Origin: Anaerobaca lacustris
GTDB taxonomy: Bacteria; Planctomycetota; Phycisphaerae; Sedimentisphaerales; Anaerobacaceae
Length of the DNA stretch: 64,000 nucleotides
Direction of reading: 5' to 3'
Assembly: GCF_030012215.1 (NCBI RefSeq)
Contig: NZ_JASCXX010000026.1
Location: 1 to 64,000 of the forward strand
Shown here in pieces: positions 1 through 64,000 of the stretch (positions are counted from its first letter, which is position 1; each line of letters opens with the position of its first letter). The notes beneath the pieces were generated by a model. It did not search any database and was not told the DNA's origin. It was given only the letters and a program-made list of their open reading frames with translations. A program made the translations under genes and the position numbers.

Positions 1-165
1 TGCCGCCTCCAGCGGCCTTGACATTCGTGGGCTGATGGAATACAATTGACCCCGTGGTCGGTCTTGGTTCGTTTCCGCCCCGGCTCGGACATTCGGAGGA
101 GACGACTCCAAAGCTTCCACGCATCTGCGATCCGAGCCGAACGCTTCAATCAGAGGAGGACAGAC

Positions 166-3126
166 ATGTCGCGCAAGTCGATTTCCTTTATCGTATGGGT
201 TCTGGTTGTGGCCACGGCTGCGAGCAGCGCCTGGGGCGAACTCATTGCCTACTGGCCCTTCGACGAGGGGCAGGGCACCACGACCGTCGATGCCACCGGC
301 AATGGCAACGACGGCACTCTCAACGGCAACGTCGAGTGGGTGGCCGGCGTTAAGGGTACGGCCCTGCGTTTCGACACGGCCGGCGAGCGCGTCGTGACCA
401 CCGGCATCGACCCTACGGCCGCGAACAACGCCATGACGCTGGCCGCCTGGGTCGTCTGGGAGGGCCAGGGCCACAGCATCGAGCACCAGGGCATCATCGG
501 CAAACGCCAGGGCTGGGACCCCCGGACCTACGTCAAGTGGTTCTGGGAGGTGACGCCTGCGGGGCAGTTGGCGTTTCGCAACGGCGATGGGGCCGTCAAT
601 GCCGCCGCCGCCCTCGTTCCCTATGTCAATGAGTGGGCCCACATCGCCGTGACGTGGGACAACGGCGCCGTGGTGCAATACGTCAACGCGCAGCAAGTGA
701 GCACCGGGACCAGCGCCTTCAGGGACACCGCCGACGCCACCGTCGTGTCGATCGGTTCCGTATCGGCCACCAACAGCGAGACGTTTGTCGGCATCATCGA
801 CGAGGCGCGGATCTACAATACGGCCCTGGCGCTCGGAGAGCTGGAGAAGGCCATGTCGGGCGATTACAACTCCAGTTCCGGGCCCGTCCCGGCCGACGAG
901 GCGGCGGATGTGTCGCAGGACGTGATCCTGAACTGGTCGCCCGGAGACTTCGCGGCAGCCCATGACGTGTACTTCGGCGCCAGCTTCGCCGATGTGGAGG
1001 CCGCCAGCCGAGCGAACCCGATGAGTGTGCTGGCCAGCCAGGGCCAGACCGCGTTGACATACGATCCGCCGGGCTTGCTCGAGTTCAGCCGGACCTACTA
1101 CTGGCGAGTCGATGAAGTCAACGCGCCGCCGGACAACACCATCTTCAAGGGCCAGGTCTGGAGCTTCACGGTCGAGCCCTACGTCTATCCGATTGCGAAC
1201 ATCAAGGCCACCGCATCCATGGCGGATGAGGACTCCGGCCCGGAGAACACGATCAACGGCTTCGGCTTGAACGCGGCCGATCAGCATTCCGTCGAGGCAA
1301 CGGACATGTGGCTGGCCTCTCCGACCGATGATACGCCAATCTGGATCCAATATGAGTTCGACCGGGTCTACCAACTCTACGACATGCAGGTCTGGAACTA
1401 CAACGTTCAGTTTGAGCTGGTGTTGGGATTCGGACTCAAAGATGTGACCGTCGAATACTCCATCGACGGCGTCGAGTGGACCACGTTCGGCGACGTCGAA
1501 TTCGCCAAAGGCACGGCGCAGCTCGACTACACCGCCAACACAACGGTGGACTTGCGCGACGTGACGGCCAAATACGTCCGGTTCACCATGAAGTCCAACT
1601 GGAACATGGGCATGATCCCGCAATACGGGCTCAGTGAAGTCCGGTTTACCTATCTGCCGGTCCATGCAAGGGAGCCCCAGCCGGCCGCCGGTCAGGCGGA
1701 CATGGGGCTCGATGTGACGCTCGATTGGCGAAGCGGACGGCAGGCCGCCGCCCACGAACTGTATTTCAGCAGCGAGCGCGCCGCCGTGGCCGACGGCACG
1801 GCCCTGGTCGAGACGCTCGGCGAGAGCCGCTATGCGTTCAGCGATCTGAACCTCGGTTCGATCTACTATTGGAAGGTCAACGAGGTCAACGAAGCCGGAC
1901 CGAGCTACTGGGAAGGCGACATCTGGAGCTTCTCGACAATCGAATACGCGATGGTCGAGGATTTCGAGACCTACACCGACGACATGGACGCCGGTCAGGC
2001 GATCTTCCAGACCTGGCTCGACGGCTGGGAGAACAACACCGGCTCGACCGTTGGCTACCTCGATGTACCGTTCGCCGAGAGAAGGATCGTCAACACGGGC
2101 CGCCAGTCGATGCCGCTGGCGTATGACAACACGGTCGCGCCCTGGTATTCCGAGGCGGAGCGCACCTTCGCTTCACCTCAGGACTGGACGGCCGGCAGCG
2201 CCGACACCCTGGTCGTGTACTTCCAGGGCAACCCGGAGGACAACGCGGCGGGCACACTCTACATTGCTCTCGAGGATGCGACGGGCAGGGTCCAGACTGT
2301 GACGCATCCCGCCGGCGAGGACGCCATGCTTCTGGCCGGCTGGAACGAATGGCGAGTCCCGTTCAGCGACTTGTCGGGCATCAATCTGAGTCGGATCGAC
2401 ACCATGTACATCGGCGTCGGCAACCGCGCCAATCCGACGCCGGGCGGTTCGGGAACCGTATTCATCGACAGCATTCAGATCGGCCGGCCCGGCTCATCCG
2501 ATCCGGGCGTCAGTGGCTTGGCCGGATCGTACTCGCTCGAAAACGGCGCCGAGGACGGCTCGGGCAACGGGCGCGACGGCACGGTGATGGGCGAGCCGAT
2601 GGCGATCGACGGGCCGGAGGGATATGGTGCGGCCCTGCTGTTCGATGGCCTCGGCAGCCAGTACGTCCATCTGGGCACGTGGAATCCATCGGCCGCCACC
2701 GGCCAGCTCTCGGTCTGCCTCTGGGCCAAGTGGAACGGCCTCAGCGCGTATTATCAGGGCTTGGCCGCCAAGCGCGACTCCTGGGCGGCCAACGACATGA
2801 TGTGGCAGATCGAGGCCAACCGAGACAGTGGCGCGGTTAGCTTCGCCCGCAACGGCAGCTCGCCGGCCTCCGGCAATCCCGTCCTGCCGATCGGTGAATG
2901 GACCCACGTCGCGGTGACCTTCGATGGGACGACCGCCCGGTTCTACATTGACGCCGCAATGACCGGCCAGGGGGCGTTCTCCTTCGGCTCCGACACGACG
3001 GCAGCCGTGGTCTTCGGCGCCTGTCAGGGCAATGGGGGCAACCCATTCAACGGCGCCATCGACGAGGTGCATATCTACGATCGGGCCCTATTGCCCTTCG
3101 AGATCAACTACCTCGCCGGAAAGTAG
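166..3126 (+). CDS. Secreted modular LamG/discoidin surface protein
   Basis: Large exported protein of about 986 residues, probably a cell-surface carbohydrate-binding or adhesion protein with no visible catalytic domain. The open frame extends upstream, but the ATG at 166 has an AGGAGG-like site just before it and starts a clear signal peptide (MSRKSISFIVW..., cleavage likely after AWG). Domains by eye: LamG about 25-235, a fibronectin-like module about 240-335, a discoidin (F5/8C) module about 340-495, a second fibronectin-like module about 500-590, a jelly-roll-like module about 596-780, and a second LamG about 790-986. No PEP-CTERM tail or other anchor is visible. It is paralogous to the protein at 55567-58419, sharing near-identical motifs such as NNTGSTVGYL and QSMPLAYDNT. 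Function beyond glycan or surface binding is unknown. Confidence 0.85.
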   Translation: MSRKSISFIVWVLVVATAASSAWGELIAYWPFDEGQGTTTVDATGNGNDGTLNGNVEWVAGVKGTALRFDTAGERVVTTGIDPTAANNAMTLAAWVVWEGQGHSIEHQGIIGKRQGWDPRTYVKWFWEVTPAGQLAFRNGDGAVNAAAALVPYVNEWAHIAVTWDNGAVVQYVNAQQVSTGTSAFRDTADATVVSIGSVSATNSETFVGIIDEARIYNTALALGELEKAMSGDYNSSSGPVPADEAADVSQDVILNWSPGDFAAAHDVYFGASFADVEAASRANPMSVLASQGQTALTYDPPGLLEFSRTYYWRVDEVNAPPDNTIFKGQVWSFTVEPYVYPIANIKATASMADEDSGPENTINGFGLNAADQHSVEATDMWLASPTDDTPIWIQYEFDRVYQLYDMQVWNYNVQFELVLGFGLKDVTVEYSIDGVEWTTFGDVEFAKGTAQLDYTANTTVDLRDVTAKYVRFTMKSNWNMGMIPQYGLSEVRFTYLPVHAREPQPAAGQADMGLDVTLDWRSGRQAAAHELYFSSERAAVADGTALVETLGESRYAFSDLNLGSIYYWKVNEVNEAGPSYWEGDIWSFSTIEYAMVEDFETYTDDMDAGQAIFQTWLDGWENNTGSTVGYLDVPFAERRIVNTGRQSMPLAYDNTVAPWYSEAERTFASPQDWTAGSADTLVVYFQGNPEDNAAGTLYIALEDATGRVQTVTHPAGEDAMLLAGWNEWRVPFSDLSGINLSRIDTMYIGVGNRANPTPGGSGTVFIDSIQIGRPGSSDPGVSGLAGSYSLENGAEDGSGNGRDGTVMGEPMAIDGPEGYGAALLFDGLGSQYVHLGTWNPSAATGQLSVCLWAKWNGLSAYYQGLAAKRDSWAANDMMWQIEANRDSGAVSFARNGSSPASGNPVLPIGEWTHVAVTFDGTTARFYIDAAMTGQGAFSFGSDTTAAVVFGACQGNGGNPFNGAIDEVHIYDRALLPFEINYLAGK

Positions 3127-3136
3127 CCGGCCGGCG

Positions 3137-5134
3137 TTAGGATAGGGTTCGCAGGGGCTGGATGCGGGCGAGTAATTCGTCGGCGAGGGCGGTCTTGGCA
3201 GCGATGTGCTTTTCGATCTCGGCGACGAAGTCGTCCGCCTCGAACGTGCCTCGTACGGCCTCGAAGTCTTTGAGCCGGGCGTCCGCGTTGCCATTGAGCC
3301 CGAAGCCGATCTGGGCGGTCGGGGCGAATTCCTTTTTCGCATCGGCATAGAGTTGTCGGTCGAGGTCGAGCACGGCCTCTTTCCAGCGATTCGTCAGGTC
3401 GATCACGTCCTCGGCGGTGAAGTCCTCGACGGCTTTGCCGGTCTGTCGGGCGATCACTTCGGCGGCCCAGGCCCATTCGTAGACGGGATAGCTCTGGTGG
3501 ATTGACGCAAACCGGGCCTCCAGCTCATCGAGCGTGCCGATGCGACCGTCTTCGATGTCGTCGAGTAGCTGCTCGACGGCCTTCTCCGGAGCGAACATGC
3601 CGGCCAGGTCAATCCAGGTGCCCCGTCCGACGTCGGTCTCGGGTCGCAGCGCCGCCCGCAGCTCGTCCACCGATCGAAGCGGCTTGCCTTCGAGGCGCTT
3701 GAGCAGGCAGTTGCCGAGGTACTTGTCGATCCCGGTCTGGTAGAGCGTAATGCCGCGTTCGACGGCGGCGTTGGGGATCTTGGCGCTGTGGTAGGTGAAG
3801 TAGTCGCTGGTCGGGCCGCTCGTTTCCTTGAGCTTGCGAAGCAGGTCGCGTCCGTTGATCATCTTCTGGATGGTGAACGGGCTGAGCAGCTTGAAGTTGA
3901 TGTGATCGAGTTTCTTGGAGTCCTTGCGTCGATCGCGTTGGGGCCACTTGCGGGCGTCGCGGACCGTGCCCACGCTGCGCAGATTGACGCCCGGCGCCAG
4001 AACGCTCTGGTCGTCGTGCTCGATGAGATAGGAAAACGGCAGGTCGGAGGTGTCGGAGTTGCGGTAGTGCCGGCCCATGACCACGGTGAAGGCGCCGACC
4101 TTGGCGGGCCAGAGCATGTAGGAATCGCTTCCCGTCTTGCAGCCGCGTTCGACGACGCCCTGGTGGACGGGGCCGAGTTTGTAGTGGTGGTTGCTCTGGT
4201 TGGTGCCGCTGCCGGCATTGACGAAGGAAAACAGGCCTGCGATCAGCAGTGTGGACTTGTGATGCGTTACCGTATACGGCCCGGCGAAGATCGAGCAGGC
4301 CTCGCCGTGAAAGCCGCCGCAGTTGGCGAAGAACACCGAGTGCTCGGCCGAATACTCCTTGGCCAGAACGGTGCCCTGCCCGACGAAGCAGTCGCAGATG
4401 ATGGTGCCGTCGGTGATTTTCGCTCCGCTGGCGACGATGAAGTCCTCGGCGTAGACGCCGGGTCCGATATAAACGGGGTCTTCGGTGCTGCTGTTGACCG
4501 AGCCGTTCTCGAGCCGGTTGGCGCCCTCGATGACGGCAGCCGGACCGATCCGGATGTTCTTGAGGATTCCGCAGTTCGTGATCCGGGCGCCCCGGCCGAC
4601 GCGGCCCATCGACGAGGTTGCCGAGACGGCATAATCGCGGATCATCTCTTTGAGTCTCTCGATCGCAGCGGGTCGGTGGCGATAGAAGGCCAGCACGTAG
4701 CCGGTGTGAGCGGACAGGCGATCATAGATAAGGACCTCGCGCCCGCCGGCCTCGTTGACGACGGATACGGGCTTGCCGTTGCCGAAGGCGCATTCCCCTT
4801 CGACCGCGAGCATGTCGATGTTGTCGATCACCACGTCGTCCTCGATGATGTAGTTGGCAATCATGCTGCGCGCATGGCCGACGTAGGCGTTGTCGCCGAT
4901 GATGCAGTTGTGGATCGTGGCATGATAGACGCCGGCGGGTTTGCGGACGCCTCCGAAGAAGGAGACGTGCTTGTCGAATTTGCCCAATTTGACGTCGCCG
5001 GTGAAGTGCACGTCACGAACGCGCTCGGTGCAGAAGCCGTCGGCGACCTGAACGCGCGACCATTCGGCGCAAAGACAACGGTGCGCAGTGAGCCGGGCGA
5101 TCTCTTCGGCCGATAAGTATCGCCAGTGAGACAC
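3137..5134 (-). CDS. DUF4954-family left-handed beta-helix protein
   Basis: About 665 residues, recognised as the DUF4954 family. The N-terminal two thirds contain hexapeptide-like stretches rich in Gly/Ile/Val (for example IGDNAYVGHARSMIANYIIE and ITDGTIICDCFVGQGTVL), as in sugar-nucleotide acyltransferases and nucleotidyltransferase-associated beta-helices. The C-terminal part is helical. A biochemical role is not established to my knowledge. I chose the GTG at 5134 because GAAAGGAG lies seven bases upstream; the longer open frame to 5263 has no comparable site. The gene converges on the LamG gene with only about ten bases between the stops. Confidence is high for the family and low for function. 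Confidence 0.8.
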   Translation of the reverse strand: MSHWRYLSAEEIARLTAHRCLCAEWSRVQVADGFCTERVRDVHFTGDVKLGKFDKHVSFFGGVRKPAGVYHATIHNCIIGDNAYVGHARSMIANYIIEDDVVIDNIDMLAVEGECAFGNGKPVSVVNEAGGREVLIYDRLSAHTGYVLAFYRHRPAAIERLKEMIRDYAVSATSSMGRVGRGARITNCGILKNIRIGPAAVIEGANRLENGSVNSSTEDPVYIGPGVYAEDFIVASGAKITDGTIICDCFVGQGTVLAKEYSAEHSVFFANCGGFHGEACSIFAGPYTVTHHKSTLLIAGLFSFVNAGSGTNQSNHHYKLGPVHQGVVERGCKTGSDSYMLWPAKVGAFTVVMGRHYRNSDTSDLPFSYLIEHDDQSVLAPGVNLRSVGTVRDARKWPQRDRRKDSKKLDHINFKLLSPFTIQKMINGRDLLRKLKETSGPTSDYFTYHSAKIPNAAVERGITLYQTGIDKYLGNCLLKRLEGKPLRSVDELRAALRPETDVGRGTWIDLAGMFAPEKAVEQLLDDIEDGRIGTLDELEARFASIHQSYPVYEWAWAAEVIARQTGKAVEDFTAEDVIDLTNRWKEAVLDLDRQLYADAKKEFAPTAQIGFGLNGNADARLKDFEAVRGTFEADDFVAEIEKHIAAKTALADELLARIQPLRTLS

Positions 5135-5496
5135 TGTGACGCTCCTTTCTTCATCGGCGGCCTCCGAAGCGGGGCCATCGCGACGTATGGGACAGAATGA
5201 CATCGACTCAGGCGCTGCATATCGGAACGCGCGCACTATAGCGCGGGCGCCGCCCGCCGTCAAGGCGTCGTTGCGATGGCAGCGCGTTGCTCACCGTTTT
5301 TGTTTCGTCTGGTTCCGGGCACAACATGAATGTCACTTCGGTGTAGCTTGGGCAAATTCCAATATTTTTTGAAGGTACACACTGGCAAGAGTCGATGTAG
5401 TGGTATATAAGAAGCTGGCCCCTCTGAGAACCTGCCGAATCTGCAAGGTGTGGGGCGCAGCGCCCCGACGGCCATGTTGGAAGTAGTCGAAGACGG
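5135..5496. other. Divergent intergenic region
   Basis: A 362-base gap between the divergent DUF4954 and amidase-like genes. It includes an AT-richer patch around 5340-5412 that holds the candidate promoter listed separately. No RNA gene, repeat or convincing small gene was seen. Confidence 0.5.
5382..5411 (+). promoter_or_regulatory. Candidate sigma70-type promoter for the amidase-like gene
   Basis: CTGGCA (5382-5387), an 18-base spacer, then TATAAG (5406-5411). The same CTGGCA hexamer is used in the stronger candidate promoter at 14032, which slightly supports it. Positional inference only. Confidence 0.3.
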
Positions 5497-6045
5497 ATGT
5501 CGAACCAGCCAAGGGTAGTTAAAGTCTTAGCAGCACTGCTGATCTCCATGACGACGGGAGCGGTCGTCCTGATGATCCTGGGAGACAATCCCCCCTCCGC
5601 CGGTCCATTTTGTCTTTCCGCGTATTACCGGTTGGATTCCGTGGATCACGCGTTGCGTTCTCGGGTGGTCCCGGCGGCCGGTTCGTGGCACAGTATCGAG
5701 ATCGCCTTCAGCGGGACCCGGGGCGGCAACATTCAGCGCCTGGCGGACGCCCGCGGATTGGCTGATCCGGCGGACTTGGATTGCCATTTCCTCGTGGGCA
5801 ACGGCGTCGGCGCCGGCGACGGTGAGATCCAGACGACCGAGAGCTGGCTGAATCAGCGGCCGATCCGGCCGAGTGCGACCTGGCGAGGCGATGAGCGGAC
5901 GATCCGCGTATACCTGGTGGGAAACGGGGTATCGTCGCTGGCGACGGATTACCAGTTGAAGCGGCTGGAGACGCTCCTGGAGTCGCTGTGCCGAAGGTTC
6001 AACATCTCGCCGGACGCGGTTTACCTCCCTCGCGATTGCCAGTAA
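5497..6045 (+). CDS. Degenerate N-acetylmuramoyl-L-alanine amidase/PGRP-like protein
   Basis: 182 residues with an N-terminal hydrophobic segment (about 8-28), so probably membrane-anchored or exported. The core follows the planctomycete amidase/PGRP pattern: W-HSIEIAFSGTRGGN, then CHFLVGNGVGAGDGEI, then a VYLVGNG strand and a final helix QLKRLETLLESLCRRF. The usual zinc ligands appear to be lost. The 'HHS' found after the first strand in active members reads 'AFS', and the terminal 'GHRD..TDCPG' is reduced to LPRDCQ. I therefore expect the fold but not zinc amidase activity; binding of peptidoglycan or another glycan is possible. The ribosome-binding site is weak (GAAGACGG next to the ATG). 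It converges with the permease gene downstream. Confidence 0.6.
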   Translation: MSNQPRVVKVLAALLISMTTGAVVLMILGDNPPSAGPFCLSAYYRLDSVDHALRSRVVPAAGSWHSIEIAFSGTRGGNIQRLADARGLADPADLDCHFLVGNGVGAGDGEIQTTESWLNQRPIRPSATWRGDERTIRVYLVGNGVSSLATDYQLKRLETLLESLCRRFNISPDAVYLPRDCQ

Positions 6046-6100
6046 GCCGTGCCCCTCACGCCGTTGGCGCCTTCCATCGCCACTGCCCCCCAAGCCCACG

Positions 6101-7471
6101 TCAATCCACGGAACGCTTGGCTTCTGTCGTCGTGGCCGGTCGTCGGCGGATGAATGTCCAAATGTAGTAGACCGGGATGCCCAGGAGGATGCTGCCGACG
6201 CTCAGCAGCGACGGCGTCCGCCACTGCTGAAATGCAAATACAGCCATGAAGAGCGTCACCGCCATGAAGATCGCCGGGACGACCGGATAGCCCGGCACGC
6301 GAAACGGTCGTTCCATCTCCGGCCGTCGCCAGCGCAGAACATACACCGCACCGATGAAGAGCAATGCGAACAGCGACAGACCCACGGCGGCGTATTGATA
6401 CAGGTCCTGGAAGTCCATGACGAATAGAATGACCACCGCGCAGACGCTTTGCAGGACCATCGCGTAAGTCGGCACCCCCCCTCGCGGGCTCGTGCGTCCG
6501 GCGATCGATGGAAACAACCCATCGCGGGCCATCGCATAGTACACCCTCGGGCCGGTGATGATGAACGCACTGACGGTCGCCAGGAACGTCAGTCCCAGCA
6601 GCACGGAGAACACGTTGGAGGCCCGGACTCCGAAGAGGTTCTCGACCGCCAGTTGCGGCACCTGCGTGGGATGCACCTTTCCGTCGGCGAATCCCACGTT
6701 TTCCAGGGGCACCGCATAGGCGAAGACGAGATTGACGGCAAGGTACAGCAGGACCACCGATCCGGCCCCGAGCAGCAGCGACCGGGGCAGGGTCTTGCCC
6801 GGATTGCGGACTTCCCCGGCCAGGTAGCTGGCGGCGTTCCAGCCGCTGTAGGCGAACATGACGAAGAACAACTGGGTCATGGCGGTTCCCAGTCCGACCT
6901 CTCCGATGGGCTGTCCTTGGGCGATGTGGGAGAGGCGGCCACCGCGAAACAGCATTGCCAGGACCACGAGGCCCACGAACAGACCGAGCTTGATGAGCGT
7001 CGTGAGGTTCTGCGTCCAGGCGGAATGGCGGTGGCCGATGAGGTTAGGCAGCGTGACCGCGACGATGATCGCGGTCGCCAGCATTCGGGTCCGGTAGCCT
7101 GTTCCCAACTCGAACGGTGTCAGGAGATACTGTGCCGCGATGTAACTGGCGACCGCCAACGGCGCGGAGAAGCCGAGGAAGAACGAGGTCCAGCCCGACA
7201 GGAAGGCCGGCATCGGGCCGTAGGCCTCGCGAAGGTACACGTACTCGCCGCCGGCGCGGGGCAGTGCGGCCGCCAGTTCGGCCACGCACAACGCGCCGCA
7301 CAACGCCAGCAACCCGCCCAGAACCCATAATCCGAAGATCAGCGGGTAGTTCTGCAGCGAGGCCATCATGAAGCCCGGCGAGACCAGAATCCCCGTGCCC
7401 ACCATGCTTGCGATCACGACATAGGTCGAGGTCGATAGACCAAACCCTCGTTGCAGTTCGTCCTTCGGCAT
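6101..7471 (-). CDS. APC-family amino-acid permease
   Basis: 456-residue inner-membrane transporter with about twelve hydrophobic segments. The first segment carries the APC-superfamily signature (VIASMVGTGILVSPGF), where the G-[ST]-G-I-[LF] loop binds the substrate backbone. The next segments include the typical acidic helix ELAAALPRAGGEYVYLREAYG. The arrangement fits the LAT/APA-type amino acid-polyamine-organocation family; the substrate cannot be inferred. It is last in a leftward series (HAD hydrolase, homocysteine methyltransferase-like, exported methyltransferase, permease) and lies 78 bases after the methyltransferase gene, so co-transcription is possible but unproven. Confidence 0.85.
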   Translation of the reverse strand: MPKDELQRGFGLSTSTYVVIASMVGTGILVSPGFMMASLQNYPLIFGLWVLGGLLALCGALCVAELAAALPRAGGEYVYLREAYGPMPAFLSGWTSFFLGFSAPLAVASYIAAQYLLTPFELGTGYRTRMLATAIIVAVTLPNLIGHRHSAWTQNLTTLIKLGLFVGLVVLAMLFRGGRLSHIAQGQPIGEVGLGTAMTQLFFVMFAYSGWNAASYLAGEVRNPGKTLPRSLLLGAGSVVLLYLAVNLVFAYAVPLENVGFADGKVHPTQVPQLAVENLFGVRASNVFSVLLGLTFLATVSAFIITGPRVYYAMARDGLFPSIAGRTSPRGGVPTYAMVLQSVCAVVILFVMDFQDLYQYAAVGLSLFALLFIGAVYVLRWRRPEMERPFRVPGYPVVPAIFMAVTLFMAVFAFQQWRTPSLLSVGSILLGIPVYYIWTFIRRRPATTTEAKRSVD

Positions 7472-7549
7472 CCCCGTCTTCCCAATCCGGTGGTTGCTGT
7501 TCTCCGGCGGTCACGCAACCAGCCGCGCCTTCACCTGAGTGAGACCGCC

Positions 7550-8278
7550 CTAATCCAGCGGTCGTTTCTTCAGTGTAACACTTGCGCCGCCACCGTCGCT
7601 GTAAAAAACCGTCTCCAATTCGGGGTTGGTCGTGATCGCTGTGACGTATTCGGGGTCGGCCATACCGGGCGTGATGTTGTGCGCGACGATCAGGCCGCCG
7701 GGTCGGACCTTGGGCAGCAGCTTGTTGAGGTAATCCAGGTAGCCTTCCTTGTCGGCGTCGATGAAGACCATGTCGATGGGCCCGGCTACGTCGACCACCT
7801 TCTCGTGGGCATCGCCTTCGACGAGCGTGACGATATCGTCGACGCCGGCCCGCTTGAAATTCTGCCGGGCCATTGCCGCTCGATCCGCATCGATCTCAAA
7901 CGTCGTGAGCTTGCCGCCGGTGGCCTTCAGCGCCAGGGCCTGCCAGATCCCCGAATAACCGTTCGAGGTGCCGATCTCGACGACGTGCTTGGCGCCGATC
8001 GATTCGGCCAGCAGGCGTAGCAGGCGACCGTCTTCGATGGGGACGTTCATGTTACCCCCGCGCTGGTTCTGGCTCATATCGTCCAGCACGTCCAGGATCT
8101 TCTGCTCGGCCGGGCCCCTGGCCGTCGGGGGGGTGCTTTCCATCGCCCGTCCGCCTGGAGGGCCAAAACCGGGGCCTCCGGGCCGGCGCCGGCCGCCCGG
8201 ACCGGGCTGGGCCAGAAGCAATCCGGCTGCCATCACCATTGTCGCTGCCGCCAAACCGATTGTCATTCGTCTCGACAT
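7550..8278 (-). CDS. Exported class I SAM-dependent O-methyltransferase
   Basis: 242 residues. Residues 45-242 match the COMT/CCoAMT-type O-methyltransferase family: HVVEIGTSNGYSGIW is the SAM-binding motif I, TTFEIDADRAA binds the ribose, DMVFIDADKEGY is the metal/acceptor region, and GGLIVAHN follows. Unusually, the N-terminus is a good signal peptide (MTIGLAAATMVMAAGLLLAQ) followed by a Gly/Pro/Arg-rich linker, so the catalytic domain is predicted outside the cytoplasm, where SAM is not expected. The ATG at 8278 has AAAGGAG eight bases upstream. Its acceptor is unknown. Confidence 0.8.
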   Translation of the reverse strand: MSRRMTIGLAAATMVMAAGLLLAQPGPGGRRRPGGPGFGPPGGRAMESTPPTARGPAEQKILDVLDDMSQNQRGGNMNVPIEDGRLLRLLAESIGAKHVVEIGTSNGYSGIWQALALKATGGKLTTFEIDADRAAMARQNFKRAGVDDIVTLVEGDAHEKVVDVAGPIDMVFIDADKEGYLDYLNKLLPKVRPGGLIVAHNITPGMADPEYVTAITTNPELETVFYSDGGGASVTLKKRPLD

Positions 8279-8387
8279 GGCATTCGCTCCTTTCGAGAGA
8301 GGTTCTCCTTGGCACGGACGAGCGCCGACGTCGGCTCTCGCACCGTTTCACCTCTATGGTGGTCCCGGAGCGAGGTGGGGTTACTGA

Positions 8388-9272
8388 CTATTCCTGGGGG
8401 CGCATCGCTTGGATCATCTCAGCGACGGCGCGGATGTGTGCGGGGCTTGTGCCGCAGCAGCCGCCTACGATTCGCGCGCCGGCGCGGATGCACTCGGCGA
8501 TTCCCTCGGCAAAAGGCCCCGGCGCCATATCGAAGACCGTCTTGTCGCCGACGAGCCGGGGTCTGCCTGCGTTGGGCTGGGCCAGGATCGGCAGATCGGT
8601 GGCGTTTTTGAACAATCCCACGACAATGGCCGTCCGGCTCGGGTCGAGGTCGCCGCAGTTGGCCCCGACGACATCGGCGCCGGCCTCGGTCAGTTGCCTG
8701 GCGCACTGCTCGGCGGTGTCGCCCATCATGGTCCGGCCGCCTTTGTCCTCGGTCTGGAACGCGATGGAGACGATCGCCGGAAGCGATGAGACCTCCTTGC
8801 ACGCGTGCAGCGCGATGATCGCCTCTCGCAGATCGAACATCGTTTCGATGAGGAAGCCGTCAACGCCCGCGTCCGCCAGAATCCCGGCCTGTTCCCGAAA
8901 TGCTTCGCAGAACTGCGTCTCAGTGTACGTGCCGTACGGTTGCAGAAGCTGGCCCGTCGCACTCATGTTGCCCAATACGTACTGACTACAGCCCGTGGCT
9001 CGGTCGGCCAGTTGAACGCCGGCGCGGTTGACCTCTTCGACCGATACATCCACGTTATGCGTCTCGATATAGATGCGATTCATGGTCAGCGTGTTGGTCG
9101 TCAGGGCGTCGCAGCCGGATTGCGAGTAGGCCTGATGGATTTCAAGGACGGCATCGGGTGAGTCGAGATTGGCTCGCCCGATGCCCATGAGGCCTTTCTT
9201 GTCCAGCTCCGTGCCCATCGCGCCGTCCAGCAGGACGACGGGCTTGGTTTGCAGCAGACTCAGGAAGCCCAC
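8388..9272 (-). CDS. Homocysteine S-methyltransferase family protein
   Basis: 294 residues matching the zinc-dependent homocysteine methyltransferase barrel found in BHMT, MmuM and the N-terminal module of MetH. Visible motifs are LLDGAMGTELDKKG at the N-terminus, GANCG (first zinc Cys) and GGCCGTSPAHIRA (Cys-Cys pair) near the C-terminus, so all three thiolate ligands are present. The methyl donor is not evident from sequence; no MetH B12, folate or SAM-binding modules are fused. The start is a GTG at 9272 with AAAGGA five bases upstream. It follows the HAD gene with 23 bases between them. Confidence 0.85.
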   Translation of the reverse strand: MGFLSLLQTKPVVLLDGAMGTELDKKGLMGIGRANLDSPDAVLEIHQAYSQSGCDALTTNTLTMNRIYIETHNVDVSVEEVNRAGVQLADRATGCSQYVLGNMSATGQLLQPYGTYTETQFCEAFREQAGILADAGVDGFLIETMFDLREAIIALHACKEVSSLPAIVSIAFQTEDKGGRTMMGDTAEQCARQLTEAGADVVGANCGDLDPSRTAIVVGLFKNATDLPILAQPNAGRPRLVGDKTVFDMAPGPFAEGIAECIRAGARIVGGCCGTSPAHIRAVAEMIQAMRPQE

Positions 9273-9295
9273 GGCAGTCCTTTCACAATGGGGGT

Positions 9296-9907
9296 CTATG
9301 CGCCGTCCGAGACGCCGAGCTGTCTCAGCGCGTCCTTAACCTGATCGAGGTTGTTGTAGAGGGTCGCCTTCATCCCCGCCCGGATCGCGCCGTCGACGAA
9401 CAGTTGCCTGTCGTCGATGAACGCACATCGCGACGGAGGAACGCCGAGCTTGCGGGCGGCGATCTCGTATATCTCTCGCTCCGGCTTGATGGTCCCCTCG
9501 GCGCACGAGAAGACGGCCGCATCGAACACGTCGTATCGCAACTCCAGGAAGAACTCCGTCGCCGCCCGTTCCGTGTTCGACAGCAGGGCGGTCTTGTAGC
9601 CTTGCTTTCGCAGTTGTCCGGCCCAGCCAAACACCTCCGGCCGGGGCGAATAGACCGCACGAAAGGCCTGCCCCCACAGCGAGGGAATGTCCGGGACGGG
9701 CCGCTTCAGGTCGCCGCAGACGCGCTGCCAGAACACCTGCTCGGGAATCAGGCCTTTCTGGAAGGGCTCGCCATGACGGTCGTGCGCCTGCTGATAGTCG
9801 CCGACGCCGACGCCCAGCGCCTCGGCGCAGTACGCCATCAGTCCGGGCGCCGGGTTGTCGATCAACACCCCACCCCAGTCGAACAGGATCGCCTCGATTC
9901 GTTCCAT
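9296..9907 (-). CDS. HAD-superfamily hydrolase, subfamily IA
   Basis: 203 residues. Motif I is AILFDWGGVLIDN, with the nucleophile Asp followed by the W-G-G variant seen in YihX-like HAD phosphatases. Motif II is LLSNTE, and the late motif FIDDRQLFVDGAIRAGM contains the acidic pair for magnesium. A helical cap lies between motifs I and II. It is probably a soluble phosphatase for a small phosphometabolite; substrate unknown. It is divergent from rmuC and is the first gene of the leftward group that includes the homocysteine methyltransferase-like protein. Confidence 0.8.
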   Translation of the reverse strand: MERIEAILFDWGGVLIDNPAPGLMAYCAEALGVGVGDYQQAHDRHGEPFQKGLIPEQVFWQRVCGDLKRPVPDIPSLWGQAFRAVYSPRPEVFGWAGQLRKQGYKTALLSNTERAATEFFLELRYDVFDAAVFSCAEGTIKPEREIYEIAARKLGVPPSRCAFIDDRQLFVDGAIRAGMKATLYNNLDQVKDALRQLGVSDGA

Positions 9908-10009
9908 CGCTCACCAGCAGCATCTGTGTCCACACGGTTCCGTCTCAGGACGATACGGGCCCCAGACGCGCAGAGCAACAGTTTTCTCCTGCTCATCGAC
10001 AGGCGATCC

Positions 10010-10039
10010 TTGTGACAATGCACCGGTGGTGCGTATAAT
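10010..10039 (+). promoter_or_regulatory. Candidate promoter for rmuC
   Basis: TTGTGA (10010-10015), an 18-base spacer, then a perfect TATAAT (10034-10039). This places the start of transcription about 28 bases before the rmuC ATG. Confidence 0.5.
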
Positions 10040-10074
10040 CGCGGGCGAACCGAGTTCAAGAGGCAGGTCCTTTC

Positions 10075-11499
10075 ATGGAATACGTCCTGATCGCTATCGC
10101 CAGTGTCATCGTCGGCGCCGCCGGGGCGGCCTTGGCCGTCTATGGTGTCACCCGGCGCAAGATCGCCGCGCTCGAGCGGCAGCACATGGCCGAGGCCCAG
10201 GCCCGCGTCCTCGCCGAAGAACGCAGCGCCAGGCTCCCCGCGCTGGAGACGCAGATCGCCGGCTTGCAGCAGGAGTGCTCGGCGCTGAAGGCCGAGCGCG
10301 CCTCCCTCTTGACCCGGCTCGAAGAACAGGAGAAGGCCGCCAAGGAAAAACTCGCCCTGCTGGATGAGGCGCGGCAGAAACTCTCCGACGCCTTCAAGGC
10401 ACTCTCGCAGGAGGCCCTCAAGAGCAACAGCACCCAGTTTCTCGAACTGGCCCGGACCAATCTGGACAAATACCAGGAAGGGGCGAAGTCCGAGCTGGAG
10501 AAGCGGCAGAAGGCCATCGACGAGTTGGTCAAGCCGTTGAAGGAATCGCTGACGAAGGTGGACGACAAGCTCGGGCTGATCGAGAAGGCCCGCGCCAGCA
10601 GCTTCGCGGCGCTGAGCGAGCAGATCAAGTCGCTGGCGACGTCTGAGGCCGACCTGAAGAAGGAGACCGCCAACCTCGTCACGGCTCTGCGCCGGCCCGA
10701 CGTGCGCGGCCGATGGGGCGAGATTCAGTTGAAGCGCGTAGTCGAGATCGCCGGGATGGTGGAGTACTGCGATTTCGTGACGCAGGAATCCGCGGCGGTC
10801 GGCGCCGGGCGCATTCGTCCGGACATGATCGTACGGCTGCCGAACGAGCGCATCGTCGTCGTCGATTCGAAGACGCCGCTCGATGCCTACCTCGCCTCAA
10901 TCGAGGCCGTCGATGAAGCGACGCGCAAAGAGCAGCTCAAGCGCCACGCCGGACACGTGCTGACCCAGATTCAGAACCTCGGCGCCAAGGGCTATTGGGA
11001 CCAGTTCAGCCAGACGCCGGAATTCGTCGTGATGTTCCTGCCGGGGGAGATGTTCTTCAGCGCTGCGCTGGAACAGGAGCCGCGACTGATCGAGATGGGT
11101 GTCGAGAAGAAGGTCATCCTCGCCACGCCGACCACGCTGATCGCCCTGCTCCGCGCCGTCTCCTACGGCTGGCAGCAGCAGCGGATCGCCCAGAACGCCC
11201 AGGCCATCAGCGACTTGGGCAAGGAGTTGTACGACCGCATCCGCGTGCTCGTCGGCCACTTCGACGAGATCGGCAGGAACCTCGACCGCGCCACCGACGC
11301 CTACAACAGGACCGTCCGCTCGATGGAGAGCCGCGTCCTCGTCTCGGCCCGGAAGTTCAAGGAACTCGGCGTCGCCGGCGGCCCCGAACTCGATGCCCCT
11401 CGCACCGTCGACACCCGCGCCCTCCAAGGCCCGCAAGCGAACGCGGCCGATTCTCCCGGCGCGCCGCAGGATGCTCGGCCGGCATCGGGGCCGGCGTAG
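10075..11499 (+). CDS. rmuC: DNA recombination protein RmuC
   Basis: 474 residues. An N-terminal membrane helix (about 2-22) is followed by a long coiled coil (about 25-200) rich in Ala, Glu, Lys and Arg, then the RmuC core. Core motifs are [40 protein letters not shown] (PD-(D/E)xK-like nuclease strand with D and DSK) and [12 protein letters not shown]. In E. coli RmuC limits inversions at short inverted repeats; its biochemistry is poorly defined. Length is typical for the family. The C-terminal 40 residues are low-complexity. Transcribed alone, with convergent PEP-CTERM genes downstream. Confidence 0.9.
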
Positions 11500-11542
11500 T
11501 CCGGACTCTGCGGGAGATTTCGCGGGGGCGCAAAATCGCGGA

Positions 11543-11565
11543 CCGTGGCGGAGCGACCGCCACGG
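11543..11565. repeat. Perfect 9-bp hairpin between convergent genes
   Basis: CCGTGGCGG-AGCGA-CCGCCACGG. It lies between the stops of rmuC and the convergent PEP-CTERM gene. No clean T-run follows on either strand, so it may be a weak bidirectional terminator or a short dispersed repeat. Confidence 0.5.
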
Positions 11566-11594
11566 CCCGTCCTTCCAAGGTAGGGGGGGTCACT

Positions 11595-12272
11595 TTATTT
11601 GTTTCGGCGCTTCCGCGCCAGGGCCAGGCCGCCGAAGGCGAGCAGTGCGACGGTTGTGGGCTCGGGGACCGACATGGCCCCGCTGAATCCGCCGCTGCCG
11701 ATGTAGCCGTCGTTGAGCATCTGGGCGAAGCTGTAGTAGCCTGGGCCACTTCCACCTTGAAGCGATAGTTCAAAATCGAGCGAGGGTAGCTGCAAGTTCT
11801 GGAGGATGGCCAGCGCCGCCGATCCCAGCGCTGCGCCTTCGTGCGTGATGAAGAGGTTGGTGATGTCCACCTGGAACTGCGTGAACCCACCGGCAACGGT
11901 GCCCATGGTGACGAGGTCACCTCGGCCCAGCGTGCCGGTCAGGTACGTGACGCTGTTGTCGGCGCTCTTGATGACGATTTCCGAGCTGCCCAGCGGGGTC
12001 AGTGTATACGGCGAATCCGGTATGCCTGTGACCTCGAAGGTCGGCAGGTAGACGCGGGCGCCGACCAGGGCGTCGTAGTTGCTGCTCAGGCCGGAGTTGA
12101 TGATGATGTCCTGGTCGAAACTGAGCACGCCGGCGCCGTTGTAGTACCATTCGCCTGCCCCGGTGGGCGCCGGGCTGAATTCCAGCACCTGCTGCGGCGG
12201 GATGGTGCCGCCGAGTGCGGGAACGGCCACGAGCACAGCGAGCATGGCAATGGGCGTCAAGAGTGCTTTCAT
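11595..12272 (-). CDS. PEP-CTERM exported protein
   Basis: 225 residues starting at the ATG at 12272, with AAAGGAG five bases upstream. Signal peptide MKALLTPIAMLAVLVAVPALG. The C-terminus is a textbook exosortase sorting tail: VPEPTT, a hydrophobic helix, then ARKRRNK. The body is predicted to be beta-rich, with no recognised catalytic motif. PEP-CTERM proteins are expected to be processed by an exosortase (EpsH/XrtA type) and sent to the envelope or exopolysaccharide matrix; no exosortase gene lies in this window. It follows another PEP-CTERM gene by 41 bases, so the pair is probably one operon. Confidence 0.85.
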   Translation of the reverse strand: MKALLTPIAMLAVLVAVPALGGTIPPQQVLEFSPAPTGAGEWYYNGAGVLSFDQDIIINSGLSSNYDALVGARVYLPTFEVTGIPDSPYTLTPLGSSEIVIKSADNSVTYLTGTLGRGDLVTMGTVAGGFTQFQVDITNLFITHEGAALGSAALAILQNLQLPSLDFELSLQGGSGPGYYSFAQMLNDGYIGSGGFSGAMSVPEPTTVALLAFGGLALARKRRNK

Positions 12273-12313
12273 CGTTTCTCCTTTGTTGTCGCCGCGCTTC
12301 ATTGCTTGCGTTC

Positions 12314-13069
12314 TCACGTGGTTGCTCTGCGTCTGCGGCGAAGCAGGGCAAACGACCCGCCCAATCCGAGCAGAACGAGGGTCGCCGGCTCGGGCACCTC
12401 GATGAGGTAGTTCTGGTTGCCGTTGTGCGTGATCACAAGCAGGTCCGCCTTGGCCCCGCCGCCGGTCAGCTCGTGCAGCCACTTGTTGGCGGTTGCCACA
12501 TCGAGGTTGCCGGCAGCGAAGCCGCCGTAGCCGGGCGTGCCGTCTACGGTGACATCCCAACCGGCGGGCGTGTCCGGCAGCTTCTCGTAGATGATCTCCC
12601 ACACCGCCGCGGCAAAGACGGCGGCCATGCTGTTCTGCTGTTCGGTGTAGGGACCGCCGCTGGCCCAGGCCGGATCGTAATGCTTGGCCCACAGCTCGCG
12701 GAGGTAGTTGCCCTTGGCGGTGCCGAGGATCTCGCCGGTATAACTGTTGTACACGTCGTCGGGCATGCCCACATCGTATGTCACGGTCGTCTGCGGCGCC
12801 GGCTCGTGCAACTCGATGCAGAAACCGGGAATCCAGCCGTTGGACCAGGTGTCGCCGATGCCGGTGCTGTTGGTCTTATGGAGCATGTACACGCCGGCGG
12901 CCACGACGTCCCCTGCGTATCCGCCGCCCGTGAAGATGATACTGTCGTAGGCGCCGAAGCCGTCGTGCACAGCATCCACCGTGTCGGCCCGCAGCAGCGG
13001 TGCGGTCGAGAACAGCAGGGCCGCGATAAGGACTGCCAGCAGATGTCTTGATGCGTTCACGGGTCTCAT
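12314..13069 (-). CDS. PEP-CTERM exported protein, possible thioester-domain relative
   Basis: 251 residues with a signal peptide (LLAVLIAALLFSTAPLLRAD) and a C-terminal PEP-CTERM tail (VPEPATLVLLGLGG, then RRRRR). The body contains PGFCIELHE and, later, AAVFAAAVWEIIYE. These resemble the Cys segment and the 'QLAIWEIVYE' segment of thioester-like envelope proteins, but the Gln expected in the second motif appears to be Ala here, so an internal thioester is unlikely. It is the upstream gene of a two-gene leftward group. The ribosome-binding site is weak (GGTAGGGTGAC before the ATG). Confidence 0.8.
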   Translation of the reverse strand: MRPVNASRHLLAVLIAALLFSTAPLLRADTVDAVHDGFGAYDSIIFTGGGYAGDVVAAGVYMLHKTNSTGIGDTWSNGWIPGFCIELHEPAPQTTVTYDVGMPDDVYNSYTGEILGTAKGNYLRELWAKHYDPAWASGGPYTEQQNSMAAVFAAAVWEIIYEKLPDTPAGWDVTVDGTPGYGGFAAGNLDVATANKWLHELTGGGAKADLLVITHNGNQNYLIEVPEPATLVLLGLGGSFALLRRRRRATT

Positions 13070-13678
13070 GTCACCCTACCCCCCAGTGCCGGCACGGTCC
13101 GCGCTGCGCGCGGTCGCTGGCACCGACGTCTGCGTTCGATCCGGCTCGTTCGCGGGCCTGACGGCGTGTCACGGTCGGGGAGTTGTCGCTGCCGGTCGAA
13201 CCGACAGCATCGACGTTGAACGTGGGACCTGCGCTTGTGGCATCGGTCCTGCAACCCCCCGGTCGCACACGGCCTTGTGGAAGCACCCTTGCGAATGCAC
13301 CCGGACCGTCGAACGAAACTGCCAAACCTACCTACCTTGAGTGCCCAAGAAGGAAAGCGATGAGCACCCCCCATTTCGAGTGGATCGCTCCGTGGAACGA
13401 TCTACAGGGCTTAGTCTATCGTATTTCAGACCCGATGTCAAGAGAATTGGGGCGAATCCGGGGGCCGAGGTCTACTTTCCGGCAGGGTTGTCCCCGCTTT
13501 CGCCGCCAAGGCCGTCATTATCGGGTGGGTCCGCCATTTTCCCGTGGCTTGTCCCGCCGCGACTTCTTCCGGCACGGTGCCGCCGGCTGAGGCTATGGGA
13601 CGTTGGGCAGCACGATTTGAAGGCGGCAAACGCTGACGCCGTGCGTGCTTCACGATCGCGCGAGGCAGTAGGGGGCAT

Positions 13679-13698
13679 TGTGGATAACGTGTGGACAA
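13679..13698 (-). promoter_or_regulatory. Two adjacent DnaA-box matches
   Basis: TGTGGATAA (13679-13687) is the reverse complement of the consensus box TTATCCACA. TGTGGACAA (13690-13698) is the one-change variant TTGTCCACA. They lie in the same orientation, 11 bases start to start. GGTGGATAA at 13949 is one mismatch from consensus. DnaA binding is inferred, not shown. Confidence 0.45.
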
Positions 13699-14031
13699 GT
13701 TGGCTGCCGAAGCCTCGCTCTCTGTCCGCGCCCGTCCGTGTGCTGCAACTGGTGTGCCCGATCGACCGTGGTTTGGGCCTCCGACCACGACGATGTTCCA
13801 TCGGTGTCTCATAACGCCTGTATTTACAGGGTGTTGCGAGCGGCTCGGGCCGCCTTCGGGAAAAGGGCCCCGGCGGTCTTGTCCCAAAGGCCCGGTCTTA
13901 TCAGGGGTTTGTCCAACCTGGGCAAGCTCTGCGGCCGATGCGCCTTTCGGTGGATAAACCGTAGAAAAGTCCCCTGGAACGCCTGCGGAGAGGCCGAAAC
14001 AGCCCCATGAGCCGGGTTGGCGCAGAGTTCC

Positions 14032-14060
14032 CTGGCATCCGGGTCCAGCGGGGGTATAAT
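14032..14060 (+). promoter_or_regulatory. Candidate promoter for the small lipoprotein gene
   Basis: CTGGCA (14032-14037), a 17-base spacer, and a perfect TATAAT (14055-14060). The predicted leader is about 42 bases. Confidence 0.5.
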
Positions 14061-14108
14061 GGCGGGGAACGTCGGTGGTGTCAAATCGCCATCGGCCAGG
14101 AGATTCCT

Positions 14109-14642
14109 ATGGCAGGCGTGGGAAATCAAACCGTATTGGCTCTCCTCTTACTGGGCGTTGTGCTGTATCCGGGCTGCTCGCGACAGGCCCGGGCGCCTGC
14201 ACGACGGGCGGATCGTCTGGTCTGGACGGCACCCGACTGGGGTCCGCAGACCGACGGTGTGCAGTGCCGGCTGCGTCCCACCAAGCGGCTCTGGCAAACC
14301 GGCGAGACGCCGACCTTCAAGCTCGATCTGCGCAATCAGGGCAAGCGTCTGTTTGCGTTCGATGCGTGCGAGCCGATTCAACCCGATCGCGTCGCGGTCG
14401 ACGGCCGCTGGTATTACCGACGGCGAGATGAGACGCGCCAGGCGAAGGTCCGCCCGCTGGCGCCCGGCGTTGAACTTGCCGATCTGGTGCTGATTGTCCC
14501 CGCGTCGATGGCGTTGCCGCTCGGCCCGGGTCGTCATACGATCCAGATCGCACTGGACCTCGAAGACCTCACTGTGCTGAGCAACCCGGTCGGTATCGAG
14601 ATCGCCGATCCACCCGCAAGAGACGCGGCCGGCGACGGATAG
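14109..14642 (+). CDS. Small putative lipoprotein of unknown function
   Basis: 177 residues. The ATG at 14109 has AGGAG six bases upstream and begins a signal sequence ending in LYPGCSRQ, a weak but plausible lipobox. The mature part is beta-rich: QCRLRPTKRLWQTGETPTFKL looks like an Ig-like or intracellular-proteinase-inhibitor type strand pattern. The family was not recognised with confidence. It converges on the CxxCH propeller gene with only about 46 bases between the stops, and has its own good promoter. Confidence 0.65.
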   Translation: MAGVGNQTVLALLLLGVVLYPGCSRQARAPARRADRLVWTAPDWGPQTDGVQCRLRPTKRLWQTGETPTFKLDLRNQGKRLFAFDACEPIQPDRVAVDGRWYYRRRDETRQAKVRPLAPGVELADLVLIVPASMALPLGPGRHTIQIALDLEDLTVLSNPVGIEIADPPARDAAGDG

Positions 14643-14688
14643 CGGCACGGGGTTTCCGCCGGGGCAGGCCTCGAAATCCATCTCTCGA

Positions 14689-16242
14689 TTACTGCACGCT
14701 TGACCGGCCCACCGGGTAGGCTTGCGTGTCGCCGGTCTTGGGTGTTGCGCCCGTGATCGAATTGACGACGCTGACGCTCGTGGGGCTGACGACCGCTTCG
14801 AGCAAGGCTGCGCTGTCCACCGTCACGGGTCCGGCGATCAACTCCGGCACACTATAGACATGGTAGCAGGATGCATAGGAAGACGGACGCCTTTGGGGCA
14901 AGACAAAGGGTTTGCAGGTCTTTCCGCCTTCGTCCACGTAGCTGATGAACGGCCGCGTGAACAGGCCTCCCTGTCGTTTGCTGCTGAATACGATCCACCG
15001 GCTGTTGCTCGACCAACTGTGCCAGGACTCGGCATAGTCGCTGTTGGTGGAGGTCTTCCAGTACGTGCCGCTGCTGAGGTCCATCATGTACAGGTCGCTG
15101 GTGGGCTGATACACCGGGAAGCAGCCGTACCGGCTCATGCAGAACAGCAGAAATCGGCCGTCGGGTGAGACGCGAGGCAACAGGATGCTCAGGCCGGTGT
15201 CCTTGGCGCTCAGCACCGTCTCCAACGCGCCCCAGGTGTCCGTCTCGACGTCGTAGCCGATTCGCATCAGGTCGTATTGCACCTCGTCGTATCGCCTGGG
15301 CGGCACCGTCTCCATATCGGTCCATAACAGCGGTGCGCTGCAGAAGTAGAGATACCTGCCCTCCGGCGTCCAGGCGGGATAGGTCTCCAGCCGCGCCTTG
15401 TCCGACAGGGCCGGGGTCGTCCTGGTCTCGTTCTTCTCGACGTCGTGATAGACGATGAGCGAGTCGAGGTCCACGACGTCGTGGATCTCCTTCTGGGCCG
15501 TGTGAAAGAACTGCCTGACGTCGTTGATGGAATAGGTGACGATCCGGCCGCTCGGGTGCCATGCGGTGTACCCGAACTTGGCGCCGATCTTCTCGACGCG
15601 GCCATCATGGGCATAGACGGTGGCGCTGGGAAACGTAGTGCTGCGAATCCCGATCAGCATCCGGTCGGGACGGTTGCCTGCGAAGCTGTGGCAATTGGCG
15701 CAGCCGTTCCCATAGGAGCGGGTGTCGAGCAGGACTTCCTCGTCGAAGCTCTCGATATTTCGCTGGCGGATCTGCATCGGTTTGGGAAAGTACGACGAAG
15801 GCGTCATGAAGCGGTAGACCAGATGCGAATCAATCGTCTCTTCCGCGATCCTATTCGTGATGGTCTCGTACCGGTTCCATTGGCCGTCCTCGGTCTTCAC
15901 ATAAACGTCGACTGAAAGCTCCCCGCCGGCATTCGCGGCCAGCAGATCCTTCCATCTCTTCTCAGGGATAACGATTTCCCCCGTCCTGGTGACGACTTCG
16001 GTCGGTTCTCCGGAGGCCGAATAGATTTTCACCACATATCTTTCGCCGGGCTCGTCGATTGTGAAATTCAACGGGGCCACGTTCGGCGGGATGACGATGC
16101 CCGCATAGTCCGGCGTGATCCTGGGCCGTCGCGCCACCGCCACGGGCGATTCGGGGCCCTCGTTGTCGCACGAGCCCACGAGCACCGCCGTCGCGAGGGT
16201 CGATAGGACAAGAAAGGTTGTCAGCAATCCATGCAGCTTCAT
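14689..16242 (-). CDS. CxxCH lipoprotein with TolB-like beta-propeller
   Basis: 517 residues. The signal peptide ends in a lipobox (AVLVGSC), so an envelope lipoprotein is expected. A region of about 150 residues precedes NGCANCHSFAG, a single CxxCH c-type heme-attachment motif. The rest (about 200-480) consists of PD40/TolB-like propeller repeats such as AWHPSGRIVTYS, AWTPEGRYLYFCS, RVSPDGRFLLFCM and SWSSNSRWIVFSS. The arrangement suggests an extracytoplasmic heme-bearing sensor, binding or electron-transfer protein; whether heme is attached is unproven. It is the last gene of the four-gene operon with three arylsulfotransferase-family genes, 57 bases after the nearest one. Confidence 0.75.
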   Translation of the reverse strand: MKLHGLLTTFLVLSTLATAVLVGSCDNEGPESPVAVARRPRITPDYAGIVIPPNVAPLNFTIDEPGERYVVKIYSASGEPTEVVTRTGEIVIPEKRWKDLLAANAGGELSVDVYVKTEDGQWNRYETITNRIAEETIDSHLVYRFMTPSSYFPKPMQIRQRNIESFDEEVLLDTRSYGNGCANCHSFAGNRPDRMLIGIRSTTFPSATVYAHDGRVEKIGAKFGYTAWHPSGRIVTYSINDVRQFFHTAQKEIHDVVDLDSLIVYHDVEKNETRTTPALSDKARLETYPAWTPEGRYLYFCSAPLLWTDMETVPPRRYDEVQYDLMRIGYDVETDTWGALETVLSAKDTGLSILLPRVSPDGRFLLFCMSRYGCFPVYQPTSDLYMMDLSSGTYWKTSTNSDYAESWHSWSSNSRWIVFSSKRQGGLFTRPFISYVDEGGKTCKPFVLPQRRPSSYASCYHVYSVPELIAGPVTVDSAALLEAVVSPTSVSVVNSITGATPKTGDTQAYPVGRSSVQ

Positions 16243-16299
16243 TCCGACGTATCCACGCTCATTGCGCTTCTTTGCCGCGCGCCTCTTTCTTTCCGAATG

Positions 16300-18633
16300 T
16301 CAATGGGCCAGTCGAACCAGCGACAGGTTGTCGAGATACACGTCTGCGGTATCGGCGCCCACATTCACCTCGATGCATGCGTCCAGATCGGTCTGCCCGT
16401 CCATCACGAAGGTATGAGTGAAATGCTTCATGATCAGGCTCTGGCGCGATGTGGGCAGATACACGGGCCCCATCTTACTGTAGTCCCAGAAGGAGCCAAC
16501 GTTTTTCTTGTTGACCTTGATCTCGATCAGCCGGGGCGTCATGGCTCCTGCCTGGAATTCCAGAGCATAGGTTTCTCCCCGAACCAGCTTGAGGCCGCCC
16601 TGCACCAGCCGGATGCTCTGGGTGTCATATCCTCCGGCTTGGATCGCCACACGGGCCCGCCCGTCCTCAACGTCCCATTCCGCCTCGGCGGAACTGCTGT
16701 GGCTCAGCGTCCATTCCGTTCGGCCCTGGGAGAAATCCCCGTTGCGGATCATGTTCTCTCCCGGCTCGTTGGGGTCGTACAGATAGGCGACGATGCTCTC
16801 TTCGTTGGAGAACGCGCTTTCGTTGCCGCCGACGTCCACCGCTGTTACCCGAAAGTAGTACCGGCGGTCGTTCTCCAGATCCCGCAGGTGCAGCAGGGTC
16901 TGCGCAGTGGTTGCGATCAAGGTCTCCGGCTCAGGATCGAGACCTCCGTATACGCGATAATAGGCCGTATTCAGATCGCCGAACTTGTTGAACAGCAGCG
17001 TCATCTTGTCGAAATTCGGCTCGACGACCAGATAGGGCTCTTCCACCACGCCCGTCCACGGGAAACGGAAGATGCGGTAGGCCCCGCCTTCTCTGTTGAC
17101 GAAATCCATCTCGAACTCGATCTGGCCGTCTGCATTCACCTCCGTCACCTTGGGATACTCGGCCAGGACGAAGTTGATCAGGGTATTGCCGTTGGGCAGA
17201 CGCTGGGCGTTGCCTTGGTGGTACGTGTACCGGTCGGGAGCCGCGCGATATTCCCACACCAGGGTGGCGGTCATTGCGTTCGGATCGAGTTCGTATTCCA
17301 CCGCCCGCGAGACCGGAGGATCGTGGTTGTTGCCGTTGTCGAACAGGGTGTAGCGACCAGGACCTACGACGCGGATGTCGTGCTGGGCCCAGAAGCCGTT
17401 CAACGGATCGTTCACAAAGGAAAAGTCGCTGTCAGGTCCGCCGAGCCGCCAGAGGACCTCTCCGGTTCGACGATGGATCTTGGTCACCTCGCTGAGGTGG
17501 CGGCTCGAAACGAGGATATGCCCGTCCTCGTCGACATCGATGGCGTTCAGGTGCGCGACGCGCACGCTGGGACTGCGCACGTCTTCGACGTGTGCCGGTC
17601 CGATGCCGGCTACGTGGAAATTCTCCCAGGAGCGCCACTGGAAGATCAATTCATCGGCGGCGGTGAACTCCTGGATGCAGGTTTCGTGGACGACCGCGTT
17701 GGGATGGCCGCCTTCGACGACCCGGCCCATATCGACGTTGCGGATCACCCGCAGACCCAACAGCAGGTAGCTTCCATCTTCGAGAACGAGCAGTTCGTGG
17801 CTGTCGGTCTCATATCCGTTGGTAGCACGGAAGTCCTTGACCCATTTGAAGTTCTGATCGTACCCCTTGTGTTGGGTCTCGGTGATCATGCCGTTTCTCT
17901 GGACCTTCAGATCGTGGGCGGCCTTGCCCCTTCGATACCAGACCGGAGCGCCCCCGTTGTCCAGGATCAGGGCGCACTGCGGGATCTGGTTGTACTCGAT
18001 GAAGATGTATCCCTCGGCGGGATTGCGGTTCGTGGTGATGCTCACATGGGGAAAGTCGCTCGGCACCGAGACCCCGTTGGCCATGATGACGGGCCGGCCC
18101 GGAACAGGCTCGGATGGCGCAAGGGCCGGGACGATCGTCCGCTCTGCGGCGTTCAGAGCCACGGAACGGTTCACATTGCTTGTCGTCGGTGTCGCCGGAC
18201 GCAGGACGTAGAATCGATAGGCGATCGGCTCGATCGGTGCAGCGGGAAACCAACTGCCCAGGGGGACCAGGCTGACGTCCACCGCCTCGCCGGCAACGAA
18301 GGACGCCGCCGGCTGGAAGACCACCGTCCGGCCGTCCGTGGCGACGGTCGTCGTGCCCGAATGAAGGCCGCTCTTTTCGCCGACGACCTGGACGAAGCTC
18401 GACAGATTGGCCAGGTCCGCCGGTGACGTGTTCTCAAACCGGATCAGGAGCCGGGTCTGCGGCGCGACGTATTCCGATTCCGGACGCGGATCGAGATACT
18501 GGTAGCCGTATCGGCAGACAGCGGCATGATCCGTTACAACGGCAGACTGCCCCATTCGGCAGGCAACCAGAACGCTCAGCATTGCGATTGCCAGACAAGA
18601 TCGGCTGATGATTGTGTCGCCAGTGTGTATCAT
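16300..18633 (-). CDS. Arylsulfotransferase (ASST) family protein with CBM-like C-terminus
   Basis: 777 residues, exported (possible lipobox LSVLVAC). Modules by eye: SbsA/Big_5-like Ig about 50-145, ASST-type propeller about 160-530, fibronectin III about 545-610, and a CBM4/9-like jelly roll about 625-777 (MIRNGDFSQGRTEW start). ASST motifs include DSHELLVLEDGSYLLLG, HLNAIDVDEDGHILVSSR, GEVLWRLGG, WAQHD, LFDNGN and QRLPNGNTLINF. His361 and Arg378 sit where the catalytic His/Arg pair of the E. coli enzyme should lie. ASSTs move sulfate from phenolic sulfates; the acceptor here is unknown. Its ATG overlaps the preceding ASST stop by four bases (ATGA), implying translational coupling. Confidence 0.8.
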   Translation of the reverse strand: MIHTGDTIISRSCLAIAMLSVLVACRMGQSAVVTDHAAVCRYGYQYLDPRPESEYVAPQTRLLIRFENTSPADLANLSSFVQVVGEKSGLHSGTTTVATDGRTVVFQPAASFVAGEAVDVSLVPLGSWFPAAPIEPIAYRFYVLRPATPTTSNVNRSVALNAAERTIVPALAPSEPVPGRPVIMANGVSVPSDFPHVSITTNRNPAEGYIFIEYNQIPQCALILDNGGAPVWYRRGKAAHDLKVQRNGMITETQHKGYDQNFKWVKDFRATNGYETDSHELLVLEDGSYLLLGLRVIRNVDMGRVVEGGHPNAVVHETCIQEFTAADELIFQWRSWENFHVAGIGPAHVEDVRSPSVRVAHLNAIDVDEDGHILVSSRHLSEVTKIHRRTGEVLWRLGGPDSDFSFVNDPLNGFWAQHDIRVVGPGRYTLFDNGNNHDPPVSRAVEYELDPNAMTATLVWEYRAAPDRYTYHQGNAQRLPNGNTLINFVLAEYPKVTEVNADGQIEFEMDFVNREGGAYRIFRFPWTGVVEEPYLVVEPNFDKMTLLFNKFGDLNTAYYRVYGGLDPEPETLIATTAQTLLHLRDLENDRRYYFRVTAVDVGGNESAFSNEESIVAYLYDPNEPGENMIRNGDFSQGRTEWTLSHSSSAEAEWDVEDGRARVAIQAGGYDTQSIRLVQGGLKLVRGETYALEFQAGAMTPRLIEIKVNKKNVGSFWDYSKMGPVYLPTSRQSLIMKHFTHTFVMDGQTDLDACIEVNVGADTADVYLDNLSLVRLAH

Positions 18634-20777
18634 TTGATCGAGAACGTTGCGTCGCTCCGGTCCCGGATCGTTTCGTCAACGGCACTTGTGACCTGGATCG
18701 CGTAGTCGTCGCCCGGGTCCACAGCCAGATCGGCCTCCCATTCGTAGGCCCCGATGCTGGGGGTCTTGGCGATCGTCTCGACGAATGCGTCGCCCTTGTA
18801 GAGTTCGATCACTACGTCTTCCGACAGATTGTCGTCCCACCGAATGAAGTAGGTCAGGCCGCGTTGCCATTGCTCGCCGCCGTTGGGCGTTTGGACCTGA
18901 ATCATCGGTGCGGCGGTCGTGAAGGACTGGGTGGCCCATTCGCCGGTCCCACCATAGTTGCTCGTATTCACCCGCCAGTAATAGGTCGTCGCCGGCGCCA
19001 CGTTGTCAACGGTATAGCGAGTCTCCGTCAGGCCGGCGGCATCCACCACCACGTCGCCAAACTCGGCATCCGTAGCCACCTGGAGGTGGAACGATCGGGC
19101 GAAGCCTCTTGATGTCCACTCCAATGTAACAGGCTGCGCCTGATTGACCGTGGCAAGATCTTGCGGGGCATACAGGATGGGTCGGAGCGGAATCTCCGGC
19201 GCATCGGGATATGTGAAGATGAACTCGCCCAGTGGTGCGTCGGCCACGATGAGCTGCCCGGCGGCGGAATCGTAGCGTGTCGCCAATGGGCCAAACACGC
19301 CCCGACCGACGCAGGAGCGATGATAGACGGTCAACTGCGTCGGATCGTCGAAGTCGATGCGTTGAACGTCGAAGCCCACGTCAGCCGTTATGGCATCGAT
19401 GCCGAACCCCGACAGCGTCACGCGCTCGACCAGCACCTGGGGGGGCTTGCCGGCAAATCGCGGAAACCGCGTCGCCTCGGCGTGCCTCTTGGCCACCAGT
19501 CCGTTGTACGCCGGACCGTCCAGGCTGTTGACGGTGACCGTAACGCCCGTTTCGTCTGAATCGTATATGCCGCCTCGCCCGATTCCGAAGTGTGTCTGCG
19601 ACTGAACCAGGTCGGGACTGTTCCACACGTACTTCTGGAGGCGGGCGCCCTTGGTTGCTGTGGCGTAGTGCAGCTCATACACCAGCTCGCCGGTCGCGGA
19701 GACTTCGGTGGCGAGGGGCACTTCCGGCGTGCCGAGCGGTATGGCCCTGCCCCAGTCGATGAGGACATTGCCGTTGCCCAGGGGTTGAACGCGGCCGCCA
19801 CTGGGCGACATAATGTCCGGGTCGTGACGGTATTGCCACACCAGCGTTGCCGTCATGTTGGTCTCGTCGAGATGATATTCCACGGCCCGGCTGTAATCCC
19901 GATCGCTTTCGGTGAGCCCGCCTCCGGAGATGTTCCCGTTGTCGAAGAGCAGAAGGTTGCCGTTGCGGAATCGCCAGACCGCATGCTGGCCCACGAAGTA
20001 GTATGGCGCGTTCTCTTCGTGCTCGCCGATGAAGGTGAAATCGTTGCCTCTGCCGCCAAGTCGCCAGAGGATTTCCCCGGTGCTCCGACTGACCTTCACA
20101 ATGTCGGACGTCGTTCGGAAACAGAGCAGCAACGTATTGTCGAGCGGGTCCAGATTCACGGAATTGATATGGGCATAGTCGATGTTCTTCTGCGTCAGAT
20201 CATAAAAGGAATCGGCGATCGGGATATGGTCCAGGGCGTGCCATTCAAACACAACGTTCTTGTTGGCGTCGATTTCCTGGATGACGTTCCCGGTGATCCG
20301 AGCGTCCGGCCGGCCGCCGGGGACGATCCGACTCATATCGATATGACGCTGATACGTTCCCATCAGAAGGGCGTGGCCGTTGGGCAACAGCTTGAAATCG
20401 TGGATGTCCACATTGTAGCCCTCGCTCAACTGGAAGGAATCGACCGTCGTGAACGTTTCGTCCTTGAGAGCGAAGCCGCGCACGGCCGGCGCCGAAATCA
20501 GCCCGCTGGGCGTCACGCCGGGATAGCTCATGGCATCCGTCTTGCTGTAAAACAGGGGATAGCCGGACTGGTCCAGAACCACGTAGTAATCGACCACCCA
20601 CCACCCCAGCCACCCAATGAAGACACCGGGGGCCGTTTCGCCGTACTGTGTGGCGACAAGCTCCGGAAAATCGTCGGGCAAGCCGGGTGTCGTAGCGGCG
20701 GCCTGGACGACGACGACGCCGAAACATGCCGTCAGGAGCACGGCAAGCATGATTCGCTTGCTGGTCAACATCATCAT
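18630..20777 (-). CDS. Arylsulfotransferase (ASST) family protein, KNH-like C-terminus
   Basis: 715 residues with a signal peptide (LAVLLTACFGVVVVQA). The ASST-type propeller is about 35-400, with IHDFKLLPNGHALLMG, AHINSVNLDPLDNTLLLCFR, EILWRLGG, VGQHA, LFDNGN and QPLGNGNVLIDWG. The candidate active-site pair His203/Arg221 is intact. After a linker come a fibronectin-like module (about 530-620) and a Ser/Thr-rich KNH-like module (about 625-715, starting VQTPNGGEQWQRG). Middle gene of the tandem trio; it starts 73 bases after the preceding paralog's stop and overlaps the next gene by four bases. Sulfotransferase activity is inferred from family only. Confidence 0.8.
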   Translation of the reverse strand: MMMLTSKRIMLAVLLTACFGVVVVQAAATTPGLPDDFPELVATQYGETAPGVFIGWLGWWVVDYYVVLDQSGYPLFYSKTDAMSYPGVTPSGLISAPAVRGFALKDETFTTVDSFQLSEGYNVDIHDFKLLPNGHALLMGTYQRHIDMSRIVPGGRPDARITGNVIQEIDANKNVVFEWHALDHIPIADSFYDLTQKNIDYAHINSVNLDPLDNTLLLCFRTTSDIVKVSRSTGEILWRLGGRGNDFTFIGEHEENAPYYFVGQHAVWRFRNGNLLLFDNGNISGGGLTESDRDYSRAVEYHLDETNMTATLVWQYRHDPDIMSPSGGRVQPLGNGNVLIDWGRAIPLGTPEVPLATEVSATGELVYELHYATATKGARLQKYVWNSPDLVQSQTHFGIGRGGIYDSDETGVTVTVNSLDGPAYNGLVAKRHAEATRFPRFAGKPPQVLVERVTLSGFGIDAITADVGFDVQRIDFDDPTQLTVYHRSCVGRGVFGPLATRYDSAAGQLIVADAPLGEFIFTYPDAPEIPLRPILYAPQDLATVNQAQPVTLEWTSRGFARSFHLQVATDAEFGDVVVDAAGLTETRYTVDNVAPATTYYWRVNTSNYGGTGEWATQSFTTAAPMIQVQTPNGGEQWQRGLTYFIRWDDNLSEDVVIELYKGDAFVETIAKTPSIGAYEWEADLAVDPGDDYAIQVTSAVDETIRDRSDATFSIK

Positions 20778-20850
20778 ATCCCTTCACTCCCAAGAATAGA
20801 ATAGGACCGGGTTGGATATACTCCCGCCCCTGATGAACGGCCTCGGTCGC

Positions 20851-23067
20851 TCACTCTACTGTGAATGTGCCGTCGCTTGTGTCGGCCAGGGTCCCATCCA
20901 CGGTGCTCACGATCCGGATCGTGTAATCGTCACCCGGTTCCAGGTTCAGGCCCACTTCCCATGCGTATGCTCCGTCGCTGGGCGCCACGCCGATGCTCTG
21001 GACAAGCACGTGGTCCTTGTACAACTCGATCTCCACGTCCTCGTCGAGATTGTCCGTCCATCGGACGAAGTACTCCAGGCCGCGAGACAGGGTTTCACCG
21101 CCGTTCGGCGCGACCAGTTGGATCGCAGGCTCGACCGTGGCGAACGACCCATAGGACCACTCCCCTACGCCCCCATGGTTGTAGGTGTTCACGCGCCAAT
21201 GATACACCGTGTCGCGTTCGACCGTCTCCAAGACGTAGCGCGCCTCCACGAGGCTGTCGTCATCGACGTCCAGAACCGCGAAGTCCGGATCGCGCGATAC
21301 CTGGAGATGGTAGAAACGAGCGAATCCGGCCGGACTCCAGGACAGCGAGACGGGCAGAGTCTGATTGACCGTGTAGTCCCGGTCGGCCCGAAGGGATTCG
21401 GGGTGGTTGGCCATGAAGTCCATCACCCGGAGACTCTGGGGCTCGTGAAGCAGCGGTGCAAACGGCACATCGGCGACGTCCGGGTAGCCCAGGACGAATT
21501 CGCCGACTCCGCTCACGAGCGCTCTGACGCGCTGCGTGGCCGGGTTGTAGGTCGTCGCCAGGGGCAGGAACAAGCCGGAATCGGGGTACCGCCGATAGTA
21601 CACCGTCAGGGCCTCGGGCTCGGCAAAGTCCAGACTGCTGGCGTCAAATGCGATCTCCGCGCTGATGCTCAGGATGCCGTGTTGCGAGACCGTGAAGCGC
21701 AGCGGAAGCAGGCGCGGGGCTTTGCCGGGGAACTCCGGGTACAGCGGCGAGAACGGCATGCGTTGCACCGTCACCTCGTTGTATCCATCGCCGGTTCGGT
21801 CGATCACCTTGATCGTGACGCCGGTGTCGCCTCCATCGTCGGCGAACACATACGTGTTGCCCGTGGCCAGTTCATATTCGGTGACCTCGATGCCCCGGAC
21901 GTGTCCGGGGAAGGGCAGCCGGAAGGCGCGGTAGCTTTCCACTTCGGGGTTGTCGAAGTACAGCTCGAAGACGATCCGGCCGTCGGCCGTCACTTCCGAA
22001 CAGGTGGGGATCGGCTTGCCGCTGGCCCCGCCCCAGCCGATGAAGGTATTGCCGTTGGGCAAACGCTGCGCGTTGCCGCGATGCCACGCGGGGATCGGCG
22101 TCTGTGGGACGAAGGACCACACATGCTCGGCGATTCGGTTCTCCTCGTCCAGGCGGTATTCGTGGACGGACGACGACGTGGTGCCCTGACGGTTGCCGTT
22201 GTTGTAGATCAGGACGTTGCCGTTGGCGATGCGACCAAAGGCATGACCTCCGAAGTGGCTCGCGTCGGCCCCGTCGCCGACCAGGGTGAATTCGTTCTCG
22301 TCGCCGCCCAGGTGATAGACGATCTGCCCGGTCTGACGGTCGATCTTCTTGACCCAGGACGGCGTCGCCAGGAAGAAGCTGCCGTCGGTGTCCATCTCGA
22401 TCGTGTTCAGATGAAATGCGCTGACCGTCTTGTTCGTGGCCCGGCGGAACGCAAAGTCGGCGAAGTCGTAGTGGTCCCAGCTTCGCCATTGAAAGATGAC
22501 GTTGCGGTCCGCATCCAGTTCCTGAACGACGCCGCCGGAGACCTGGGCTGCGGGATGGCCGCCCTGAACGATCCGGCTCATGTCCACCTGGCTCATGTAA
22601 TAGCCGAACACCAGGGCCTGGCCGTTGGGCAGCAGTTGGAAGTCGTGGGCCTCGGCGATGTAGCCGTTGCCCATCCGGATTTCTTCCACGATGTCCAGGT
22701 TATGGTCCAACAACACCCAGACGCAGTGGCCGCCACCGATAAAGGAGTGGTGATGGATGAATTGGGCGTAGCTGAGCAGGCCGTTGGGCTGCACCTTGAA
22801 ATCGTAGGCGTAATCGTCCGGCAGTTCCCTGTAGGCGTAAGGAATGCCGTCGTTGTCGAGGACCATCAGATAGTAGCCCACGCCCTGGACCTCGGTCGCC
22901 ACCGCCAGGAAGATATACCCGTCCGCCAGGGCGTTAGCGTCATACACATGGGCTGTGAGCGATGGGAAATTGTGAGGCAGTGCGTTCTGGGTGTTGAGTT
23001 CGTCCGCCCAACCGGCTGAACTGCACAGCAGCCAGAGCAGTAGGGCTACACGCATTGTCCTTCTCAT
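20851..23067 (-). CDS. Arylsulfotransferase (ASST) family protein lacking the active-site Arg
   Basis: 738 residues from the ATG at 23067, which has GGAGGAG five bases upstream and starts the signal peptide MRRTMRVALLLWLLCSSAGW. It has an ASST-type propeller (about 30-430), a fibronectin-like module (about 560-645) and a KNH-like C-terminal module (VAPNGGETLSRGLEYFVRW onward). The shared HLN motif is present (His219), but the stretch that holds Arg in both paralogs reads FFLATPSW (Pro236/Ser237), so the putative catalytic Arg is missing. The WRLGG motif is also changed to YHLGG. It may be a binding or regulatory member. First gene of the operon, behind a perfect -10 box. Confidence 0.78.
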   Translation of the reverse strand: MRRTMRVALLLWLLCSSAGWADELNTQNALPHNFPSLTAHVYDANALADGYIFLAVATEVQGVGYYLMVLDNDGIPYAYRELPDDYAYDFKVQPNGLLSYAQFIHHHSFIGGGHCVWVLLDHNLDIVEEIRMGNGYIAEAHDFQLLPNGQALVFGYYMSQVDMSRIVQGGHPAAQVSGGVVQELDADRNVIFQWRSWDHYDFADFAFRRATNKTVSAFHLNTIEMDTDGSFFLATPSWVKKIDRQTGQIVYHLGGDENEFTLVGDGADASHFGGHAFGRIANGNVLIYNNGNRQGTTSSSVHEYRLDEENRIAEHVWSFVPQTPIPAWHRGNAQRLPNGNTFIGWGGASGKPIPTCSEVTADGRIVFELYFDNPEVESYRAFRLPFPGHVRGIEVTEYELATGNTYVFADDGGDTGVTIKVIDRTGDGYNEVTVQRMPFSPLYPEFPGKAPRLLPLRFTVSQHGILSISAEIAFDASSLDFAEPEALTVYYRRYPDSGLFLPLATTYNPATQRVRALVSGVGEFVLGYPDVADVPFAPLLHEPQSLRVMDFMANHPESLRADRDYTVNQTLPVSLSWSPAGFARFYHLQVSRDPDFAVLDVDDDSLVEARYVLETVERDTVYHWRVNTYNHGGVGEWSYGSFATVEPAIQLVAPNGGETLSRGLEYFVRWTDNLDEDVEIELYKDHVLVQSIGVAPSDGAYAWEVGLNLEPGDDYTIRIVSTVDGTLADTSDGTFTVE

Positions 23068-23122
23068 GAACACTCCTCCCGGATTGTCCTGCGGAACAAA
23101 TTGAAGGGCACATAATAAGCGT

Positions 23123-23128
23123 ATTATA
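23123..23128 (-). promoter_or_regulatory. Candidate -10 box for the ASST operon
   Basis: A perfect TATAAT on the minus strand, about 56 bases before the first ASST start codon. No good -35 hexamer is visible at 16-18 bases, so an activator or alternative sigma factor might be needed. Confidence 0.4.
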
Positions 23129-23294
23129 CACAAAAATGGGGCCGATCGGACGGCAAAAACACGAGAATGCCCCGGCAACCGGGCATGATGCGCTCCAAAC
23201 GGAGCCGCGCAGCGCCGATGCAGGGGACGCGGATCATTCTGGACGACCTCGATTGCCGTACACTATATTCGATACAATTGTGCCAATCGGCAGG

Positions 23295-25232
23295 ATGCGT
23301 TCGGATGTTGACAGATGCAGCGAAGAAGGCGCGGATTTGAGAAACGACAACCGCATAAGAAGGGGCGATGAGAACCGGGCGGATCGCCTGAGATGGGAGA
23401 GGTGGCTGTGGGCAGGTCTCTTCCTGGGGCTGTTCGTCTACGTCTGGATGGGAATTCGGCCCCAGTGGCTGCATTCTGGATTCGGTGTATTCGTGGCTTA
23501 TCCGGTCTTCTCCTGGGAGAGCGCGTTCCTGCGATCCGCGCTGAGCGTTCCCGGCGGGCCGCTCAACGCGCTGGCTGCGCTGCTGGCGCAGACGTATCGC
23601 AGCCCATCGCTGGGGGCCCTGGCGATTGTCGCGGTGTCGGGTGTGCTCTTCGGTGGCGTATTGTGCCTGCTGCGTTCGATGCGGGCCGCCAGGCTCAGAG
23701 ACCTCGCCTGGGTCCCTGCCATCGTCGCGTCGATGATCTACAGCCGCTACGACGATCCGCTGCCGGCGCTGCTGGCCCTGGGCCTGTCGATCTGGATGGC
23801 GGTTCTGTACCAGGTGGTTCCAATGAGGACCCTGCCGGTGCAAGCAGGTGTGTTCGGGGTCCTGTTCGCGCTGGCCTACTGGTGGGCCGGAGCGGCGGCC
23901 TTCGTCTTCGCCGGCGTCGTCTGCCTGATCGAGGCCTTGCAGCATCGAAAGACTTTGGCGGCGATCGTCCAGGTCGTCCTCGCCGGCGGCGCGGCGATCG
24001 TCCTGGGCCGATTCATCTTCGGTCTTGAACCGCGGGCGATCTACAGCGTCGGCACTCTATGGGATTCGAGCGGCCGCTTTGAGTTCGCGGCCTTCTCACA
24101 TTCGCTGATCGTCGTTCTCTATGCCTTCGTCCCGGCTCTGGTTCTGACGGTCTCCCTGGGTCGCGTTCTCGCCGGCGTTCAGCGTAGGTCGTGCGTCCCC
24201 GCACGACAAGGCGAGCGGGGACGCTCGCCCTACCTGCTGTGGACCGTGGCGCGCGTGCTCGCAGTGATTGTGACGACGGCCGTGTGTCTGATGGTTTCAC
24301 GCAATCACCTTCGTGACGAGCGGGCGCTACACCATTACGCACAGCAGAGGGACTGGGAGCAGGTCGTCGCCCTGGCCCATCGCATGCGTGGCAAGCGCCC
24401 CTTCACTCGCTCCGGCGTCTTCGATACCAACCGCGCGCTGGCGCACCTGGGTCGGCTGGGCGATGAGCTGTGCGCCTATCCTCAGGACGAGACACGGACG
24501 CTGTTCTTGGGTTTCGACGCCATGTTCGGGCGATTTCAGCACGCCAAGCTGCTGGAGTTGTACCTTGACCTGGGCTGCCCGAACGCGGCCGAGAAGAATG
24601 CCTATGAACTACTCGACAACGAAGGACCGTCCCCGTACGTGCTGGAGGCGATGGTCCGAATCCATCTGGCCAAGGGCCGGCACGAGTCGGCCCGGATCGC
24701 CTTCGAGGCTCTGCGGAAGTACGCCGGCAGCGGGCGGTACATCCGCCAATGGCAGGACGTTATCACCGATCCCGCCAAGGCCGACAGCCATCCGCTGGTT
24801 CGGGCCTGGCGCCGGGCGCAGGCGACAACGGACCACGCCGTGGCCGGGATCGCCTTCGAGCCGCTGCTCCGGCGGCTGCTGCACGATACGCCGGACCACC
24901 GACTGGCATTCGAATACCTCATGGCGCACTTCCTGCTCAAGCATCAGCGGGCCGCGATTGTGAGCGGCCTGCCTCTGCTGGCGCCACTGGGTTACACGCG
25001 GCTTCCGCACCACTATGCCGAAGCCGTGCTCGTCCATTCGCTCGAGACCAAGGCCCCGCCGGATATGCGAGGATGGACGATCGACCCGGAGGTGAACGAT
25101 CGGTTCCGTCAGATCCGGGCCGCGGTGCAGAACGCACGCGGCGACAACCAGGCCGTCTTCGACACGCTGGCCGCCCGGTACGGCGACACGTACACCTTCT
25201 ATAGCCTCTTCAACGTCTGTGGCGTCAGGTGA
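23295..25232 (+). CDS. DUF6057-family membrane protein
   Basis: About 645 residues. The N-terminal half (about 30-330) has roughly eight hydrophobic segments, starting LWAGLFLGLFVYVWMGIR. The C-terminal 300 residues are soluble and helical, with TPR-like pairs (for example ELYLDLGCPNAAEKNAYELL and LAKGRHESARIAFEAL). I recognise the DUF6057 architecture; function is unknown. The start is uncertain: ATG 23295 has only a weak site, and TTG 23336 follows an AAGG. It is divergent from the ASST operon. Residues near 298-314 are encoded by a palindromic repeat (24184-24233), an in-frame insertion between the membrane segments. Confidence 0.7.
   Translation: MRSDVDRCSEEGADLRNDNRIRRGDENRADRLRWERWLWAGLFLGLFVYVWMGIRPQWLHSGFGVFVAYPVFSWESAFLRSALSVPGGPLNALAALLAQTYRSPSLGALAIVAVSGVLFGGVLCLLRSMRAARLRDLAWVPAIVASMIYSRYDDPLPALLALGLSIWMAVLYQVVPMRTLPVQAGVFGVLFALAYWWAGAAAFVFAGVVCLIEALQHRKTLAAIVQVVLAGGAAIVLGRFIFGLEPRAIYSVGTLWDSSGRFEFAAFSHSLIVVLYAFVPALVLTVSLGRVLAGVQRRSCVPARQGERGRSPYLLWTVARVLAVIVTTAVCLMVSRNHLRDERALHHYAQQRDWEQVVALAHRMRGKRPFTRSGVFDTNRALAHLGRLGDELCAYPQDETRTLFLGFDAMFGRFQHAKLLELYLDLGCPNAAEKNAYELLDNEGPSPYVLEAMVRIHLAKGRHESARIAFEALRKYAGSGRYIRQWQDVITDPAKADSHPLVRAWRRAQATTDHAVAGIAFEPLLRRLLHDTPDHRLAFEYLMAHFLLKHQRAAIVSGLPLLAPLGYTRLPHHYAEAVLVHSLETKAPPDMRGWTIDPEVNDRFRQIRAAVQNARGDNQAVFDTLAARYGDTYTFYSLFNVCGVR
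24184..24233. repeat. Compound palindromic repeat inside a coding sequence
   Basis: Two adjacent hairpins, GTCGTGCG-TCCC-CGCACGAC (24188-24207) and GGCGAGC-GGGGAC-GCTCGCC (24210-24229), flanked by GTAGG/CCTAC ends. The loops (TCCC and GGGG) can also pair. It lies in frame inside the DUF6057 gene and encodes an Arg-rich loop. The GTAGG ends resemble the shorter palindromes at 33302, 34881, 37096 and 42225. Confidence 0.7.
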
Positions 25233-25573
25233 ATCCTCTCGTCTCACTTTCTGTGGGGCGGCGGTTCCCCTTACGCCAAAAAAACTTCGCGTCTTTCTGC
25301 TTCAAGGTCTTGTAATATCTCCGCATTCAAGCTCCAGGGGAACAGGGAGGAGAGAATCTGTGGCTGTCCGACAGTGATGTTTGCCCTGGCCTATGCCGTT
25401 TTGATACAATAGCGAAAGTCGAAGAGGACGACGCCTGCTCTTGGGGGGCAGAATCATCCACAGGAGGTTGCTCGGCGGAGCGTGTCATTCGCCCTGTCCG
25501 GTCGTGGCCCGTGGAGTGATCCGAACAAACAAACCAATTCGTTTCGCAACGAAGCATCATGGGGGTGAACACG
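25233..25573. other. Intergenic region with leader of PEP-CTERM gene
   Basis: 341 bases between two rightward genes. It contains the candidate promoter at 25381-25410 and a leader of about 155 bases. No RNA motif was recognised. Confidence 0.4.
25381..25410 (+). promoter_or_regulatory. Candidate promoter for PEP-CTERM gene
   Basis: TTGCCC (25381-25386), an 18-base spacer, and TACAAT (25405-25410). The predicted leader is long. Confidence 0.3.
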
Positions 25574-26206
25574 ATGAAAAGACTGATCCTTGTCGCTATC
25601 GTATGTGCCTGTGCCAACTCGGCGGTTCTGGCGGGCGTGACGGGCTTGTATGACACGGGCACCGCCGGGATCGGCAACGCCGACCCATACTATATGCTGA
25701 CCTCCGTGCCGAGCGGTGCCTCCACCGCCATCGGCATCGAGGCCCATCCCGCCTGGGTCGCCGCGCCGACCGGTTCGCTCTGGATCGGACCGACGACTTC
25801 CAGCGTGACCGATCCGGTGGGCTGGTACCACTATGAGCTGGACTTCAACATCGAGGACGTCATCTTGTCCAGTGTGGTCGTCACGGGCAAGTGGAGCGTC
25901 GATAACTCCGGCGAGATCTGGCTCAACGGCGTCTACGCGGGCATCGCCAAGGGCAACACGAGCAGTGACACGCGGGAGTACCTGACCCTCGATGACTTCA
26001 CGCTCACCACCGGCTTCCAGGACGGGTTGAATACCCTGGAGTTCCGCGTGTACAACATCGCCGGTGGCGGCGGCGGCAATCCCACGGCGCTGCTGGTCAG
26101 CGATCTGGCCGCCACGGCGACAGTCGTTCCCGCCCCCGGGGCGGTCCTGCTCGGCTCGCTCGGAGTAGGCCTGGCCGGCTGGATGAAACGACGCCGAATG
26201 CTGTAA
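25574..26206 (+). CDS. PEP-CTERM exported protein (VPAPG variant)
   Basis: 210 residues with a signal peptide (MKRLILVAIVCACANSAVLA) and a C-terminal sorting tail VPAPGAVLLGSLGVGLAG followed by KRRR, the VPAPG variant of PEP-CTERM. The body is beta-rich, with a jelly-roll-like segment around WSVDNSGEIWLNGVYAG similar to modules that bind sugars or sit at cell surfaces. No catalytic motif was seen. A strong rho-independent terminator follows, so it is monocistronic. The ATG at 25574 is preferred to the one at 25559 because GGGGGTGA lies just upstream. Confidence 0.8.
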   Translation: MKRLILVAIVCACANSAVLAGVTGLYDTGTAGIGNADPYYMLTSVPSGASTAIGIEAHPAWVAAPTGSLWIGPTTSSVTDPVGWYHYELDFNIEDVILSSVVVTGKWSVDNSGEIWLNGVYAGIAKGNTSSDTREYLTLDDFTLTTGFQDGLNTLEFRVYNIAGGGGGNPTALLVSDLAATATVVPAPGAVLLGSLGVGLAGWMKRRRML

Positions 26207-26543
26207 GCGCTCAACACCGACCGTTACATCGGGGCTGTACGACCATCGTGCAGCCCCGTTTTCGTTTGCCCACCGATTCGCTGTCCCCTCATCCCAATCC
26301 CCCATCAAGTAGGGGGGCGTTCCCCTTCTTCCCATTCTTGACAGGTGCCGTTCGTGTGCGGTCAGACTGCTGTGCTCATCGCGCAAGTCGATGGGTTGGC
26401 ATGCGTTGCGATGGTTCAGCGCGTGTCGCCGCAGAGCGCGTGGTGCGCTTGTGGTGCCGCCGAACAACAAAGGGCTGCGAGTCATGCCCCCAGCCCTTGA
26501 GCACAGAATCATGTCGTCGCCCGCTCACTTGCGGTTTCTCATC
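26207..26543. other. Intergenic region between convergent genes
   Basis: 337 bases separating two convergent genes. It contains the terminator at 26231-26267; nothing else is evident. Confidence 0.5.
26231..26267 (+). terminator. Rho-independent terminator
   Basis: An 11-bp stem (GGGGCTGTACG paired with CGTGCAGCCCC, one G-T wobble), a five-base loop, then GTTTTCGTTT. It is 24 bases after the PEP-CTERM stop codon and is the clearest terminator in the window. Confidence 0.8.
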
Positions 26544-27572
26544 TCACTCAACTGTGTACTGGATATACGTTGCCCAATTGCCTTTAGGGACGAAGCGCGG
26601 GCCGTAACCCCAAGCGGTTTCTTCCTTCCGTACAGCACGACAAGTGTAGCACAATTCGAAGATCAGTCCGGCGGGGTTGCTGTCTACCGTGCCATTGGAC
26701 TGACCGTCAAGGGGCCCCATGTACTCGTTGGCCGCCACAATGGACATGGTGTTGGCGCCGCCTTGGAGAAAACCGGTCACATCCCACGTTTCGACGCTCT
26801 GCCAGCCGTCCACGTCGACAAAGGCCTGGGTGAAGTTGCTCGTCTTCCAGTCGCCATACACCTGGGCGTCTCCTACGAAGTTGCCGTTGATATTCACTTC
26901 ATAGCCGTTGTCTGCGGTTATACGTAACTGACCCGAAGTGATGCAGGCACTGGCAATATTGAAGATGGTCTCGAAGGCAACAATTTCGCCCGAGATGGGT
27001 TGAGAAGTTCTGTAAGAACTCCAGATCCATTTGGCCTCGTCGGGGAAACTGTAATTGATGTTGTTATCCCAGTAGTCGTTATCAGGGTCGAAAGGCTGCC
27101 AAGCTTCTACAGCCGGGGTGCCACTTTCCAGTGTGGCACTTGTGGTACTGCTGACGACGCACTCAGTTACGGGATCGCCGAGCTTCTGAACGTCCGCATG
27201 GGCGGCGATGACCACATCGCATGGCGACCCGCCGTTGCAGATGGCTGACCACGGGATCAAGTACGGATGACGTGTGTCTGAGATCACGCCGCCCCCATTG
27301 GGCTCGGTGTACGGGAACTGTCCGGGGATTGGGTTACCCGGCTTGTTCCTCGGGATACCGTTGAGATTTGTGGCCACGGCGAGCTTCGTGTCGACGAGAA
27401 TCCAAGCCTCATCCGTAATTCGGTAGATGACTCGTAGACCGTTGGCGTTATGCCAGACTTTGACAAAGCCGATCTCGATATTCTGCCCGGCATAGAGTGG
27501 GTATTGGGCCGCGTGCACACTTGTTGCCATCGCCAGGCAGGCAAGAATGGTAAGTGCTGTCAAACGTTTCAT
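26544..27572 (-). CDS. Secreted protein of unknown function, lower GC than neighbours
   Basis: 342 residues with a signal peptide (LTALTILACLAMATSVHA) and AAAGGAG before the ATG. The first half has a strand pattern IEIGFVKVWHNANGLRVIYR. The second half contains a jelly-roll-like module (LRITADNGYEVNINGNFVGD) and ends in ETAWGYGPRFVPKGNWATYI. I recall this last motif from secreted proteins of several environmental bacteria and archaea, without a known role. Several Cys residues (SPCD, TECV, CYTC) could form disulfides. Its codons are visibly richer in A/T at third positions than flanking genes, suggesting more recent acquisition. It stands alone. Confidence 0.65.
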   Translation of the reverse strand: MKRLTALTILACLAMATSVHAAQYPLYAGQNIEIGFVKVWHNANGLRVIYRITDEAWILVDTKLAVATNLNGIPRNKPGNPIPGQFPYTEPNGGGVISDTRHPYLIPWSAICNGGSPCDVVIAAHADVQKLGDPVTECVVSSTTSATLESGTPAVEAWQPFDPDNDYWDNNINYSFPDEAKWIWSSYRTSQPISGEIVAFETIFNIASACITSGQLRITADNGYEVNINGNFVGDAQVYGDWKTSNFTQAFVDVDGWQSVETWDVTGFLQGGANTMSIVAANEYMGPLDGQSNGTVDSNPAGLIFELCYTCRAVRKEETAWGYGPRFVPKGNWATYIQYTVE

Positions 27573-27923
27573 CTTGTTCTCCTTTCGTTGCTCGTGGCGT
27601 TCGCGTTGCGGAAACCGTTGGCGAGGGCTTGAGTCGGGGGGCTGCGTTCGGGGCGCACATGATGTGTAGTGTGCCCGGTTCTCGCGTGCCGCCGGTCGCG
27701 GCTGGCGCAGGGACGGCGCATCTGTACCCCCTCACTGATGCGTGCCGTGTTGCCTGCCGGCGTCCGAATGCGTGATGTCGCCCAATCCATTGGGCCTTAC
27801 CCCCTGAAACGGCGCCATCCGAACAGCGCCAACGGTCCTGCGTGGTTCACCTGCCAATCACGTAGCATAACAGGCGCCGGTCCAGTCGCACATACGGGAA
27901 AGTACGTATTTTGCGGAGGGTCG
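27573..27923. other. Intergenic region, nothing recognised
   Basis: 351 bases upstream of the lower-GC secreted-protein gene and downstream of the leftward outer-membrane barrel gene. No clear promoter boxes, RNA or repeat were seen. Confidence 0.4.
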
Positions 27924-29141
27924 TCAGAAGTGGTAGGCCAGTTGGAGGCGGGCGAAGTCGTCGCGGCGCAGCTCGTCGAGCACGCTGCCGCGGGCGGTGT
28001 TGAGGAAGAACCATGCGTCGAGAGTCAGCCGCCAGTTGGCGCCGAACCGCCGGGTGAACTCGACGCTCAGGGCATTCTCCGATCGCTCCAGGTCCTGGGC
28101 GAAGCCGGCGAGCAGATGGGTGCCGGCGGCATCGTTCGGGCTCAGACGCATCCCGAGGAACAGGTCGTTCTGGAAGATGGTCAAACCGCCGTCGTCGCGG
28201 TCGTTGAAGGCGTACTCGGTGAGCACGCCGATGTCGGTGTTGCCGCCGCCGACGCCGAAGAAGGTGTACTCGACGCCGCCGGTGGCCGCGAAGTAGTCCT
28301 GGAAGTAGCCGTTTCGCCAGTAGGCCTCGAGCTTCCAGAGCCAGTTGCCGCTGGCATATTGCACATCGGTACCGAACTGGTTGATCTGCTCGTAGAAGGG
28401 GATGAGCTTGTCATCGTCGAGATCCTCGGGATCGATCAGGTCGGGCGGTACCAGATCGGGCGTCGCCAGCAGGGGTTCCCGGCTCGTTCCTCGAAAGACA
28501 TAGACGCCGAAGTCGGCGCCTCCGAAGGTGTTGCTGTAGCGCAGCGCCACATCGAGGTTTCTCTCCTTCGAGCTGCTCTCATAGATCACATTGTCGAGAT
28601 CGACGACGCGGCCGGTGCGCAGGCGGCCCTTGCGGCCGGGGAACGTCCGCTCGCGGAAATAGGGCAGGATGAAGAAATCGAGGGTCCCCCAGCTTGGCGA
28701 GATCGAGAATTCGAGCATCGGCTGGCCCAGCTTGTCCTCGCCGTCGATGTGCTCGATCAGGTCGGTCTGGTTGATGATGTCCACGAGGTGAACGAATTCG
28801 GTCGCGCCCCAGAAGACCTTGCCGACGCCGAGGCGGACGAACCAGTTGTCCTCGCGGTAAAGATAGTTCAGCTCGCGGATATCGGCGTGCGTGCGGCGCG
28901 CGTCGGCGCTGTCGAGCCGTCCGAACGGCACGAAGGTGAAACTCGAACCGTTTTCCCAGGTATGGTAATACTCCGGCTGCGCGGCGATCGAGGCATTGTC
29001 CCGTTCCTGGCCCCGATGCAGAGGGTCGTTGAGAAAGCCCCGGCCTTCCACGGCGATCCATCCCGACAGTTCCCCGGCCCCTGCCACAGCCCAAGCCGAT
29101 ATCCCGATCGCCAGGGCCGCCGCCCACGTCCTGATGTGCAT
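27924..29141 (-). CDS. Outer-membrane beta-barrel protein of RND/LolA-like locus
   Basis: 405 residues with a signal peptide (MHIRTWAAALAIGISAWAVAGA). The rest is alternating amphipathic strands rich in Tyr, Phe and Trp, and the last residues (ARLQLAYHF) end in the Phe typical of BAM-assembled outer-membrane barrels. It resembles the DUF1302-like/alginate-export-like proteins that accompany MMPL-type RND transporters. I prefer ATG 29141, eight bases after GAGG, to the GTG at 29150. It is third in a coupled leftward operon after the RND transporter and LolA-like genes, only five bases past the LolA-like stop. It is probably the outer-membrane end of an envelope transport system. Confidence 0.75.
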   Translation of the reverse strand: MHIRTWAAALAIGISAWAVAGAGELSGWIAVEGRGFLNDPLHRGQERDNASIAAQPEYYHTWENGSSFTFVPFGRLDSADARRTHADIRELNYLYREDNWFVRLGVGKVFWGATEFVHLVDIINQTDLIEHIDGEDKLGQPMLEFSISPSWGTLDFFILPYFRERTFPGRKGRLRTGRVVDLDNVIYESSSKERNLDVALRYSNTFGGADFGVYVFRGTSREPLLATPDLVPPDLIDPEDLDDDKLIPFYEQINQFGTDVQYASGNWLWKLEAYWRNGYFQDYFAATGGVEYTFFGVGGGNTDIGVLTEYAFNDRDDGGLTIFQNDLFLGMRLSPNDAAGTHLLAGFAQDLERSENALSVEFTRRFGANWRLTLDAWFFLNTARGSVLDELRRDDFARLQLAYHF

Positions 29142-29146
29142 CCGTG

Positions 29147-29947
29147 TCACCTCAATAGCGTCAGACTGTTCCTGTCGAAGTCGATCTCTCTCAGTCCCGT
29201 CCCGAATGTGAAGTCCGACCAGGTCAGGATCGTGCTCTTGCCCGTCTGGTGGTTCACCATGTCCATGCGCGTCGCCCGCCAGAACCGCTCGGCGTATTTG
29301 CGGTAGTCCTTGAAGGTCAGCGTCTTGAGCAGGTCGTTCTTGCGGTCGTAGTAGTCCACCTTCCAGGTGCGGTAGTGCTCCTTGTCGAGCCAGGCCACCT
29401 GGCGCGAGTAGCCCGAATTGGCCTTGTCCACCGGCGTCCGCTCGATCACATAGCAGTCGTTGCCGTCATAGACTTCGTCCCGGAGCCAGCGGTAGGTATG
29501 CTTGCCCAGCTCCTGCGTGGCGATGTCTTCATAGGAGAACTCGCTGCCCATGAACGAGCCCGATTTGTTCTGCGCGGCGATCCGTCGAATCCTGCGCAGG
29601 GCCGGCAGGAAGAGCCACTGGTCGTCGTCGGCCTCCTTGTGCGCGTGGGTCAGCAGGATCGTCCCCTTGACGTCGGGCGGCGTGTCGAAGATGCACAGGC
29701 TCCTCGTGCCGTCGTTCTCGACTTCGAGCGTGCGGATGCGAAGCTCCCGCTCGCTGGTCTGACCCTGCTTGTTGCGCAGGACCATGCGCAGGTTTGCGGT
29801 GCTGTCGCCGTATCCCCGCTCGCGCCGGTCCGCCTCGGTGGCGATGGCCAGACCCCGTTCCTCAGGCGACGGCTCGGCGGCCGGCAACAGCCGCGCCGCC
29901 CCGAGGGCCATCAAGGCAACGGCCCATGCACAGGTTCCGTATCTCAT
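29147..29947 (-). CDS. LolA-like outer-membrane lipoprotein-sorting protein
   Basis: 266 residues with a signal peptide (AWAVALMALGAARLLPAAEP). The body matches the LolA-like family found beside RND/MMPL transporters: NLRMVLRNKQGQTSERELRI, then TILLTHAHKEADDDQWLFLP, RRIAAQNKSGSFMGSEFSYE and a C-terminal YYDRKNDLLKTLTFKDYRK. Such proteins are thought to carry a lipid or lipidated cargo through the periplasm in a hydrophobic half-barrel. The ATG at 29947 overlaps the transporter stop (ATGA) and has AGGATGG upstream; the TTG two codons earlier is less likely. Confidence 0.8.
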   Translation of the reverse strand: MRYGTCAWAVALMALGAARLLPAAEPSPEERGLAIATEADRRERGYGDSTANLRMVLRNKQGQTSERELRIRTLEVENDGTRSLCIFDTPPDVKGTILLTHAHKEADDDQWLFLPALRRIRRIAAQNKSGSFMGSEFSYEDIATQELGKHTYRWLRDEVYDGNDCYVIERTPVDKANSGYSRQVAWLDKEHYRTWKVDYYDRKNDLLKTLTFKDYRKYAERFWRATRMDMVNHQTGKSTILTWSDFTFGTGLREIDFDRNSLTLLR

Positions 29948-32292
29948 AGACAACCATCCTGCCGATCTTGTTGCGATTTCTTGGCAGCGGCCAGCTTATC
30001 ACCTCGGCGGTCGATTTTCAGCAACAAACTGGGCAGCAGCAGAAAGTCCATCAACAGGGCCAGTGCGATGACGATCGCGCACATCAGACCCATTTCGGAA
30101 CTCATCCGGTAGCGCGACAGAGTCAGCAGACTGAACCCGGCCACCAGCGCCACGGTTGTGACCCACATGGCGGTCCCCACCGTCTGGAAGGCGTATCGTA
30201 CGGCCTGGGCCGGGGTCATTTCATGTTCGCGCCGGGCCCGATCGTACTTGCTCAGGAAGTGCACCGTGTCGTCCACGACAATGCCGATGGTCATGGCGAC
30301 GACGACCGAAAGGGCCAGACCCACCTGGCCGTTGATGAGCCCCCAGACGCCGAACGCCATCGCCGGCGGCAGGAGGTTCGGCACCAGGCTGATCAGGCCG
30401 AGCCGGAAGCTCCGCAGGGCCGCCGTCATGATGATGGAGATCAAAAAGAGCGCGCCGAACGAGCCCTTGAGCATGCTGCGGATGTTGCGATGCGTGATGT
30501 CCGCCCAGATCAGCGACAGACCCGTGCCGGAGATGTGCATGTGCGGCGGCGCATTGGCTCGAAGCCACTCGGAAGCCTTATCGTCGATCTCGTGCAGTTC
30601 CTGGGCGCTCATGCTCTCGAACATCACCGTGAATCGGGACGTGTCGCGATCGACGTCGATCTGGTTGTTCAGATCGTGTCCGAACGGCAGTGACAGCTCG
30701 TACAGCAGCAGATACTGGGCCGCCAGCTCCCGGCTGTCCGGGATGCCGTGATAGGCCTCGTCGCCCCCGTGCATGTCCCGATTGAGACGCTTCATCGTGT
30801 CCGAGAACGTGCCGACGTGAATGACCTTGGGTTGCCGGCGGTACCACTGGGCGAATTCGTCGAGCGTGGTCAGGTAGTTCGGGTCGGCGACGCCCCCGGA
30901 TTCGCCGGAGCTGAGGGGGTATTCGATGATATCCCAGCCTCCGAGGTTCTCGATGAGAAAGTCCGTGGCCCGTCGAAAGGCAAACGTCTCGTCGAAGTAC
31001 GTCAGGAAGTTGTCGTTCAATTCGATGCGAACCATCCCCAGGCTCGCGACAAGGCCCAACACGAGCGTCAACGGGAACAGGGCGTTCACCCTGCGGATGA
31101 CGACACTTGCCAGCTTATCGCAGTGGATGCGGATATGGTTCTTCTGATCGGGTCCGGCCGAACACGGCAACACCGCCATCAGGGCCGGCAGCAGCAGGAC
31201 CGAGCAGAAGAACGCCGCCATGACGCCGAGGCCCACCATGTTGCCCAGGTCACGAAACGGAGGCGATTCGGAGAAGTTCAGGCTGAGAAAGCCGATGACC
31301 GTCGTGATGCTGGTGAGGAAGACGGCCTTGAGGTTGATCTGCACGGCTCGGGCAATGGCCTTGCGTCGCGGCACACCCTCCCGCATCAGATGCAGCATCG
31401 TGCTGAGGATGTGGACGCAATCGGCCACCGCCAGCGTGAGAATCAGGCCGGGACCGCTGGCCGAGGCGGCGGTCAGAGGGATGCCCATCCAGCCGGCCAG
31501 ACCCAGGCCCGTAAGCATCGACAGTGCGATGACGGTCAGGGCTGCGAGCACCCCGAAGAACGACCGCAACGCGAGCCCGATAATAATGGCCATCGTGAAG
31601 AACATGGCCGGCGCCAGCGTGGCGAAGTCTCTCTTGCTGGCCTCCCCGAAGGCCTGATCGACCATGACCGAGCCGGTCAAGTAGAAGTCGATCTGCGGGT
31701 ATCGGCGCCTGACGTCCTCCAGGATTTCCGTTGCGGCCTTGGCCACTTCCGGGGTCGCCCTCCGGTGTTCGGGCGGCATCGCCAGGCTGACGAACACGCC
31801 GGCGACGTGACCGGAAGGGGAGATCAACCGGTTGAGGATCGTCTGTTGCGCCAGCGTCACTTTCCGCGCCGTCTCGAACTGGTCGTCCGACATGGTTTCG
31901 GGGTCGCTGACCAGGGCCTCGACGATCAGATCGTCGCCCTCGCCTCGAGTGTATTGATAGTTGGCCACCGAGTTGACGCGAGAGGAATAAGGAACCTGCC
32001 AACCGGCGTCGGTCAGTTCGGCGATGGCGGTCCAAGTCTGCCGGGTGAAGACGTTGCCATCCTTGGGGGCGACGATGAACAGAACGTTCTGTTCGTTGCT
32101 GAAGGTGTGTTCCAGGGCCTTGAGCGCCTGATACTGTGGGTTCTGCTCGCCGAAGAAGACTCGCGTGTCATTGTTGATGTGAAGGTGGCGAATGCCCCAT
32201 GCGGCCAGACCGATCGCCGGCACCGTCAGCAGGATGATCCACCAACGATGCCTGACCACCCAATCGCCGAGAAAGTCCTCGATTCGCGTCAT
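29944..32292 (-). CDS. RND-superfamily (MMPL-type) transporter
   Basis: About 782 residues from ATG 32292. Two repeated halves each have one N-terminal membrane helix, a periplasmic loop of about 200 residues and a five-helix bundle. Helix 4 motifs include LTLAVADCVHILSTM in the first half and VVAMTIGIVVDDTVHFLSKY in the second, the latter with the Asp pair typical of proton-driven RND/MMPL pumps. At this length and with no HAE-type docking domains it belongs with the lipid- or hopanoid-type exporters (HpnN/MmpL-like). The cargo is unknown. It is first in the operon with the LolA-like and barrel genes. The ribosome-binding site is weak. Confidence 0.85.
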   Translation of the reverse strand: MTRIEDFLGDWVVRHRWWIILLTVPAIGLAAWGIRHLHINNDTRVFFGEQNPQYQALKALEHTFSNEQNVLFIVAPKDGNVFTRQTWTAIAELTDAGWQVPYSSRVNSVANYQYTRGEGDDLIVEALVSDPETMSDDQFETARKVTLAQQTILNRLISPSGHVAGVFVSLAMPPEHRRATPEVAKAATEILEDVRRRYPQIDFYLTGSVMVDQAFGEASKRDFATLAPAMFFTMAIIIGLALRSFFGVLAALTVIALSMLTGLGLAGWMGIPLTAASASGPGLILTLAVADCVHILSTMLHLMREGVPRRKAIARAVQINLKAVFLTSITTVIGFLSLNFSESPPFRDLGNMVGLGVMAAFFCSVLLLPALMAVLPCSAGPDQKNHIRIHCDKLASVVIRRVNALFPLTLVLGLVASLGMVRIELNDNFLTYFDETFAFRRATDFLIENLGGWDIIEYPLSSGESGGVADPNYLTTLDEFAQWYRRQPKVIHVGTFSDTMKRLNRDMHGGDEAYHGIPDSRELAAQYLLLYELSLPFGHDLNNQIDVDRDTSRFTVMFESMSAQELHEIDDKASEWLRANAPPHMHISGTGLSLIWADITHRNIRSMLKGSFGALFLISIIMTAALRSFRLGLISLVPNLLPPAMAFGVWGLINGQVGLALSVVVAMTIGIVVDDTVHFLSKYDRARREHEMTPAQAVRYAFQTVGTAMWVTTVALVAGFSLLTLSRYRMSSEMGLMCAIVIALALLMDFLLLPSLLLKIDRRGDKLAAAKKSQQDRQDGCL

Positions 32293-32492
32293 AATCCATG
32301 TTGCTCTTGCCACGGGGTCCTGACGAACGTCGGGATCGAAGTTCCTGCCGCCACCCATTCATAGATCGAGCATCCCTGCACCACACGGCGCGCCGGGACG
32401 CTCCGCTACTGTAGCCGAGATGCTGCGGCCCTACAAGTCTTTTCCCCTTCGCGCAGCGGGGCACACCCGCGGGGCGCATCGGATTTGTCCCT

Positions 32493-33236
32493 TCATCCGA
32501 CGGACGGGCAGAAGCAGCAGATGAAGGCCGCCAGCAGGGCGCCGAGGATGGGGCCGACGATCGGGACCCAGCTATAGGCCCAGTTGCTCGTTCCCTTGTT
32601 CTTGATGGGCAATAGTTGGTGGACCAGACGCGGTCCCAGATCGCGAGCGGGATTGATCGCGTAGCCGGTCGTGCCACCCAGGGACAGTCCAATTCCCATC
32701 ACGACCAGGGCGACGGGAATGGCGCCGAGGCAGCCCATGCCCACCTTGACCTCTTCGGTGCCGGACGTGAACGTCGGGCAGGAGGCGTACAGCACCGCCA
32801 GCACAAGGACGAACGTGCCGATCACTTCGCACAAAAGGTTCCGAGCGGGGTTGCGAATCGCCGGGCCGGTGGCGAAGGTGGCGAGGATCGCGCCTTCGTC
32901 GGTGGTGAGGTCATAGTGGTCCTTGTAGAACAGCCAGACCAGCAATGCGCCGGCCGCTCCGCCAAGGAATTGGGCGATGAGGAACAGTGGGACCTTGGCT
33001 ACGGCGAACTTTCCGGCCGCCGCCAGAGCGATCGTCACCGCGGGATTGATGTGCGCGCCGCTGAACTCGCCGGCGATGGCGACGGCCGTGAAGACGGCCA
33101 GTCCCCAGCCCATCGTGATCACGATCCAGCCGCTGGCGTTTCCCTTCGTGCCCTTCAGGCAGACGTTGGCGACCACGCCGTCGCCCAGCAGCACCAGAAT
33201 CATCGTCCCAATGAACTCGGCGGTAAATTCACCCAT
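32493..33236 (-). CDS. glpF: MIP-family glycerol facilitator (aquaglyceroporin)
   Basis: 247 residues with six membrane helices and the two half-helix NPA motifs of the MIP family: AHINPAVTIAL and YAINPARDLGPR. The Asp after the second NPAR is the hallmark of glycerol-conducting GlpF rather than water-selective aquaporins. It lets glycerol cross the inner membrane down its gradient. GGGAG lies eight bases before the ATG. It sits directly downstream of glpK on the same strand, with a 20-bp palindrome in the 116-base gap, so the two form a glycerol uptake and trapping unit. No glpD or glpR is nearby. Confidence 0.9.
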   Translation of the reverse strand: MGEFTAEFIGTMILVLLGDGVVANVCLKGTKGNASGWIVITMGWGLAVFTAVAIAGEFSGAHINPAVTIALAAAGKFAVAKVPLFLIAQFLGGAAGALLVWLFYKDHYDLTTDEGAILATFATGPAIRNPARNLLCEVIGTFVLVLAVLYASCPTFTSGTEEVKVGMGCLGAIPVALVVMGIGLSLGGTTGYAINPARDLGPRLVHQLLPIKNKGTSNWAYSWVPIVGPILGALLAAFICCFCPSVG

Positions 33237-33301
33237 CGACGTTTCTCCCGTTTGATCTCCGACGGACTATCCCGTTTGCAGTGTGTCCGTCAGGGCACAC
33301 C

Positions 33302-33328
33302 GTAGGGGCGAAGCATGCTTCGCCCTCA
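33302..33328. repeat. GTAGGGGCGAA-type palindrome
   Basis: Contains a perfect 20-base palindrome at 33306-33325 (GGGCGAAGC, centre AT, mirrored), preceded by GTAG. It lies between glpK and glpF. Same family as 34881, 35022, 37096 and 42225. Confidence 0.7.
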
Positions 33329-33352
33329 CAACCGAACCTGACGGCATCCTTT

Positions 33353-34849
33353 CTATTTGTCCCAATCCCGCACCCTGTCCACGGCTTTGTGCCAATTCTT
33401 CAGAAGCTCGGCCCGCGTTTGGGGCGCCATGTGCGACTCGAACTCGGCCCCTTTCTTCCAGATCTTGCGAATCTCGGCCAGGTCCTTCCAGTACCCCACG
33501 GCCAGTCCCGCGAAGAACGCCGCACCCATCGCGGTGGTCTCCAGTGTCTGGGGCCGGACGACTTTCACGCCCGTCAGTCCCGCCTGGAACTCCATCAGCC
33601 GGTCGTTGACCGAAGCGCCGCCGTCGACCCGAAGCTCGGCAATCGGGATGCCCGCGTCGTCGGCCATCGCGTCCAACACGTCCTTGGTCTGAAAAGCAAT
33701 CGATTCGAGGCAGGCCCGTGCGATGTGGGCATCGGTCGTGCCTCGGGTGATGCCGAAGATCGCGCCGCGAGCATACTGGTCCCAATAGGGGGCCCCCAGC
33801 CCGGCAAACGCAGGAACCATATAGACGCCGCCGTTGTCCTCGACTGAGTTGGCAAGCGCCTCGACCTGTTCCGACCTGGTGATGCAGCCCAGGCCGTCGC
33901 GAAGCCATTGCACGACGGCGCCGGCGATGAAGATGCTTCCTTCCAGCGCATAGGTCACTTTGCCGTCCAGCTTCCAGGCGACGGTGGTCAGCAGGTTGTT
34001 CTTGGAGCGTTTGGCCTTCTCGCCGGTGTTCATCACGATGAAGCAGCCGGTGCCGTAGGTGTTCTTGATCATGCCCTCTTCCGTGCACATCTGGCCGAAC
34101 ATGGCCGCCTGCTGGTCGCCCGCGATGCCGGCGATGGGGACATTGGCGGCGGGAAAGGTGGTCGCTGTTGCGCCGATCACCTCGCTGCAGCTCTTCACCT
34201 CGGGGAGCATCGACCGTGGGACATCGAACAGCTTGCACAACTCGTCGTCCCATTTCTGATCGTGGATATTGAACAGCAGCGTCCGGCTGGCGTTGGAAAT
34301 GTCGGTGGCGTGGACGCGACCGTTGGTCAGCTTCCAGATCAGCCACGAATCGACGGTGCCGAACGCCAGCTCTCCCGCCTGGGCCCGCTGTCGAGCCCCG
34401 GGAACGTTGTCGAGGATCCAGCGGACCTTGGTCGCGGAGAAATAGGCGTCGATCACCAGCCCGGTCTTCTGCTGGATCATCTCAGCGTGTCCGGCGGCGC
34501 GCAGCTCATCGCAGAATGCGGACGTCCGCCGATCCTGCCAGACGATGGCGTTGTGAATCGGCTCGCCCGTCTTACGGTCCCAGACGATGGCGGTCTCGCG
34601 CTGATTGGTGATGCCGACGGCGGCGATCTGCCCGCCGTCGAGGTTCAGCCTGGCCATGGCCTCGGCGGCGACGCTGGCCTGACTCGACCAGATCTCGTTC
34701 GGATCGTGCTCGACCCAGCCGCTCCTGGGGAAGATCTGCCCGAACTCCTTCTGCGCGACCGAGCAGATCTTGCCTTCGGTGTCGACGAGCAGCGCCCGCG
34801 AGCTGGTGGTGCCTTGATCGAGCGCCAGAATGTACTTTGCCTGAGCCAT
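33353..34849 (-). CDS. glpK: Glycerol kinase
   Basis: 498 residues, the usual length for GlpK. FGGY-kinase motifs are [17 protein letters not shown] at the N-terminus (phosphate-binding loop), [28 protein letters not shown] and [18 protein letters not shown] (adenosine pocket). It makes sn-glycerol 3-phosphate from glycerol and ATP in the cytoplasm, trapping glycerol brought in by GlpF. The ATG at 34849 has GAGGGG six bases upstream; the longer open frame to 35056 is not supported. It is preceded by a strong promoter (34932-34960). Confidence 0.93.
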
Positions 34850-34880
34850 TGCATACCCCTCGTTTCTCGTCGATGTACGC

Positions 34881-34902
34881 GCGAACCATCCTTCGCCCCT
34901 AC
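34881..34902. repeat. GTAGGGGCGAA-type palindrome (minus orientation)
   Basis: GCGAA-CCATCC-TTCGC followed by CCCTAC. It reads GTAGGGGCGAA on the minus strand and lies in the glpK leader. Confidence 0.6.
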
Positions 34903-34931
34903 GGCCGGCCCAACACCCTCCGGAAGGGCAC

Positions 34932-34960
34932 AGTAAACCACCCTCGGTGTCCCCTGTCAA
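34932..34960 (-). promoter_or_regulatory. Candidate glpK promoter
   Basis: Minus strand: perfect TTGACA (34955-34960), a 17-base spacer, then TTTACT (34932-34937). The predicted leader is about 76 bases. Confidence 0.5.
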
Positions 34961-34984
34961 ATAGTACTCGCCCGGTGACAGGGG
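34951..34984. promoter_or_regulatory. Operator-like inverted repeat between divergent promoters
   Basis: CCCCTGTCA (34951-34959) and its exact complement TGACAGGGG (34976-34984), separated by 16 bases. The left arm overlaps the glpK -35 box and the right arm abuts the GH43-side promoter region. Confidence 0.4.
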
Positions 34985-35013
34985 TTCATCTTGCCGGTGC
35001 GATGGAGTATACT
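34985..35013 (+). promoter_or_regulatory. Candidate promoter for the carbohydrate cluster
   Basis: Weak -35 TTCATC (34985-34990), a 17-base spacer, and TATACT (35008-35013, five of six). It would drive the GH43 gene and possibly the genes after it. Confidence 0.3.
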
Positions 35014-35021
35014 GCGCGTTT

Positions 35022-35048
35022 GCAGGGGCGACACATGCGTCGCCCTTT
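35022..35048. repeat. GCAGGGGCGAC-type imperfect palindrome
   Basis: GGGCGAC-ACATGC-GTCGCCC (35026-35045) preceded by GCAG. It falls in the predicted 5' leader of the GH43 gene. Confidence 0.6.
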
Positions 35049-35091
35049 CCGGTCAATTGAAGAGCTTCGATTCGCAGACAAGGAGCCAGCT

Positions 35092-36126
35092 ATGAGAATG
35101 TGGTGTTCGTTACTTCTGATCTTAGCGGCCTCCGGCTGGATGGCAGGCTGTCGCAGCGCCGAGCCGCAGTCCCTCGTGCTGACGTATGAGAACCCGCTCT
35201 GGTCGGGCTATCTGGCCGATCCGTTCGTGCTCAAGGTCGGCGACTATTATTATGCCTACGGAACGGGCGGGGCCCCCGACGGTCGGGAGTTTCCCATTCT
35301 GCGGTCTCGCAACTTCACCGATTGGGAGTTTGTCGGCGGCGCTTTGGCTCGCCTGGCCGAGCCGAAGCTCAAGGACTATTGGGCGCCCGAGGTGGCCGAG
35401 CGCGACGGCAAGTTCTATCTGTACTACGCCGGTGACATGAAGATGCGCATGGCGGTGGCGGACCATCCGGCCGGGCCGTTCCGCGACAGCGGCCGGTGGA
35501 TGTTTCCCGATCTGCCGTTCAGCATCGATGGGCACGCCTTCCGCGATCCGCAGAGCGGGCAATGGTATTTCTATTTCGCCAAGGACTTTTTCGACCAAAG
35601 GCCGGGCACGGCTCTGGCGATGGTCCGCCTGGCGGACGATATGATGACGCCTGTGGGGCCGGTCACGACGGTCCTGCGCGCGTTCGCCGACTGGCAGATC
35701 TACGAGCGCAACCGCCCCCTCTACGACAAGACCTGGGACGCCTGGCACACCATCGAGGGCGCGGCGGTGATCCACAAGGACGGCAAGTACTACTGCTTCT
35801 ACTCCGGCGGCAACTGGCAGACGCCCGGCTATGGCGTTGGTTGCGCCGTGGCGGACCATGTCCTCGGCCCGTATGTGGATGCACACAGCCGCGAGGCCGC
35901 CGGCGTGCTCAAGAGCATCCCCGGCAAGCTGATCGGGCCGGGCCACAACTCCGTGATCCTCGGACCCGACGGGCAAACGTATTTCATCGTATATCACTCG
36001 TGGAACGACGACCGATCCGCCCGGCAAATTTGCATGGACCCGCTGGTCTGGACCGAGCAGGGCCCCAAGGCCTATCAGCCGTCGCGTGGACGCAAACAGG
36101 TGCAACTGCCGTTGGGAGGTGATTGA
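35092..36126 (+). CDS. GH43-family lipoprotein glycosidase
   Basis: 344 residues. The signal peptide ends in WMAGC, so an outer-envelope lipoprotein is expected. It is a five-bladed propeller of the GH43 type (arabinanase, arabinofuranosidase or xylosidase). The catalytic trio is visible: general-base Asp43 in YLADPFV, modulating Asp146 in SIDGHAFRD, and acid Glu222 in TIEGAAVIHKDGKYY. GPGHNSVI near the C-terminus fits the metal-binding centre of many GH43 enzymes. AGGAG lies six bases before the ATG. First gene of the rightward carbohydrate series; removal of arabinose side chains would suit the downstream PL11 lyase. Exact specificity cannot be set by eye. Confidence 0.85.
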   Translation: MRMWCSLLLILAASGWMAGCRSAEPQSLVLTYENPLWSGYLADPFVLKVGDYYYAYGTGGAPDGREFPILRSRNFTDWEFVGGALARLAEPKLKDYWAPEVAERDGKFYLYYAGDMKMRMAVADHPAGPFRDSGRWMFPDLPFSIDGHAFRDPQSGQWYFYFAKDFFDQRPGTALAMVRLADDMMTPVGPVTTVLRAFADWQIYERNRPLYDKTWDAWHTIEGAAVIHKDGKYYCFYSGGNWQTPGYGVGCAVADHVLGPYVDAHSREAAGVLKSIPGKLIGPGHNSVILGPDGQTYFIVYHSWNDDRSARQICMDPLVWTEQGPKAYQPSRGRKQVQLPLGGD

Positions 36127-36130
36127 TCTC

Positions 36131-37099
36131 ATGGAACGAATCCGATTGGGGCGAAGCGGGCTGTCGGTCTCGCCCGTTGCCTTCGGTACGTGGCAGTTGA
36201 GTCCCCGCTTCTGGGGCGACGTGGACAAGAAACAGGTCCTTGCAGCCGTCGGGCTGGCGTTCGACAAAGGGATCAACTTCTTCGACACGGCCGATGCCTA
36301 TGGCGACGGGTATGGCGAGAGCACGCTGGGCGAGGCGATCCGCGATCTGCCGCGCGACGAAATCGTTATCTGCACAAAGGTGTACAACCATTTCAATCCG
36401 GATGGCTCGCGGTACCCCGATCTCTCTCGCGACCATCTGATCGAACGGTGCGAGGCGTCGTTGAAACGGCTCGGCATCGAAACGGTCGACCTCTACCTCC
36501 TCCATTTCTACGACGGGCTGACTCCGCTGGCAGAGGTGGCCGATACGCTCAATCGATTGCGCGAACAGGGTAAGGTTCGCGCCATCGGCGTGAGCAATCA
36601 CAACGTCGAGCAGGTCCGGGCCCAGCGATGCTTCGGGCCCTACGACGTCGTTCAGCCTCCATACAGCCTGATCGATCCGGCGGGCGAGAACGACCTGCTG
36701 CCCTATTGCCAGGGACAGGACCTTGGCGTGATGATCTATTCACCGATGCACAAGGGCCTGCTGACGGGCAAGTATCGTGGCGATGAGACGTTCGCGGATT
36801 TCCGCAAGCATCATCCTGATTTCCAGGGGCAGCGATTCCGCGATCTGTGCCAAGCCGTCCAGTCGCTGGCGCCGATGGCCGAGCGATACGGATTGACGTT
36901 ATATCAGTTGATCCTGGCGGCCACGCTGATGCACCCGGCGATCCACGTGGCAGCCTGCGGGTTCAAGAGTCCCGACCAGGTCGCCGAGGCGGCCGGTGCG
37001 ATGGGCCGCCGGATCGAACGCCCGGATGTGTTCGCCATCCGCAAGGCCCTCGGCCCGACCGGGACCAAGATCATCGACGCCGCCGGCACCCGAAAGTAG
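36131..37099 (+). CDS. Aldo/keto reductase
   Basis: 322 residues, cytoplasmic. The full AKR catalytic tetrad is visible: Asp52 and Tyr57 in FFDTADAYG, Lys83 in VICTKVYN, and His125 in LYLLHFYDG. The C-terminal phosphate-binding region (VAACGFKSPDQVAEAAGA) supports NAD(P)H use. It begins four bases after the GH43 stop behind GGGAGG, so it is in the same operon and may reduce or oxidise a sugar released by the cluster. Its stop codon TAG lies inside a palindromic repeat (37096-37124). Confidence 0.88.
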   Translation: MERIRLGRSGLSVSPVAFGTWQLSPRFWGDVDKKQVLAAVGLAFDKGINFFDTADAYGDGYGESTLGEAIRDLPRDEIVICTKVYNHFNPDGSRYPDLSRDHLIERCEASLKRLGIETVDLYLLHFYDGLTPLAEVADTLNRLREQGKVRAIGVSNHNVEQVRAQRCFGPYDVVQPPYSLIDPAGENDLLPYCQGQDLGVMIYSPMHKGLLTGKYRGDETFADFRKHHPDFQGQRFRDLCQAVQSLAPMAERYGLTLYQLILAATLMHPAIHVAACGFKSPDQVAEAAGAMGRRIERPDVFAIRKALGPTGTKIIDAAGTRK

Positions 37100-37124
37100 G
37101 GGCGAATCATCATTCGCCCCTGTC
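37096..37124. repeat. GTAGGGGCGAA-type palindrome supplying a stop codon
   Basis: GGGGCGAAT-CATC-ATTCGCCCC, a perfect 9-bp stem preceded by GTA. The TAG of the repeat is the stop codon of the aldo/keto reductase gene. Confidence 0.7.
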
Positions 37125-37164
37125 TCGATATGCGCCGAAATTGACCCGTCTCCGGAGGGACAGA

Positions 37165-39303
37165 ATGACTGACAGATCGATATCGATGATCGTTGCTGCT
37201 GCACTGCTGACGGTGACTGCCGGGTCGTCAATCGCTGATACGACCGGTCGCATCGACCGCCATGCTCTGGTGACGCGGCACAACGTGACGCTGACGAGCC
37301 CCGACCCGCTGACGCCGCTGAGCGTCGGCAACGGCCAATTCGCGTTCACCGCCGACATCACCGGCCTTCAGACCTTTGCCGAATACCACGAGCGAGGCAC
37401 GCCGCTCTGCACGCAATCGCAGTGGGGCTGGCACAGAAGCCCCAATCCCGAAGGCTATCGGATGGCCGATGCCCTGGAGGATTACGATGTCGCCGGACGC
37501 AAGGTGCCCTATGCCTCGGGCGCCGTTCCTTCCGGCGGCTATTCGCCCGCGGCCGAGTGGCTCCGCGCCAATCCGCACCGTCTGCACCTTGGCCGGATCG
37601 GCCTGTCACTCGCGAAATCCGACGGCTCCAGCGCGAGCATCGAGGACCTGACGGAGACGTCACAGACGCTCGACTTGTGGGCCGGCATGCTGAGCAGCGA
37701 GTTCAAGATTGAAGGGCGGTCCGTCAAGGTTCTGACCGTATGCCACCCAACGCGTGACGTGCTGGCGGTTCGCATCGAATCTCCGCTCGTCGAACACGGG
37801 CGGCTGAAGGTATCGCTGGCGTTTCCTTACGGGAATCCCGACTGGCGCAACGCCGCCGACTGGGACCGGCCCGACCGCCATACGACTCAGGCTCAAATCG
37901 CCGGCGCCCGCGCGGACCTGTCGCGAATTCTCGATGCGGATCGGTACCGCGTCCGCATCATCGGATCGGAAGGGATGCGAATAGGCAGCACGTCACAGCA
38001 CGCCTTTGAAATGGATCGGCAGGACGCCGATGCGATGGAGATTGTCTTCGCCTTCTCACCGATGGAGATCGTCGAGCCTCTGTCTCCGTTCGACGCCATC
38101 CGAGTGGCTGCGGCGGCGCATTGGAAGGATTTCTGGCAGAGCGGTGGGGCGATTGATTTCTCCGAATGCACCGACCCGCGCGCCAAGGAACTGGAGCGGC
38201 GGGTCGTGCTCTCGCAGTACCTGATGGCCATCAACTGTTCGGGAGATCGCCCGCCGCAGGAGACGGGCCTGGTCTACAACAGTTGGTTCGGGAAGTTCCA
38301 TCTGGAGATGCACTGGTGGCATGGGGTGCACTTCGCGCTGTGGGATCGGTTGGGACTGTTGGAGCGGAGCCTGTCCTGGTATGAGTCGATTCTGCCGGCG
38401 GCGCGAGCGACGGCGAAGCTTCAGGGCTATGAAGGCGTTCGCTGGCCCAAGATGGTCTCGCCCGACGGGCGGGACAGTCCGAGCAGCGTGGGCGTATTCC
38501 TGATCTGGCAGCAGCCGCACCCGATCTACTACGCCGAATTGTGCTGGCGCGCCCGCAGCGACCGTGAGACGCTCGAACGATATCGTGACATCGTGTTCGA
38601 GACGGCTCGGTTCATGGCCTCCTATGCCGTGTGGGACGAGGCAGGCGAGCGTTACGTGCTGGGGCCGGCGCTGATCCCCGCCCAGGAAAGCTATGGCCGC
38701 TGGCGCCGGACCGTGCTGAACCCGACGTTCGAGCTGGCCTACTGGCACTGGGCTTTGGAGACGGCGCAGAAATGGCGGCAGCGGCTCGGACTGGAACGTG
38801 ACGCCGGGTGGGATCGCGTGATACGGCACCTCTCGCGTCCAACGATCCGCGACGGGGTCTATACGGGGATCGAGACCGAGCCGTATACGATCCTGAGAGA
38901 TCACCCCTCGATGCTCTGCGCACTGGGCGTGCTTCCGCAGACGCCCCTGATCGATCCGGAGGTGATGCGGCGGACGCTCGATCATGTGATGGCCGAGTGG
39001 GACTGGCCGAGCACGTGGGGCTGGGACTATCCGGTCATGGCGATGACCGCCGCACGCCTCGGAGAGCCGGAAAAGGCAATCGACGCACTGTTCGTCGATG
39101 CCGAGAAGAACCGCTACCTCGCCAACGGACACAACTACCAGTCGGCCAGGCTGCCGGTCTATCTGCCCGGTAACGGGGGACTGCTGGCGGCGGTGGCGAT
39201 GATGGCCGCCGGCTGGGACGGCTGTCCCGACCGGCCGAGCCCCGGCTTTCCGGACGACGGCACATGGCGCGTTCGCTGGGAGGGGCTGCGGCGGATGCCT
39301 TGA
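37165..39303 (+). CDS. Secreted six-hairpin glycosidase-like protein (GH65-like)
   Basis: 712 residues with a signal peptide (ISMIVAAALLTVTAGSSIAD). The N-terminal 260 residues form a beta-rich super-sandwich-like domain (PLSVGNGQFAFTADITGLQTF is typical). The rest is an (alpha/alpha)6 barrel: RRVVLSQYLMAINCSG, SWFGKFHLEMHWWHGVHFALW, a helix pair around RYRDIVFETARFMA, and WDWPSTWGWDYPVMAMTAARL. This resembles GH65/GH95-type inverting enzymes, but I cannot name the family or substrate. The Glu in HLEMHWWH and later acids are candidate catalytic residues. GGAGG lies six bases before the ATG. It is in the carbohydrate series 65 bases after the aldo/keto reductase. Confidence 0.75.
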   Translation: MTDRSISMIVAAALLTVTAGSSIADTTGRIDRHALVTRHNVTLTSPDPLTPLSVGNGQFAFTADITGLQTFAEYHERGTPLCTQSQWGWHRSPNPEGYRMADALEDYDVAGRKVPYASGAVPSGGYSPAAEWLRANPHRLHLGRIGLSLAKSDGSSASIEDLTETSQTLDLWAGMLSSEFKIEGRSVKVLTVCHPTRDVLAVRIESPLVEHGRLKVSLAFPYGNPDWRNAADWDRPDRHTTQAQIAGARADLSRILDADRYRVRIIGSEGMRIGSTSQHAFEMDRQDADAMEIVFAFSPMEIVEPLSPFDAIRVAAAAHWKDFWQSGGAIDFSECTDPRAKELERRVVLSQYLMAINCSGDRPPQETGLVYNSWFGKFHLEMHWWHGVHFALWDRLGLLERSLSWYESILPAARATAKLQGYEGVRWPKMVSPDGRDSPSSVGVFLIWQQPHPIYYAELCWRARSDRETLERYRDIVFETARFMASYAVWDEAGERYVLGPALIPAQESYGRWRRTVLNPTFELAYWHWALETAQKWRQRLGLERDAGWDRVIRHLSRPTIRDGVYTGIETEPYTILRDHPSMLCALGVLPQTPLIDPEVMRRTLDHVMAEWDWPSTWGWDYPVMAMTAARLGEPEKAIDALFVDAEKNRYLANGHNYQSARLPVYLPGNGGLLAAVAMMAAGWDGCPDRPSPGFPDDGTWRVRWEGLRRMP

Positions 39304-39375
39304 CCGACGGGCCGAGCATCGGGTATCTCTGTGGGAGACAACACCACATCGAAGAAGGCGAAGGAGAACATGGGT

Positions 39376-42216
39376 ATGCGACGGACGCTGAAGATCAACA
39401 GCATTGCGATCGTGATGGTGGCATTTCTGTCTGTGGCCTGTGGCGGCGCGCAGCGGCGGACCGAGAGCTTCAACGCCGACTGGCGTTTCGCCAAAGGCGA
39501 GCAGCCGGAGCAGGTTCGGCAGATGAACTTCGACGACTCCGGCTGGCAGGCGGTGCGTCTGCCGCACGACTGGGCGATTTCCGGCCCGTTCAATCCCAGT
39601 GAGAACGGCTACGCCGGCAAGCTGCCCTGGCGAGGGGTGGGGTGGTATCGTAAGACCTTCCAGCTCGACGCGGCGGACCAGGGCCGGCGGGTGTATTTCG
39701 ATTTCGACGGCGTGATGGCCTTTCCCAAGGTGTACGTCAACGGCCAACTGGCCGGCGAATGGGATTACGGCTACATGGCGTTTCGCGTCGATGCCACGGA
39801 CCACGTCAAGTTCGGCCAAACGAACGTCATCGCGGTCCAGGCCGACACGCAGCGGTGGGGCACGCGATGGTATCCCGGCGCGGGCATCTATCGCAAGGTG
39901 ACGATGACCGTCTGCGACCCGGTGCATCTGGCGCGTTGGGGCACATTTGTGACGACGCCCCAAGTGGGTGACAAAGCCACGACCGTCCAGGTGCGCTCGG
40001 TGGTGGACAACCATCGGAACGTCGAATCCACAGTAACGGTGGAGATCGTCGCGCTCGACCCCAAGGGTAGATCGGTCGCATCCGGGCGGAAAGAGATTGT
40101 CGTGCCGGCCGGCGACTCAGCGGAGATCGATCAGTCGTTCACGGTCAAGAACCCACAGCGATGGGACGTCGAGCACCCGCACCTGTACACCGCCAGGACG
40201 ATCCTTCGCACCGCCGACGGCGTCGCGGACGTGGAGGATACGACGTTCGGCATCCGGACGTTTCGGTTCACGGCCGATGACGGGTTCCACCTGAACGGCC
40301 GACGCCTCCAGCTCTACGGCGTGAACCTGCACCACGACCACGGACCTCTCGGGGCCGCCTTCTATCGGCGGTCGATGGAACGCCAACTGGAGATCATGCG
40401 CGACATGGGCGTCAACGCGATCCGCACCAGCCACAATCCGCCGGCTGCTGAGTTGCTCGATCTGTGCGACCGCATGGGCCTGGTGGTGTTCAACGAGGCC
40501 TTCGACAAGTGGGACGGAACCGCCGGACGGGTCCGGGGCGAGCCGCCTCTGGAGGAGTTCGGCGAGCGGCAGATCCGCAACATGGTGATGCGCGACCGCA
40601 ACAGCCCGAGCGTCGTCGTCTGGTCGATCGGCAACGAGATCGGCACCGACCGCGAAGGCGTGACGCCCGAACGCGTGAGATTCATGAGTGATTTCGTTCG
40701 CAAGTACGACCCGACGCGCCCCGTCACGATGGGTTGTCACATTCCCGGCATGGTCGATCAGCCCAACTTCGACGCGCTGGACCTGACGGGCTGGAACTAC
40801 GACAGAAGGTACGCCCGCTATCGGCAGAAGTATCCCGACAAACCCATCATCTACAGCGAATCGGCCTCGACCCTGAGCACGCGGGGGTTCTATACCCTGC
40901 CGCTGCCGAACCGCAAGAACCAGTACTCCGATCGGTTCCAGGTCGATTCGTACGACCTCAACGCCGCCGACTGGTCGGACATTCCCGACGTCGAGTTCAA
41001 GCTCATGGCCGACGACCGCTTCGTCGCCGGCGAGTTCGTGTGGACGGGCTTCGATTATCTCGGCGAGCCGACACCGTTCAGCCAGGAGGCGCGCAGCTCG
41101 TATTTCGGCATCGTCGATCTGTGCGGCATCCCGAAGGACCGCTTCTATCTCTATCGAAGCTACTGGCGGCCGGAGACGACCACCGTGCATATCCTGCCGC
41201 ACTGGAACTGGCCCGACCGCGTCGGGCAAGACGTGCCGGTGTTCGTCTACACCAACGGCGATTCGGCCGAACTATTCCTCAATGGCAAGTCGCTCGGCCG
41301 CCGGCAGAAGGGTGTGATTCCCGAGCGACCGACCAACTTCGCGTGCGGAAAGGCCGCGACCGCAAGCTCCAGCCAGGCCGACCGCACGCCGGAGAAGGCC
41401 AACGACGGCAGCAGGGACACGCGTTGGACCGCCGCTTCCGGCGAAGCCGACCAATGGTGGCAGGTCGATCTGGGGCAGATTGAATCCGTCAAGTATCTGG
41501 CCCTCGAATTCGAGCGAGAAGAAAAGCTGTACGGCTATGAGATCAAGGTCTCATCCGACGGCTCGGCCTGGGAGACGATCGTGACCAAGCCCACCAGCCG
41601 GCAGCCGCGATGGGGCGGCCCGAAGCGCATCTTCCACGACGCCGACGTGCAGGCCCGGTACGTGCGGATCGAGTTCAAGGAGACGCGCGAGAACGCCTGG
41701 GCCAGCCTCGTGGCGTTCGCCGTCTATCCCGAGCACTGCGAGTCGGATTACTACGATATCACCTATGCGTATCGTTTGCGTTGGAACGACGTCGTCTACG
41801 AGCCGGGCGAGCTGAAGGCGGTGGCGTACAAGGCCGGTAAGAAGATCGGCGAGGCGGTGATGCGTACGGCGGGCGAGCCGGCTGCGATTCGCCTGACACC
41901 CGACCGGACACGGCTTTCCGCCACTGGCGAGGACCTGGCCTATATCCTGGTCGAGGCGCTCGATGCGAAGGGGACGCTCTGTCCCCTGGCCGACCATCTC
42001 GTGCACTTTGAGATCGACGGCCCGGCCGAGATCGCCGGTGTCGGCAACGGCAACCCGCTCTCGCTCGAACCGTTCCAGAGCGACAGCCGCAAGTTGTTCT
42101 ATGGCAAGGCCATGCTGATCCTCCGAACGATCGAAGGACAGCGCGGCCCGATTCGCGTCACCGCCCGCGCCGCCGGCTTGGAGGATGGACGAGTACGTCT
42201 CCGCGCCGTGCGTTGA
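39376..42216 (+). CDS. GH2 beta-galactosidase-like lipoprotein with inserted discoidin domain
   Basis: About 946 residues, lipoprotein signal AFLSVACGG. GH2 layout: jelly roll (about 30-190), Ig-like (about 200-300), TIM barrel (about 300-600). Acid/base Glu421 is in VWSIGNEIG and the nucleophile Glu495 in IIYSESAST. Next comes a DUF4982 module starting VFVYTNGDSAELFLNGKSLG. A discoidin/CBM32-like module (about 651-785, NFACGKAATASSSQADRTPE onward) interrupts it before DUF4982 resumes at YRLRWNDVVYEPGELKAVAY. An Ig-like tail ends the protein. It is probably an exo-acting galactosidase or related enzyme. ATG 39376 is favoured over 39370 by spacing from AAGGAG. Confidence 0.87.
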   Translation: MRRTLKINSIAIVMVAFLSVACGGAQRRTESFNADWRFAKGEQPEQVRQMNFDDSGWQAVRLPHDWAISGPFNPSENGYAGKLPWRGVGWYRKTFQLDAADQGRRVYFDFDGVMAFPKVYVNGQLAGEWDYGYMAFRVDATDHVKFGQTNVIAVQADTQRWGTRWYPGAGIYRKVTMTVCDPVHLARWGTFVTTPQVGDKATTVQVRSVVDNHRNVESTVTVEIVALDPKGRSVASGRKEIVVPAGDSAEIDQSFTVKNPQRWDVEHPHLYTARTILRTADGVADVEDTTFGIRTFRFTADDGFHLNGRRLQLYGVNLHHDHGPLGAAFYRRSMERQLEIMRDMGVNAIRTSHNPPAAELLDLCDRMGLVVFNEAFDKWDGTAGRVRGEPPLEEFGERQIRNMVMRDRNSPSVVVWSIGNEIGTDREGVTPERVRFMSDFVRKYDPTRPVTMGCHIPGMVDQPNFDALDLTGWNYDRRYARYRQKYPDKPIIYSESASTLSTRGFYTLPLPNRKNQYSDRFQVDSYDLNAADWSDIPDVEFKLMADDRFVAGEFVWTGFDYLGEPTPFSQEARSSYFGIVDLCGIPKDRFYLYRSYWRPETTTVHILPHWNWPDRVGQDVPVFVYTNGDSAELFLNGKSLGRRQKGVIPERPTNFACGKAATASSSQADRTPEKANDGSRDTRWTAASGEADQWWQVDLGQIESVKYLALEFEREEKLYGYEIKVSSDGSAWETIVTKPTSRQPRWGGPKRIFHDADVQARYVRIEFKETRENAWASLVAFAVYPEHCESDYYDITYAYRLRWNDVVYEPGELKAVAYKAGKKIGEAVMRTAGEPAAIRLTPDRTRLSATGEDLAYILVEALDAKGTLCPLADHLVHFEIDGPAEIAGVGNGNPLSLEPFQSDSRKLFYGKAMLILRTIEGQRGPIRVTARAAGLEDGRVRLRAVR

Positions 42217-42224
42217 AATCCGTG

Positions 42225-42252
42225 GTAGGGGCAGGCCACCGTGCCTGCCCCC
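42225..42252. repeat. GTAGGGGCAGG-type palindrome
   Basis: GGGGCAGGC-CACCGT-GCCTGCCCC, a perfect 9-bp stem preceded by GTA. It lies between the GH2 and agarase-like genes. Confidence 0.65.
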
Positions 42253-42272
42253 TGCAAAGAATGGAGTGCATG

Positions 42273-44072
42273 ATGAGAACAAACGCATATCGATCATTGG
42301 TGCTTCTGCTCGGCGTCTTTCTGACCGGCACGGCCCTGGCCCTGGATGCGCCCATCGAGGTCACGTTTACGGGCAGGATCTCCGAGCATAAATCGTCGCT
42401 GGCGGAACTGGACCCGCGATGGCCTTCGGACTGGTCGACGTACGATTACCTCGTCGTGGAGATGAGGGCGTCGTCGCCGCAGCGTTTCTCGGTGTGGATT
42501 CATACCGCCAACGGGCGTCGTCGCGTGATGTTCCAGCCGTACGGACAGAACACATGGCTGCGCGCCTCGATCCCGCTGCAGTATTTCCGGGGCCGCGACC
42601 AGCGGGGCAACGATCTGGCGTCGGCCAATAATCGGCGTTTCGATACGTTCTGGCTATCGACCTGGGGGCCGTGTGGCGACCTCCGGAACGTCGAGGCACT
42701 GAGCGTGGTGATGGAATATCCGCTGAATGAGCCGACGCTGGAAATCCGGTCCATCGAGCTGTCGAAAGAGGACAAGGGCTCGGCGTTTCTCGATCCTGAG
42801 CCGTACGTCGATGAGTTCGGCCAATGGGCCCGCGCCGATTGGCCTCGCAAGATCGCCAGCCGCCAGCAGCTTGAGAAGGAACTGGCCGACGAGCGGGCGG
42901 CGCTGAGGGGCCACGATGAGTTCGGCTACAGCGAATATGGCGGCTACAAGGCTACGAAGACCGAGGCCACCGGCTTTTTCCGCGTCGAGAAGATCGACGG
43001 CCGGTGGTGGTTCGTGGACCCGCACGGACATCTGTTTCTCTCCACCGGCGCCAACTGCATCAATACCGGCCGGCGGCGCGGCGGCGACGCGCAGGACGCC
43101 CCGCCCGGCCGCAACCTCGTCTCGCAGCGCATGAGCGCCTGGGGTTTCAACACCGTCGGCAACTGGTCGTGGTTCCAGGTCAGCGACGAGGCCGACCGCC
43201 AGGTGTACGTCGTGACGTTCCGGGCGCCGCGGGCCGAGCCGGCGTATCTGGGGATGCCCGACGTCTATTCGGAGGACTTTGCCCGCGACGTGGACGAGGC
43301 CGCCCGGCGTCAGTGCACCCCGCTCAAGGACGATCCCTGGGTGCTGGGCTACTTCATCGGCAACGAGCCCGCCTGGCCGGGCCGCGAGAGCGAGGTCGTG
43401 GACATGTTCCTCGGCGGTCCCGATACCGCCACCAGGACAAAGCTCCGGGCCTTTCTGGCCGCCGGTGACACGCCGGAACGTCGCGCTCAGTTCGTCCATG
43501 CGATGTTCGAGCGATACCTCAAGCTGATCGGCGACGCGATCAAACGATACGACTCGAACCATCTGAATCTCGGCATTCGGTTCGGCGGCACGCCCCCGGA
43601 GGCCGTGATGCGTATGGGCAGGGACTTCGACGTGTGCAGCATCAACGTCTACGAATACGAGCCGACGGCCAAGCTCCGGCGCGTGTACGAGGTGACGGGC
43701 CGGCCGATCATGATCGGCGAGTTCCACTTCGGCGTGCCGGCCGACGGACTGGGCGCGGGCCTCGTCCAGACCGCCGACCAGATCGAGCGGGGCAAGGGCT
43801 ATCGTTACTACGTCGAGCAGGCGGCGGCTCTGCCCGGCTTCGTGGGGGCCCACTGGTTCCAGTGGAGCGATCAGCCGGTCCTCGGGCGTTTCGACGGCGA
43901 GAACTACAATATCGGCCTCGTCGATATCACGAATCGTCCGTATGTCGAGCTGATCGAGGCCGCCAAGGCGACGCACAGGCGCCTGTACGACGTGCACGCC
44001 GGCAAGGCGCCGCCCTTCAACGAGAGGCCCAAGGCCTCGGCGGCCGGATCGCCCGGTTCGCCCTGGAATTGA
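42273..44072 (+). CDS. Secreted agarase-like clan GH-A glycosidase
   Basis: 599 residues with a signal peptide (LVLLLGVFLTGTALALDA). Residues about 25-165 form a CBM-like sandwich; the rest is a TIM barrel. The barrel opens with FFRVEKIDGRWWFVDPHGHL, the hallmark segment of beta-agarase-like proteins (GH50/GH86 neighbourhood). The acid/base Glu365 is in YFIGNEPAW and the nucleophile Glu483 in IMIGEFHFG, as expected for retaining clan GH-A enzymes. Agarose need not be the substrate; in this context a galactan-type polysaccharide is plausible. The second of two adjacent ATGs is chosen from GGAG spacing. Confidence 0.78.
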   Translation: MRTNAYRSLVLLLGVFLTGTALALDAPIEVTFTGRISEHKSSLAELDPRWPSDWSTYDYLVVEMRASSPQRFSVWIHTANGRRRVMFQPYGQNTWLRASIPLQYFRGRDQRGNDLASANNRRFDTFWLSTWGPCGDLRNVEALSVVMEYPLNEPTLEIRSIELSKEDKGSAFLDPEPYVDEFGQWARADWPRKIASRQQLEKELADERAALRGHDEFGYSEYGGYKATKTEATGFFRVEKIDGRWWFVDPHGHLFLSTGANCINTGRRRGGDAQDAPPGRNLVSQRMSAWGFNTVGNWSWFQVSDEADRQVYVVTFRAPRAEPAYLGMPDVYSEDFARDVDEAARRQCTPLKDDPWVLGYFIGNEPAWPGRESEVVDMFLGGPDTATRTKLRAFLAAGDTPERRAQFVHAMFERYLKLIGDAIKRYDSNHLNLGIRFGGTPPEAVMRMGRDFDVCSINVYEYEPTAKLRRVYEVTGRPIMIGEFHFGVPADGLGAGLVQTADQIERGKGYRYYVEQAAALPGFVGAHWFQWSDQPVLGRFDGENYNIGLVDITNRPYVELIEAAKATHRRLYDVHAGKAPPFNERPKASAAGSPGSPWN

Positions 44073-44105
44073 CCGACGAATCCGAGACGGGGTCTATGTG
44101 ACGGT

Positions 44106-45980
44106 ATGATGGCACAACCGACCGGCAAGATGGCAGCCTGCGCGATCGCTGCGCTCGTCCTGCTGAACGGGTCGCTGCGCGCCCAGCGGCAGATGGAGTG
44201 GCTCGATCGCGGCGTGGTCGCGGTCCTGCGCAGCGACGATACGGTCTACGTCGGGTGGCGCATGCTGGGGACCGAGCCGGAGTCCATCGCGTTCAACGTC
44301 TATCGCGACGGCGAACGCGTGAACGCCGAGCCGATTGCCGACTCGACGAACTTCGTCGACGAGCACGGCAGTCCCGATGCGACCTATACCGTTTGTGCCG
44401 TGATCGACGGCGCGGAGGGCCCGCATTCGGCGCCGGCGGCGGTCTGGGCGCAGAACTACCTGACCGTTCCCCTTCAGACGCCCCAGGGGTACCGTCCGAA
44501 CGATGCTTCGGTGGGCGATCTGACCGGTGACGGCGCGTACGAGATCGTGCTGCACCAAGTGGGGCGCAGCCGGGACAACGCCTCGCGCGGCATGACCGAC
44601 CCGCCGATCCTCGAAGCCTACCGGCTGGACGGCACGCTGCTCTGGCGGATCAACCTCGGCCGCAACATCCGCGAAGGCGCCCACTACACCCAGTTCATGG
44701 TCTACGACCTCGACGGCGACGGCAGAGCGGAAGTGGCGTGCAAGACGGCCGACGGCACTGTCGATGGAACCGGTAAGGTCATCGGCGATCCGAACGCCAA
44801 CTGGGTCAACCGCGACGGGAAGATCCTCGAAGGCCCGGAGTTCTTCACGATCTTCGACGGCCGAACGGGCGCGGCGCTGGCGACGGCGGATTACATCCCG
44901 CCCAGAGGCGACGTCGGTGGCTGGGGTGGCATCGGCGGCAATGGGGGCAACGACAACAACGGCAATCGGGTCGATCGGATGCTCGCGTGCGTGGCGTATC
45001 TCGACGGGAGCTGGCCGAGCGTCGTGATGTGCCGGGGCTACTACGGCCGGTCCGTACTGGCCGCATGGGACTACAGAGACGGCAAGCTCACCTCGCGCTG
45101 GGTCTTCGATTCGGCGACGCCCGGACTGGAGGCGTATTCGGGGCAAGGCAACCACAACCTCAGCGTTGCCGACGTGGATGGCGACGGCAAAGACGAGATC
45201 ATTTACGGGGCGATGTGCGTGGACGACGACGGCACCGGCCTGTATTCGACCGGCCTGCGGCATGGGGACGCCATGCACGTCGGCAACCTGGACCCCGACC
45301 GGCCAGGGCTCGATGTGTGGGGCATCCACGAGAACGAGGTCCCCGTGCCGGGCTACGAAGACGGGTTCGGGGCGGCCATGTTCGATGCGGCCACGGGCGA
45401 GATCCTCTGGGGCAGAGACCCCGGCCGGGACGTCGGACGCGGAGTGGCCGCCGACATCGATCCGAGGCATCCGGGCGCCGAATGCTGGTGGAACACGTCG
45501 TCGGTCCTGTGCAACGCCAAGGGCGAACCCATCGGCCCGCGACCTCGGTCGCAGAATTTCGTCGTCTGGTGGGACGGCAATCTGCTGCGCGAGACGCTCG
45601 ACGGCATTCGCATTGCCAAGTGGGACTGGGAAAACGGGGTCGAGGTCCCCGTGATGACGGCCGACGGCTGCGTGGCGAACAACGGCTCGAAGGCGACACC
45701 GACCCTGAGCGCCGATCTGTTCGGCGACTGGCGCGAGGAGGTGATCTGGCCGACGCGGGACGGCAAGGCGCTGCGCATCTACACGACGACCATCCCGACG
45801 GCGCACCGCTTCCATACGCTGATGCACGACCCGCAATATCGACTGAGCATCGCCTGGCAGAACGTGGCTTACAACCAGCCCCCGCACGTGGGGTTCTTCC
45901 TCGGCGCGCAAATGGCGCCGGCGCCTCGACCGAACATCCGGCTCGTCGGAGGCACGTCTTCACTGATTGGGAGCAAATGA
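44106..45980 (+). CDS. PL11 rhamnogalacturonan lyase
   Basis: 624 residues with a signal peptide (ACAIAALVLLNGSLRA). Length and motifs fit polysaccharide lyase family 11 (YesW/YesX-like eight-bladed propeller). Visible motifs: MEWLDRGVVAV and NVYRDGERVN at the start, EIVLHQVGRSRDN, calcium-binding loops DLDGDGRAEV and DVDGDGKDEI, GGWGGIGGNGGNDNNGNRVD, and DLFGDWREEVIWPT near the end. The enzyme cleaves the rhamnose-galacturonate backbone of rhamnogalacturonan I by beta-elimination outside the cytoplasm. Its stop overlaps the GH97 start (ATGA), so the two are translationally coupled. This gene best defines the likely substrate of the cluster. Confidence 0.92.
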   Translation: MMAQPTGKMAACAIAALVLLNGSLRAQRQMEWLDRGVVAVLRSDDTVYVGWRMLGTEPESIAFNVYRDGERVNAEPIADSTNFVDEHGSPDATYTVCAVIDGAEGPHSAPAAVWAQNYLTVPLQTPQGYRPNDASVGDLTGDGAYEIVLHQVGRSRDNASRGMTDPPILEAYRLDGTLLWRINLGRNIREGAHYTQFMVYDLDGDGRAEVACKTADGTVDGTGKVIGDPNANWVNRDGKILEGPEFFTIFDGRTGAALATADYIPPRGDVGGWGGIGGNGGNDNNGNRVDRMLACVAYLDGSWPSVVMCRGYYGRSVLAAWDYRDGKLTSRWVFDSATPGLEAYSGQGNHNLSVADVDGDGKDEIIYGAMCVDDDGTGLYSTGLRHGDAMHVGNLDPDRPGLDVWGIHENEVPVPGYEDGFGAAMFDAATGEILWGRDPGRDVGRGVAADIDPRHPGAECWWNTSSVLCNAKGEPIGPRPRSQNFVVWWDGNLLRETLDGIRIAKWDWENGVEVPVMTADGCVANNGSKATPTLSADLFGDWREEVIWPTRDGKALRIYTTTIPTAHRFHTLMHDPQYRLSIAWQNVAYNQPPHVGFFLGAQMAPAPRPNIRLVGGTSSLIGSK

Positions 45981-47887
45981 GCATGCTGAATATCTGCAAA
46001 GTGACCTGTGCGTTGTATCTGGCAATCATCCTGTGTTTCGGTGGTTCGGTCAGTGCCGTTGAAGTGCGATCGCCGGATGGCCTGATGAGCGTCTCGTTCG
46101 AAGTCAAGGACTTCGAGGGCGCGCCGGCGTGCCCGGTGTATAGCGTTCGATACAAGGGCCAAATCGTCGTGAGTGAGTCCCGGCTTGGACTGGAACTCGA
46201 AGGCGGTCGTCTTGGCGATGGGATGGCGGCCACCATTCTTTCGACGGGAAGCAACGATGCGACGTGGAAACCGGTCTATGGCGAGCGGAGCACGATCCGC
46301 GACCGCTACAACCAGATCGAGATTCAACTGACAGAGACGCAGGCCCCCCATCGGATCGTGCAGCTTACGTTCCGCGCCTACGACGAGGGCGTGGCCTTCT
46401 GCTACACGATTCCGAGGCAGGCGGGGATGGATCGCATCACCATTGCGAAAGAGGCCAGCGAGTTTCGGTTTCCGGGCGACCACGCGGCGTGGGCGGTGTA
46501 CAGCGCGCAGGGCAAGTACGAGAAAGTCACGCTCAGCCAGATCAAGCCGGGCTGCGAGCGGCCGCTGGTGATCCAGGCGGCCGACGATGTGTACCTTGCC
46601 GTGGCCGAAGCGAAGCTGGTGGACTACGCGCGAATGAAGCTGGCCCCGCTGACGGGCCGGGCCCATAGTCTGGTGAGCGACCTGAGCGGCCTGGTCGAGG
46701 CGGCGCTGCCGCTGACGACGCCGTGGCGGGTCGTGATGGCGGCCGACCGGCCCGGACAGTTGCTCGAGAACAACGATATCCTCCTGAATCTCAACGCGCC
46801 GTGTGCGATTGCCGACACCTCGTGGATCAAGCCCGGCAAGGTGATTCGCGAGGTCTCGCTGACTACCGCCGGCGGCAAGCGCTGCGTCGATTTTGCCGTG
46901 CAGCGCAACCTCCAATACGTCGAATACGACGCGGGCTGGTATGGCCTTGAGTACTCCGACGAATCGGACGCGACCACGGTGACGCTTGACCCGAAGCGCT
47001 CCAAAGGGCCGCTCGATCTGCACGAGGTGATTCGCTACGCCGAAGAGCACGGGATCGGGGTCATCGTGTACGTCAATCGCCGGGCCCTGGAGCGGCAATT
47101 GGATGAGATCTTGCCGCTCTATCGACGATGGGGGATCAAGGGCGTCAAGTATGGGTTCGTCAACGTCGGCTCGCAGCGATGGACGAGCTGGCTCCACGAG
47201 GCGATCCGCAAGGCGGCCGACCATCAGCTTATGGTGGACGTGCACGACGAGTATCGCCCGACCGGCTACTCGCGCACCTATCCGAACTTCATGACCCAGG
47301 AAGGCATCCGAGGCGACGAAGAGCGGCAGCCCAATGAGATGAGCCTGACGACACTGTTCACGCGGATGATCGCCGGGGCGGGCGACAACACGATCTGCTA
47401 CCTCGACAAGCGTGTGTTCGAGCAATCGACGCACGCCTATCAACTGGCCAAAGCCGTCTGCTTTTACAGCCCGTGGCAGTTCCTCTACTGGTACGATCGG
47501 CCGGAGATGTTCGACGACGAGCCGGAACTGGAGTTCTTCGATCATTGCCCGACGGTGTGGGACCAGACGAAGGTGCTCGAAGACCGCATCGGCGAATACG
47601 CAATCATGGCCCGGCGCAGCGGCTCAGACTGGTTCATGGGCTTCATGAACAGCGGCCAGGCCCGGACGTTCGACGTTTCGCTCGACTTCCTCGATTCCGG
47701 CACGAAGTACGTCGCCCACATCTACTCGGATGACCCGGCGGTGGCGACGCGGACGCGCGTGCGGATCGACCGCTTCGCCGTGGACCGCGACACGAACCTG
47801 AAGATGTCCGCCTCCGACAAGGGGGGCCAGGCCGTCCGCATCGTCGCGGCGACCGCCGAGGACCACTGGCCGCCCTATACGAGATAG
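45977..47887 (+). CDS. GH97-family glycosidase
   Basis: 636 residues with a signal peptide (YLAIILCFGGSVSAVEV). GH97 layout: N-terminal super-sandwich (about 30-290, starting VRSPDGLMSVSFEV), a TIM barrel (about 300-560) and a C-terminal beta domain. Barrel motifs are YVEYDAGWYG, GIKGVKYGFVN, LMVDVHDEYRPTG, SRTYPNFMTQEGIRGDE and PWQFLYWYDRPE. Retaining GH97 enzymes have a nucleophile Asp in the GVKVDF strand. Here that position appears to be Gly393, and Glu425 in HDEYRPTG is retained, which points to the inverting subgroup; this is inference. It is probably an alpha-glucosidase or alpha-galactosidase acting after the PL11 and GH2 steps. Confidence 0.87.
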   Translation: MSMLNICKVTCALYLAIILCFGGSVSAVEVRSPDGLMSVSFEVKDFEGAPACPVYSVRYKGQIVVSESRLGLELEGGRLGDGMAATILSTGSNDATWKPVYGERSTIRDRYNQIEIQLTETQAPHRIVQLTFRAYDEGVAFCYTIPRQAGMDRITIAKEASEFRFPGDHAAWAVYSAQGKYEKVTLSQIKPGCERPLVIQAADDVYLAVAEAKLVDYARMKLAPLTGRAHSLVSDLSGLVEAALPLTTPWRVVMAADRPGQLLENNDILLNLNAPCAIADTSWIKPGKVIREVSLTTAGGKRCVDFAVQRNLQYVEYDAGWYGLEYSDESDATTVTLDPKRSKGPLDLHEVIRYAEEHGIGVIVYVNRRALERQLDEILPLYRRWGIKGVKYGFVNVGSQRWTSWLHEAIRKAADHQLMVDVHDEYRPTGYSRTYPNFMTQEGIRGDEERQPNEMSLTTLFTRMIAGAGDNTICYLDKRVFEQSTHAYQLAKAVCFYSPWQFLYWYDRPEMFDDEPELEFFDHCPTVWDQTKVLEDRIGEYAIMARRSGSDWFMGFMNSGQARTFDVSLDFLDSGTKYVAHIYSDDPAVATRTRVRIDRFAVDRDTNLKMSASDKGGQAVRIVAATAEDHWPPYTR

Positions 47888-47901
47888 CCAGGTCGAGGGG
47901 C

Positions 47902-48114
47902 TCAGTTGGTGAAGAGGTCGAAGATGTTGCCGAGCATGCTCGTATCGGCCTTGTAGATCTCGGTATAGCGACACCGCGCGCAGGTCACGGTGGAGAAGCG
48001 TCGGCTCTGCACGTCGAAGATCTTGCTCCAGAAGCCTCCGGCCGCCCGAATCTCGCCCGTCTCACACTCCATGCCGTGGCATTTGGGACACGTGTAGCTG
48101 ATTGTCTGCATCAT
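47902..48114 (-). CDS. Small zinc-ribbon protein
   Basis: 70 residues. Two Cys pairs, YTCPKCHGMECE and VTCARCRYTEIY, about 40 residues apart form a zinc ribbon like that of predicted nucleic-acid-binding proteins (COG3478/YpzJ type). AGGAGG lies just before two adjacent ATGs at 48114 and 48111. No other domain is present. It converges on the GH97 gene with 14 bases between the stops and looks unrelated to the carbohydrate genes. Confidence 0.75.
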   Translation of the reverse strand: MMQTISYTCPKCHGMECETGEIRAAGGFWSKIFDVQSRRFSTVTCARCRYTEIYKADTSMLGNIFDLFTN

Positions 48115-48427
48115 TGCACCTCCTGAGGAATCCGTTTGGCGACATCCTTCTGAATAGACGTTTCTGTACTCAAACCCTTTCCAAATCGGCAAAAAACCGA
48201 CGGGCATTCGCTGCCGCACCAGAAAGATGATATCATATCGGATTACTGTGATATCTGGGCGTCAGAAACCTCATTCTGCAATATTCGTAGTCCCATAAGC
48301 GTCTATTGTAACAGGAGGCGCACGGGCGACATGTATAGATGATGTGCCGCCAGCTAAGGAGGGTGGGGCAAGGGTTTTCCATTGTCCGGACAGCTCTGTT
48401 GGGCTTTCTTGTTTTGGGAGATGCAAC
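48115..48427. other. Divergent intergenic region with inverted repeat
   Basis: 313 bases, AT-richer than average, between the divergent zinc-ribbon gene and a small unknown gene. It holds an exact 7-bp inverted repeat, GATATCA (48229-48235) and TGATATC (48249-48255), and a GC-rich stem-forming stretch around 48319-48354. No known riboswitch was recognised. Confidence 0.4.
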
Positions 48428-48778
48428 GTGTACATCGGACAAGAATCTGGCGAACCTCTGGTTCATAAGTCTTCATCGCTGCCTCCTTTCCAATACGAGG
48501 CGGGGTATTGCCTCAATGTCAGCGACCGCGGCAGTGCGGGTGTGAAGCTGGAACTGAGTCACAACGGCGACGTCGGTGCGGCCGTCATGTTGCCCCCGGA
48601 GGCGGTTCAGGAGCTGGGCCGCTGGCTGCTGCGGACGCTCGGACAGGACGAACACGGATTCCCCGTCGATCTGTCGGGGATTCTGGAGCGGATCAGCAAG
48701 GCAAAGAAAACAAACCCAATTCTTCAACGGGGCGACAAGACGCGAATCCGCGAGGCCATTCGGGCCCTGAGGACCTGA
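48428..48778 (+). CDS. Small protein of unknown function
   Basis: 116 residues from a GTG at 48428, which has GGGAG seven bases upstream; the longer open frame back to 48344 lacks a site. The protein has a beta-rich N-terminus (AGYCLNVSDRGSAGVKLELS), an amphipathic helix (PPEAVQELGRWLLRTLGQ) and a basic C-terminus. I do not recognise the family. No signal peptide or membrane segment, so it should be cytoplasmic. It converges with the SGNH gene. Confidence 0.55.
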   Translation: MYIGQESGEPLVHKSSSLPPFQYEAGYCLNVSDRGSAGVKLELSHNGDVGAAVMLPPEAVQELGRWLLRTLGQDEHGFPVDLSGILERISKAKKTNPILQRGDKTRIREAIRALRT

Positions 48779-48796
48779 CCGCCCCAGGGAAGCCTG

Positions 48797-49903
48797 CTAT
48801 CTGGCGGCCAGGACGGCGGCTTGAAACGCAGGATCATCGGTAAGTTGTTGTGCCAGAAGTACATACCCTTCGCCCAGGGGGTGGCTGGAATCGGCATAGA
48901 GTTCAGCCGCAAGCGGGGCGGCCATCAGGTGAGGGATACGATTCTCGGTGAGCCACCGCTCAATCTGTCCCTTCACAGCACCGTAGGCGACGGCGTTCTC
49001 GGCCGTGAGCATGTGCTCGTTGAAGGGCCCCACGAGGACGAACACACGATTTCCTCGCGTCTGCAATCGTTCGACGGCACGGCGGAAGAAGAGCCATTGA
49101 AGAGAGCCGTCAAGGTCCACCCACCCCACGTCGCGTTTGGAGCCTCCCCGATCCAGCCATGTGGTGGCCTTCTCCGCTTCAGTGCTCTCTGGTTCGGCCA
49201 GCGGTTCGATCAGTGCGGCCAGGGGATTCTCATAGGGATTCTGCAGTGTCCAGGCGGGCAGGTCCACGCCGTCGAGATAGGCGATTCTTAGGTGGCCGGT
49301 CCAACCGAAGAACGGGATGGTGCGCTCGATTACGGCGTTCAGTCGAGTTGAGAACGACGCCCTGTAACAGGGGATGCTGGGTCGAAATTGCGGGACCAGC
49401 TTCGGATGGTTGAAGTGGAACTCCTTGGTCGTCTGAAGGTCGTGCGTGGCCGAGCTGATCCACAGCGGGTTGAAATGAAGCACTACGGTCTGGTTTGAGA
49501 TGTTGCGGGCGTAGTGCTCGATCAGGCCGCCCAGTGCCGCCGGATGGGCCCCGTCCAGCCCGAGATTGGCAAACCGCCCCTCGCCCACAACATCGTTGAG
49601 ACAGTGCGAAAGCGTTTGGTCGGGGCGCACGTAATGGCCCCAGATTACCGAGTCACCGATCACGGGGACCTTCGCCTGACGAGACACCAGCCGGCAGTGG
49701 CGGGCATACAGCCAGTAGTCGCTGCCCAGCGCATAGGGAATGCGGTAGTCCGGGCCCGGCTCGAAGGTCTCTACTCGCGTCCAAAGCATCGGCGCCGAGA
49801 CGAACAGGGCCACAAGCACGACAGCGACGATCAGCCACTGACGCCCTGTCAGCCAGACGGCCTTTGAATTCAGCATCGCATTGTCTTTGAGTTCTTCTGC
49901 CAT
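48797..49903 (-). CDS. Membrane-anchored SGNH-hydrolase-like protein
   Basis: 368 residues. One N-terminal membrane helix (about 20-42) is followed by an SGNH/AlgJ-type domain facing outward. Block I is VPVIGDSVIWGHYV, with the nucleophile Ser after GD. The late block ADSSHPLGEGYVLLAQ supplies the Asp-x-x-His pair. In alginate and cellulose acetylation systems such proteins work with an MBOAT protein to pass acyl groups to a polysaccharide. The gene begins three bases after the MBOAT gene, which strongly supports that partnership. Last gene of the leftward operon. Confidence 0.75.
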   Translation of the reverse strand: MAEELKDNAMLNSKAVWLTGRQWLIVAVVLVALFVSAPMLWTRVETFEPGPDYRIPYALGSDYWLYARHCRLVSRQAKVPVIGDSVIWGHYVRPDQTLSHCLNDVVGEGRFANLGLDGAHPAALGGLIEHYARNISNQTVVLHFNPLWISSATHDLQTTKEFHFNHPKLVPQFRPSIPCYRASFSTRLNAVIERTIPFFGWTGHLRIAYLDGVDLPAWTLQNPYENPLAALIEPLAEPESTEAEKATTWLDRGGSKRDVGWVDLDGSLQWLFFRRAVERLQTRGNRVFVLVGPFNEHMLTAENAVAYGAVKGQIERWLTENRIPHLMAAPLAAELYADSSHPLGEGYVLLAQQLTDDPAFQAAVLAAR

Positions 49904-49906
49904 CGC

Positions 49907-51283
49907 TCAGAACTGCATGTAGATGAACGGCTGTCCTTCTGAAGGGGCGAACAGCGCCAGATAGGCGAGCATGAGGACGACGAGTCCCATGCGGACCGCC
50001 CTGCATTCGAGCGCCCAACGCAGGCGGGACTCGAAGACGCATTGATAGCACCACACCGCCGCGATCAGAAGGATCGCCAACAGCGGGCAACGAGGGTCGG
50101 TAATACCCGAGCTGAAGATACGGGTCACGATCTGCCCGGCGTCGGCAGCCGTCTCGGCACGGAAGAAGATCCAGGCGAACGTCACAATCGCAAAGACGAA
50201 GGCCTGCTTCATGAAGGTCGGGACGCGGTCCCTATAGAACGCCGTGCGTTCCAGTTCCCGCGTCGCGAACCGCGCGAAGGCGTGGACGGCCCCCCACAGA
50301 ACGAAGGTCCAGGCGGCGCCGTGCCAGAGGCCCGAGAGCACCATCGTCAGGAAGATGTTGCGGTAGGTGTTGAAGCGGCCTTTGCGGTTGCCGCCAAGCG
50401 GGATGTAGACGTAATCCTTGAACCAGGACGAGAGGCTGATGTGCCAGCGGTTCCAGAACTCGCCAAGGCTCGTGGCCAGATACGGGTTGTTGAAGTTGAG
50501 CATCAAGCGGAGGCCCATCATCGCGGCGATGCCCCGCGCCATGTCCGTGTAGCCGCTGAAGTCGAAGTAGATCTGCCAGGCAAACAGGAAGGTGGCGAGA
50601 ATCAGCGCCGGCGCCTGGAAGTCGCCCGGTGTTGCGTAGACCTTGTTGACGTACAGGGCCAGGTAGCTGGCCAGCGCGACCTTCTTGAACAGGCCCACAA
50701 CGAAAAGAGAGAGCCCGTCGGCGAAATCGTTCGCCGTGATTCGTGGCGTCCGGCGCAACTGGGGCAGCAGGTTGCCGGCGCGTTCGATCGGTCCGGCCAG
50801 CAGGCGCGGGAAAAACGCCACGAACGTGGCATAGCGGACGAAGCTCGTCTCCCGCTGGATGGTCCCGCGATAGCTGTCGATGACATAGCCCATCGATTGA
50901 AAGAGATAGAACGACATCCCCGCCGGCAGCAGAATCCCCGGCGCAGAGAGCAGGTAAGGGACATTCAGCGCCGAGAGCAGGGCGTTGACGTTGTCGGTGG
51001 CAAATTGGGCGTACTTGAAGAGGCCCAGGACCGCGAGATTGTTCGCGACGCTGACGGCAAGCCATCGCCTCTTCCGAGGGCTCCCGGCCATCCGCGCGAC
51101 GACGAGGTAGTCCACGACGCTGACGTAGGCGATGGGGAGCAGGTATCGCCAGTCCAGCCACGCGTAGAAGACATAGGAGGTCGCGAGCAGCCAGGGCAGC
51201 CGCAGTCTCGTCCCCTTTACCAGCAGGTACAAGGGATAGGCGATCAGGAAGAAGATCAGGAATGACCACGTCTGAAACAACAT
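49907..51283 (-). CDS. MBOAT-family O-acyltransferase (AlgI-like)
   Basis: 458 residues with about ten to twelve membrane helices. MBOAT/AlgI signatures are visible: MSFYLFQSMGYVIDSYRG, FPRLLAGPIERAGNLLPQL, YFDFSGYTDMARGIAAMMG, FWNRWHISLSSWFKDYVYIP and the invariant His in VLSGLWHGAAWTF. These proteins pass acyl groups, usually acetyl, across the inner membrane to a periplasmic acceptor such as alginate or another exopolysaccharide. The partner SGNH protein is encoded three bases downstream. The polymer is unknown; no polysaccharide synthase lies in the window. Confidence 0.9.
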   Translation of the reverse strand: MLFQTWSFLIFFLIAYPLYLLVKGTRLRLPWLLATSYVFYAWLDWRYLLPIAYVSVVDYLVVARMAGSPRKRRWLAVSVANNLAVLGLFKYAQFATDNVNALLSALNVPYLLSAPGILLPAGMSFYLFQSMGYVIDSYRGTIQRETSFVRYATFVAFFPRLLAGPIERAGNLLPQLRRTPRITANDFADGLSLFVVGLFKKVALASYLALYVNKVYATPGDFQAPALILATFLFAWQIYFDFSGYTDMARGIAAMMGLRLMLNFNNPYLATSLGEFWNRWHISLSSWFKDYVYIPLGGNRKGRFNTYRNIFLTMVLSGLWHGAAWTFVLWGAVHAFARFATRELERTAFYRDRVPTFMKQAFVFAIVTFAWIFFRAETAADAGQIVTRIFSSGITDPRCPLLAILLIAAVWCYQCVFESRLRWALECRAVRMGLVVLMLAYLALFAPSEGQPFIYMQF

Positions 51284-51295
51284 CCGAGGTTCTTC

Positions 51296-53221
51296 TTACT
51301 CCATCAGAGCGCGAACATGGGCTTCGACCGACGCGGCCAGCAGGTCCGTGCCGTAACCGCCTTCCAGCACCGAGATGAGTCGGCCTTGGCTGCACGTCTG
51401 CGCGATCTCCTTGACGATGCGGGTCAGGTGAGCGAATCCCTCCCTGGTGACTCTCATGCTGCCGAGGGCGTCGCCGGCCTGGGCGTCGAACCCGGCCGAG
51501 ACGAAGACGAAGTCGGGCGAAAAGGCCATCGCCGCCGGACGCAGTTGCTGCTCGAAGGCGTCGATGAACTCACGGTCGCCCGAGCCGGCGGGGACGGGTA
51601 CGTTGATCGTCAGATCCGAACCGGCCCCGGCGCCGGTCTGTGAGGCGCTGCCGGTGCCCGGATAGAAGGGCCATTGGTGGATGCTGAAGTACAGCACGCT
51701 GGGGTCGTCGTAGAACGCGTCCTGTGTCCCGTTGCCGTGGTGGACGTCCCAGTCGACGATCAGGACCCTGGACAGGCCGTGCCTCTGTTGAACGTAGCGG
51801 GCGCCGATGGCGACGTTGTTGAAGATGCAGAACCCCGTCGCTCGATCCTTCAGCGCGTGGTGGCCGGGTGGCCGGACCGCGCAGAAGGCATTGGCCACGT
51901 CGCCTGCCATCACCGCATCGACGGCCGCCATCACCCCTCCGGCCGCCATCACCGCGGCGTTGTACGACTGCCGGGAGATCGGAACGTCCATCGAGTCCAG
52001 ATACCGGTCACCCGACTCACAGGCCGCCCTGGCCCGCTCAATGTACTTAGAACTGTGAACCGTCTCGATCCATTCGGCTGGTGCGGGCGCAGGCTTCAGA
52101 GGCGTGAGTTCGTCGGCAAGCCCGGTTGCCTCCAGCCGGCCGACGATCGCGGTGAGTCGCTCAGGCGCTTCCGGGTGCCCGGGGCCTGTCTTGTGCTCCA
52201 GATACAGCGGATCGTAGACGAATCCGGTTCTCGATTGCGGGCGTGCGATGTCTGTCGGGATGCTTGCAGATGCCGCGTTGACGGGCGACCGCAAACGCGG
52301 CTTCGGAACGGCTTGCTCGTGCGGACCATCCCCAAGTCCTGTGGACTTGAGGCTGCCACCCGCCAGTGCCAGGCTCGGCGCGTTACGTACGCAGCGGAAC
52401 CCGATGGCGTCGTTGGACAGGCAGGTGTCGTCGAGCGACGGGTCGCTGGCGCGATAGCTGGATCGGCAGCTCTCGGCGCTGGAATTCCACGCGCCCCCTC
52501 GAATCACACGCTCGGTGCCCGTAGCCGGCCCCATCGGATTCCTGTCCGGGCCGTCGGCATAGTAGTCGGCGCGGTACCAGTCGTTGCACCACTCGGCGAC
52601 GTTGCCGTGCATATCGAACAGGCCCCACCGATTGGGTTTCTTCTGTCCCACCGGTTGGGTCCGGCTGCCGGAGTTCTCCGCAAACCATGCGTGGTCTCCA
52701 AGTGCGCGCGGGTCGTTGCCGAAGCTGTATTGGGTTACCGTCTCCGCCCTGCAGGCGTACTCCCATTCGGCCTCCGTCGGGAGGCGATAGCCGTTGGCGT
52801 CGAAATTGCACTCCCACGTCTGCTCGTCATAGCAAGGCTCGAGCCCCTCGGCCATGGACCGATCGTTGCAGTAGAGGGCTGCATCGGTCCAGTTGACCTG
52901 CTCCAACGGCTGGGCGGGACCCTTGAAATGCGAGGGGTCGGGAAGCTCGTATTTGCGGAATTCCTCCTGGACGACCTCGTGCCGGTCCATCCAAAACGAG
53001 CTGATCCACACCCGGCGGACCGGCGCCTCGTCGCTCTGGCCTCTCTCGCTGCCCATCTCGAACCATCCTTCCGGAATGAGCACCATCTCAATGCCGCTTT
53101 GGGTCGTTTGCCGTTCGGGCGTTTCGGAGACCTCCTCCCGGCGCCGGCAACCCGGGATCGTTACGACGGCGACCACCAGCAGAAGCGCCGTTCTCATTGC
53201 TTTTGCAGACTGCGTCTCCAT
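51296..53221 (-). CDS. Fusion lipoprotein: SUMF1/FGE-like domain plus histone-deacetylase-like domain
   Basis: 641 residues in one uninterrupted frame. Lipobox TIPGC (Cys25) predicts envelope anchoring. Residues about 44-280 are a formylglycine-generating-enzyme/SUMF1 fold (MVLIPEGWFEMGS, RLPTEAEWEYACR, GLFDMHGNVAEWCNDWY, RGGAWN). Of the copper-binding Cys pair, only the second is present (Cys252); the first position is Ser247, so FGE catalysis is unlikely. Residues about 332-641 are an HDAC/acetoin-utilisation-type amidohydrolase with an intact site: His454-His455 (RPPGHH), zinc ligands Asp492, His494 and Asp579, and LEGGYG. Deacetylation outside the cytoplasm is predicted. The MBOAT gene begins 12 bases downstream. 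Confidence 0.85.
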   Translation of the reverse strand: METQSAKAMRTALLLVVAVVTIPGCRRREEVSETPERQTTQSGIEMVLIPEGWFEMGSERGQSDEAPVRRVWISSFWMDRHEVVQEEFRKYELPDPSHFKGPAQPLEQVNWTDAALYCNDRSMAEGLEPCYDEQTWECNFDANGYRLPTEAEWEYACRAETVTQYSFGNDPRALGDHAWFAENSGSRTQPVGQKKPNRWGLFDMHGNVAEWCNDWYRADYYADGPDRNPMGPATGTERVIRGGAWNSSAESCRSSYRASDPSLDDTCLSNDAIGFRCVRNAPSLALAGGSLKSTGLGDGPHEQAVPKPRLRSPVNAASASIPTDIARPQSRTGFVYDPLYLEHKTGPGHPEAPERLTAIVGRLEATGLADELTPLKPAPAPAEWIETVHSSKYIERARAACESGDRYLDSMDVPISRQSYNAAVMAAGGVMAAVDAVMAGDVANAFCAVRPPGHHALKDRATGFCIFNNVAIGARYVQQRHGLSRVLIVDWDVHHGNGTQDAFYDDPSVLYFSIHQWPFYPGTGSASQTGAGAGSDLTINVPVPAGSGDREFIDAFEQQLRPAAMAFSPDFVFVSAGFDAQAGDALGSMRVTREGFAHLTRIVKEIAQTCSQGRLISVLEGGYGTDLLAASVEAHVRALME

Positions 53222-53254
53222 CGGCTTTCCTTTGCGAAGATCACCGCTTGGGCC

Positions 53255-54334
53255 CTATCGCCCCGTCGCGGGGATCGGCACCCAGTCGGGTTCCTTGTTG
53301 TGCAGACCGTCGTTGGTGATCTGGACCCATCGACCGGTCTGGTCGCCGACGCAGATGTTCCAGCCTTCGGCCATTCCGCCGACCTGCTGGCCGCCCCGTG
53401 AGGGACCGTAGCTGAACGTGATGTACTTGCCGTCGGGGGAGAGGTCCACGTGATAGACCTTGGAATTGCGGCTGCACCGGACGATCTCGCGGATGTTCGT
53501 GACCCTGGGCTCAGGGCCGTTCAGATCGATGTCGGCGATCTGAAGGTTCCAATCGGTCTCGCCCCAGACCATCCGGGTCCCGTCGAGGCTGAACTCGGGG
53601 CGGCAGCCCTTGACTCCCCAGGCCGCCAGATCGAACACGCGCGTGCCGAACGCCTCGAACGCAATGATCGCATCGCTGTACCCCATGCCCCCGTGGACGG
53701 CCGCCAGGAACCACTTGCCGTCTGGAGACCAGGAGATGGCGTAGAGGTGGTGCAGGTCGGTATTGACGTGGGGCCGGTGCCACTGGTTCTCCAGATAGTA
53801 GAACACCAGCCCGTCCGTGGCATACTCACGGGTCGTGAAGCGTTCGTATTCCCCCGTAAGGTAGGCGATGCTCTTGCTGTCGAAGGACCAGCAGGGCTCG
53901 CGGGCGTTCCTGGCCACGTGGACCCGGTTGGTGCCGTCGATGTTCATGTAGTAGACGTGTCGCGTGCGGCTTCGGCCGGTCCCCTCGTCCACAACGAAGC
54001 AGATCTTCGTCCCGTCGGGCGAGACGTGGGGATACATTTCGTCCACGTCGGGCGTGTTGGTGAGGTTGACGGGATTCGAGCCGTCCGCGTCCATCATGAA
54101 GAGTTCCCAGTTCCTCTTGCCCTCCGTCTCACGATAGGTCTCGTGAACGATCTTGAACGGGATCTTCTCCAGGTCGAGGGCCTCGCGGGGCAGGGGAATC
54201 TGCTTGGGTCGCATGCGGACCGATCGCGGGTCAGATCCCGTATCGGCCCCGAACGCCGCAGGTCCTGCGGCGGGCACGGCAGCCAACCCCACCAGGGCCA
54301 GCAGGGCCGTCACGGCCAGTCGAGTATGCTTCAT
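53255..54334 (-). CDS. Secreted TolB-like beta-propeller protein
   Basis: 359 residues with a signal peptide (LAVTALLALVGLAAVPAAG) and PD40/TolB-type propeller repeats: ELFMMDADGSNPVNLTNTP, HVSPDGTKICFVV, WSFDSKSIAYL, SWSPDGKWFLAAV and DLSPDGKYITFSY. It is likely to bind a protein or glycan in the envelope; no enzyme motif was seen. The ATG at 54334 has GAGGAG eight bases upstream. First gene of the leftward operon, followed after 33 bases by the SUMF1-HDAC fusion. It has no Pal, TolA or TolQR neighbours, so a Tol-system role is unlikely. Confidence 0.8.
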   Translation of the reverse strand: MKHTRLAVTALLALVGLAAVPAAGPAAFGADTGSDPRSVRMRPKQIPLPREALDLEKIPFKIVHETYRETEGKRNWELFMMDADGSNPVNLTNTPDVDEMYPHVSPDGTKICFVVDEGTGRSRTRHVYYMNIDGTNRVHVARNAREPCWSFDSKSIAYLTGEYERFTTREYATDGLVFYYLENQWHRPHVNTDLHHLYAISWSPDGKWFLAAVHGGMGYSDAIIAFEAFGTRVFDLAAWGVKGCRPEFSLDGTRMVWGETDWNLQIADIDLNGPEPRVTNIREIVRCSRNSKVYHVDLSPDGKYITFSYGPSRGGQQVGGMAEGWNICVGDQTGRWVQITNDGLHNKEPDWVPIPATGR

Positions 54335-54496
54335 GGTGAATACTCCTCGATAACAAGCAGACCTCGGAATTGCCGTAAGAACGGCTGCCCGACAGCATAT
54401 CTCCCGTCTCCTGGCCATGCAAGGGGGCCTTTTCCCGTTGTCCCCCGCCGGACAGCCGAGGCGGGTGGTGGGGTTGGACGCTCTGCGATTTTTTCC

Positions 54497-54526
54497 TTGT
54501 CGCCCCTCCCGGCGATGTGGTAGGAT
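54497..54526 (+). promoter_or_regulatory. Candidate promoter for the pseudopilin-like gene
   Basis: TTGTCG (54497-54502), an 18-base spacer, and TAGGAT (54521-54526). Both boxes match four of six. Confidence 0.3.
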
Positions 54527-54554
54527 ACACGCGGTCTATTTGTAGGGAGGTGTT

Positions 54555-55376
54555 ATGAACGGCAAGCCCATGTACGTTCGAAGGGCTCGGGAGCGGAGGG
54601 CCTTCACACTGATCGAGCTGCTCGTGGTCATCGCAATCATTGCGGTTCTGATGGCCGTCCTGATGCCCGCACTGCACCGGGCCCGCGAGCAGGGTCGCCG
54701 GGCCGCCTGCCTGAGCAATCTCAAGCAGTTGAGCCTCGCCTGGATCATGTACGCCGACGACAACGGCGATGTCCTGGTCAACGGCGCCACGGGCTACGGC
54801 AACCAGAACATGTCCTGGGGCGACCACACCGGCGAACCCGCCTGGGTCCGTGGGATCAGCACGGACTGGGACGAGGCCCTCGAACACATCCGAAACGGTG
54901 CCCTGTGGCCCTATCTCAAGAACGAGAAGATCTACCGTTGTCCCACAGGGAAAAAGGGAGAGGCGCTGACCTATTCGATCATGTTTTCGATGAACGCCGT
55001 CAACCATGCGCCGACCCAGGGCGTGCGGGGAGCGCACATCAAGAGGCGAAGTGAGATTCGCAATCCGGCGCCGGCCTTTCGACTGGTCTTCATCGACGAG
55101 GGCTGGATGACGGCCGATGCCTTCGCCGTCCACTACGACCAGGAGCAGTGGTGGGACGACCCGCCGGTTCGGCACGGCGACGGGACCAACGTCTCCTTCG
55201 CCGACGGCCACGCCGAGCACTGGAAATGGAGAGGCATCGATACGATCAAGCGGGCCCGGCTCGTCGCGGATACCCACCTGGGCAACTGGGTGCCGGAGAC
55301 GCAGGAGGGCTTCGAGGACCTCTATCAGATGCAGAAGGGCTGCTGGGGCAGACTCGGCTATACCCCCAGTCACTAA
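54555..55376 (+). CDS. Type II secretion/pseudopilin-like protein with H-X9-DG motif
   Basis: 273 residues. The prepilin N-terminal cleavage/methylation signal is [21 protein letters not shown] globular region follows, with FADGHAEHW preceded by RHGDG, which together give the H-X9-DG motif of the abundant planctomycete prepilin-like proteins. The related YRCPTGKK segment is also typical. Such proteins are processed by a prepilin peptidase; their roles are mostly unknown. GGAGG sits just before the ATG. Next downstream is a large LamG surface protein on the same strand, separated by a stable hairpin. Confidence 0.85.
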
Positions 55377-55413
55377 GTCACTGAATCGAAGGCAGGGTGT
55401 GTGTCTCGGATTG

Positions 55414-55445
55414 CGGACCGAAGGCCCGTCGGCCTGCGCGGTCCG
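55414..55445 (+). terminator. Stable hairpin downstream of the pseudopilin-like gene
   Basis: Outer stem CGGACCG/CGGTCCG and inner stem AGGCC-CGTC-GGCCT. No T-run follows, so it is either a weak terminator, an mRNA-stabilising structure or a leader element of the next gene. Confidence 0.35.
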
Positions 55446-55566
55446 TCCCGGTGGAAGGTGGAGAAATCAACCGACGCGGATGGAGTCGTGTCATATCGCG
55501 GAGAAGGATGCGTACGTATGAGCGCAGCGTGATTCCATTGTTTTGTGGTTTGAAGGAGGACTGATT

Positions 55567-58419
55567 ATGCGCGTCACATTGTCTTGTCTGATCTTGCTTG
55601 TTTTGGTGCTGGCCGCCGGCAACAGCGCGTCGGCCGCCCTGGTGGGGCACTGGAGGTTTGACGAGGGCAGCGGAACAACGGCCCGCGATTCCAGTGGAAA
55701 TGGAAACGACGGCACCCTCAGCGGCGACGTGGAGTGGGCGGCGGGGCAGATCGGAAATGCGCTGCAGTTCAACGAGAACGGGTGGGTCGATTGCGGCGAC
55801 ATCCTGACGCTCACCCAGACGCTCACCATCACCTGCTGGGTGAATCCGGCGGTCCTGAGCGGCGACCGGGGGTTTGTCACGCGGGAGGCCGCCTATGCGT
55901 TCAAGTCCAGCGGCAATTTCCTGCGGTTCACGACGCCCGGCATTCTCGACTACAACGGCAACAACACGATTCTCCAGACCGACACCTGGCAGCACGTGGC
56001 GGTCACCTTCATGCCCAACCAGACCCAGGGCTGTGTGTTCTATCTTAACGGCGTCGAGACTGACCGCGTCAACAGCACCGGCCTGAACGCCGGCACCGGT
56101 CCGTTCCGCATGGGCAACAACCAGTGGGGTCAGCTTTACTCGGGCATGATCGACGATGTGCGAGTCTTCGATCACATCCTGACGCCGGAAGAGATCGTCC
56201 AGTCCATGTACGGCACAGGCCCCGAACTGGCCTCGGATCCCCAGCCCGAGGACGAGGCGACGGATGTGCCGCGCGACGTGGTGCTGAGCTGGGCGGCCGG
56301 GGAGTTCGCCGCGACGCACGATGTGTACTTCGGAGCGTCCTTCGACGACGTCAACGCCGCCAGCCGGGCCAATCCGATGGGCGTGCTGGCCAGCCAGGGG
56401 CAGGTCGCCACGGCCTATGACCCGGCCGGCCTGCTCGACTTCGAGACGACCTACTACTGGCGCGTCGATGAAGTCAACGCCGCCCCCGACAACACGATCT
56501 TCACGGGCAACGTCTGGAGCTTCACGACGGAACCGTTCGCCTATGCTGTGGAGGCGATCACAGCCACGAGCAACGGGATTTCGGACGCGGGCGTCGGACC
56601 GGAGAGAACCGTCGATGGTTCCGGCCTCAATGCCCTCGATCAGCACTCGACCCTCAGCGACGACATGTGGGTGGCCCGAGCGCCGGCCGACGAGGCCCTG
56701 TACATCCAGTACGAGTTCGATCGCGTCTACAAGCTCCACCAGCTTCTGGTCTGGAACTACAACGTGCAGTTCGAGTTGATGCTCGGTTTCGGCATCCAAG
56801 ACGTAACGGTCGAATACTCCGCCGACAGCGTCGAATGGATGAGTCTGGGCGACGTCCAGTTGAATCGGGCGACGGCCTCGGCCACGTACACCTACAACAC
56901 GACGGTGGACCTGCAAGGGGTGGCGGCGCAGTACGTTCGCCTGACGGTCAACAGCGGCTTCGGGATGCTGGGCCAGTTCGGCCTCAGCGAGGTGCGGTTC
57001 ACGTACATTCCCGCCCAGGCGCGCGAGCCGCAGCCGGCGGATGGGGCGGTCGATGTGGATGTAAACGCCTCGTTGAGCTGGCGGGCCGGCCGCGACGCCG
57101 CCTCGCACGACGTGTACTTCGGCACGAGCGTCGACGAGCTGTCGCTGGCCGCCACGTCGGATCAGGCTGTTTTCACGCCGGCCGCGATGGGCTTTGGCAC
57201 CACGTATTACTGGAGAGTCGATGAGGTCAGTGACGAGACTTGGGCCGGTGAGACGTGGAGCTTCACAACGCAGGAATATGCCTGGATCGACGATTTCGAG
57301 AGCTACACCGACGATATCGATGCCGGTGAGGCCATCTTCGACACCTGGCTGGACGGCTGGGTCAACAACACCGGATCGACGGTCGGCTATCTCGAAACCC
57401 CGTTTGCCGAGCGTTCGATCGTCCACGGCGGCAAGCAGTCGATGCCCTTGGCGTATGACAACACCACTTCGCCGTTCTACTCCGAGGCCGTACGGGCCTG
57501 GGATGCGCCGCAGGACTGGACCGGCAACGGGGCCGACACGCTGCGGCTGTTCGTCGCCGGACGGGCCCCCGCCTTCGCTGAGGCGGCCGACGGTACGATC
57601 CTGATGAACGCCATCGGCAACGACATCTGGGGCAACGCCGATCAGTTCCGCTATGTGTACAAGAACCTCAGCGGCAACGGCTCCGTTACCGCTCGCGTCG
57701 ATATGCTCGACATCAGCCCGGACATCTGGGTCAAGGCCGGCGTCATGATTCGCCAGAACGCCGAGGCCGGCGGGATCAACGTGTTCATGGCGATGACCGG
57801 CACTGGTGGCGGCGGATCAACATTCCAGCAGCGCATGACGGCCGGCGGCGCTTCGGTCTCGCAGCACACCTACCCCGACGGGCCGTTCACCGCGCCGTAC
57901 TGGGTGCGAGTTACGCGCGAAGGCAATACGCTTCGGGGATACACTTCGCCCGACGGCGAGAACTGGACGCAGCGTGGCGACACGATCACGCTGGCGATGA
58001 CCGACCCGGTGCTGATCGGCCTGGCGCTGACCAGCCACAACGTCAATCAGGCAACCAGCGCGCAGTTCTCCAACGTGGCCTTCACAGGCAACGTGACAGG
58101 CGCCTGGCAGGTGGCCGAAGTCGGTGTTGCGCAGCCCGAAGGCAATGCCGTGGCGCCGCTGTACGTGGCGTTGGAAGACGCGACCGGCCGGTCGGCAGTG
58201 GTTACCCATCCGGACGCGAACATCGTCGGCCGCTCCGGCTGGAACGAATGGCAGATCCCGCTGAGCGAGTTTGGCGGCGTCAACCTGAGCCAGGTGGACA
58301 CGATGACCATCGGCGTCGGCAATCGGACCAGCCCGACCGCCGGCGGCACCGGTCTGCTCTACATCGACGACGTCGGCTTCGGCTCGCCTGCCGGGGATGT
58401 GACCGAGGTCGCCCCGTAG
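55567..58419 (+). CDS. Secreted LamG/discoidin surface protein with inserted DUF1349-like domain
   Basis: 950 residues with a signal peptide (LSCLILLVLVLAAGNSASA) and GGAGGA before the ATG. Modules: LamG about 24-215, fibronectin-like about 225-325, discoidin about 330-485, fibronectin-like about 490-570, then a jelly-roll-like module beginning DDFESYTDDIDAGEAIF. Compared with its paralog at 166-3126, this last module is split by an extra stretch of about 160 residues (about 678-840). The insert, with YVYKNLSGNGSVTARVDML and VKAGVMIRQNAEAGGINVFM, resembles DUF1349/concanavalin-like glucan-binding domains. The paralog's second LamG is absent here. Probably cell-surface glycan binding; no enzyme motif or sorting tail was seen. 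Confidence 0.85.
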   Translation: MRVTLSCLILLVLVLAAGNSASAALVGHWRFDEGSGTTARDSSGNGNDGTLSGDVEWAAGQIGNALQFNENGWVDCGDILTLTQTLTITCWVNPAVLSGDRGFVTREAAYAFKSSGNFLRFTTPGILDYNGNNTILQTDTWQHVAVTFMPNQTQGCVFYLNGVETDRVNSTGLNAGTGPFRMGNNQWGQLYSGMIDDVRVFDHILTPEEIVQSMYGTGPELASDPQPEDEATDVPRDVVLSWAAGEFAATHDVYFGASFDDVNAASRANPMGVLASQGQVATAYDPAGLLDFETTYYWRVDEVNAAPDNTIFTGNVWSFTTEPFAYAVEAITATSNGISDAGVGPERTVDGSGLNALDQHSTLSDDMWVARAPADEALYIQYEFDRVYKLHQLLVWNYNVQFELMLGFGIQDVTVEYSADSVEWMSLGDVQLNRATASATYTYNTTVDLQGVAAQYVRLTVNSGFGMLGQFGLSEVRFTYIPAQAREPQPADGAVDVDVNASLSWRAGRDAASHDVYFGTSVDELSLAATSDQAVFTPAAMGFGTTYYWRVDEVSDETWAGETWSFTTQEYAWIDDFESYTDDIDAGEAIFDTWLDGWVNNTGSTVGYLETPFAERSIVHGGKQSMPLAYDNTTSPFYSEAVRAWDAPQDWTGNGADTLRLFVAGRAPAFAEAADGTILMNAIGNDIWGNADQFRYVYKNLSGNGSVTARVDMLDISPDIWVKAGVMIRQNAEAGGINVFMAMTGTGGGGSTFQQRMTAGGASVSQHTYPDGPFTAPYWVRVTREGNTLRGYTSPDGENWTQRGDTITLAMTDPVLIGLALTSHNVNQATSAQFSNVAFTGNVTGAWQVAEVGVAQPEGNAVAPLYVALEDATGRSAVVTHPDANIVGRSGWNEWQIPLSEFGGVNLSQVDTMTIGVGNRTSPTAGGTGLLYIDDVGFGSPAGDVTEVAP

Positions 58420-58455
58420 TTTCCAGTGAAGTAAACGGTTTCCATAGAATAGGGT

Positions 58456-58485
58456 GGGGCCTGTGTCTTCTCGGACGCAGGCCCC
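58456..58485. terminator. Hairpin between convergent genes
   Basis: A 12-bp stem, GGGGCCTGTGTC with GACGCAGGCCCC (one wobble), and a six-base loop. It is placed between the LamG stop and the convergent gene's stop. Without a T-run it is probably a weak bidirectional terminator. Confidence 0.5.
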
Positions 58486-58491
58486 GCTCCC

Positions 58492-59901
58492 TTATGGGGT
58501 CGGTCGGCCGGAGAATCGCCAGAGGATGTCGGCATCAGTCTTCTGCCGCCGCCGTCTGGCGCCGCCGTCGTTGTCCTTCCGGTCCGGGCCGATGCTGTGA
58601 AGGACGAATCCCGTTCCCTGGTGTTGGTAGCCAAGAACCTCGTCGGAGAATGGGTCCTGAGTGGTGTTGGTTTCCAGGGTGTCCAGGGTTTCGGGAAATG
58701 CGCCATGGGTCCTCTGGTATTGGATGAGGGCCAGCCCGGTCTGCGTGATGCGGATCTGGGCAACCATTCGGGTGTGCACCCGCCTGATCCTGCCGACGGA
58801 AGGCAGAAGCATGTCGGTCACGAGGCTGTGCTTTCTGGCCTTCTGAATCTGACGTTCCAGGGCCTCCGTTTTCTCGGGCGAGTGAGGTTCTTGCCAGAGC
58901 TGCACAGTTTCGCGCATCAGTCGCAGGTAGCTGGCGTGGTCGGCCAGGAAGAAGGGCCGAAATGAGATTCGATAGAGCATCACGCGCTGGACGAGTGCCG
59001 GGACATAGGCCTGGCCGGGGATGATGGGTCCCATTCTGTGCACCTCATTTATCGGCCGGCTGAAGACCCATTCGCCGAAGAGCAGACGCTCGCCGTCCAG
59101 GGCACGAATCAGGGAACCGATGTCTTCGTGTTCTGAGAGCAGCCCGCTCAGCTCATCACGGTGCCCATCCGGCGGGATTGTGATTTCGCACAGCTTGCGG
59201 ATTGTCCGGCAGGAGAAACCAACCATGTCCATGCCAACCATCTGGTCGATCAACGTGGGCTCGGCCCGCAGGGCGCTGGCGAATTTCAGTTGGACTTGTG
59301 TCAGTCTCCAGGCCTCGTCGTTTCGACCGGCCTCCGCTGCGATGCACGCCTGTGCACCGAGAATGCGGCAGAGGTTCTGCAGGTCCAGCAGATTGAGCAT
59401 GGGCACACCCATACCTGCCTCGTAATCGCGGTCGAACCGGCAGCCCGGACGTTCGGTCCCTTGCTCGACAGCCCACAGGGCCGTGCGGACGACTTCCTGC
59501 CGGAGGAGCTGTTCGAGCTCGCGACGTTCGTCCGCATCGAGCGATTCTCTCACCAATCTGTTGGACAGATCGCCGAGGTAGCCCAGGATGTCCCTTAGCT
59601 TCTCCCGCCGGATGGATTTCTCCCCAGGCAGAGCCGCGATGTCTGCCACGCCTCTCTCTGGAACCGGCATTGCCTTGAGCAACATCGCGGCGCTTTGATA
59701 GAGCAACGCGGCGTTCTCCGGCTCCGACACCTGCGGCGGGATGATGTCTGCGATGCACATGGGCCGGCCGTCGCTCTTCAAGGCGGCATAGGCTCGCCGG
59801 AGCTTGACGGCCGAGATGCCCACCCATGCCGTGTAGACAAGGCCCAACGCCAGAATGACGATGGCGCCGCCGGTCAGGATCCTCACGTATCTTCTTGGCA
59901 T
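58492..59901 (-). CDS. Membrane-anchored protein with pseudopilin-like C-terminus, unknown function
   Basis: 469 residues. One N-terminal membrane helix (about 8-30) is followed by a long helical region. The C-terminal 90 residues follow a pattern common in planctomycete proteins: ALIQYQRTHGAFPETLDTLE, then DPFSDEVLGYQHQG and LHSIGPDRKDNDGG. This tail resembles the end of GspG-type pseudopilins, where the terminal DGG loop binds calcium. No enzyme motif was seen. AAGGAG lies before the ATG. It starts 20 bases after the anti-sigma-like gene, so it belongs to the ECF sigma operon and may be part of its output or sensing arm. Confidence 0.7.
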   Translation of the reverse strand: MPRRYVRILTGGAIVILALGLVYTAWVGISAVKLRRAYAALKSDGRPMCIADIIPPQVSEPENAALLYQSAAMLLKAMPVPERGVADIAALPGEKSIRREKLRDILGYLGDLSNRLVRESLDADERRELEQLLRQEVVRTALWAVEQGTERPGCRFDRDYEAGMGVPMLNLLDLQNLCRILGAQACIAAEAGRNDEAWRLTQVQLKFASALRAEPTLIDQMVGMDMVGFSCRTIRKLCEITIPPDGHRDELSGLLSEHEDIGSLIRALDGERLLFGEWVFSRPINEVHRMGPIIPGQAYVPALVQRVMLYRISFRPFFLADHASYLRLMRETVQLWQEPHSPEKTEALERQIQKARKHSLVTDMLLPSVGRIRRVHTRMVAQIRITQTGLALIQYQRTHGAFPETLDTLETNTTQDPFSDEVLGYQHQGTGFVLHSIGPDRKDNDGGARRRRQKTDADILWRFSGRPTP

Positions 59902-59921
59902 ATTGCGTCTCCTTGTGGCTC

Positions 59922-60359
59922 TCAGGCGCCGTTGTGACCCGCCTCATCCAGCAGCCGGCGAAGGGTTTCCGCGCGGCGGCGGATCGCCTTGGGGTCCAAC
60001 GGCCGTGAGAGGCGCAGTGAACTGAGGCGGCCGAGTGTGTTTGTACTCCACGTCACAGACGAGTCCTCGTTCGCGTTGCCGACCCGTGTCACAGGGCCGG
60101 CTGAGGCGGCGTACGGCTGCTTCAGGGGCGTGATGCGGTTGACGAAGTGGTTCGCGCCCGAGGCGATCAGGAAGGTCGCAGCGGCGGAAAGCGCCAGTCG
60201 TCGCAACGGGACATACCAGGGAAGTTCCACCGGGGAGCGATTCCACGCCTGTCTGGCGGCCGTTGTGACCCGGTCGTGAAGTTGAGACGATGGGGCTGCA
60301 AAACGTGCATGCCCAAGCAAACGTTCGATATCCATGTCTGTCGATCCCGGCTCGTTCAT
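59922..60359 (-). CDS. Probable anti-sigma factor
   Basis: 145 residues, beginning two bases after the sigma-factor stop. A short cytoplasmic N-terminus (about 1-48) is followed by one membrane helix (about 50-68, LALSAAATFLIASGANHFV) and an outer tail of about 75 residues. Size, topology and position fit an anti-sigma factor, but no zinc-binding HxxxCxxC motif is visible, so it is not a ZAS-type anti-sigma factor. Assignment rests mainly on context. Confidence 0.55.
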   Translation of the reverse strand: MNEPGSTDMDIERLLGHARFAAPSSQLHDRVTTAARQAWNRSPVELPWYVPLRRLALSAAATFLIASGANHFVNRITPLKQPYAASAGPVTRVGNANEDSSVTWSTNTLGRLSSLRLSRPLDPKAIRRRAETLRRLLDEAGHNGA

Positions 60360-60361
60360 AC

Positions 60362-60895
60362 TCAGTGATCTTTCAGCAGTGTTCGCAGCCGCTCCATCCC
60401 ATAGCGGTAGCGACTGGCGGCCGTGTTCACGGAGATCCCCAGGAGCTGGGCGATCTCTTGAAACGTCTTGTCCCGATACACCTTCAATACCACCACTTGA
60501 CGCTGGGACTCCGGCAGGCGGGCCAAAGCGACCGCCAGCAGGTCCACCAGATCGCTCTGTTCCCGGGCGGCCTCCGACGCCACCAGCCAGGCCGCCTTGG
60601 GAACCGCGTTCTTTCCATCCCGCAGGCGCCGACGCCTGTGTGAGACGGCTTCGTTGCGGGCGATCCGGTAGACGTAGGCGTTCAGACATCGGGCCCGGGC
60701 CAGCTTGTGGTGTTTTCCTGCAATCCGGGCGAAGACGGTCTGAAGGACGTCCTCGGCATCATGGCGGCAGCAGAGCGTCGCCGACAGATACGCAAGCAGG
60801 TCGTCTGCGTACCGTTGCCAGATCAGCTCGACCGCCGCCGGATCGTCCCGCCCCAGCGCCGCCCGTATCGTGTCATCGTCCGAACGCTTGTCCAA
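60362..60895 (-). CDS. ECF-family RNA polymerase sigma factor
   Basis: 177 residues. The region-2 core is DDLLAYLSATLCCRHDAEDVLQTVFARI, shown here by its DAEDVLQTVFARI part. Region 4 is ALARLPESQRQVVVLKVYRD followed by the helix-turn-helix TFQEIAQLLGISVNTAASR. Regions 1.1 and 3 are absent, as in the ECF class. It directs RNA polymerase to alternative promoters. It is followed by the probable anti-sigma gene and a membrane protein. The spacer upstream separates it from the divergent nqr operon; a link to nqr regulation is possible but unproven. Confidence 0.9.
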   Translation of the reverse strand: MDKRSDDDTIRAALGRDDPAAVELIWQRYADDLLAYLSATLCCRHDAEDVLQTVFARIAGKHHKLARARCLNAYVYRIARNEAVSHRRRRLRDGKNAVPKAAWLVASEAAREQSDLVDLLAVALARLPESQRQVVVLKVYRDKTFQEIAQLLGISVNTAASRYRYGMERLRTLLKDH

Positions 60896-61063
60896 ATTCC
60901 TTGTCCCCAGCCCAGAGGCCTGTTCTCATAGTAAGACGCCCTGAACCCGACGGCTTTGTCTGCGTAAAACAGAATCTTTCGTCTATCTTGACATGAGAAG
61001 GGACACAAAGGAACATGTATCGATCGGATATGGCGACGTGCATCTGGCCAAAGGTGTCCATGG

Positions 61064-62113
61064 ATGGCTGAGGAACGCAAGCTCAAGAGAATCCTGCTGA
61101 AGCAGCCGGCCATACGCCGGGTCCTGCTGGCCCTGCTGCCCTGCGTGGCGGGGGCGGTCTACTTCTTCGGCTGGCGAAGCCTGTTTCTGATCGTCTGGGC
61201 CGGCGTCGTCGGCTTCGTGGTCGAATGGATCTTCGCGCGCCGACGCAAGGAGCCGGTCAGCGAAGCGGTTTTCGTCACCACGACCCTGTTTGCCCTCGTC
61301 ATGCCGCCGACGGTCTCTTGGCACGTTTTGACGATCGGCGTAGTCTTTGCCGTGATGTTCGCCAAGGAGATCTTCGGCGGTTTCGGTCGCAACATCTTCA
61401 ATCCGGCCCTGGCCGGACGATGCTTCGTCTACGTCTGCTTCCCCGTGGCCCTGACCGCCACCTGGGCTCCGGCTGCCGACGGCCTCACAGGCGCCCTGAA
61501 CGTCTGGACCACCGCGTCCGGCCCCGACGCCATCACAGGGGCAACACCCTTGGCCAATCTCAAGGCCGGCAAGATCGTGTTGAGTTCCGATTCGTCCGCG
61601 ACCTCTCAGATTCCGGTCGACATTGACGAGGGGACGACGGTTGAGTTGAGGCGAAGCGCCCTTTTCCGGGCCTTGGCCCTGGGGCGAATCAGCGGCACGA
61701 TGGGGGTGACCAGCGCGCTGCTCATCACGATCGGCGGCCTCTATCTGTTCTGGACGAAAACGGCCAACCGGACGATCATCGTGACGCTCATCGTCACCTA
61801 CGCGGCCCTCAGCCAGACTCTCCATTCACTCGGCGTCGCGCCCGTGCCGGCCGCCTGGACGGCGGTGCTCGGCGGCGGTTTCCTGTTCGGCGCGTTCTTC
61901 ATGGCCACCGATCCGGTCAGCGCGCCGAAGACGAATCTCGCCAGGATCATCTACGCGATCATCATCGGCGTCTGCACCGTTGTGATCCGCAACTTCTCGA
62001 TTTTCAACGGCGGCCTGATGTTCTCGATCCTGATCGGCAACATGTTCGCACCGATCCTCGACTACGCCGTTCGCGCGCGTCAATCGGCCAAGAAAGCCGG
62101 AAAGGGGGCGTGA
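61064..62113 (+). CDS. nqrB: Na+-translocating NADH:quinone reductase subunit B
   Basis: 349 residues, inner-membrane subunit with about nine or ten helices. FGGFGRNIFNPALAGRCFV is the NqrB/RnfD signature, and DAITGATPL contains the Thr that carries covalent FMN. It forms the core of the sodium-pumping Nqr complex. Its length is shorter than Vibrio NqrB and close to RnfD, but the following C, D and E subunits read as Nqr. No nqrA or rnfC gene precedes it; the upstream neighbour is a divergent ECF sigma gene. A perfect TTGACA lies at 60988, but no good -10 box follows. Confidence 0.87.
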   Translation: MAEERKLKRILLKQPAIRRVLLALLPCVAGAVYFFGWRSLFLIVWAGVVGFVVEWIFARRRKEPVSEAVFVTTTLFALVMPPTVSWHVLTIGVVFAVMFAKEIFGGFGRNIFNPALAGRCFVYVCFPVALTATWAPAADGLTGALNVWTTASGPDAITGATPLANLKAGKIVLSSDSSATSQIPVDIDEGTTVELRRSALFRALALGRISGTMGVTSALLITIGGLYLFWTKTANRTIIVTLIVTYAALSQTLHSLGVAPVPAAWTAVLGGGFLFGAFFMATDPVSAPKTNLARIIYAIIIGVCTVVIRNFSIFNGGLMFSILIGNMFAPILDYAVRARQSAKKAGKGA

Positions 62114-62736
62114 TGCGAGAGAAGCGCTGGTTCCCCATTCTGTATATGTTCGTCGTAACGGCGTTCTTCAGCTCGATCGTGATCGGCGTCACCAGCCTGA
62201 CGCGCCGGCGTGTTGAGGCCAACGCGACACTGGCCTTCGAGCGGGCCGTGCTCGAAGTCGTGCCCGACTTGTTCGACGCGCCGCCGAGCAACGCGGAGGT
62301 TCACCCGCGTTTCGTCGAGCTGGTTGCCGAACCGATGGCGTCCTCCGGCGGGGCCTACACCGTGACGAAGGACGGCCGGCTCGTGGCCTATGCGCTGCCG
62401 TTTCTGGGCCAGGGGTTCTGGGCGCCGATCGGCGGCGTCATCGGCATCGATGCGGACGCAAAGACCGTCACGGGAATCGCCTTCTACGAGCAGAACGAAA
62501 CGCCGGGCCTCGGCGCCGAGATCACCAAGGCCCCGTTTCGCAGCCAATTCAAGAGGAAAGTGCTCACCGACCAGGGCGCGCCGCTTGGCATGAGGCGTCC
62601 CGGCGCCGAGTTGGACGAAAGCAGCGTCCATGCGATCACCGGGGCCACGCAGACCAGCACCCGGCTCGAAGGGATCATCAATGCGGCCCTGACCGAATGG
62701 CGATCGAAGATGGGCGAGGAGGGCACGCGACCATGA
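62113..62736 (+). CDS. nqrC: Na+-translocating NADH:quinone reductase subunit C
   Basis: 207 residues with one N-terminal membrane helix (about 6-28) and an FMN-binding outer domain. GVIGIDADAKTVTGIAFYEQ and NETPGLGAEI are typical, and HAITGATQTSTRL contains the Thr that carries covalent FMN. It overlaps the nqrB stop by one base (TGATG). It passes electrons between the flavins of the complex. The protein is shorter than Vibrio NqrC and near RnfG in length, mostly through a reduced N-terminal part of the outer domain. Confidence 0.88.
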   Translation: MREKRWFPILYMFVVTAFFSSIVIGVTSLTRRRVEANATLAFERAVLEVVPDLFDAPPSNAEVHPRFVELVAEPMASSGGAYTVTKDGRLVAYALPFLGQGFWAPIGGVIGIDADAKTVTGIAFYEQNETPGLGAEITKAPFRSQFKRKVLTDQGAPLGMRRPGAELDESSVHAITGATQTSTRLEGIINAALTEWRSKMGEEGTRP

Positions 62737-63368
62737 CTCCTGCCGCCACCGAATCCGAGAACAAGAAGATCATCCTCACCGGCCTCTGGCGCGACAACCC
62801 GATCTTCAAGCAGGTGCTCGGCATCTGCAGCACGCTGGCGGTGACCAACCTGGTGCTCAATACGATGGTGATGTGCGTGGCGCTGGTGTTCACGCTCTCC
62901 CTGAGTTCGGCCACCGTCTCGCTCCTGCGGACGCTGACCCCGCGCAACATCCGGATGATGGTCGAGACGCTGATCATCGCGTTCTACGTCATCATCGTGG
63001 ACGTCGTGCTGAAGGCCTACTGGCCCGATATGAGCGGCAACCTCGGTCCTTACGTTGGCCTGATCATCACCAACTGCATCGTCATGGGCCGCTGCGAGGC
63101 GTTCGGCAACAGCAATCCGCCGGGCCGCGCGTTCCTGGATGGTACGTTCAGCGCGCTGGGCTACTCGTTCGTCCTGCTGATCATCGCGACGTTCCGCGAG
63201 GTGCTCGGGATGGGGACCTTCGCCGGACTGGCGGTGCCGTTCTTCTCCGGGCCGGCGTGGGACAAGTGGATCATCATGGTCATGCCGCCGGGGGCCTTCT
63301 TCATGCTGGCCATCGTGATATGGGTGTTCCGGTCGATCCAGATCGGACAGGAGGCGAAGAGCAAATGA
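62733..63368 (+). CDS. nqrD: Na+-translocating NADH:quinone reductase subunit D
   Basis: 211 residues, the usual NqrD length, with six membrane helices. LGICSTLAVTN and LIITNCIVMGRCEAFGNSNP are family signatures; the Cys in the half-membrane helices form the shared iron site with NqrE. The start overlaps the nqrC stop (ATGA), with AGGAGG ten bases upstream. It is part of the membrane ion channel of the complex. Confidence 0.92.
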   Translation: MTPAATESENKKIILTGLWRDNPIFKQVLGICSTLAVTNLVLNTMVMCVALVFTLSLSSATVSLLRTLTPRNIRMMVETLIIAFYVIIVDVVLKAYWPDMSGNLGPYVGLIITNCIVMGRCEAFGNSNPPGRAFLDGTFSALGYSFVLLIIATFREVLGMGTFAGLAVPFFSGPAWDKWIIMVMPPGAFFMLAIVIWVFRSIQIGQEAKSK

Positions 63369-63967
63369 ACGTCGGAGCCGAAATCTGGCAGGCGGTGACG
63401 GTGTGCGTCGCGGCCGTGTTCACGCAGAACATCCTGCTGGCGTACTTCCTCGGCCTGTGTCCCTTCATCGGCGTCTCGCGCGAGGTCAAGACGGCCTTCG
63501 GCCTCGGTCTGGCGGTGATCTTCGTCATGACGACCACGACGCTGCTGAATTGGCTGGCGTATCATTATGTCCTTCAGCCCCTGGGCCTGGAGTTCTTCCG
63601 CTTCATCCTGTTCATCGTCATCATCGCGGCGTTCGTGCAGTTCGTGGAGATGGCGATCGAGCGGTTCTCGCCGTTTCTCTATCAGCAGCTTGGCGTGTTC
63701 CTGCCGTTGATCACGGTCAACTGCGCCATTCTGGGCGCGTCGCTGTTCATGGTGATTCGCGACTACTCGTTCATCGTCACCATCGGCTACGGCCTGGGCA
63801 GTGGCGTCGGCTGGTTCCTGGCGATCATGGCGATGGCCGGCATCCGACAGAAGCTCGCCAACGAGCGGATCCCCCCCGGTTTGCAGGGGCCGGGGATCAC
63901 GCTGATCATCGCCGGCCTGATGGCGCTGGCGTTCATCGGGTTCACCGGCGTGCTCCAGGGAAGATGA
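63365..63967 (+). CDS. nqrE: Na+-translocating NADH:quinone reductase subunit E
   Basis: 200 residues with six membrane helices, homologous to NqrD but inverted. Signatures are ILLAYFLGLCPFIGVS, FVEMAIERFSPFLYQQLGVF and PLITVNCAILGASLF, which hold the Cys residues of the iron centre. The start overlaps the nqrD stop (ATGA). The last 33 bases of the window contain AAAGGG and an ATG at 63996, which may be the start of the next gene, likely nqrF or another partner. Confidence 0.92.
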   Translation: MNVGAEIWQAVTVCVAAVFTQNILLAYFLGLCPFIGVSREVKTAFGLGLAVIFVMTTTTLLNWLAYHYVLQPLGLEFFRFILFIVIIAAFVQFVEMAIERFSPFLYQQLGVFLPLITVNCAILGASLFMVIRDYSFIVTIGYGLGSGVGWFLAIMAMAGIRQKLANERIPPGLQGPGITLIIAGLMALAFIGFTGVLQGR

Positions 63968-64000
63968 AAGCAAGACTCAAATACCAAAGGGCAAAATGGA

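Follow-up and report, generated by a model that had tools for sequence, protein, structure and literature searches.

An optional arylsulfotransferase-family cassette at the junction of a DUF6057/heme-motif propeller gene pair in Anaerobaca lacustris

In this study, we show that three arylsulfotransferase (ASST) family genes of the planctomycete Anaerobaca lacustris (Phycisphaerae), here called B, C and D, make up a facultative cassette lying in the junction between two divergent genes, U and A. The window analysed is a 64,000-nucleotide stretch of DNA (contig NZ_JASCXX010000026.1, positions 1 to 64,000). We favour, with a probability of roughly 0.6, a reading of this locus as two modules. One would be a widespread pair consisting of U, with membrane helices and a TPR-like half, and A, an exported propeller with a c-heme motif; the other would be a set of exported ASST-family propellers forming an optional cassette, with B and C as putative transferases and D as a presumed non-catalytic member. 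Since the cassette sits in the divergent U|A junction, D, C, B and A read as a single leftward operon, and the pairing of A with U together with the facultative nature of the cassette suggests that an apparent four-gene machine consists of two joined modules. Little is understood about what ASSTs do physiologically (PMC13426309). Of the new elements at this locus, the degenerate D type is the one of greatest interest, and the planctomycete tandem-ASST clade, with its glycan-binding modules and recurrent degenerate partner, offers concrete proteins for asking about ASST complexes and their action on glycans.

Architecture of the locus

Gene A (14689..16242, minus strand) encodes a 517-aa predicted lipoprotein with a TolB-like beta-propeller (PD40) and a conserved CxxCH, the single c-heme motif. 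It is preceded by B (16300..18633, minus strand), a 777-aa ASST with a C-terminal CBM4_9 module and all five of the compared AssT active-site positions; C (18630..20777, minus strand), a 715-aa ASST with fn3 and KNH-like domains in which these positions are likewise complete; and D (20851..23067, minus strand), a 738-aa ASST-like protein with fn3 and KNH domains, which lacks the equivalent of Arg374 and the Gln before His436. Divergent from D lies U (23136..25232, plus strand), encoding a DUF6057 membrane protein with a TPR-like C-terminal half. The four open reading frames A to D were all found and are intact; D and C are separated by 73 bp and B and A by 57 bp, and C and B overlap by 4 nt (ATGA).

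The initial annotation had described a leftward row of three paralogous ASST genes with different C-terminal modules, two of them joined by an ATGA overlap, and a heme-motif propeller lipoprotein at the end, and this description was borne out. Pfam ASST domains above the curated cut-off were found in B (Arylsulfotrans 2.5e-26, with CBM_4_9 1.1e-8), C (Arylsulfotrans 1.9e-34, with fn3 and Kre9_KNH 1e-7) and D (Arylsulfotran_2 1.6e-16 and Arylsulfotrans 1.5e-11, with fn3 and Kre9_KNH 2.6e-5), and a genome-wide Pfam search returned B, C and D as the only PF05935 genes of this genome. The statement that no sulfatase gene is nearby holds within the window, but about 30 sulfatases are encoded genome-wide, one of them at 77 kb on this contig. 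What the proposed four-gene unit overlooked is the divergent U, the pair partner of A. Several PEP-CTERM proteins are encoded on both sides of the cluster (11595-13069 and 25559-26206), and the pair at 11595-13069 adjoins A in the same-genus genome G002 as well.

The U-A pair

Across the window genome and related genomes, 58 of 60 A homologs have a DUF6057 gene within 10 kb, usually abutting the homolog, which identifies U as the natural partner of A. Among the 60 A homologs, 53 have the DUF6057 gene on the same strand at less than 1 kb, 3 have it divergent at less than 1 kb, and 2 are about 7.3 kb away from it; the last two are those of the window and of genome G005, where the ASST genes lie in between. 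Nearly all A-DUF6057 pairs are without ASSTs. DUF6057 was found in 53 of 89 genomes of the family, with four copies in the window genome, and pairs of DUF6057 with a TolB-like CxxCH propeller are widespread, multi-copy and often overlapping (L072, L073, L077, L101-L103). Larger relatives of A, PD40-TPR proteins of about 820 aa, also occur near DUF6057 genes (L072, 10928-13378; L122, 7991-10459), the L072 protein carrying CGNCH. No paper in the literature searched names DUF6057; the pair now defined is both widespread and unstudied.

U matches PF19529 (DUF6057) at 3e-69 over model positions 37-569 of 569, and its structure model combines membrane helices with a TPR-like half. Its start codon is uncertain, as the model has low confidence over residues 1-65 and the closest homolog has 74 fewer residues. 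The possibility that U is a GT-C glycosyltransferase was rejected, the matches to PglB (E 0.07) and to the yeast oligosaccharyltransferase (Z 9.6) being at noise level for helical proteins.

For A, a PD40 match (6e-14), a lipobox (VGSC, assigned by eye) and the heme motif GCANCH, whose first Cys is residue 181, were found. The CxxCH is present in all close homologs whose reading frame spans the site, including those from Armatimonadetes and a Tannerella MAG; the closest named relative, at 88% identity, is that of 'Phycisphaerales bacterium Planc_01' (G005). A c-type cytochrome assembly gene is present in the window genome. With a conserved CxxCH, a lipobox and a maturation system, A has the sequence features of a c-type cytochrome and is predicted to bind heme. 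Its structure model (pLDDT 85) resembles TolB (Z 27.6 over 279 residues), with similarity of fold only: against the TolB equivalog model of the Tol-Pal system, TIGR02800, A scores 29 bits, below the cut-off of 343. Hydrazine synthase alpha was also considered as a relative (Z 23.9) and set aside; since its heme alpha-I site lies in the middle domain, outside the propeller (PMC12758564), the likeness is read as that of a common propeller fold.

Distribution of the ASST cassette

The comparison covered about 90 MAGs of one family, in which common descent links part of the arrays. ASST genes occupy 3 of the 12 divergent U|A loci that have both genes, as D-C-B in two and D-B in one, and the other 9 have none. 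The order D-C-B-A occurs in the window genome and in G005 only, the latter having U as well and near-full synteny across the window, while G108 (L063) has D-B-A with U and overlapping B and A frames. The same-genus genomes G001 and G002 carry U-A and lack the ASSTs. In G002 the empty site can be read directly, as window segments 14171-16181 and 23411-25232 align contiguously and A and U adjoin. On the U tree the cassette is patchy and at least three changes are required.

Conversely, ASST arrays of the same clade occur away from U and A (G022, G023, G083, G066, G068, G012 and contig C109 of G005), in the orders B-D (G023, G083, G068), B-D-C-B (G066) and B-B-C (G022); the B and C types are also found alone. 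A second type of triple, on G005-C109 (L093, 6602-11622) and in G012 (L089, 2372-8150), has a D-type gene after two intact ASST genes of other types. In G003 (L084, 8280-14997) the B and C genes are kept, A is reduced to an N-terminal piece and U to a C-terminal scrap nearby. Between the window and G005, dS was 0.21-0.25 for B, C and D, 0.54 for U and 0.40 for A. A recent transfer of the cassette between these two genomes was considered and rejected, because the dS of other syntenic genes ranges from 0.07 to 0.92 and the low B, C and D values are not unusual.

Intact and degenerate ASSTs

The active sites were compared by aligning 58 ASST cores, with reference positions taken from E. coli AssT, whose active-site residues are His252, His356, Asn358, Arg374 and the nucleophile His436 (PMC13426309). 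B, C and D together form a clade of their own in the ASST tree, in which each of the three types makes up one side of a branch, with support of 93/81 (B), 100/98 (C) and 100/99 (D). The window copies of B and C keep the equivalents of all five residues, that of His436 being His418 in B and His265 in C. The His252, His356, Asn358 and His436 positions are invariant across the 14 B-type and 7 C-type members of the alignment, and the Arg374 position is Lys in three B-type proteins; the equivalent of AssT Thr501 is, by eye, kept in neither B nor C. B and C are under purifying selection (dN/dS 0.15 each, relative to G005), and the N-termini of B, C and D look, by eye, like signal peptides. The best PDB sequence match for all three (about 1e-28 to 1e-29) is 9kf4/9kf6, deposited as 'Sulfotransferase'. 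B and C are thus probably exported, PAPS-independent sulfuryl transferases. If they follow the AssT ping-pong mechanism, which does without PAPS, an aromatic sulfate would pass its sulfuryl group to the His436 equivalent, with the equivalents of His252, His356, Asn358 and Arg374 holding the group.

With regard to the acceptors, the CBM of B is similar to one found in a laminarinase (1gui, 4e-6), and modules recur in the B type, CBM4_9 being joined in relatives by LamG, PA14 or DUF1349. These modules hint at glycan or glycoside acceptors; they are compatible with glycan substrates and prove nothing. Such acceptors would not be without precedent, since the ASST-type enzyme Cpz4 prefers sugar hydroxyls (PMC13426309), and the sulfatases of the genome make sulfated substrates plausible in the habitat of the host.

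The D type differs. Its clade has 10 members, none of which has an equivalent of Arg374 or the Gln that precedes His436, so the ASST catalytic set is incomplete throughout. Three members have Asn or Ser instead of His436, four have another residue instead of His356, and one instead of His252. These changes indicate that the known catalytic set is not common to the clade. The window copy of D retains a His at each of positions 252, 356 and 436, and a weak or altered activity is therefore possible. A decaying pseudogene is ruled out by the open frame and by purifying selection (dN/dS 0.21 relative to G005). About 30 positions conserved in the D type differ in B and C, such as Tyr288, Pro321 and Asp372. 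The D gene adjoins an intact ASST gene at 9 of 10 loci, the exception being G003, where it lies at the end of a contig. A search of 392 genomes across the phylum gave no strong D-type match outside the family of the window genome, and the literature search returned nothing on point for planctomycete ASSTs or ASST pseudoenzymes.

From the pattern of residues, D is probably a non-catalytic companion paralog of its intact neighbours, for which it may serve as a binding, scaffold or regulatory subunit. A bolder and less likely reading is a partnership of enzyme and pseudoenzyme, in which dead D-type propellers would join intact ASSTs, be they B, C or another type, in mixed complexes and determine the substrate, location or regulation of these enzymes. 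Since adjacency of paralogs is expected under tandem duplication, the pairing of D with ASST genes alone is no proof of a complex.

Alternative explanations

The initial annotation had seen in the four genes a multi-part envelope machine and had named conservation of their order as a check. In such a machine, sulfated glycans or phenols would be the substrates of the three ASSTs, and A would provide redox chemistry. The same strand, the close spacing and the ATGA overlap speak for it, as does the retention of the order in G005 and, as D-B-A with overlapping B and A frames, in G108; beyond these two relatives the order was not retained. The idea does not fit with the presence of A beside DUF6057 at nearly always ASST-free loci, with the U-A pairs of G001 and G002 that have no ASSTs, or with the ASST arrays that have no A, and we consider it very unlikely. 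The division of labour suggested for the three paralogs is supported only in the sense that two of them keep the catalytic set and the third belongs to a type that has lost it.

The remaining alternatives concern the chemistry. It could be argued that B, C and D have moved past sulfotransferase chemistry and are carbohydrate-binding surface propellers whose active-site residues are inherited remnants, as their strong divergence from characterised AssT, their many binding modules and the loss of the active site in the D type would allow. Four catalytic positions are invariant in all the B- and C-type proteins aligned, however, and the same motifs are found in 9kf4/9kf6, an entry deposited under the name 'Sulfotransferase', which makes this an improbable account. 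We also doubt that D is still an enzyme, one whose rebuilt active site serves a different specificity. Purifying selection, the D-type-specific conserved positions and the three His of the window copy would suit such an enzyme, but a clade in which Arg374 is gone from every member, and His436 and His356 from three and four of 10, does not share the known catalytic set. We retain the two-module reading, with D as the probable non-catalytic partner.

Comparison with known systems

A shares with TolB (2hqs) the propeller fold and an N-terminal domain, and differs from it in the CxxCH motif, the lipobox and the DUF6057 partner, at an identity of 16%. B and C resemble AssT of E. coli CFT073 (PDB 3ELQ) in the ASST Pfam domain, in the five catalytic positions and probably in being exported propellers, at a low overall similarity (7e-7 for C, with no match reported for B or D). 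Unlike AssT, the three proteins carry CBM4_9 or fn3 and KNH modules at the C-terminus and occur in tandem arrays; Thr501 is, by eye, not kept in B or C, the locus has no DsbL/DsbI genes next door, and D is in addition without Arg374. The 472-aa protein of 9kf4/9kf6 has the same motifs as B and C, stands apart from B, C and D in having no added carbohydrate or KNH modules, and retains the Arg that is missing from D.
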